DNA of 60,000 bases from Bolinopsis microptera (taxonomy: Eukaryota > Ctenophora > Tentaculata > Lobata > Bolinopsidae): positions 6,755,246-6,815,245 of the forward strand of contig NC_087081.1 in the NCBI RefSeq assembly GCF_026151205.1, written 5' to 3'. Below, piece after piece: positions 1 to 60,000 of the stretch (positions are counted from its first letter, which is position 1; each line of letters begins with the position of its first letter). The notes below the pieces were generated by a model. The model was not told where the DNA came from. It did no database searches and saw only the letters and a program-made list of their open reading frames with translations. A program made the position numbers and the translations under genes.

Positions 1-430
1 CCACGATTCAGGCTACCCTGTTCATTATTAGCCGAAAATATTTTTTCGGTTTTTCGAAGTCCGCACCTACCCATCGATACACAATTCTGGACTCGAGGTT
101 TCCCCCGGTAATGTGATCTTGGAAGGCAGGCCTCCCCTTTGCAACACGAGCTCGGAAGCGGGAGCTCTCGATACAGGAGGTACGTCTCGAGAACGACTCG
201 GACCGAAAAACTTCTAAGTCAAAATTTTTTCTGAAAACCACTTTTTTCCACGATTCAGGCTACCCTGTTCATTATTAGCCGAAAATATTTTTTTGATTTT
301 TTTTTGGTAAAAAAAACTGAAATCCGGCAAAAATCCGGCAAATTTATTTCCAGCCGGAGCCGGAACCGGAACCGGATTTTGAAGCCGGATATCCGGCCGG
401 AACCCGATTCAGCCGGATTTCCGGTCGGTT
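1..430. repeat. Direct repeat and CCGGA-rich simple sequence
   Basis: The first ~50 bases (starting ccacgattcaggctaccc) recur almost exactly from 248 onward, so a unit of about 247 bp is at least partly tandem. From about 325 to 430 the sequence is dominated by CCGG/CCGGA words (ccggaaccggaaccgg, gccggatatccggc). This abuts the 3' end of the retroelement fragment to its right and makes the apparent Ser-Gly tail of that reading frame. No gene is seen. Confidence 0.6.
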
Positions 431-1955
431 CCTAGGCTCAATCCTCACATCCTTGGTCACCAGCCTAAGGTATTCAGCAACAGAGTCTCTCACGTTGTTA
501 TGACGGTAGTTCACATACCCCCCTCTCTTACAGTTGAGGATATGATTGTGATCATTCTTGGCTCCACAATCGCAGAATCTTGGGGTGTTGGGGATGTCCC
601 AACCATACCGGAGATGAACAGCATCTCTGAAGTCTTGCTTGCTGTAAGCATACCCTAGCTGTTGAATGGGGAGACATGTTAGCCAAGCTCCTGACCCATG
701 CTCTTGTACCAGCTGCAGTGACTCCCTGGTATTCTCATCCACTTCACTCATTATCTCAGCAAGCTCCTTCTTCAAGCGTAATTCTTTAACTAACTTGAGG
801 CAATCTACTCTGCCCTTTATCTTAATTTTATCCAACTTCATCAGGAATGTCTCCTGGTGATAGATAAGGTCAACCAGCTCCTCTGTTATCTTGAGTGACG
901 TCTGGTATTCCTTCTCCGCGATCTCTACTGGATTAACAATACCAAGCCCCCCCTAATCTTACAGGTAGCGCAAACATTCTCCTGTGCAGATCAGACACAT
1001 TCCTACCAATAATTGCAGGGATGAACTTTTCTCTTATACACTTCTCCAATGGGATGAAGAGGTCTTTAGTGTCTTGGATGGTACGCATCACAAAGGTCCA
1101 CCGATGACATAGGGCTTTGGTATACCCTGATAGGGCTGCCTGAGGTTCATCGAGGGCGATATCTGACAACTCTTCTACATCCTTCACCCATTTCTCTACT
1201 TTCTTTTTTACATATGTCTCTCTAGCCTCCTCTCCACCTATCACTGCTCCCAGATGACGCTCCCCATCACATGTGATCTCTATACCAGTCTCTCCAAATA
1301 AAAACGTGGCTGCTGGTAGTAGCGATTTTTCTTTTAGGATAAGAATAGTCTTCACTGCTTTAGGGAAGTAGCCTAACTTAGGACCGTTCACACTGAGTAA
1401 ATCCCACCACAGCCGGAGTTTCTTCAGGGTACCTGCTGCTGCAGAGTCATCTGCATACCACGCTTGCATCAATTCTCCTAATTTTGTCACGCTGGCCAGG
1501 ATGTTGATAAGAGGACCAATACCGATAGCATACTCTGCCATTGCTGCCACATCCCCTTGCGTTGCCCCTTCATCAGAGTAAATTATCTCACACGAATATG
1601 TGTCGTTGACAATGAGTTTGGCTGATTTCTGATAGGTGTTTTTCAGGTATTGGTGAAACGGAGGACATAGCTGCCTGATGTTGTGAATAGCTGCTTTGCG
1701 ATTAAGCCTGTTAAACGCATTATCAGCATCAACAAGAAGCACTGCCTCTGTCTTAGGATCTTCCCATGTCCTCTTAACTGCTCTGATGGATGCCTCAATG
1801 CCTGACTATAGCCCAGCACATGACTGAAGAGGTCCTGCAGCCTCTTGTATATCATCCTTAATTACCCCAATAACCACCTTGCCAACAATACGCCGAAGAA
1901 CCTCTCCTACCCCCACCGGCCGTACACCAGGATTACCTCTCTTATCGTCACCCTT
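425..1955 (-). mobile_element. Broken non-LTR retroelement: reverse transcriptase with zinc-knuckle C-terminus
   Basis: Read on the minus strand from about 1955 downward. The palm domain shows a motif like GVGEVLRRI, then LLVDADNAFNRLNR (motif A), EGATQGDVAAMAEYA (motif B) and QAWYADDSAAAG (motif C, catalytic YADD). A C-terminal part follows with GAWLTCLP, a C-x-C...H...C knuckle and RHNNVRD. The frame is disrupted near 1800-1850, where a stop or frameshift separates the CAG stretch from the next block, and again near 840-930, so it cannot encode a full protein. The C-terminal architecture resembles early-branching LINEs with a restriction-like endonuclease; that assignment is family knowledge and not proven here. 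A second copy of the C-terminal part lies at 6298-7277. The 5' part is missing. Confidence 0.8.
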
Positions 1956-2560
1956 ATTCAGTGGTACCAGTCTACATGCCACAAACTCATTCAGACTCTC
2001 TGGGTTTGTTCAGAATGAGCAGATCTGGTCTTAATCTAGTTTCAACCAATAGGTGTAGTAAGAGTGTAACTAAAGTTAAGAATCTCCAGTCTTCTTTTCT
2101 TCCGAAGCGAGTCATTCCTTACTGGAACAAACTCCCTTCAGATGTCAAGAACTGCTCGACAGTTTCAAGCTTTAAAGTTAGATTGGAAGGATTTAAGAAA
2201 GAAATGATTTCTAAAAACAGTGTAAATGATTTTTATTTTTGGAATGTTTCGAATGAAGTTTTAAGGACAATTGAAGGACCCAGTTATTTAAGCAATAAGG
2301 AGACACATAATGAATACCTTTGGTTTCATCCTTTTGTGGCAAGAAGCGTTTTATAAATCTTTATTCCACTGGGAAGTATTAATGAATTATTTATAGATAA
2401 TGTATTAGATTTTATTAATTAATAAAATTGAATTTGATAAATTGTTAATGTCGATGGAAAAATATATTTATTTGAATTATTTTTTATTTAGTGCAATGAT
2501 ATTTTGTAGACACTTGTGATGATGTTATGTCATAATTTTTACTTACTTACTTACTTACTT
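1956..2560 (+). mobile_element. 3' end of a LINE with (CTTA)n tail
   Basis: A reading frame at 1961-2356 gives the typical last residues of a LINE ORF2: a Ser/Arg-rich start, then FLPKRVIPYWNKLP, then FKVRLEGF. This pattern ends many CR1/L2/Jockey-like reverse transcriptases. A non-coding AT-rich 3' UTR and a short tandem tail (cttacttacttacttac, about 2541-2558) follow, as usual for LINEs without poly(A). It is strongly 5'-truncated and abuts the oppositely oriented retroelement at 1955. A related minus-strand fragment is seen near 13680-13790. Confidence 0.7.
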
Positions 2561-4057
2561 CAAATCCAAATCCAAATCCAATTCGGCGCGCGTCTTGGTA
2601 CTGGTAAGTTATAAACCTACAATTGTCAGCTAGCGCAGTCGTGCGCCGCAGGGCTACAATGTACAACGTGAAACATTAACAAGGCATTTAAACTATATCG
2701 TTTTATGAAATTTAAACATTTAGAATACAATTTAGAATACAATTTAGAATACAATTCAGAATACAATTTAGAATACAATTTAAAATACAATTTAGTTATT
2801 TGAAATATTTTTAGAACAATTTTCACTTCTGATTTAGAATTTTTGTTTTTTATTTTCGAATTTATTAGTTTATATATATATAAATAAATATTAGGCTCGG
2901 CGCCGTCATTATAATACGTGACTAGCACCGCGCTGATAGAAATTTACGATTGAGATTGATTTTCGAGTATATAGTAAAAAACGTATTTAACATCAAACAT
3001 AGCATTATATTAACGGGTGATACTCGTAAAATATTTGTTTCAAATATTAGTAGGTAGTGCGCCATCGACAGTAAGCCGCGCGTGCCGACTTTAGGTGGTA
3101 GGGTGGTTTTTTAGCGCTAATTTCGGCCAGCACAATTTTCTTCAAACAAATAAATATTGAATTGAGTATCCTTCCCGACCTCCAATTGCAACAAAAATTA
3201 GTAAGCTTACTCATAGACTTACAAGGAAAGTGTCCAAAAATTTAAAGCATATCCAACTATCAAACATTATGTTACAGCTAAAAGCAGCGTATTTTGCCCC
3301 ATTTTGATTACATTTTGATCACTATATCAACTCCGATATCCACCAAATTTTTCGGACAGTTGTGAAAGCCCTATTGGAAGGTCGTCGCCAATTTTCAGAA
3401 TGATCTCATTCAAGGAAACGAAGATATATTCGAATAATACGACAAAAATCAACAAATTTGGTCAAATTACGCGACTTTTACGGCTACTTTTGCTCCAAAA
3501 GCAAAAAGCCGCGCACCATCATGATCAAATATGGCACCTAGGCGAAACTTACTGATCTTTCCAAAAAGGTATGACAAATTTGGTATTGTCATGATTGTGA
3601 AAATTCTCACAGTCTCTAGAAAACAGTGGTACAAAAATTTTCAAATCCGAGCAAGTTTATTTTTATCGTGCTTCCCCTAATATTAAAAGCGTCGACGAGT
3701 CCAACTCAGCGCGCGTCCTGGTAGGTTATAAACCTACAACCTAAATTTTGCTCATGGGGAGCTAACTTTAGATTTAAGAGACGAAAATTTTGTTGAAAAC
3801 CGGTGACCGGAAGGTTCTGTTAATTTTACTTTTTGAGATATACCGCAGCCGGTAGGGTTTGCTGGGTAGGCTATATTGACATCTTTAATCAAGACGATGG
3901 CGATTAATTTGAAATTTAAATTAAATTTGCATAATTGCATTTATAAATTTATAAATTTATAACCTACCAAAACAGGCGCCGAGTTAAACTCGTCGACTAA
4001 TATTTGGAATAAATATTTTACGAGCTAGAATTTAATCTTACTAATATTTGTAATTGT
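2561..4057. other. Repeat-derived intergenic DNA without genes
   Basis: No coding sequence is recognised. It contains short tandem copies of an 11-bp word (tttagaataca, about 2718-2795), several copies of the palindromic word gtaggttataaacctac, and the longer R1-type repeat described separately. Blocks at about 3055-3610 recur in diverged form near 24063-24330 and 28650-28860. Confidence 0.55.
3012..3738. repeat. R1-type dispersed repeat, possible long parent copy
   Basis: It starts ttaacgggtgatactcgtaa and ends with tcctggtaggttataaac plus a few bases. Very short copies at 30165-30245 and 42156-42248 carry the same two ends in inverse order with almost nothing between them. The ~727-bp block here therefore looks like a longer parent from which the short ones are internal deletions. 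No target-site duplication is visible around this copy. No protein is encoded. Confidence 0.45.
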
Positions 4058-4602
4058 ACTTGAAAAGGTCTCCTCCGCCTAGTCGTTGGAGTGGCCTAGT
4101 GCACCACATAACTTAACTCCTTTCTCCGGCGTATTAGATCTCTCCAGTGATCCCTGTCTGTTGCTTGTTGTTCTGCATCTTCTATCGTGATGTTATCGAC
4201 ACCTGTGATTGTGAAGATTGCTGCATCCTCCCGGACACACGACAACCATGAACCAGTTTTTCCGAGGTCTACCTCTTGACCTTTTACCATGCTTTGGGAT
4301 CCAGTGCAGAAGATAGTTAAGTATTCTTTCTTCTGGCATCCTCACCACATGGCCAAACCATCGGAGCCTAGCTGCTCGTACGAAAGTATCAACAGGGGCG
4401 ATGTTAGCCCGCTTAAGTACGTCAGCATTAGATACATGAAAAAACCATTTCATTTTCAGGATTCTCCTCAGACATCTATGATGGAAGACCTCAAATCTTT
4501 TCATCTGCGTCTGTGTAGTATTCCATACCTCACTTCCATAAAGCAGTATAGTGAGGACAGCCGCTTTGTATATCCTGATTTTAGTTCATAGTTGGAGTCT
4601 TG

Positions 4603-5707
4603 GCCCCACGAAAAACCTCACCGAACATCCACGCGGTGTGGGGTGGGTGGCTCGAACGGGAGGTGCATGGGTGTTTCTAACAGTAACCTATGCAAAGGAA
4701 GGAACTAGCCATCTCTACAACAAGGAAAGGCTCTAATAGCCTCTACTAATCTTAGAACCGCAGCATAACCGCTTTTCCCACAGGCAAATAACACCTTCCG
4801 CAGGAAACTAACACGCTCACAGGCCCCCACATGACGTGTAACCCCAGGATTTGGTTTTGGATCGGACACTGAAAACAACGATAGAGGAGCGGTCTACACG
4901 CTCACAGGCTACCATGTCTCGTGTAACCCCAGGATTTGACACGTTCAGAGGCTACCATGTCTTGTGTAACCCCAGGATTTAGCACGCTCACAGACTACCA
5001 CGTCTCGTGTAACCCTAGGACTCACTTAACAGACTCTAACACGCTCACAGGCTTTCACGTCTCGTGTACCCCAGGATTTGGTTTTGGATCGGACACTCAA
5101 AACAACGATAGAGGAGCGGTCTACACGCTCACAGGCTACCATGTCTCGTGTAACCCCAGGATTTTACACGTTCACAGGCTACCACGCCTCGTGTACCCTA
5201 GGATTTTGTTTTGGATCGGACACTCAAAACAACGATAGAGGAGTGGTCTACACGCTCACAGGCTACCATGTCTCGTGTAACCCTAGGATTTAACACGCTC
5301 ACAGGCTACGACGTCTCGTGTAGCCCTAGGACTCTAACACTTAACAGACTCTAACACGCTATCACAGGCTTCCACGTCTCGTGTACCCTAGGATTTGGTT
5401 TTTGGATCGGACACTCAAAACAACGACAGAGGAATTGCATACTCCTACGAGTTGCATGTAGCAGGCCATGACCGTCCCTGGAAGTCCCTGTCTCCTCACC
5501 GTTAACCCGTAAGAGGTTGCACCAGGGGCGGTGGTAACAGAACTTCAAGACTCTCGGAGTCTGTTGTCGATATCTATGTATAATATAATTATGGTATATA
5601 ACTTGGGAGTCTCTCTCTCTCTAGCAGCAGGAGTTGGAGAATGGGGACGTGTTGTGAAAGCCACCGCAAGGAAGGCTTACAGTCGACGCCGACCAATCAA
5701 AAGAAGA
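4603..5707. mobile_element. 1.1-kb insertion flanked by a 13-bp target-site duplication
   Basis: The LINE is continuous at 8265 (ttagttggagtcttgatg) but here the word agttggagtcttg occurs at both 4590-4602 and 5708-5720, bracketing 1,105 bp of foreign sequence. The left end is GC-rich (gcggtgtggggtgggtggct), the middle is a satellite-like array, and the right part carries a short (TC)n run. A 13-bp duplication fits LINE/SINE-style integration. No protein is recognised; the frames inside the array are repeat artefacts. Confidence 0.7.
4830..5430. repeat. Satellite-like tandem array with higher-order structure
   Basis: The basic unit of about 40-45 bp contains cacgctcacaggctaccatg and tctcgtgtaaccccaggatt. 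Several basic units are combined with a longer spacer (ggttttggatcggacactca, then aacaacgatagaggagcgg) that itself recurs at about 4853, 5081, 5209 and 5396, giving a higher-order period of roughly 130-230 bp. It is contained within the 1.1-kb insertion. Confidence 0.8.
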
Positions 5708-6297
5708 AGTTGGAGTCTTGATGTTGGGAGTGGGACTGTACCACTACCATATACTGCTAATTAGCTGATTGCTGATACTGATAGAATGCCCCAGAGGCCT
5801 TTTGAATTCGAGCTGTTAGTTCTTTGTCAATTGTTCCATTCGCACTGATGATAGCACCCAAGTAAGTGAAAATGCTGACCTGCTGTATTGGGAGACCTTC
5901 CACATTGATGTCCATAGTGATACTGATAGTGTAGAATACGGCCTAGCTGCGATGCACTTTTACTGACAACCATGCTCTGTGTTTTGCCAGCATTAATCTT
6001 CAGACCCGCACAGGCACTGTATTTGCAGTGGTTTCCTGCAGCCCCTCTTTTGAGTTATCTAGCATGGCCATGTCACCAGCGTTTTAGAATTTAATCACCT
6101 GCATGTTAAAATTGAATGTGTGCAGGCCGGGCAGACCACAAACGACGCGCGTTGCCGCGCTTTTCAAGCTTTTAACTTTTTGGTTCAGTGCACGTGTGAT
6201 GCGCGCTTAAACTCCGCTTTAAAACTAAAACTCTTTTGCGCCAAAAGTTTTTCTGAGAGTTTGCAAATTTGTTCGTTTATGCGCATGTGCTTATAAT

Positions 6298-7277
6298 TTT
6301 TTTTTAAAACTGGCCACGGGCCTAAATATTACATATCAATCAATTACAATTCATTAATATTACCAATATTAAAAACTATCGAAAATATTCAAGAAAGTAT
6401 TCTCTAGCCAAAGGGCTCAATATTTAAATCTAAATCTTCAATATTGTCTGGTTTATATCGCAACTTGGGCCCTCTGTCCCCCCTTATCGAAATAACCGTT
6501 GTCTTTAATACCTCAAAGCGCAAGCGCTTTCTAAAATATGTAACTGAGTCTGAATAACGCTGACCCGTTGGAGATTCCATCTTTTGTGCAAGCTTTTGAA
6601 TCAAGCGTTGCGCTTCGACTCCCATGCCTCCTGTTGTGGAGAAAACTAAAGGTGTAAAGGTAGCTTTTTCCACTTCTAGGACCCTTGCATAATATGCTCT
6701 TTTCTTCTCAGTCTCGTGAGCCAAATACATCATAGGAATTGGTTTAGCGGCGTTGGTTGGAGCAGGAGCGTGAAACACTCTTACATCAAAAAATGCTCTT
6801 TCCAACGCATTCCAAACTGATCTTGCTGATATATCTAGTCGGGCTTGATCTCCAGTTACTGTACCTCGTGGTAACTGCATGCCGCTGACTGGAAGAAGAG
6901 GGGGCTCTGTCTGAACGTCTTTGCATTTGACTGTCCGCATGATATTAGCTATTGTATCTCGAAGTGAGTTATGCCTCAAGGTCACATAACCCCCAAGTTT
7001 ACACGTGAGGGCATGGTTTGCGGAGTAGGAATCACCACAAGTACAAAGTTTTGGACAATCTTTCAGCTTCAGGTTATATCTTAAAGCTATAGCATCTGAA
7101 AACTGTTGCTTATTCAGGAGATAACCATAGCTTTTGAGTGGTAAGGTGGTTAGCCAGGAACTTGCACCCTTCTCTGCTGCTAGCTGTAACATAAGTTTAG
7201 ATGTTTGTGGCAGAGACTCCTGAATTGCCTCCTGTATTCTGGTGTAATACTCATTGCGATCTTTACTGATGGATGTC
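6298..7277 (-). mobile_element. 5'-truncated retroelement with zinc-knuckle and endonuclease-like domain, 12-bp TSD, poly(A)
   Basis: An open minus-strand frame runs from 7277 to 6404. It contains GASSWLTTLPL, C-x-C...H...C (LCTCG...HALTC), RHNSLRDTIAN, then RLDISARSVW and AFFDVRVFHAPAP and VEKATFTPLVFSTTGG. The latter fit a PD-(D/E)xK-like nuclease core placed after the RT. It ends IEPFG. The 3' end shows a T-run on the plus strand at 6298 (poly(A)), and tgtgcttataat flanks it at 6286-6297 and 7278-7289. It is the same family as 425-1955 but much less damaged, so it inserted later. Confidence 0.8.
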
Positions 7278-7866
7278 TGTGCTTATAATCATTTAGAATT
7301 AAAGCTTTTTAAGTTTATATTCGCAACTGATTTTTACGAAAAGTTGTTGTTAATGTATCAATATCATATATCCAAAGCAAAATAGGTTGAGCCGTTGAAG
7401 TCATAATTCCTCAAATTTTTATCGCTACAGTTTTTATTCTCGAACCTTGGTAAACGGTAAACTCTCAAAGCTTTCGCGGTTGCTTTGATCAGCTCAGACA
7501 AACAATACTAATAGCAGAGTGAATCCACAAGTGTCTGGTACAGTGTATGGTAGGCTGAGGATCGTTTTAGAGTTTCAGTTATGTATAATCCATGAGCTCG
7601 TAAACTTGTAAAACATGACCCATTGAGGTCCCTCTCGGCTCTCAGTATTGCCTCTATAACTATTTTAAATATGCGCTGATTTGTTTTAGAAGACGATAGA
7701 AGAGTTTTATGCCTCGCAGCACGTATTTTTAAACAGTGATTGACCTTTTCGCCTTATATTATTTCTGCTACGACGTTTTGATAAACGCCACGCAATCGAC
7801 GTTTCAATTTTCGATACTCAGAATTTATTCATCAGCATTTAATCATGTACAGCAGGGTGTCATAAT

Positions 7867-8610
7867 CTTCTATCGTGATGTTATCGACACCTGTGAAGAT
7901 TGCTGCATCCTCCCGGACACACGACAACCAGTTTTTCCGAGGTCTACCTCTTGACATTTTACCATGCTTTGGGATCCAGTGCAGAAGATAGTTGGGTATT
8001 CTTTCTTCTGGCATCCTCACCACATGGCTAAACCATCGGAGCCTAGCTGCTCGTACGAAAGTATCAACAGGGGCGATGTTAGCCCGCTTAAGTACGTCAG
8101 CATTAGATACATGACCATTTCATTTTCAGGATTCTCCTCAGACATCTATGATGGAAGACCTCAAATCTTTTCATCTACGTCTGTGTAGTAATAGTATTCC
8201 ATACCTCACTTCCATAAAGCAATATAGTGAAGACAGCCGCTTTGTATATCCTGATTTTAGTTGGAGTCTTGATGTTGGGAGTGGGACTGTACCATATACT
8301 GCTAATTAGCTGATAGAATGCCTGAGAGGCCTTTTGAATTCGAGCTGATAGTTCTTTGTCAATTGTTCCATTCGCACTGATGATAGCACCCAAGTAAGTG
8401 AAACTGCTGACCTGCTGTATTGGGAGACCTTCCACATTGATGTCCATAGTGATAGTGTCGTCTTTAGAATACGGCCTCTGCGATGCACTTTTACTGACAA
8501 CCATGCTCTGTGTTTTGCCAGCATTAATCTTCAGACCCGCACAGGCACTGTATTTGCAGTGGTTTCCTGCAGCCCCTCTTTTGATTTATCTAGCATGGCC
8601 ATGTCACCAG
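7867..8610 (-). mobile_element. 5'-truncated LINE, duplication unit 2
   Basis: Minus-strand reading from 8610: MAMLDKSKEGLQET (just after the catalytic site, read here as AGD for the usual ADD), then INAGKTQSMVVSKS, FTYLGAIISANGTIDKELSA, TILLYGSEVWN, and C-terminally RWFSHVVRMPEERIP and GRPRKNWLSCVRED. It is better preserved than unit 1, because it lacks most of the small insertions seen there, but has its own 6-bp deletion near 8113 relative to both other copies. The 5' truncation point lies near 8610 and is shared by both units. Confidence 0.75.
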
Positions 8611-9442
8611 CGTTTTAGAATTTAATCACCTGCATGTTAAAATTGAATGTGTGCAGGGCAGACTACAAACGACGCGCGTTGCCGCGCTTTTCAAGCTTTT
8701 AACTTTTTGGTTCAGTGCACGTGTGATGCGCGCTAAAACTCCGCTCTAAAACTCTTTTGCGCCATAAGTTTTTCTGAGAGTTTGCAAATTTGTTCGTTTA
8801 TGCGCATGTGCTTATAATCATTTAGAATTAAAGCTTTTTCAGTTTATATTCGCAACTGCTTTTTACGAAAAGTTGTTGTTAACGTATCAATTATATCATA
8901 ATTTTTTCGCTTTCAAAATCATTTTTATATGATTATAACCATGGGTAATTAATACTTTAATTGAATCTTTTTATATCCAAAGCAAAATAGGTTAAGCCGT
9001 TGAAGTCATAATTCCTCAAATTTTTATTGCTACAGTTTTTATTCTCGAACCTTGGTAAACGGTAAACTCTCAAAGCTTTTGCGGTTGCTTTGATCAGCTC
9101 AGACAAACAATAGCAGAGTGAATCCACAAGTGTCTGGTACAATGTATGGTAGGCTGAGGTTCGTTTTGGAGTTATGTATAATCCACGAGCTCGTAAACTT
9201 GTAAAACATGACCCATTGAGGTCCCTCTCGGCTCTCAGTATTGCCTCTATAACTATTTAAAATATGCACTGATTTGTTTTAGAAGACGATAGAAGAGTTT
9301 TATGCCTCGCAGCACGTATTTTTAAACAGTGATTGACCTTTTCGCCTTATATTATTTCTGCTACGACGTTTTGTTAAACGCCACGCAATCGACGTATCGA
9401 TTTTCGATACTCAGAATTTATTCATCAGCATTTAATCATGTA

Positions 9443-10015
9443 CAGCAGGGTGTCATAATTATTGGCGCGTAGACAATTTTGTGTAAAATTTTAGCTTACC
9501 CAAGCTTTTAGAAACGAACATTACTTGACTTCTGAGGGCCAGTTTCCTATGATGTCTTGATCATGCTTCCCCTGAATTCCGGGATGAGTCCGCCTGACTA
9601 TAAGTATATTTTATTGCGTCAGTTAGAGGAGAAAGAGAGCTTTTATAAAATACATAGTTTGCTATATGTTTCGCTATCGCCTGAAAAGCTGTGCACTTTA
9701 GACTTAGTCTAAAGAATAATTTCAGAAAAAATTCACTGAAAAAAATTATACATAAATCCCTTACTCTTTCGTAAATCTAACCAAGTATAGAATTGACCCT
9801 TTAAATAACGGCCTAAATTATGGGTTTTGAGGTACATCAACACAAAATTCTGAAATTAAGAAAAAGTTCAGACGATTGTCTATGATAACAGACCAGTTTT
9901 TGAATTTTGTAATTCCAATATTCAGAAGCAAAGTTATGACCCGTCGAAAAATATTGATTTAATCATAAAATACACATAAAATTTCGAACACGCCAATAAT
10001 TCTGACACCCTGCTG
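9443..10015. mobile_element. Tc1/mariner-like MITE with TA target sites
   Basis: The left end CAGCAGGGTGTCATAATTAT is mirrored at the right end, with inverted similarity extending roughly 50-60 bp (the right end reads outward cagcagggtgtcagaattat). TA dinucleotides flank both ends (9441-9442 and 10016-10017). The ~573-bp interior has no transposase. Ends of the CAGGGTGTC type with TA duplications are characteristic of Tc1/mariner elements. Only the outermost ~20 bp of a copy remain at 7847-7866, cut by the tandem-duplication junction. Confidence 0.75.
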
Positions 10016-10227
10016 TACAATGCAAATGTTTGATCAAAACTTTCTTTTTATGCTACTCTGATTACTGTGTTCGTAATTAAACTAGAATCGCCAGCAATAA
10101 CTTGACAGTGTTTTAAAACTTAATAAAAGTAACATAAGATTTTACGAATTGTTAATTTTACAAAATTTGTCTGTTATGATAAAAAGCTTCGCTCTCATCC
10201 AAAATTACTTAATTGATATGACACGTA

Positions 10228-11890
10228 CAGTGTACGACTTGTGGGACCCCCTATTACCAGGGGTCAGATCATGTTACCAATTAGTGACGTCTAATTAGTG
10301 ATATATCCATCAGTAGAATTTAATTGACCTAGAAATGGGCTAGATATAGGGTAGAGTTCACATGTCAATTCTGTACATCATACACTGCCTACGTACGGGG
10401 TAGACAGCCACGGATGATTTTGTCTGTGAGCTTTTCATCACTTCCTGACATGAGCCAGACCTCAGCTGGATCCTTCCTTTTCCTTTTTCTTTACTTCCCG
10501 TTCAGTCTACCTCTTCATCATCAGTTTGAGTTGCTTCGCCTTGCATTCGAACTTTGCCTCCACAGTTCTGAGTTCACCACGGCACCTCTTTTGGATGCCT
10601 CCTGCCGGGCAACACCAGCTCTCAGACACTGGCTAACTTACCGCGCACGGTTTAGTTTCTGTGTCTTTTCTGTGGCCGTGTAATCCGTTTTATGCCACCC
10701 TCTCTGCCGTTCTCGCGCTTGCGCTCACCCACTCCTCAGTGGGCTGTTCATTTGACAGAGTTACTGGCTGGCACTCCCATCATCCTCTCACTCACCATCA
10801 CTGCCCAATCAAATTTATGCAATCAAAATCACTATACACCCATAATCATATGATCAAAACACAAAGCTTTGAAATATACTTTTTCTGTTTGAGATTTGAA
10901 TAACGTTACTGTAATGTTCCAAATTATATTCTAAATGTTCAACAAAAAAAAATGTTCATAGCTGTACAGTGCAAGTGTACATTAAGAAGTAAACACTAAA
11001 CAGGATCTTTAAGATTTGTCTGCGCGACTCGTAGATCACATAAGGGACGGGAGCTCTTGCTAATCGGGGTGGTTCTCGTATCTAGGGACATGAGACTTGT
11101 CGAGAATGCAAGGGGAGTATATACTGGTAGATGAAAGACAATATCAACATGCCTACCTTCTCCAAATTCATCTCTGGTTGGACAGGATTATATCAACTGC
11201 AGCTACTTGACTTTGATGGAAACATCCACCTTCTGAAGAAGGACAAGGAATCAGCCCTCACAGATGCCTGGCAGTGCTGCAAGCACAAACTTCCTACGAA
11301 GTGTCCCTTCTGTGCTATCTCTCCCTCTCAGACAATTCTCTCAATTCTGGTAAAATGTTTAATAATAATAAGCTACAACATACAAGTTTAATTACTCATA
11401 ATTAATGCACGTGCGACGATCGGGCTACGGACATGACTTTAAATTGCATATTACTTTATTATTTTAGTCTTAGAATTAGAGAGATAAAAAATAATGCATG
11501 TGCAAAGCGAGCATGTGTTGCAGTCTGCAACCTCTTCGATCTGGAAGGGTCAATCACTGTAATCACTGCCTAGTGCCTAACTCAAGCTGTGGTGCGTGGG
11601 CAGCTGTACTTAACTCTTTAAGATCTTAAACCCTTGGGAAATTCAATCGCCAACAATCAATTATTTGTAGGCCGTGAATTAATAGGAAAAGCGAACGACC
11701 GATGTAAGTCCGCTAATTAACAATAACTTTGATTATACTTATAAATAATATAAAATCAAATGTGTGGGAAATCTACAATTAAATTCTACTGATGGATCAC
11801 GTCATTATTTATACGTCACTTTATACATTGACATGATCTGATCATCGAGGGACCCCTTATAATTTGGGGTCCCCTAAGTCGTGCAGCCCA
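10228..11890. mobile_element. DNA transposon remnant with ~100-bp inverted ends
   Basis: The sequence 10228-10326 (gtacgacttgtgggacccc ... ccatcagtagaatttaattg) recurs inverted at 11776-11890, with gaps. Arms of about 100-115 bp enclose 1.45 kb. The interior has open frames at 10414-10683 and 11131-11391; neither shows a recognisable transposase motif, and I do not call them genes. Target-site duplications are not clear. Confidence 0.65.
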
Positions 11891-12009
11891 GTCTACAGCA
11901 TTTATGCAATCACGTGATTGCGATTTAAAAGTTCGCATTTTGTTTTCTGCAGTTTATAATATAATCGCCACTCAGATTTCTTTCCTGCTCCGATTCAGGA
12001 TGTGAGCGA

Positions 12010-12260
12010 TTTTGCTTTTGTAATAATAATTCAAAATAAAAGCTTTTTTAAGTTCATATTCGCAACTAATTTTGACGGACGGTTAACGTATCGTAATCTT
12101 TTCGCTTTCAAATTTCTTTTTATATAAGTATAACCTTAGGCAATTAATAGGAGTTGAATCTTTTTATATCCGAAAAATGATAGGTTGAGGTCATAATTCC
12201 TCAAATTCTACTGCTGCAGTTTTTATTCTCGAACCTTGGTAAAGGGGTTTCTTTGATCAG
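12010..12260. repeat. Third, diverged copy of the unit sequence at 8812-9060
   Basis: Words such as atattcgcaact, gaatctttttatatcc and ttttattctcgaaccttggt occur in the same order as at 7285-7455 and 8820-9060, with many substitutions and deletions. This AT-rich non-coding sequence is therefore a dispersed repeat older than the local tandem duplication. Confidence 0.6.
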
Positions 12261-12269
12261 CTTACATTT

Positions 12270-13510
12270 TTTGTCTTTACCTCCTTAATTCAATGTAACA
12301 TGGCTTTTAAGAATCGCAAAAGTCTTGGTCCATCCATATTAATAATAATATTGCAGCTGCATGATCATGGGCATTAACTTAGTTTCATTTTGTTCCCGCC
12401 TAATGTTGATATTAAAATATGATTTTGTAAAAACTTTCCTGTTCAAGATTCAGGTAGGTTTTCTTGTAATGATTTGTATAAAGGCATTGCGAATGTTGAC
12501 CAATAGAATGGAACAACATATTTTATTCAACTACAGATCATTAATATCAGTATTATTTCAGGATGGTTACTATAAACATACTCAACTTTGTAGTTGCACT
12601 TGCGCTTTTGACGGACTTGTATTCTTCCAATGAAATCAGTAAGGACCTATCGAATTTTTATTTACGAATTCTTTCAAATTTTTTAGCTACATCAAAAATA
12701 TGATCTCCGACACGATCTCTTTCAGTTTTCCCATTATTCGGCACGAACTCCCCAGTATAATATAGCAAGATCTCTCACTCCAATATCTGACATCATATAT
12801 CTTAGTTTTGATCAAATCTTATGTGTTCCATAGAATTTTCTAGTGTTTTAAATCTCAAATTTGGGTCATATAGATTATAGTACGTGTAGTTTGTCGCTGT
12901 TATACCTTCCTTACTACCTGGAGATATTTTCCCGTGGAACAAATGGAAGGAAAATTCCAACTCTAGTTTAAAAAACAGATAGGAAATTATCAAATCAAAT
13001 GATAGTGACACAAAAATCATTGCAAGAACATCATTGCAAGAAAATTACTACAAACTTTTAGAAATCATATCTTTGAAAATCTTGAACCTGGAAAAATCGT
13101 CAAAGTACGAGGTCCAAGATTTTCAAAATCGAATACAAATTTTTTAAAAGGCCTAGGCCTATCTCAAAATTCTGTTCAATTAGAATCTTCGCAATGGTCC
13201 TTAGAACATATCCTGAAAGTTTCAGGGTGATTACTGTAGAAGAAGATAAATTTTTAGACTCGATTTTCGGTACGAGCGAATGAAAATCGCTCGCGCAATA
13301 CAATTATCTATGATCGCTAGGAACAATATTTTTCCATATGATCAAAAGCAGCAGATAGATATCACACCACTTTTTTAAAAACATTTATAAAATCAATTTC
13401 GAGAGGAATTTCAAAAAGAATTTAACTTTAAAACTTAGAACTGTTCATGTTATAGAGTTCTTGACGTACGGGCCACGGGGGTGCTTGTTCCTATACGGTC
13501 TAACTATCTC
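12270..13510. other. AT-rich stretch without recognisable gene
   Basis: Short frames occur on both strands, but none has a motif, membrane pattern or splice context that I can support. The upstream exons of the kringle-7TM gene (signal peptide, any further ectodomain) may lie in or upstream of this stretch but were not found. Confidence 0.4.
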
Positions 13511-13514
13511 GGAA

Positions 13515-13633
13515 GATAGTTCTTTTATTCAAATTTCTGATTGTTTCTGAATAGACTCAGTGAAGACAGATTCTAATGGAAACTTCACTGAGTCTATTCA
13601 GAAACAATCAGAAATTTGAATAAAAGAACTATC
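13515..13633. repeat. Perfect 51-bp inverted repeat with 17-nt loop
   Basis: Arm 13515-13565 begins gatagttcttttattcaaat and is exactly complementary to 13583-13633; the loop is 13566-13582. No mismatch is seen over 51 bp. It lies about 260 bp upstream of the first kringle exon, in DNA that is otherwise repeat-derived. Confidence 0.85.
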
Positions 13634-13679
13634 AAATCATGAGACTCAAAAACACTACACGAATCCACCAGATATCTCG

Positions 13680-13790
13680 GAAGAAAAGTACTGGAGATTC
13701 CTAATCTTAGTACCACTCTTACTGCATTTACTGTTTCACACCAGATTAGGACCGGATCTGCTCATTCCGAACATACCAGCTACCAGTGCA
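13680..13790 (-). mobile_element. Small LINE 3'-ORF fragment
   Basis: The reverse complement (catcttactctgac-like region through gaatgagcagatccgg) matches the start of the frame at 1961-2100 (FRMSRSGLNL and following) with substitutions. It is a decayed fragment of the same LINE family, too short to code for anything. Confidence 0.5.
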
Positions 13791-13890
13791 GTAGCCTGAG
13801 GTCCTCATGAAACTCACATGCATGATACTGGTATATATAGAATATCAATTATAATTTATTAATTATTTATTAATTACATCAATGTACCAG

Positions 13891-16057
13891 AAGAGTGCAA
13901 AGAAGCTAAAGATATTCCCGGGAATAACTACCGGGGTACAGTGAATACTACGATATCAGGTTATTCATTAATCCAGTTTTCTTTGTGATTTTATTTATAT
14001 TTTTCTAGTAGGTGAAACGACAGTTACTACCATAATTGATCTAACCTTACTATACGACATCCTAAATTAAGTTCATAATATAATAGTGACTAATAGCTTA
14101 ATTATAGCAATTATTTGCTAAATTGTAGAAACTAATCAGTTAATTATAGCAACTAATTAGTTAATCATAGCAACTAATCATCAATCACATCAGGTCTAAC
14201 TTGTCAAAAATGGGACGAAAAAACACCGAATAACCACGATGTAAATCACAAAGAGTAAGTTGCTGCGCCATATTACTCAGTATTTTCAGAAAAGATAACA
14301 TATTGCTATAAATAACTTAACACGACGTTGCGATACAAATATAATACTTATTCTTTTTATTTTCAGATATCCAGATTCTGGATTGGGAGGCGGCCATAAT
14401 TACTGTCGAGGTCCTACAAAGTTAGTACATTTTATTACACTCCAAATTCAAGATCAAATTTTCGATGGCCAGACTTATTACGGATAATATAATCTTACTT
14501 ATGATTCGAAAGTTTCTCTTTGTGTGTATGTTTGACCGTCAACGTGCAAATTCGTTGTGGAATTGGAAGTTTCATACAGCATAGTAACGACATTGTTATC
14601 GGTTTTATTGTCATACTATTACTACGTTGTGTGGAGCCTTTTCCATCTACATCGGCTGTATCCAATTCGGTTGGGAGGGATAATTTTGATGCGGTAAAAT
14701 TGAGTATCAAAGATTAAGAATACTATTATCTTCCTCCCTATGACCAAGGGCCTTTTATTTACATTATAAAGTTAAAAACATGTTTTATGCGTCCTGTGAC
14801 CAGGGGTGTAGGAATGATTTTCTTTTTATAATGTAGTCAGCCTGAATTTCAAAAATTTCATGTCAATCGTTGAGAAAAGTTTAATATGCAGACTGCAGGC
14901 AAACATTCAGGTTATGGCAGGATGGCTTTATATCCAAATGCTATTGGCAAAATACTAGCAATAGCGTCAGTTTGCTGAAGGCAAAATCTTTTCAGCATTT
15001 TGCTCCTGCAAAAGGCCTAGAAGTAGAAGCAATTTGGCAATAGAGATCATTTAAAAACACAGTTTCAAGACCGACAAAATTTCAGCAAATTTGCTTTAAG
15101 GAATGAATTTTAGCAATGAGAAATGTAAACTGCACTGCAGATAACTTAGCTTTTAAAGTGTGAAAATTTAGATATTTTCTGAACGAAGAGGCCAAAAATT
15201 TGGCCCTTTTTCGCCCCTTAGCTGCGAATGGCCAAACTTCACTGCAGGTAACTTAGCTGCAAGTGGTAAAACTACAAAGTTATCTGAGAAATATCTTTTA
15301 AAATGTAAAAATTTTATTATTTTCTGAACAAAAGGGCCGGATAAGGCAAAAAAGTTGGCCCCTTCGCTGCAGATGGTCTAACTGCATAACAGAAATCTTA
15401 ACTGCAGATGATAAAACTACACAGTTATGTGAGAAATATCTTTAAAAGTGTCAAAAATTTATTATTTTCTGAGCAAAGGGGCCAAATGAGGCAAAAAAGT
15501 TGGCCCCTTTTCGCCCCTTGCCCAGATTTCATGGGGGGCGGTCAAGTGAAACTTGATTTTGATATAGCATTTTATCAACAAACTAAGGCCCGTGATCAAA
15601 CTTTTGATCAATTTTTGGCTCAATTATGCCAAATCACATTCACATGCCCAAATCCAAGCTTTGGGGTGCTATACTAAATCAGCTTTCAATATTTTTGCAT
15701 GAAATTTTGGCGGCCAAATTAAAAACAAATTGATTATGTCCTTTCACGCAACGTCCGGTCAAATAACGTCGGATAAGGTATACAGTATAGGACCAAACAC
15801 GCAAGCTTGGTTTTGGGCATGTTAATGTGGTTTGTCATAATTGAGCCAAAAATGGATCCCTCAAAAGTTTGGTCACGGGCACTAATTTGTAGGTCAACTA
15901 CTATCTCAACTCAACTGATTCCCCGCCCCCCCCCCCCCCCCCCCCTCCTTTAACCACCATCTCCTCAGATCTACTTTTTTCTTTCCTGACGGGCCATGGT
16001 GCTATAACGGGGAGGGAAAAGAACCGCCGTACGAATACTGCGACATTCCTACTTGCG
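13891..16057 (+). CDS. Kringle domain exons of the receptor gene
   Basis: Four exons. Exon 1 (13891-13959) codes ECKEAKDIPGNNYRGTVNTT; exon 2 (14194-14254) TCQKWDEKTPNNHDVN; exon 3 (14367-14420) YPDSGLGGGHNYCRGPT; exon 4 (15969-16057) FPDGPWCYNGEG and YEYCDIPTC. Together they hold the six kringle cysteines in canonical order and the hallmarks YRGT, C-Q-x-W, HNYCR, PWCY and YEYC. The domain is flanked by phase-1 introns on both sides, as mobile kringle modules are. The usual acidic Asp-x-Asp of lysine-binding kringles is not present; an FFFPDGP stretch replaces it, so lysine binding is doubtful. The intron between exons 3 and 4 is enlarged by a MITE and a tandem repeat. Confidence 0.85.
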
Positions 16058-19000
16058 GTTTCTAATTTATTGCTTTTCGAAGTTAACATAATATATATTA
16101 GGACTATGTCTCAAAAATCCTTTTTCTCTGAAAAATAAAGATGAATTGACAGGATGAATGGCCTGAAAGTATAATGAAAAGTAAAGCAGTGTTTTTAGAT
16201 ATCGCATGATAAATTTTAAGCCCTCTGAGTCTTTCGGAGAATAAAATAACAACAAGTGAAATATTCCTAATTTTCAGAGAGATACTACCGATTAATATAA
16301 CGAGTAACTGAAACAATCCTAATTTTTAAAGTGATACTACCAATTATTATTAACAAGTAACTGAAATATTCCTACTTTTCAGAGGAATCATATTCCAATT
16401 ATGGCCACAGCTACAGGGGGGGGGGGGGGGGTAGCGGGTCCGAGGTCGACAAAATATTTGACGCTCGTGCGCCACCCCTAGCCCCCCAGAGCTAGAGCGC
16501 CTTCTTTGTCGTAAAATTGAGGTCAACTATTGCCTATTTAATCAGTTAACCTCGCAAATAACCGGTTCTTAACATTTTGTTGCTCTCATCACAAGTTAAA
16601 CTTATCCATGGGTATTAGGTATCAATTGGCCATCCAACGTGAACAGAACTATTATATGCCCTTTATTCGTTGGACAATTGAGGTTAACATATTTTCTCAA
16701 AAATCAATTTTTTGGCTCTCCTGAAACCACTTTTAAAACCTATCTACTTTTAGAGCTTTTATCCGTTTTATCTCAAATTTGGAACATATGTTCCTCAGAT
16801 AGCCACAATCAGTTATAATGCAGCGATTTTTAAAATTTTGCTCCTAACTCTTTTTATAAGGTTAACTGTCGAAAAATTTTGTGACGCACACTCATGGTTA
16901 ACCTCATATCTCAGCTTTGGAGCAAAAAATCAAAAATCGCTACATGTTATACTATTGGACAAAACCTTGACAAACACTGTTGCCAAGTTACAATGTCCCA
17001 TGTCCTAAACTGTAAAAGAAGATAGATTTTAAACAAAATTGCAATTGCATATTAGAAGCAAAAAATCAAAAATCGCTACATGTTATACTATTGGACAAAA
17101 CCTTGACAAACACTGTTGCCAAGTTACAATGTCCCATGTCCTAAACTGTAAAAGAAGATAGATTTTAAACAAAATTGCAATTGCATATTAGAAGTTTTCA
17201 TTTACAATAAAATTACAGGTAAACCTCAAAATTTGACGCGCGATACCTACAAATGGGAAACTTTTTTTAGTGGGAACAAAAGCATTCGAAAATTTTAATC
17301 GAGCTTTACAACATATCTCAAAATTTACCTTGGACACCCCCCCCCCTGTGGCCTTAACTGAAATATTACTACTTTTCAGGGAAATAATATCAAGTAACTA
17401 AAATATTTCTACTTTTCAGAGGAATCATACTTCCAAAAACGGGCAATTAAGTCTACCTCGGCCAAACCGACAACCTGGAGTATAGCAACGACTTATATGC
17501 CAACAGGCCGCACAGAGCAGTCTGGAGGCCAACTTAGTCGAAGCGTTACCCGCCATCTTTCATATACCACACATCGTCCAACCTTTTCACCCTCCACACC
17601 AGCTCCGACAACTCAGCCGCGCGGGAAAGAAGGTTTTGAAAAAAAGCGTATGGGAGTAGGTACAGAAATTTTCTTTATGGTATTCCACATATTTAACCTG
17701 GTCCTGACAGCTATTGTAAACCCAGTCTTCATCCTCATCGTGGTAACCAGGGTAAGTAATAAGAAAAATAATTTTACAATTATTTGTCTGTAGGTCAATC
17801 AATAAACAAAATAACAAGGTGCGCATCACATTAACACATCATTAGTCATTAATGATAACTTTAGTAGCCTAGTGCAGTAGCTGAGTATGCACTTCGATGC
17901 GCACAATTTCGTTAGGTAATTTTGCACCAAAACCATCTAGATGTAGTTTTGCAATTTGTTTAGTCCTACTATACTAGCAGTTTGGTCTTTTTCTTGCCAA
18001 TTCTTGCACTAAAATTATTGCCTGAATTTGGTTAACATCACGTTTTTGCTCTTTTCGCTTGGGTTAATTTCTAACTGCCTCCCTTAATAATTCTCTCTAC
18101 ATCACCCCTTTTTTATCTGTGTCCGATGTTCTTAAAGTTACATGATCGGGCACGGTGTAAAGTCTATATCTTACCACTATCCCATATCTGGTCAATGTAT
18201 TTACAAGTAAACCAAAAGAAAATTTCAATTGTAGGTCATCCAGCTTCCTTCACATGCTCATTGACTCAACTTTAAGGTCGAAACCTGTATACTTTAAAAT
18301 ATTTAGCCACACTTTCTGGCAAGAATATTATTGGGAATCTTTTTTTGTGGTCACCATCCAATAAAGTATCTTTTCTCGTACGGGTAGCCAAAATGACTGA
18401 CTTTTGTGGTTGTTTTAAGCTAAAATCCATTCCTAGCTCAAGTTACCAAAATACAGTGCCATTTTTCTGAACCAAAAAATAGTTGTTTGTCAAACAAAGA
18501 ACTGTAGACCTTATGCTGCTTCATAACTTGTAGATGAATGTGGCTTTTGTAGTTATTTTTAACTAAAAGTCAAGTCTCTAGGACGTTCAGGGACCGAGAT
18601 CCAAATTTTCAACATTGCGGATGCGCCTGAGGGGTATTTACAAATTACATCGAAGTTCATACTCAACTACACTCTGCTTCCAAAGTACATACGATAATTG
18701 AAGAAGGGGGATAAGTTAGCATTATCAAATTTCGCTATATTTTTTATGAACACTTAAAAAAGAGGTCAACATGACCGTTATTTTTACCTAAAACAACCGC
18801 TTTATTCATGTAACAGTGAGGAAAGTAAATATAATTATACTTCAGATAAATCTAAGGAAGGATCCCTCCGTGATCCCCCTCTTGGTAGCATGCATTGTAG
18901 CATTAGTTAATTTGGGGACTAACTGGGGGTTTTACATGGGAATCAAGAAGGGCTTTACCTGGTTGTATAAAAACAACAGAGACCTTTGTTGGTTCACGGA

Positions 19001-20789
19001 TGCTGTTTCGGATAAGATCTCCATGTTTCAAGTTGTGTGTTATGCAATCGTTACTCTAGAGGTTTGTGGTTTATTGCCTTGTGTTATTCAATTGTTACTC
19101 TAGAGGTTTTTGCTCGCCCAAAATCACGCGATTTTGATTTTTACGGCTTTAAAACCAAACGAGAAAGTCGTACCTAAGCTTTTTGGGGGCCAAACATCAT
19201 TACACATACGTTGGGTCTTATAACTCGCCATGCTTCATATTTGAGACCTGTAAATTTGCATATATTATAGTATAATACCTCAACCTGCAACTATTCATTA
19301 GTAGGGGCACTCAGCGACTGAGAAATAAGCCCAAACGTATAACTTTATGTAGCGACTTCACCCTCCCACCGCACCCAACCCCTGTATATGTAGTAAAACT
19401 CGTGTACCTTTCAACGACGTGTTCCTAACACACGTGTTTAACAGGCAGCCTATGCGATGCAATACCCCATGAATTACAAAAGATCGAGCTGGAGAACATT
19501 CTGGACTATCATAGGAGCCCTCTTTGTGGACCTCTTGCTGCTGGCAGCCCAGATATATTTCTACTATTTCTGGACAAATACACCTGATTTAATCACCAGT
19601 TTTATAGAGAAACTAGGTGGGGAGTCATATGTAAGTAACACATTCTCCTTTATTAATTATAAACTCAATAGATAAATTTATTAATTGAGTACAGAGTAAA
19701 TTTTATTGACTATTGAGCGTGTCAACGGCCTTTTCCGGTTTTAACGACCTAATGAGGTTACAGTTGAACCCCTAATATTTGTTCAGGGTATTTTTCGGTA
19801 TAAAGATAATGTCCTGAGAAGAGAGAAAACATTTGGTTGGCATTTCTACTTCATGCGTTGTGAAAGATATCATATGCCTGGATCGTGGGACTATTTGCTG
19901 AATATTCTGTTGGGATTGGTACCCTGCCTCTGGGGTCTTGTTTGCATGACTTACACCCTCGCCCAAGCATTCAACCCTCGTCGCAAGCGAAGGAACTTTA
20001 TTGCTGCAGTTTCAGGCAAGGAAAATCTTCTAAATTAAAACTTGAATCACGCCTTAAATCTTTTAACAGTAGCTGATATTGCTATCAACTACCTGATTTG
20101 AATAATATTACATTTCGAAAGTTTGATTAATTGAATCGTCTGAAACAGAAATTATGGCCACCAGCGATTTACTGGTTAATTCATTGATGGATCTGTTAAT
20201 ACATTTATCAGTCATTTATCTGTTAACTTATCTGATAACTTATCATTACTAATAAATCAATTGTTTGGCAGGCAAATACAACTTCACGGTAGAAAATCTG
20301 GAAGATGACGAAAACCGAGCAAAAAGTGTTGCTTTGATTACTATGGTCTGTTCAATAGTCCCGGCTCTTATGTACATTATATACTTCATGATTTATCTAA
20401 ACCCTGATTCTGAGGACACGTTGCTATACATTTTCGGTGTGGATGGGTTTTATTGGTTTCAGGAAGTGGTGAGTAATTTAATTTTTTTTAAAGCAAACAG
20501 GACCGGGGTTGACTAATTGGCACGAGTTTAAAAGCTAATTTTACGACATGTCCAGGATAACCTGGATTTTTAATATTTTTAATATATTACGATTTTAGTG
20601 GATTAATAATTTATTAATCAATTGTTCTATAACGTAATGAATTAAACTCAGCTCAAGCGTTCATGCCTTCTGACCTCCTGGCTTCCGGCTCTTATATCCC
20701 TATTCCTTAACCCGAGTATTGCAAGAGCGATGATGGGACTGTTAAGATTCAGCAGAAAGAAGGAAGTGGAGAAAACTGGGTCAGTGTAG
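13891..20789 (+). CDS. Kringle-domain 7TM receptor-like gene (10 exons; 5' end not found)
   Basis: Proposed exons: 13891-13959, 14194-14254, 14367-14420, 15969-16057, 17420-17751, 18846-19061, 19445-19630, 19787-20015, 20272-20468 and 20652-20789 (stop TAG 20787-20789). All nine junctions agree in codon phase and leave one uninterrupted frame of about 522 residues. Order: one kringle (six Cys), ~75-residue Ser/Thr/Pro-rich stalk, seven membrane helices, ~20-residue basic tail ending KTGSV. The predicted product is a plasma-membrane receptor with an extracellular kringle, a fold that usually binds proteins or peptides. What I see are the motifs and phase; the joining of kringle and 7TM into one transcript is inference. 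The first exon starts in phase 1, as kringle modules usually do, so at least one exon with a signal peptide must lie upstream. Alternative: two neighbouring genes, with the start Met at 17497. Confidence 0.7.
14421..15520. repeat. Intron with ~150-bp tandem repeat (15135-15520)
   Basis: Within the kringle intron, a unit of roughly 150 bp (containing aaaactacaaagttatctga, tattattttctgaac and aaaaagttggcccct) is repeated about two and a half times between 15135 and 15520. The left part 14421-15130 has a plus-strand open frame at 14520-14717 with no recognisable motif and no need for it in the gene model. Confidence 0.6.
15587..15880. mobile_element. 294-bp MITE with 5-bp TSD in kringle intron
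   Basis: The ends are ggcccgtgatcaaacttttg and the inverse caaaagtttggtcacgggc. The inverted similarity runs about 80 bp into the element (ttggctcaattatg, catgcccaaa, caagctt). The word actaa flanks both sides (15582-15586 and 15881-15885). No coding capacity. Confidence 0.7.
16265..17419. repeat. Array of splice-acceptor-like repeats ending at the stalk exon
   Basis: A ~50-60-bp unit (gtaactgaaatattcctacttttcag followed by a short AT-rich stretch) occurs about five times: AG ends near 16277, 16382, 17379 and 17419, plus a degenerate copy near 16326. The last copy provides the acceptor used for the stalk exon at 17420. Each copy has a pyrimidine-rich tract plus AG. A separate 0.95-kb element (16403-17353) split the array after the third copy. 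Confidence 0.65.
16403..17353. mobile_element. 0.95-kb element with GGCCACAG/poly-G inverted ends
   Basis: The left end ggccacagctacag followed by a G-run (about 16417-16430) is mirrored by a C-run (about 17337-17346) and ctgtggcc at the right end. Inside, 136 bp (16921-17056) is repeated in tandem at 17057-17192 with no difference that I can see. No transposase is recognised. It interrupts the acceptor-like array upstream of the stalk exon. Target-site duplication is unclear. Confidence 0.6.
17420..20789 (+). CDS. Stalk and seven-transmembrane part of the receptor gene
   Basis: Exon 17420-17751: basic start ESYFQKRAIK, Ser/Thr/Pro-rich stalk, then helix 1 (FNLVLTAIVNPVFILIVVTR, with the conserved helix-1 Asn). 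Exon 18846-19061: loop LRKDPS, helix 2, LCWF with the helix-3 Cys, helix 3 ending VTLE. Exon 19445-19630: AAYAMQYPMNYKRS, helix 4 (WRTFWTIIGALFVDLLLL). Exon 19787-20015: second extracellular loop with a Cys (FMRCERY), helix 5, basic third loop (NPRRKRRN). Exon 20272-20468: helix 6 (MVCSIVPALMYIIYF). Exon 20652-20789: helix 7 (SWLPALISLFLNPSIARAMM) and tail. The layout is class A GPCR-like, but DRY is EAA, no Trp is at the CWxP site, and NPxxY is NPSIA. G-protein coupling is therefore uncertain. Confidence 0.75.
20016..20271 (+). other. Predicted GC-AG intron
   Basis: The only junction that keeps the helix 5-helix 6 frame is TCAG|GCAAGG ... TTGGCAG|GCAAAT. The donor starts GC but otherwise matches the extended consensus of known GC-AG introns. 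Reading through instead gives a stop 24 nt later (after GKENLLN), which would truncate the receptor after helix 5. This could be a natural retained-intron isoform. Confidence 0.65.
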
Positions 20790-21014
20790 ACTGGAGAATG
20801 CACTAAGGAGATGGCTGGGAATTCTCCTTAAAGCGGAGATATAGACAATAATCATAATAGTAAATTAGTAAGTAATGATAAATCATAACTAATTTAAGTT
20901 TAACCTAATTAATATTAAAATATTTAATACTATCACCTCATTACCTAATATATTTACTTCATAACGTGAGCCGTCATTATTATTTGACGGGTTTCAAATC
21001 TCAAATGACAAGAC

Positions 21015-22882
21015 CTACCTACCTATTGAACCTATTGAGAGGTTTAGAAGTAGGCATCTTCACGGCCATCGCGCGATCTGCGGACCACCTCCTTGACTGC
21101 ACCAGTCTATTATCGAGTTAGAGTTTTCTGCACTGTATCCAGGAGTAGGGGGCTTGTCTGGAAGGGTGTCTAGGAAGTTTCCAAGAGATGTCTTGAAGCT
21201 TGTCAAAGTCCTTTGAGTATTGACAATTTTGGGGAGAACATTACAGAGTCTTCCAGCTCTCACTGCGAATGAGTGGTCGTAGGTGGAGCGTGCAGCAACT
21301 GATGCTTTTTTTGTGAGAGAAGGGAGTATAACTTTTACTCCCAGTCTGGCATTCTCTCTGAACTGTACATCAAGGTCATTTGGACATATACCCTGGAGAA
21401 CTTTCCACAGATGTATGATGGTGTAGCGTTCTCGGCGTCTTGGCAGTGATGTAAGTTTCAGTTCCTTCAGTCTATTCCAATAATCGGTGTCTTTGAGCCC
21501 TCGAATCCGTCTAGTGAACTGGCGTTGTATGCTCTCGATAGACTGGATATCATAGATCTTGTTTGGATTCCAAAGCGAGCAGCAGTACTCCACTCTGGAC
21601 CTTATCAGGGATTTGTAGAGCTGGAGCATAACAGGTGGTGTCCTGTCTTTGAATACTCCAAGAACCCAAGATGCCATCTGACGTGCCTTGGCCTTGTCAA
21701 CCATGATATTGATATGTGGAGTCCAGGAGTAATCATCGGACATGTTGACTACTAGGTCACGCTCTTATGGGCTTCTTTCTATGACTGATCCATTTGGAGT
21801 GGTGTAGTTTGTGATGTCACTCATAAATGGCAGCTCCTCTGAAAGTGATTTAGAGGCCGGTGTTCTATAGCAAACAAGTCCAAACTTGTTTTCGTGCAGT
21901 TTCATGTTTTTGTCCTTGGACCAACGTATGATTTTGTTTAGATCTTCTTGAAGAAGATTGCAGTCGTTTAAAGTTGATATTTTTCTGCCTATTCGGGTGT
22001 CATCGGCAAAGCTGCTAAGTTTGGAATCTTTCACGTACTGATCTAGATCGTTGACATAAACTTAAAGAAGAAAGAGGATTGGACCAAGTACAGTCCCCTG
22101 CGGTACTCCACTGATAACCGGCATTGGCCTAGGATTTTTTCCATTAACAATGACCATTTGAGTCCTATCAAGGAGGAATTGTTCAATCCATTTGTACAGA
22201 TTACCTTGTATTCCATACGACTAACCTTTTTGAGAAGTAGGGAATGATCTACCTTGTCGAAGGCTTTAGCGTAATCAAGGTATATCACGTCTGTTTCGGA
22301 GCTGTCTCAGTCTAGGTAGTTGTTTAGGATGTAATCCATGTGTTGTAATAACTGTGTAAGACAGCTTCTACCTTTCCGGAAACCGTGTTGTTTCTTAGAA
22401 AATATGTGATTCGATTCCAAGTGCTCTACCATGTTCTTTCTTAGTACCCTCTCAAACACTTTTATCGTATCCGGGAAGTTAACGAGATAGGTCTATAATT
22501 TCCCGGGTCTGTTTTGTTTCCTTTTTAAACACTGGCATGATATATTGTTCCTTATAGACTGAAGGAACTTGACTATTTCTGAAGGAGTTCTCCCAAATGA
22601 TCATCAGGGCTTCTGAAAGCGGTTGTTTGCAAGCTTTCAGTATCCTCGCTGGACTGTCCCCATCAGATGTTGCTGAGTCAGCATCAATTTCATCAATAGC
22701 TGTGATGAGGTCCTCTTTACTAAAGTTGAATGATGTTAACTTTTCTGAGGGCGATTTTATATTGCTGGTTGTGTATTTTTTCTTCTCGCTGTCAGGGTCA
22801 CTAACTAACAATGAATAATTGAATCTGCTCTAATATATATCTGAACGAAGCCACCGGGTAGTCAGGTGGTCTGTAGACTGTG
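21015..22882 (-). mobile_element. 5'-truncated LINE reverse transcriptase with 14-bp TSD
   Basis: Minus-strand blocks, top to bottom: DSATSDGDSPARILKACK (22479-22811), YLDYAKAFDKVDHSLLLKK (motif A, 22043-22288), SSFADDTRIGRKI (motif C, 21765-22034) and YKSLIRSRVEYCCSLWNP to the C-terminus (21060-21743). They lie in different frames, so the element is dead. The tail is a short (AGGT)n-like run at the minus-strand 3' end. tcaaatgacaagac flanks it at 21001-21014 and 22883-22896. The FADD box and C-terminal motif fit CR1/Jockey-group LINEs. Confidence 0.85.
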
Positions 22883-22896
22883 TCAAATGACAAGAC

Positions 22897-24370
22897 TCCC
22901 ATTATTATTCCATCCTTTAATTATACTAGCAGGAACCCGTCAAACCTTAAAGACTGGTGTCAAGGCTCTTTGGTGGCCGGATCAGTTTCCTACCCTAAAG
23001 TCTCCCAGTAAAAATAATTATTACTTATTTAATTCGCGTTTTTGACACCACTTGGGGGTCCAAATTTTGGGTACTAAAATTCTTATTCCTTGGCCGATTT
23101 TCGATTTTTTTCATGCTGATTTGAAGGCCATTAAAGCATTTGAATCAGTTAAAAAAGTTTCAGTTTTATATCTTGTACGGTTTTTGCGGAAACCCGTGTT
23201 AAAGTTGATGCCGTGGTGTCAGTAAAATGGTGCGGATAAATAAATATATATATATACATATATATATCGTCTCGCTTTATATATAGTAAGATGATATAAT
23301 GTAATGACAGGTTTCAATTTCTAAAGCGTTGCATATGACGTCAGCAAGATTTTGGCCAATTTACCCCCCCCCCTCCCCCCTGCCTGCCTTCTTTACATTT
23401 AACCCCCTTACTTAATACATACAGTATCCTGTCAGTCAGCTAGGGGTATAGAAATGCTGACAGTGAGCGGGATGCAGGCAGGGAAATTAGTGTGTGACTG
23501 ATTTAAGCAGTTTGACAACAGGTCAAGTACTAATAGTAAGGAAATTAGCGAAGTTTTATTTTTAATCAAATTGATTTGAAACAACAATTTTTGCCAAAAT
23601 TCGCGTATTTTTGCTGACGTCAGCAATGCTCAGAACCCCCCCCCCCCCCCCCCTCCCTCGGCTGCTGACTTCATATGTGAACGCTCCCTTGTGAAAGATT
23701 TAAAGATTAAAGATGTGGTACTGAATATCATTTGAACACTAAAATTAAGAACCACCACAATCTGCATCTGGTGATCTCTACATTTGGCTTTTTGTAGCTT
23801 TAATCTGTATTTATATTTTATAATCAGTTAAGTTGAAATATAACTATGTAATACTTTAATAGGACTTCGTGATTATCACTGTTTCAATTGTTAACTGCTT
23901 GGACTGTGTGTAGTAATTAGTAACATACCCAAATTGACCGTAGTCTACTCATATGGTTATTGTGAAAAAATAATGATGAAAGTATAATGATTCTATTATG
24001 AAAGTATAATGATTGTCTTAGGCTTTTGAACGAACATGATGGTAAGGGTTAATATGTTACAATAGGCCGTGCGCCATCGACCGTAAGACGCGCGCGCTCA
24101 CCATTGAATGGTTTTTTAGCTCTTATTTCGGCCAGTACATTATTTCGGAAACAATCAAAAAGTTATAATACTTCCCATATAACAATTTTGTTGAAATTTG
24201 GTCAGCTTACGTAAACACTTATGTTCTACTGAACCTAAATTAGTTTGAGCAATTTCGATGGTCAAAATTTGATTTATCAACGAATTTATACCTATTTTTT
24301 CCCGATCCATGACTCAAAAGTGCCGAAGGCACAAAAGAGTCAAGGACAAGGGTTAGCGATCGAGGTTTTT
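22897..24370. other. Non-coding, simple repeats and an R1/R2-like block
   Basis: It contains (TA)n-rich sequence near 23245-23285 and C-runs near 23364 and 23637, between which lies a segment bounded by tgacgtcagcaa words in inverse order. The block 24063-24330 is similar to 3055-3480 (gtgcgccatcgac...gtaag, ggttttttagc, tttcggccag). No gene is recognised. Confidence 0.5.
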
Positions 24371-24457
24371 TTTATATGGTAGCTTTGCGAGTGTGCGTGC
24401 GACCGTACACAGTGGAAAATGTTGGCCATTTCGCAGATTTTATTTTTGCAGCGATAA

Positions 24458-24632
24458 TCGCACTCCCTCGCGATTATCGCGCGATAATCGACTCCTTGTG
24501 CGATTATCGCCTCATTTTGCGATTATCGCGCGGTTATCGCCTCATTTTGCGATTATCGCCCCCCCTTGTGCGATAATCGCCTCATTATGCGATTATCGTG
24601 CGATTGTCGCCTCAATTTGCGATTATCGCAGT
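24458..24632. repeat. Palindrome array 1: nine CGATWATCG cores in ~175 bp
   Basis: The 11-mer GCGATTATCGC or its AT-flipped form recurs nine times with two one-base variants (gcggttatcgc, gcgattgtcgc). The sites are separated by 6-12-bp spacers rich in ctcattttg/ctccttgtg. Translations across it give a spurious Arg-Leu-Ser repeat protein. The core is self-complementary, so every copy is a potential symmetric binding site. A second array of the same core lies at 27935-28085. Confidence 0.85.
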
Positions 24633-24639
24633 ATATAAC

Positions 24640-26140
24640 GAGAACCTAGCTGCCACATCTACAGATCTACTGGAGCCATTTCAGATTTTCAGTGGTAACA
24701 TAAGTTTATAATTAAAGTTAAAAGATTAACAGCAGTCGAATATTTAGAGTTGACAAATTGACAAAATGCTGCGTTGACAAAATGGCTACGTCAAATGATC
24801 AAATAGTTACTCTATATGATTCAATTGTAAGCCCACATAATTTAATTTTGGTCAACGTTGATTAGCGGGTTTTCATCTTTAAGTTAATATATGATTCATC
24901 TCATGTTCGTTGACTAATTTACCTATTTCTAGCTAGAATCCAGAATTCTTCCAAAATATCGAGAGCTCAGATTAGACTGAGAGGGGACTTTTTGTTGTGA
25001 CTTCCCTAGTCACCGCTTATTGTGCGGCCGGGCGCGTCATGCCCGAACCTCGACAGCCATCATCCCGAACCGTTTATATTATCTGACAGCCGCTTTCAAA
25101 TGTGTTTAACTTAACGATTAGATTTATATTTTTAGAATACTTTTCCGTTAGGCTTATAGCATGTGATCACCTCTAGGGCTCAGGTTACCATTTTGACAGT
25201 TAATTCAATGCTCATAGTATGTCCTGGCCTTATCGTTTAACTTAGATCTGATTGCTTGTGACGAGATGATGTATTTCGTTTGTCTCTATCCATCCCGGTT
25301 ACGAGGCCTATCGAGCTGGAACTGTGACTTAAGGGTGCCCCAGTGAGGCACACTTTATATATATAATAATGATAACATATACACTAATTTGATCCATCGG
25401 ATATTAATATTCACGTCTAAGTATTACTGCTATGAGTATGACATAGTGTATTCCTGCTCGCATCAGAGTTATTTCCGATGTCATCCCAATTCAGTTATCT
25501 AAGGTCTAATTTTTACCGGAGAAATTGTCAGCTCAATCGTTATCTTCGATTCAAGTGATTCCTTGCGCTCAAAATTGTCCCGCACTCGTCAAATTACATC
25601 CTCTGAGAATTATGGCGAAGTGTACAAAATTGAATCACCCTCGCGCGGCGACAAAAACTTGCGTGATGCGCGGTTTCAGTCGCAGTCACTACTATAACGA
25701 AAAAATTTTAATGGCAAAACATAAGCGGCGTTTTACATAATATGTGGCGAATATCATTATTGATCAAGTAGAAAATATGAACAGAGGGTGAAGCATCACC
25801 AAATTAACAATCTTTCAATTTTAGGCATATAGCAGATTGTCCCAAACACTAAATCCATCATGATTGACCCATTTCAGTCACACAGCTTGGATTTCACTTT
25901 CAACAGGTATTTCCGTGTTGCTAGCTCGCACTTTTTCACAACTCGGTCTTCGTCATTACGAACATGGTCTGAAAATTTATGTTGCTTACATTTCTGTATT
26001 AAAGTGGTGGTCGTCCACATATTATGTACTCCCCCTCGCCTTCGATGGTTAAGTAATATATGAACGACCCCTTACACACTACTATTCAACGTGTGGAAAT
26101 CAAAATTTGATCTCAAACTCAATTAATTCTAAAAGCCCAA
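24640..26140. other. Non-coding stretch with one small MITE (26006-26073)
   Basis: No supported gene is present. At 26006-26073 the inverse ends ggtcgtccacatattatgta and taatatatgaacgacccc form a 68-bp element related to the 166-bp MITE at 38383-38548. The open frame 25525-25740 shows no motif. Confidence 0.5.
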
Positions 26141-26141
26141 G

Positions 26142-27219
26142 TTATTTCTTACTTGTCATGTGTTCGTGATTCTTAAAAAGGGAGTGAGTACTCTCACCAC
26201 CTTGCTCATTGAAAGATCCAGAAAACATCCCCCAGAGCTGTATCTGCTCCAAAAAGTGGTCTTCAAGGAGATGTATCTGGTGGAGGTGGTGTTGAAATGA
26301 TGTTGCAATTTTAAGAGTTCGGTTGGGCCGGAGTTTCTTATAAATATGTCATGAAAATAACTTTCTTCCAGGCTATTTAGGGGTTGGAGACAACAGGTAA
26401 AGCTATAAGAGATAACAACAATACCTTCACCGATGTGGACTGACCAAACTTTCGGTACTCTGCCAAGAAGAGGTCCCTGGCCTTGACAAGAGTTTCGATC
26501 TCACGGGGACTCTTCACTTTCCCACTTTTGCCACCGAGAACTAAGAGATCTCTATACGAGGACTTAATGCGATCCAGTGCAAGGAGCCGTTGCTGAAAGT
26601 GCAGCTTGTCCTGTGGTCTTATCTTCCTGTCAACACAGAATCGGTCAGTCACAGAAGCTCGTTATCAATACAGAATTTTAGCCTTCAATCACAAGTAAAA
26701 AGTGGTAGTTATTTCACTATAAACGACAACCATTAGTAACATGAGTTAAATCGCACTGATCTCACAGAACTTACTCGTTTTTATAGAAGTGGTCTGTCCA
26801 AAATTGAGTGTGATTGGCTTTAACCAAATATCCTGCTCTCACGCCGGTCAGGGACACACCATGGTATGCCTCAGGAGTGACATTGATGCCCCTCAAATAT
26901 TGCTCATACTTCGAGGAAAGGGGCCCACTGTTGCACTTCGAGGCCACACGGTTACCTAAAATGTACAGTGCCACACTTATTTTCTTCAACTCATTATATA
27001 TCAGTTTGCAAAGCCTCCAATTTTTCAATAATGAAGTGATACATTCATCGATGAATCTACATTACCTTGTTCGATGCGCAGAATCATGGCTCCAAAGTCT
27101 GTCGTACTGCTGTAGCTGTTGGGAAGAAACCCGTCTGCCACATTGCAAGCGAGTACAAAGTCTATCTCCTCGCACAGTTTACCGTACTCTGTCCACAGAA
27201 AAGTCCCGACTTTGATGTT
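26142..27219 (-). CDS. Four-exon transposon-protein-like gene, C-terminal part
   Basis: Minus-strand exons 27219-27066, 26955-26775, 26626-26425 and 26276-26142 join in matching phase without stops, giving about 222 residues. Visible pieces: WTEYGKLCEEIDFVLACNV, FLPNSYSSTTDFGAMI, YHGVSLTGVRAGYLV, KLHFQQRLLALDRIKSSYRD, and in the last exon IHLLEDHFLEQI and NEQGGESTHSLF. The H-x-L-E-x-H ... E-Q-G-x-E-S-x-H pattern resembles a family of transposon-encoded proteins that I recall as common in cnidarian and other invertebrate genomes; I cannot name the superfamily. The stop at 26142 may be intronic, since aa|gtaagaaa just before it is a good donor. Upstream exons were not found. Frame intactness amid decayed repeats suggests either recent activity or host use. 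Confidence 0.65.
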
Positions 27220-27930
27220 CTAAAGGAAGTATCAAGAGTCATGACAATCAGTCAAATAATTCTAGTACCTAGTTCTATTTGCCACATATCAGGAACAGCA
27301 TGAGCGGTGTTCGATTTTTTAATTTGATTTTCGTATAGTTCAAATCCAACAAAAGTGCGCGGCTCACCGCGCGTGTCAAACTTGAAATGCAGTAATGAAC
27401 TCCGTGTACTATTTGAATATAATATTGATATAATTGCCATCGGCAGACAGAATGAACAATATGTATTGATTCAGATTCTTATTCATGTATAAGATTTATT
27501 TCCATAACGGAATTATGAGATAATTTTCGAATTACAAATTGAATAGAAGTTTATGTTTATGGTTTCGGGTTTGTCGTAGGGGCCCAGGGGTCATTTCGTA
27601 AATAGCGTTTGCGTCCGTTAAACAGGGGGAAGAGGAATGAAATTGGAAATATGAAATGTTGATGCTTGTGTTTACTTTCGCCTTTGAAGGTTATAGTTTG
27701 ATTGTAAAATGTAATTGTGAGGCCAGGGTCAAACTCAAAATGAAAATGCAGGATCCGCTGCGCGCGGCGTCAGGCACAAGGTTTAATATATATATCAAAT
27801 ATAATATTTTTTATTGCTGTTCAACCATAATTTTGATTCAGTGCAGTGTTGAATGTTGATGCAGTATATGACTCACAGTATGTCAAAATTAACTCATCAT
27901 TTCACTATTGCATTATCATCGCAGATTTTA
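27220..27930. other. Non-coding stretch upstream of the four-exon gene
   Basis: The missing 5' exons of the minus-strand gene should lie here or further right. The minus frame at 27252-27440 and the plus frame at 27656-27859 have no recognisable motif. GC-rich words (cgcggctcaccgcgcg, cgctgcgcgcggcg) near 27360 and 27760 look like remnants of small repeats. Confidence 0.4.
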
Positions 27931-27934
27931 GCGA

Positions 27935-28085
27935 TTATCACTATTTAATGGCGATTATCGTGCATTTAGCGATAATCGCCAATGTTAGGCGATAATCGTG
28001 CGCAATAATCGCATGTTAGGCGATAAACACGCGATAATCGCATATTGGGCGATAAACACGCGATAATTGCATTATCGCTTTTATG
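27935..28085. repeat. Palindrome array 2: CGATWATCG cores
   Basis: Four exact cores (gcgattatcg, gcgataatcg forms) and several one-base variants (gcgattatcac, gcaataatcgc, gcgataattgc) occur in about 150 bp, with spacers like tgttaggc and gcgataaacac. The core matches array 1 at 24458, about 3.3 kb away, but the spacers differ. Confidence 0.75.
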
Positions 28086-28411
28086 CAAGAATAAAATCCA
28101 GATATTTTCCACCGTCGCGTACCTGCCTGCGAGCACTGTTATCGCCCACGTGACTACCTGCGCAAAGTTATTTTGCGTGATAATCTGAATTATATAATTG
28201 TTGGCGCGCGGCGCTGAACCAACCAAGTTGCAAGTACATTATTAATTTTATCATGTACGTATGATCCCACTAGGCACTAATTGAATATTATTATTATTTT
28301 GAGTTAGTATTACTATTTTGCACAGATCCGTGTCAGGTTGCATAAACAATAAACATATGGTTACATAGTATAGAAGTATACACGATTTTCAAATTCAATA
28401 TAGAATTATAT

Positions 28412-28491
28412 TAACTGGGCGGCAGTCGGCATGTCACTTCGCCATATTTGCATGTTTATATGAACAGAAAAGACTGGGCCGTCCCCAGGTT
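28412..28491 (-). mobile_element. Diverged copy of the 80-bp TTAC...GTAA MITE
   Basis: taactgggcggcagtcggca at the left and cgtccccaggtt at the right match the reverse complement of the elements at 32125-32207 and 33504-33582, with substitutions throughout. Flanking duplications are no longer clear, so it is an older copy. Confidence 0.6.
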
Positions 28492-28649
28492 GTATGGAAT
28501 ATGATAAATACGCGACGCCATCACGGATCGGGAAATTGAGCGGCCATCCACAAAAGAAAAGCGGCAGCATTTCTTGTTAGACATCTTAATTGTTAATCAA
28601 GGCCAATCTCTCCCAACTAATTTAAGTTCGGTAGTTAAGTATAATTGAA

Positions 28650-28860
28650 GGTTCTGACAAATTTTCAGCATGATTCATGTTCAAGAACCGAAGATATGAC
28701 AGAATAATACGACAAAAATCAACGTATTTCGTCAAATTACGCGACTTTTACACCTAATTTTGCTCCAAAAGCCGCGCACCATTAAATATGGACCCACAAC
28801 CCAGGCGAAACTCACTGATCATTCCAAAAAGGTATGACAAATTTGGTATTGTAACAAGAA
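28650..28860. repeat. Dispersed repeat block shared with 3380-3600
   Basis: Shared words in order include gaagatat, aatacgacaaaaatcaac, tcaaattacgcgacttttac, gccgcgcaccat and aaaaaggtatgacaaatttg, then ggtattgt. It is the interior part of the R1-like long copy at 3012-3738, here without its ends. Confidence 0.65.
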
Positions 28861-28916
28861 TTTCGCCGCGGTTAAACCACGCACGATCAATTTTCCCTAC
28901 TTGAGTACTAATTGCG

Positions 28917-29021
28917 TTGGAGGACTTCCAACTTCGACGCGCCGCGCAAACTAGCATTCTTGCTTCGCATCGAAGCAAGAATGCAGAGCAACGATCTCGA
29001 CGGATTGACATCGTCAATCAA
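28917..29021 (-). mobile_element. R3 mini-element, 105 bp, 8-bp TSD
   Basis: Begins ttggaggacttc and ends attgacatcgtcaatcaa, flanked by taattgcg at 28909-28916 and 29022-29029. It contains a perfect 14-bp hairpin (gcattcttgcttcg and its complement with a cat loop). Related copies lie at 29208-29318, 30037-30098, 31101-31216 and in the 33640-33930 block. Confidence 0.8.
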
Positions 29022-29207
29022 TAATTGCGCAACGATCCAATGCGATATATTAAAAACCAAATTTAAATCGATGCGCGTGAGTGCTTAAATGTTAAAGATT
29101 TGCTTTTGGCGGAGATATAAACTGCGACTTTCCAGTAATGCGCGTGTACAGTGTAATTGTAAAGATAATATATATGACAGGCTAAATAAACCCCTATATT
29201 AAGAATT

Positions 29208-29318
29208 TGATTGACGATGTCAACCCATCGAGATCGTTGCTCTGCAAAGCAAAGCAACGATCGACGATGCGAAGCAAAAGTGCTAGTTCGCGTCGAAACG
29301 GCGAAGTCCTCCAAATTC
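29208..29318 (+). mobile_element. R3 mini-element, second copy
   Basis: Starts ttgattgacgatgtcaaccc and ends gaagtcctccaa, the opposite orientation to 28917-29021. Its interior holds atcgagatcgttgctctgc and repeated caaagcaac words. The flanking duplication is decayed. Confidence 0.65.
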
Positions 29319-29345
29319 AGAATTAATTATTCAGAATGCAAAACC

Positions 29346-29442
29346 TTGTATCACGCGGTGACCCCCACGGTCGCTTCACTATAGTGACGCTACAGGGGGA
29401 GCCGCGCACTTCGTGCGCGGCGGGTCATACAACGTATGACAA
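29346..29442 (+). mobile_element. M3 mini-element, 97 bp, 8-bp TSD
   Basis: Ends ttgtatcacg and cgtatgacaa; flanked by gcaaaacc at 29338-29345 and 29443-29450. A strong hairpin (gccgcgcac ... gtgcgcggc) and a palindromic gtcatacaacgtatgac lie at its right side. Two more copies are at 30130-30339 and 30899-31008. Confidence 0.8.
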
Positions 29443-30129
29443 GCAAAACCAACCCGAGCCATTTAGACCATTTTGTTAAATTTGTTATTATCCCTAGGCC
29501 TAAATACTAATTCACCAAACACTGATACACCACAGCAGAGAAAACACATAACGGTGCCTTACCTAGCTTGCTAGTCTATTGCTCACTTTACTTCTCTCAC
29601 CACTCACGTATATTGTATAGTTTCCTGTTCAGGAAGCTTGAAAAGATTCAGGTAAAACAATGTAGTGAGATGCGTTGTAGCGCGATGCACTACTGGGCCT
29701 CACCGAGCTCAGAGCTGCGAAGGATTGACATCGTGAATCAACGAGATGCGCTACTAGACTGGGCCTCGCCGAGCTGCCGTGAATTGACATCGTCAGACGT
29801 CAATTAATATAAGGTATTAATTAATATAAGGTGAAACAGTGCCATGCGCGTCATATCATAAAATGTATAACTCATATGAGAAGAAATTCTAAAAATTTTG
29901 TATAAGATATTTGCTTAACTTAGATATTAGAATATCAAATATTGCATTTTGCTATGTCAAGATAATTGATTAAAACGTCAGGCTACATGTACACCATTGA
30001 CCACTAAATGATACATGAAACATAAAAGAATGTTCCTTGGAGGACTTCGACACGCCGCGCAAACTAGCATTCTTGCTTCGCAAAGCAACGATCTGAAATG
30101 GTTTCCAGCAAACCCTACCGGCTGGGGTT

Positions 30130-30339
30130 TTGTATCACGTCGTGACCCCCACGGTCGTTTCACTTTGTATGTTTACAATCTACCAGGACGCGCGCCGAGT
30201 TGGACTTGTCGACGGTACAGATATTTTACGAGTATCACCCGTTAAGTTTCACTATATCATATATCAACTATGGTGTAGAGTTTCTACGATACAGGGGAGC
30301 CGCGCACTCGTGCGCGGCGGGTCATACAACGTATGACAA
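30130..30339 (+). mobile_element. M3 mini-element interrupted by an R1 insertion
   Basis: The M3 ends ttgtatcacg and gtatgacaa are flanked by ctggggt (one mismatch at the eighth base) at 30122-30129 and 30340-30347. Inside it, the 81-bp R1 element 30165-30245 sits between two copies of gtttcact (30157-30164 and 30246-30253). Removing R1 and one gtttcact restores a continuous M3. A partial R3 copy lies just left at 30037-30098. Confidence 0.8.
30165..30245 (+). mobile_element. Short R1 element, 81 bp, 8-bp TSD
   Basis: Runs from ttgtatgtttacaatctacc to gtatcacccgttaa and contains gacgcgcgccgagttgg and gtcgacgg. The TSD gtttcact is exact. A sibling with a 9-bp TSD lies in the Na+/K+-ATPase intron at 42156-42248. 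Confidence 0.8.
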
Positions 30340-30898
30340 CTGGGGTCTATCTACAAAAGTAAAATAAATAGAACCTTCAGTTGTAGCGCGATGCACTACT
30401 GGGCCGCGCCGCGCATCTTCTCCGTAGATCGGCGAGATACACCACTAGGCCTCGCCGAGCTGGGAAGGATTGACATTGTGAATCAACGTCTTCAGTCTCG
30501 TAAATTTGAAGTTAGCTCCCCAGGAGCGAAATTCGGGACAACTTAGATTTTGAATTAAACCGAAAAGTTTGATTTTGGGCTAAATTGTAAATAAAATATC
30601 GCAGCTTTTTAACTTTGCAAAGTAATGTGGTTGTCATGACTACTAGGCTAAATGCAGCGTGCGAAAGAAAAGATGGACTTGATATGACGCGCGAGGACAA
30701 ACGCGCTTTTAAAAATCGATCATCTCTAGCGAGCCCGGCAGGTGGTAAGGTTTTCTGGGCGAGAGAGCCGAGAGTTCGTAGTTCAGTTGCAGAAGAAGAA
30801 AGCAAAATGAAGAGGGGGAAGTTAAGTGCATGTGGGGGGTGCTGGGAGGTTGGGGGATGTTTTAATTATAATTTAACACTTATTTTGACGGAACATGT

Positions 30899-31008
30899 TT
30901 GTCATACGTTGTATGACCCGCCGCTGCACGGCTCCCCTGTATCGTAAGAACGTTAAAGTTCACCATAGTAAAACGACCGTGGGGGTCATGACGTCAGACG
31001 TGATACAA
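30899..31008 (-). mobile_element. M3 mini-element, third copy
   Basis: Inverse orientation: ttgtcatacgttgtatgacc at the left, gacgtgatacaa at the right. The flanks aacatgt and aaaatgt are a decayed duplication. The hairpin arm is damaged (gccgctgcacggc). Confidence 0.65.
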
Positions 31009-31100
31009 AAAATGTATGAAGTTTTAAAAGTCGATTTTGGAGGTGAAGATCGCGTTTTTACGACCCCATCCATGGCCTTTCCTGAAATTCTCTATTTTCT

Positions 31101-31216
31101 TTTGGTTGACGATGTCAACCCATCGAGATCGTTGCTCTGCGAAGCAAAGAAACGATCGACGATGCGAAGCAAGAATGCTAGTTTGCGCGGCGCGTCGAAG
31201 CGGCGAAGTCCTCCAA
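31101..31216 (+). mobile_element. R3 mini-element, 116 bp, 8-bp TSD
   Basis: Starts tttggttgacgatgtcaacc and ends gaagtcctccaa. Exactly flanked by tattttct at 31093-31100 and 31217-31224. The interior matches 29208-29318 closely. Confidence 0.8.
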
Positions 31217-31521
31217 TATTTTCTTTTGATATTTTAAAATTGAAATTTGACTTCATTGGTGTGTGGCAAATTCATTGGTGTGTGGCAAATTCTTTTAAAC
31301 GCGCGTAGGCTATATAGCTCGTGCGTGGTGGGCCATACAACATATTATAACAAAGAGTAATTAGAGTATTGCCAGTTATTATATAACGTGAATTGTGCAA
31401 CAAAACACTATGGATCTAGACAGGCAAAGGTCGATAAAAAACCGGGTGCGAGATGCTGGCAACTTTTCCTCTCTAAACATTTGCTGCAGAAACATCACAA
31501 AGTAACAACAAGAAACGGTGT

Positions 31522-33355
31522 GTGGCTCCCTCTGCAAGGACGGATGATACCAGTATGAAGGTGGCGGGGCAAAGCCTAAGGGACCCCCGTGGCCAGATGA
31601 GTGTTGGGAGAACACGTCATTGTAGCAGATTTATTTCTCCACAGATCACCCATGTGGACTCCGACTCTAATAAGAAACAGCCAGCGAATTATTCTAAAAC
31701 AGGTCTTACATTTGGGACATGGAATGTATTATCTCTGACAAGTAGTTCAAGTCAGTTGTTCCAGCTATCAGAGAATATCTCTGAGTATAAGTTGGACTTG
31801 CTGGGTATAACTGAGACCCATATGCCTGGTACAGGATCAGAGCTACTGGATAATGGCTCCTTACTTATTTATTCAGGGAGGACGGACGGTATAAGAAGGC
31901 GAGGTGTCGGTCTTACCCTTTCAAAGAGGACTAAAAATTCATTAATTTCCTATCTACCAATATCTGACCGTTTGTTGAGTGCAAGGCTGCATAGTCAATA
32001 CCTGAACATCTCTGTTGTTGTGGCATATGCGCCAACTGAGGGGGCTTCAGATAATGATAAGGATGAATCCTACCAGCAGTTGTCAAGTGCATTCGATGAG
32101 CTACCCCGACATGATTTAAAATTATTACCTGAGGACCCCAGGCTTTAATGTTGGTAAACAACCGAATAGAGATTAGGCGGAATGACAGGCTGAGCGCGGC
32201 CCAGTAATAAAATTACTGCTCGGTGATCTTAATGCTAAGGTCACATCGGACTGCAGTTCTATGTCAGGTGTCATTGGTGGACACTCGCTTCACAGCTCAT
32301 CAAATGACAATGGTACCCGATTGTTGGACTTTTGTATTGCCCACCAACTTACCATCGGGGGCACTATGTTTCAGCAAAAGGATATACATAAAGGTACGTG
32401 GAGATCACCTGATGGTCGTACTGTAAACCAAATAGACCACATCTGTATCAGTAAAAAGTTTGGAGGCTCCTTGCTAAATGTAAAAGTTTGTAGGGGGGCT
32501 GACATTGGGTCTGATCACTATTTGGTAAGAGCACGACTGAGAATGAAGCTTATGTCAGTGAAAAAGAAGCAGGAACGTAAGCTTGAGATTCCTGCTATTG
32601 AGCATCTGCGTGATCATTCACTTGTTTCCGAATACAATATTGTTCTGAGAAACAAATTTGACTGTTTGGAACCTGAGGTTGACCTGGAATCAATGTGGGA
32701 CAACTTCAAGACAACATCAGTGCGAATGGAACAATTGACAAAGAACTTTCAGCTCGAATTCAAAAGGCCTCTGGGGCATTCTATCAGCTCAGCAGTATAT
32801 GGTACAGTCGCAACATCAAGACTCCAACGAAAATCAGGATTTACAAATCGGCTGTTCTCACTATACTGCTTTATGGAAGTGAGGTATGGAATACCACACA
32901 GACGCAGATGAAAAGATTTGAGGTGTTCCATCATAGATGTCTCAGGAGAATCCTGAAAATAAAATGGTTTTATCATGTATCTAATGCTGATGTACTTAAG
33001 CGGGCTAACATCGCCCCTGTTGATACTTTCGTACGAGCAGCTAGACTCCGATGGTTTGGCCATGTGGTGAGGATGCCAGAAGAAAGAATACCCAACTATC
33101 TTCTGCACTGGATCCCAAAGCATGGTAAAAGGTCAAGAGGTAGACCTCGGAAAAACTGGTTGTCATGTGTCCGGGAGGATGCAGCAATCTTCACAGGTGT
33201 CGATAACATCACGATAGAAGATGCAGAACAACAAGCTACAGACAGGGTTCACTGGAGAGGTCTAATACACCGGAGAAAGGAGTTACTTTGTGGTGCAGGC
33301 CACTCCAACGACTAGGAGGAGACCTTTTCAAGTAAGTACCTTTTCAAGTAAGTAA
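31522..33355 (+). mobile_element. LINE with APE endonuclease, RT core deleted
   Basis: The N-terminal part codes an AP-endonuclease-like domain: LTFGTWNVLSL, DLLGITETHMPG, VVVAYAPTEG, GDLNAKV, INQIDH-type VNQIDHICIS, and SDHYLV near the end (about 31690-32560). At about 32711 the frame jumps to SANGTIDKELSARIQ, the region after the RT active site, and continues to GRPRKNWLSCVRED and a tail of ttcaagtaagta words. All catalytic RT motifs are missing, so the copy is non-autonomous. An 83-bp MITE interrupts the endonuclease frame at 32125-32207. It is the same LINE family as 4058-6085 and 7867-8610. Confidence 0.85.
32125..32207 (+). mobile_element. 83-bp TTAC...GTAA MITE inside LINE endonuclease, 8-bp TSD
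   Basis: Ends ttacctg and cagtaa; flanked by taaaatta at 32117-32124 and 32208-32215. Excising it with one duplication restores the LINE frame exactly (...HDLKLLLGDLNAKV). It holds the near-palindrome ctgaggaccccagg and the word ggcggaatgacaggctgag shared with its siblings at 33504 and 28412. Confidence 0.9.
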
Positions 33356-33503
33356 GAATTGTGAATGTGGGACACTAAAAAGTGTTTCAATCATTGTATT
33401 AAAAGTTTTTAAAAATCTTAGTTTGCATGGTCTCATATCATTGCATGGCCGGCGGCACTCACAGCTCAGCCAGCATCATTAACGGGTGATACTTGTAAAA
33501 TAT

Positions 33504-33582
33504 TTACCTGGGGACCCCAGGCTATTATGTTTATAAACATAAAAAGATTCGGCGGAATGACAGGCTGAGTGCCGCCCAGTAA
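33504..33582 (+). mobile_element. 79-bp TTAC...GTAA MITE inside an R1 copy, 9-bp TSD
   Basis: Ends ttacctgg and ccagtaa; flanked by gtaaaatat at 33495-33503 and 33583-33591. Removing it joins acttgtaaaatatttgtttc, the sequence seen uninterrupted in the R1 copy at 3022-3042 (one base different). A diverged larger relative may occupy about 33945-34100 in inverse orientation. Confidence 0.85.
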
Positions 33583-33635
33583 GTAAAATATTTGTTTCAA
33601 CTCGGCGCGTCCTGGTAGGTTATAAACTTGATTAA

Positions 33636-33930
33636 CGTTGTCAACCCTTCCATTGGAGGACTTCGCCGCTTCGAGTTGACGGATGTTACTCGTCTAAATT
33701 TCTTCGAAGTAGCGCGCGCCGCTTTCTTCTCGAAATGGCCCGATGGCAAGTGCTACGAAGTAGCGCGCGCCGGGCCAGATCATTAACAATGGTCAACGCT
33801 TCGAGAAGCGCCGTCAATCAATCATCGTCGATCGTTGCTCTGCCTCGCAGAGCAACGATCTCGATGGGTTGACATCGTCAATCAACTCTTCCAGATCGTT
33901 GCTCTGCGAAGCGTCGAAGTCCTCCAAGTT
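33636..33930. repeat. Compound R3 repeats with CG-rich palindromes
   Basis: Several R3-derived words (ttggaggacttcgccgcttcg-like start, gttgctctgc, gacatcgtcaatcaa, gtcgaagtcctccaa) alternate in both orientations with gctacgaagtagcgcgcgcc-type sequence. It is a nested or rearranged cluster whose single insertions I could not separate. Confidence 0.55.
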
Positions 33931-34526
33931 ATAAATCTACAACCAGCATCATTCCGCCGAATCTTTATTTTATTTTTATGAACAATTATTACTATTACTT
34001 GACATACGTTTGACGTTGCAATTTGCATACGGCCACTTTTCGTGCGCGATACGTAACATGTTGATGTATCAAACTATTACTATTAGTATTATTAGCCTGG
34101 GGTCCCCAAAATGCAAATTTTGAAAACGAAAAAAATAGGCCGGTTTTATGTTTTTTACTTGTCTCAGTACATATGCAATTAATATGACATACGCAATAAG
34201 ATCTTCATTGTTATTTCAATTCAGCACCTGAGTCTTGATACATAATAGTGGCGAAAGCCACGATGCACGATATGGCCGAGCACTCGTGCGTGGTGGGCCC
34301 ACAACGTGAGACAAGGTTTTACCGAGACCCAACTAGGATTATGGCAGAGCCGTATATTGATTATTGTTATGGTATGGTATGGATCATGACCAACGGCATG
34401 TTATTGTAATACGTACGTCGGTTTGAACTACGATTTTTTGGCGGTCATAATCATATCACATATTAATCTCAGATTCGATCAAAATCTAATAATAATATTC
34501 TAATACACAGATGACGGTTATAGAAT

Positions 34527-35153
34527 TAGTCGAGTGTAGAGTTACTATTAGTTATACAGGGTGGGCCAAAAGTCAGTGTGCAAACGTTGGGTCTTATACC
34601 TCCGCCGTGTTTTATATTTGAGAGCTGTTGCTTTGCAGATGGCATACTGTACTTACTGGTTCGAGGATTCCGTCGTCAAAATTTGAAAATTCGAATATTT
34701 TAGACCACGCCCATTCAAGATTAAAACACCTATATTGTTTTCTCTGAACATGCTGAAAGCCTAATTTTTTCAGAGACGGTAGATTATCAAATGTTGCATA
34801 TGATCTGAAAACATGAGGCAAAACGGATTAGAAATGACGAAGTTATCAAGCATTTTGTGTATCTCGTTAACAAAATTGACTGGGTGATTATGCATTATGT
34901 GACACCGTGACACGACACCTTAATTGGGCACCCTTAACAATTCCCATAATGTTTAACGGGGTCACCTTGTCACGTGATTAGGTAAACCAATCACCTGATC
35001 ACACGTAATGAATAAACTCGTTATGCTTCATATCTCGGTCATCTGAGAAGCTACAGTTCTAATTCTTTCAGGACAAACGTAATTCGAATGGCCAAACACA
35101 ATTCAATAACATTTAGCTTGATCCGACTATCAAGTAGTTACTCTACACTCGAC
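34527..35153. mobile_element. ~630-bp block bounded by a 20-bp inverted repeat
   Basis: agtcgagtgtagagttacta at the left is mirrored by tagttactctacactcgact at the right, with one difference. Just inside the left end is tacagggtgggccaaaagt, similar in style to Tc1/mariner ends. The interior has no coding sequence. No clear flanking duplication. Confidence 0.5.
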
Positions 35154-36409
35154 TATTTAAAACCATGTGACCTTAATTAGGGCTTTATGCGAAACCCGGA
35201 CCAAATGAGAAATTAAATTTTAAACGAACTTCCTTATGGTCACGTGATCAAAAAGTTTCTCGTCAATAACCTGCCAGACGAGCATTTAAACTATTATATA
35301 CTGTCAGTGTCGGTGATTAGCAATCGGCGTCCAAAAATACATCAATTCAAGTTGGTTCCAATTGTTTAATAGAAAGATTATGAAATTTGAGCTTGTAGTG
35401 ATTTAGCACGCTCACTATAATTCATATTTGATGTACTTGTGTTTTAACGGTTTCATCCATAATTGTTTCAGTCGGAAGGAAAGCAATAAAACACCAATTT
35501 TTACTGAATATAATAGCAATATAATATCACGTTATATATTGTAATACTTGGCGTGGCCCTGGCAGATAACTCCTAGTGGTAACTCCTTGCAAATCTATCT
35601 CGCGACAATCTCAAATGGGAAACAAAATTAACAAACTGAAATCGCAATCAAAGACAAATCCTCGAACAGCAAACAGCTGTTGTGGCCGGCGGGGAAGCGG
35701 TGCACGGTAGATTAGACACACCGCCCTCCTGCTAGCAGTAACAACTTATTTAATAGTACGAGCTACCGATAATAAATTAGTAGAAAAATAAAGAAATATT
35801 GTAAAGATTAACGAGAATAGCGAAGTAAATCGTCAAGTATGATGTTAATTTTATATTAATTTCCGTTGATTTATCATTGTAAGTTTTTAGATTAAGACCA
35901 TCCTGCCTATTGTAATCAGATGAGTTAATACCGAACCCTTACCACTAACCGACCGTTCTTGAACCGTATACGTTAGGAAAGTTAGTCTTTACATTTATCA
36001 AAAGCAAATTCATAACACTGCGCCACAATTAAATATAAATCTCCTATGCCTAAAACTAAGCACTAAGTTTAATAGCATCACCCCGCTTGAAAACAGCACG
36101 TGAACATTTAGGAGGACTCGACGCCATATTTGGAAACTGACCCTTCTTTTTTCAACTTACTAACGGACTGTCGTTTCAATAATAAAAAATATGTATGATA
36201 CATTTCCGGAAAAAATTTAGATCATTAACTGTTCGGATCCATTGCAGTCTATTGAAATTAATTTGTGGATAGTAGTGATTGTAAGTTTTGGTAATTACAA
36301 TTTTTAAAATTTTTGCTGTTAAATAGAATCGTGAACGTAAAACTCGGTGTAGCGTTCAGGGTTTCTTTTTCAGCTAGAATTATAATTTCAATTCTACGAG
36401 CGTCGTCGA
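35154..36409. other. Intergenic region downstream of the ATPase gene
   Basis: It should contain the 3' UTR and polyadenylation site of the minus-strand ATPase gene. I could not identify a convincing AATAAA on that strand close to the stop. No other gene is seen. Confidence 0.4.
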
Positions 36410-57923
<21,514 letters not shown>

Positions 57924-60000
57924 CTGGGATAAGGCGTGAGTTAGTTATTTAGTTTTACATCTAGTTCTTAATTACCTTTCTCATAAAATCCATACTACAT
58001 AAAAATAAGTTCTTATGTACATGTTACTCATGAGTCGCTTTAGATGGTTTGAACTGAATCTTTGGGTTTTGAGTTCTTTATGGCTATAAAGCGATGTATA
58101 AATTCCTACTTATTATTATTATTATTAATTGCTTTGTTTCTACTAAAGAATGGATGATGGTGTAATATACCACCGAAATAGCTATAAGATAAACTGATCT
58201 TAATCATGGGGTTGATTCTATTTTGTTAGCTTGGCAGTCACCAATTTAGACGAACCAATGAAAACCCTACTCCACAATCATAGCTTATAAAAGAAGAAGT
58301 ATAATTATATCCGTTAGATTGTATTAATAGATCAGGACACAACTAACTATATTGAATTACAGTAATCACAATACTACTACAGCACATACTAGGGCCGGCG
58401 GGTGGGGCCTACCATTATATACTGTATTGCTAGCATGATGGAGCTGATGCACATCATCGATTACTACCCATCAATTTGGCCCTTAATAAACAATTACCAG
58501 TACACTTAACACAGTATTAACAGGTAAGAGTGTAGGTTCAATACAATTTAGCTGCTGCTATTTATTACGCCATAGTTTGGTTATTTTGGAGCGTATCAGT
58601 GGGGAGGGTGAAGAGTTCTTTGATTTTATGCGCAGTTTTCGCAGACATTTACAATATTATCTTTGGTTACATCTCATAACAGATAAGAAATGTAATGGAA
58701 TATATGATAAACGTTATCGCTAGCAGTATGCAGTGTAGATTACATATTATTTGACGGTGTAATGAGCCGTTACCACTGCTGTGGTTTCAGCCTTTTTGGT
58801 CTCATGAGAAAATTGACTATCTTACCCTATAACTTGTCACATAACAGACATTATCAGTTAGTGCTAAAGACAGCAGACCTAAATGTAAATTTCTAATATA
58901 TTCGCACTTATGGTATATCTTATTTAAGCGCATTTATAAAATATTTAATATGGCCGCAATTCTGATATATCCCAAATACCATATGATGCACTTATATAAC
59001 ATAATAAAATATAACTTATATTAGTAGTAGTATAAGTAGTGTAATAATAACGTGTAAATTTGCTGTGTATTTTAGCCAGGTCCTTGTTAGAGGGAGTAAA
59101 TGTCAGTAAGCCCAGTATTAACGGGCACAGCGTGCATCTTGGACACTTGGTATCAGTCAAGATCATCATTATCCAATTAGAACGGAGTTTTAGTATCACG
59201 TGCCATGATACGACCAATCCTGGGCCTTTAATTGACTATACAACGTGACGGTATTTAACCAATGGCGGATCTGCGTTGCTAGGAAACGTGACAAAAACAG
59301 TCCAATCAGCGACCGGCAGGGCACGGACAGGAAGAAGACGATTTTAATGCGACCCGGAATGGGCTGCTCTGATTGGTTGGTTTACGTCACGTGATCAAAA
59401 TACTAGGATCTGATTGGCTGGATGAGGAAAGCACGTGATCAGTAATTGGCTGCTCATCTTTTAATGATGCTGCTTTTTATTCTAGGGATAATTACAGTTA
59501 TTAGATGTAATCTAAGTGAGAAGATCACTATTTCACTCTGAAAACCCAGCAGACCAGTGATGGGTACACACAATATCTGTGTATTTCAGATCAACCGTAC
59601 CTCTACAATATTGGATGTTTAATTATAATAATATAATAACTATTAACTACGATAGTAGGTAGTTAATTATCTTAATTCTTATAGCGGTATAACGCGGTTT
59701 AATTTATTTATTTCAACTGATATGTACATACCATTCGTTAAATTTCTTGTGATAAAGTCTGTTAGATTCTGTTAGATTCACACGAGGAGTGAGGGTATGT
59801 ATAGTTTTGGTAATACATTGCTGTGGGACTGATGCCAACCGCATTGAAACCTTGGAAATATCCCCCTTTATCAAACAGGGATAACATTAAGTCACGGGGA
59901 TTTAAATGTCACGGGGATAACGTAAAGGCTAAGTGGAGGAGGACCATGATAGTTTTGAACCTCTGAGGAGACTGAAATACGGGGCTAATCCTTCTAGAAT
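57924..60000. promoter_or_regulatory. Upstream ATPase intron or 5' region with CCAAT/E-box cluster
   Basis: No N-terminal ATPase exon is found up to the window end. Between about 59170 and 59460 there are seven CCAAT or ATTGG words and three CACGTG E-boxes (59197; within tacgtcacgtgatc near 59385; within gcacgtgatc near 59432) plus cgtgacgg. The cluster resembles those at 43.2-43.8 kb and 46.0-46.1 kb. It could be an enhancer or distal promoter of the ATPase gene, or a dispersed repeat; the sequence alone does not decide. Confidence 0.4.

Follow-up and report, generated by a model that had tools for sequence, protein, structure and literature searches.

Kringles are small protein-binding modules familiar mainly from the enzymes of blood clotting; does a single ctenophore gene join one to a seven-helix receptor? 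The window analysed here, 60,000 nucleotides of the Bolinopsis microptera genome (contig NC_087081.1), holds a run of exons for which a sequence-only reading had proposed exactly this architecture, and our analysis confirmed that observation. When the exons from 13891 to 20789 were re-derived, their junctions agreed in codon phase as had been claimed (9/9), and the frame, put earlier at about 522 residues without a stop, came to 523 residues with 0 internal stops. An upstream exon 1 (12563-12638) had been overlooked; it joins the first kringle exon in phase, bringing the in-phase joins to 10/10, and the resulting 11-exon splice product was identical, letter for letter, to the Bolinopsis microptera NCBI protein LOC134821890 (P0001, 548 aa), annotated as uncharacterized. 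The single transcript proposed earlier is supported in that NCBI models the same one. The donor after 20015 is GC instead of GT, the sole such donor among the re-derived exons. The encoded protein would comprise, in order, a signal peptide, one kringle, a Ser/Thr/Pro-rich stalk of ~80 residues and a seven-helix receptor (Table 1). We consider it probable that this is one gene, in which a phase 1-1 kringle module fronts a divergent class A-like receptor, and that it arose by exon shuffling.

Table 1. Features of the LOC134821890 locus, in window coordinates
Feature	Position	Strand	Remarks
Exon 1: start codon and signal-peptide-like sequence, residues 1-26	12563..12638	+	ends in phase 1; donor GTAAGG
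Kringle exon 1, residues 26-49	13891..13959	+	re-derived; kringle Pfam match
Kringle exon 2, residues 49-69	14194..14254	+	re-derived
Kringle exon 3, residues 69-87	14367..14420	+	re-derived
Kringle exon 4, residues 87-117	15969..16057	+	phase-1 end directly after last kringle cysteine
Stretch before exon 5: five copies of a 45-nt acceptor-like module	16243..17429	+	
Exon 5 of the sequence-only reading: Ser/Thr/Pro-rich stalk and TM1, residues 117-227	17420..17751	+	
TM2 and TM3	18846..19061	+	Cys275 (C3.25-like); last residue Glu299 (E3.49-like)
AAYAMQYP (DRY region) at start, then TM4	19445..19630	+	
Extracellular loop 2 with Cys386, TM5, basic loop 3	19787..20015	+	GC donor
TM6	20272..20468	+	
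Last exon: TM7 with NPSIA, basic tail, stop	20652..20789	+	

The kringle identity of the N-terminal module is secure. Four small exons do encode a complete six-cysteine kringle, matching Pfam PF00051 at E = 1.5e-17 (64.1 bits against a cut-off of 34.3) and retaining all six cysteines (residues 28, 52, 82, 98, 111 and 116), with phase-1 introns on both sides, and PDB matches of this part were to plasminogen, HGF, prothrombin and ROR kringles. Lysine binding by this kringle would seem unlikely, because the plasminogen-type acidic pair is replaced: in an alignment to the first plasminogen kringle, which required a 4-residue insertion, T-K-S stands opposite the plasminogen D-N-D that holds the lysine-binding residues, which we take to be Asp55/Asp57. 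The stalk was also found where it had been placed, in the next in-phase exon (residues 117-190), with Ser/Thr/Pro making up 42% of it. When the stalk was tested for coding-like codon usage, with a small and biased training set, fractions of 0.16 and 0.34 of the null lay at or above its value.

For the remainder of the protein, hydropathy gave 12 overlapping rows, interpreted as seven membrane stretches. Taken alone, LOC134821890 had no 7tm_1 match in Pfam and no receptor match in the PDB, its 7TM part matched no receptor family, an NCBIfam search gave nothing near any cut-off, and a single-sequence AlphaFold2 model of it (mean pLDDT 41.4) was too poor for use. Of the two domains proposed for an HMM search of the joined protein, the kringle was therefore recovered and 7tm_1 was not, and the class A-like character claimed for the bundle is supported through paralogues, not by a 7tm_1 match of the protein itself. 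Four of these were read, at C2:12886328, C8:1978026, C8:2008376 and C4:9606215; the search listed further places at C8:1969395 and, weakly, C2:15048171. The C2 paralogue was found at E = 3.7e-8 in the genome search (1e-18 in pairwise blastp), with a local score of 213 against a maximum of 121 in 2000 window-shuffles. Its match to 7tm_1 (4.1e-7) covers positions 2-258 of the 260-position model and scores 30.2 bits, 0.3 below the cut-off of 30.5; the C8a and C4 paralogues had no match to 7tm_1 at E<=1. In these three, the ones compared, the 7TM part is 20-25% identical to that of LOC134821890.

All five members read, LOC134821890 included, have phase-0 donors after TM1 and after E3.49 (the paralogue splice sites being our own reading), a Cys-to-Glu (3.49) spacing of 24, the pattern E-[AV]-[AS]-Y in the DRY region and a Pro at 3.57. 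Cys275 and Cys386, the TM3-ECL2 pair, are invariant in a four-sequence alignment and would form the corresponding disulphide. A profile of four of the five members (A4; paralogue L043, with an incomplete exon 1, was left out) aligned to one of six Bolinopsis class A receptors (A3) at 93% in hhalign (2.4e-7, 232 columns). Against the PDB, A4 gave 13 hits at E<=1, the best being Kumopsin1 (4.2e-5), and by their names 12 of the 13 are presumably class A receptors. The clear link to class A receptors came from A4 only: a two-sequence profile (A2) reached 7.5% against A3 and had 0 PDB hits at E<=1, and the LOC134821890 7TM part alone reached 0.5% against A3. Of eight class A loci cut out, A3 took L034, L036, L037, L039 and L040, to which the receptor at L028 was added, and left out L033, L035 and L038; L034 and L039 were cut at the first Met, tails were trimmed by hand, and L036, L037 and L040 are close paralogues. 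Through its paralogues, the 7TM part appears to belong to a small, divergent class A-like group in Bolinopsis. The main two class A activation residues, arginine 3.50 of DRY and the tyrosine of NPxxY, are both missing from the members read (arginine in 0/5; tyrosine in 0/5, the motif reading NPSIA, NPVLS, DPALS, NPSVS and NSALS). Their loss suggests that these receptors couple in a non-standard way, or that they act as scavengers or co-receptors.

Other genes of this architecture were sought in proteins and in the genome. With the 7TM part as query against 5.77 billion proteins, the NCBI copy itself was the only match at E<=0.001 among 4363 candidates. The whole protein likewise found only itself among the 8000 candidates scored, a weak negative because kringles are common. 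The kringle part gave five hits among seven candidates, itself and four others, of which 0/4 had a 7TM family in the Pfam column; the other Bolinopsis protein among them (P0005) has LDLa and PF23091 beside its kringle, and we discerned no 7TM bundle in its sequence. Between 43 hand-picked representative kringle places (from the matches listed, with 79 of 253 candidates scored) and the 147 class A places listed (147 of 1683 candidates scored), the nearest pair was 39 kb apart; the receptor at L028 (7tm_1, 2e-9) is absent from those 147. A tblastn search of 23 stretches (L010-L032, comprising 22 kringle neighbourhoods) with both 7TM queries returned one weak match (E = 0.57), which was a kringle; the clusters outside this set include C11:18181965, C8:1501805 and C6:471422. 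At L028, a two-kringle gene with a stop directly after its last cysteine lies ~4 kb from the class A gene, and we rejected this locus as a second kringle receptor since the kringle frame stops and a separate start exon seems to serve the receptor.

Whether kringle and receptor form one product depends on the 16057-17420 junction, which the NCBI protein model favours and which is supported but not proven. A signal against fusion is that a secreted kringle could end past exon 4, because the donor there is weak (GTTTCT), the frame beyond it reads GF and then a stop, and AATAAA motifs follow at 16134, 16240 and 17206. One possibility, compatible with a single gene but in our view rather unlikely, is that the locus makes both the full receptor and a soluble kringle, possibly a decoy, through an alternative 3' end or a duplicated acceptor before 16383. 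Copies of the acceptor-like module start at 16243, 16295, 16348, 17345 and 17385; the acceptor of exon 5 lies in the last, which shares 91% identity with the third. That third copy repeats the same exon start, and a transcript spliced there would gain 37 residues and then a stop. The region is repeat-rich, however, and tandem duplication suffices to explain the copies.

The main rival, which we judge unlikely, is that NCBI merged two adjacent genes, one for a small secreted kringle protein with DIPTCGF at its end and one for a receptor starting from an internal Met of exon 5 (such codons lie at residues 143 and 194). The immediate stop and the AATAAA motifs at 16134 and 16240 would suit such a pair, as would the apparently separate genes at L028. 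So would the C2, C8a and C4 paralogues, which, unlike the kringle-headed LOC134821890, show short N-termini led by a Met within the TM1 exon; the N-terminus is readable in these three only, L043 being truncated 5'. Among the kringle matches listed (79 of 253 candidates scored), none lay within ~380 kb of a paralogue place. Against two genes, the NCBI model joins both parts across CDIPTCEESYFQ, 10/10 junctions are in phase, and exon 5 has a proper acceptor with the frame open from there onward. That the helical part is instead an Adhesion-type receptor is very improbable and already disfavoured: a kringle does precede the 7TM part, Adhesion GPCRs with kringles have been reported (PMC2246102, accessible text) and an HLS triplet lies at stalk residue 162, but GPS, GAIN and 7tm_2 were unmatched in Pfam at E<=10 (a search that dropped most matches above ~0.1), the stalk has 0 cysteines, one paralogue does match 7tm_1, and those PDB hits that are named receptors belong to class A.

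Under the preferred reading of one gene, exon shuffling would most likely have brought a phase-1-bounded kringle into an existing receptor gene, joining it to the exon that opened the coding sequence and held the N-terminus and TM1. The stalk is probably glycosylated and would keep the kringle away from the membrane. As a likely mode of working, the kringle would capture a ligand (protein or matrix), upon which the helical bundle would signal inward.

ROR receptor kinases, like LOC134821890, are membrane receptors with one kringle (ROR2 kringle, 6.9e-14), but they are single-pass kinases with Frizzled-like and Ig domains, unlike the seven-helix protein described here. Some class A receptors, LGR (with LRR) and RXFP (with LDLa), have modular ectodomains and also set an extracellular module before a rhodopsin-like bundle; in LOC134821890, by contrast, the module is a kringle, LRR and LDLa were unmatched and the DRY arginine is missing. 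A table in the accessible text of PMC12716839 lists both LRR and LDLa in its Rhodopsin row. Amphioxus receptors with Kringle/Somatomedin B in the ectodomain share with LOC134821890 a kringle outside a seven-helix receptor, whereas they are of the Adhesion class in the accessible text (PMC2246102); as LOC134821890 is class A-like, with no GPS/GAIN or 7tm_2 match, its kringle-7TM pairing looks independent of theirs. The sequence-only reading knew of no named family that joins a kringle to a rhodopsin-like bundle. The literature searched showed no class A-like receptor with a kringle, but kringle-7TM proteins as such had already been reported from amphioxus. More tentatively, and with rather less than even confidence, this kringle-bearing, class A-derived receptor could be a ctenophore invention independent of the amphioxus Adhesion receptors, sensing its ligand (protein or matrix) through a non-standard signalling switch, as the loss of both activation residues suggests, and perhaps accompanied by a soluble kringle form as its own decoy.

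If the one-gene reading is true, the modular ectodomain trick would prove to have been played with a kringle on a class A-like receptor, in a phylum that is possibly sister to all other animals. It would also be a clean case of exon shuffling, with plain receptor relatives persisting in the same genome, and a receptor group devoid of both main activation residues would serve as a natural experiment on what they are needed for.

LOC134821890, the gene of the kringle receptor, was represented in the protein search by a single record, an NCBI 'uncharacterized protein LOC134821890' of 548 aa from the ctenophore Bolinopsis microptera that was identical across the searched part and carries a precomputed Kringle domain. 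The ten exons of the sequence-only reading were derived again, both manually and with a script, with nine of nine junctions in phase and 523 residues free of stop codons. The first ~25 residues of the record (MVTINILNFVVALALLTDLYSS...) were absent from that reading; they are coded at 12563-12638, join in phase 1 and look like a putative signal peptide. Translated together, the eleven exons gave the record letter for letter. Immediately 5' of the exon 1 start codon, at window 12556-12562, stands TTTCAGG, which would fit a spliced-leader site, spliced leaders being present in ctenophores, or an intron in the 5' leader.

The kringle proved complete, with PF00051 covering residues 28-116 (1.5e-17) and 6/6 cysteines present, and these residues match PDB kringles of plasminogen, HGF, prothrombin and ROR2. 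At what we take to be the positions of the acidic pair with which the plasminogen kringle binds lysine, the PDB alignment places T...S, plus a four-residue insertion, so that lysine binding seems unlikely and this kringle is probably not a lysine-binding one. Phase-1 introns flank the module on each side, and a module with phase 1-1 boundaries is, reportedly from Patthy's work, the classic shuffling module. The stalk (residues 117-190) is Ser/Thr/Pro-rich as first described (42% Ser, Thr or Pro) and contains no cysteine. The class A-like 7TM bundle stood in part: seven membrane stretches were recognised, as an interpretation of overlapping hydropathy rows, and a class A link exists via paralogues and their profile, but the kringle receptor itself gave no 7tm_1 match. 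Its 7TM part alone gave no Pfam match that rose above noise, hit no PDB receptor and, in the protein collection, matched only itself at E<=0.001 in a search that requires shared 5-residue words.

In the 264.65-Mb assembly G000 (232 contigs), of which the window is C10:6755246-6815245, the whole protein gave at least 86 matches (79 of 253 candidates scored). They comprised the exons of the gene itself, kringles at other places and a single place matching the helical part, which among the matches listed was C2:12886343-12887062 (3.7e-8). Three exons there, with splice sites read by eye, yield a 350-residue protein without a kringle, 24% identical to the kringle receptor over 342 aligned columns (pairwise 1e-18), with a local score of 213 against a highest score of 121 among 2000 window-shuffles. 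This C2 paralogue covered the whole 7tm_1 model at 4.1e-7, 0.3 bits below the Pfam cut-off. As query it gave 13 matches (30 of 30 candidates scored), adding four places (three on C8, one on C4) and a weak one on C2; three of the places found were read (stretches L041, L042 and L043). All five members, kringle receptor included, have a phase-0 donor after TM1 (in L043 the donors were located, the intervening acceptor not) and another directly after Glu 3.49, and Cys and Glu are spaced by 24 in each of them. The two phase-0 introns shared by this group contrast with many of the class A frames listed in the genome, which run without a break. The five members read have a DRY box without arginine (E-[AV]-[AS]-Y....P) and lack the NPxxY tyrosine.

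Places of the receptor group elsewhere in assembly G000, and side features of the window
Feature	Position	Strand	Remarks
Receptor group place	G000 C8:1968871-2009065		
Receptor group place	G000 C4:9605832-9606904		
Receptor group place	G000 C2:12886328-12887644		
P-type cation ATPase exons	36525-38347	-	Cation_ATPase_C 4.7e-13, HAD hydrolase 1.8e-5
31-bp tandem repeat	43824-44592		24.8 copies, 97% matches
Retroelement-like frame	344-1805	-	weak Pfam reverse transcriptase match, 933-1805
Retroelement-like frame	21060-22829	-	no Pfam match at 21060-21764
Retroelement-like frame	31477-33315	+	weak Pfam endonuclease match, 31477-32148; none at 32186-32911

A profile of four group members (A4: the kringle receptor and paralogues C2, C8a and C4) matched six other Bolinopsis class A receptors (93%, 2.4e-7, 232 columns). 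Against the PDB it found 13 sequences at E<=1, 12 of them bearing what we take to be class A receptor names and one an unnamed chain; the best was Kumopsin1 (4.2e-5), presumably a spider opsin. Two of the four members, C8a and C4, had no 7tm_1 match at E<=1, and a two-sequence profile found nothing in the PDB at E<=1. The DRY arginine and NPxxY tyrosine are usually counted as class A marks. Because of the 7tm_1 gaps, the empty two-sequence profile and these two missing residues, we call the group class A-like or class A-derived, not a class A member.

We consider it likely that kringle and 7TM receptor are fused in the product of one gene, given that the NCBI model joins them, the phases fit across the joined exons and exon 5 has a proper acceptor. 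The same three points make it rather improbable that the model merged two separate neighbouring genes, although the donor 3' of the kringle is weak (GTTTCT), its readthrough leads at once to GF-stop, and AATAAA stands at 16134, 16240 and 17206 (window mean 0.83 per kb). Also on the side of two genes, the C2, C8a and C4 paralogues have short Met-led N-termini within the TM1 exon, exon 5 could start likewise at Met143 or Met194, and a separate-looking kringle gene and class A gene neighbour each other at C3:13290600. Within the probable single gene, a 45-nt acceptor-like module (...CTACTTTTCAG/AGGAATCATA) occurs five times in window 16243-17429, its copies being 69-100% identical to the reference copy. 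One copy duplicates the exon 5 start, at 16383; splicing there would give 37 residues and then a stop, and could possibly yield a soluble kringle form. A 136-bp tandem duplication (99-100%) lies in the same pre-exon 5 stretch, at ~16916-17194.

In amphioxus, a ten-gene expansion of Adhesion GPCRs that carry Kringle and Somatomedin B domains is described (PMC2246102), and a table in PMC12716839 gives Kringle as one of the domains of Adhesion receptors, with LRR and LDLa entered in the Rhodopsin row; the same source describes choanoflagellate rhodopsins that lost the E/DRY motif. Kringle and GPCR terms appear as separate entries for Xenoturbella (PMC11521371), and the main text on Mnemiopsis immune genes has no mention of kringle (PMC11797021). 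Among the papers listed in searches of a mostly open-access library, no title or abstract start named a rhodopsin-like receptor with a kringle.

Stretch L028 (G000:C3:13290600-13300500) was rejected as a fused pair: it holds a two-kringle gene with a signal-like start, and a class A receptor (7tm_1 2e-9) ~4 kb downstream with an apparent start exon of its own. A long kringle array lies in a 1593-residue open frame at G000:C11:16207750-16212093. Because the nearest kringle/class A pair was 39 kb apart (43 representative kringle places against 147 class A places listed) and the 22 kringle neighbourhoods examined held no second receptor of the group, the joining of kringle and receptor looks, among the places listed, like a single event.
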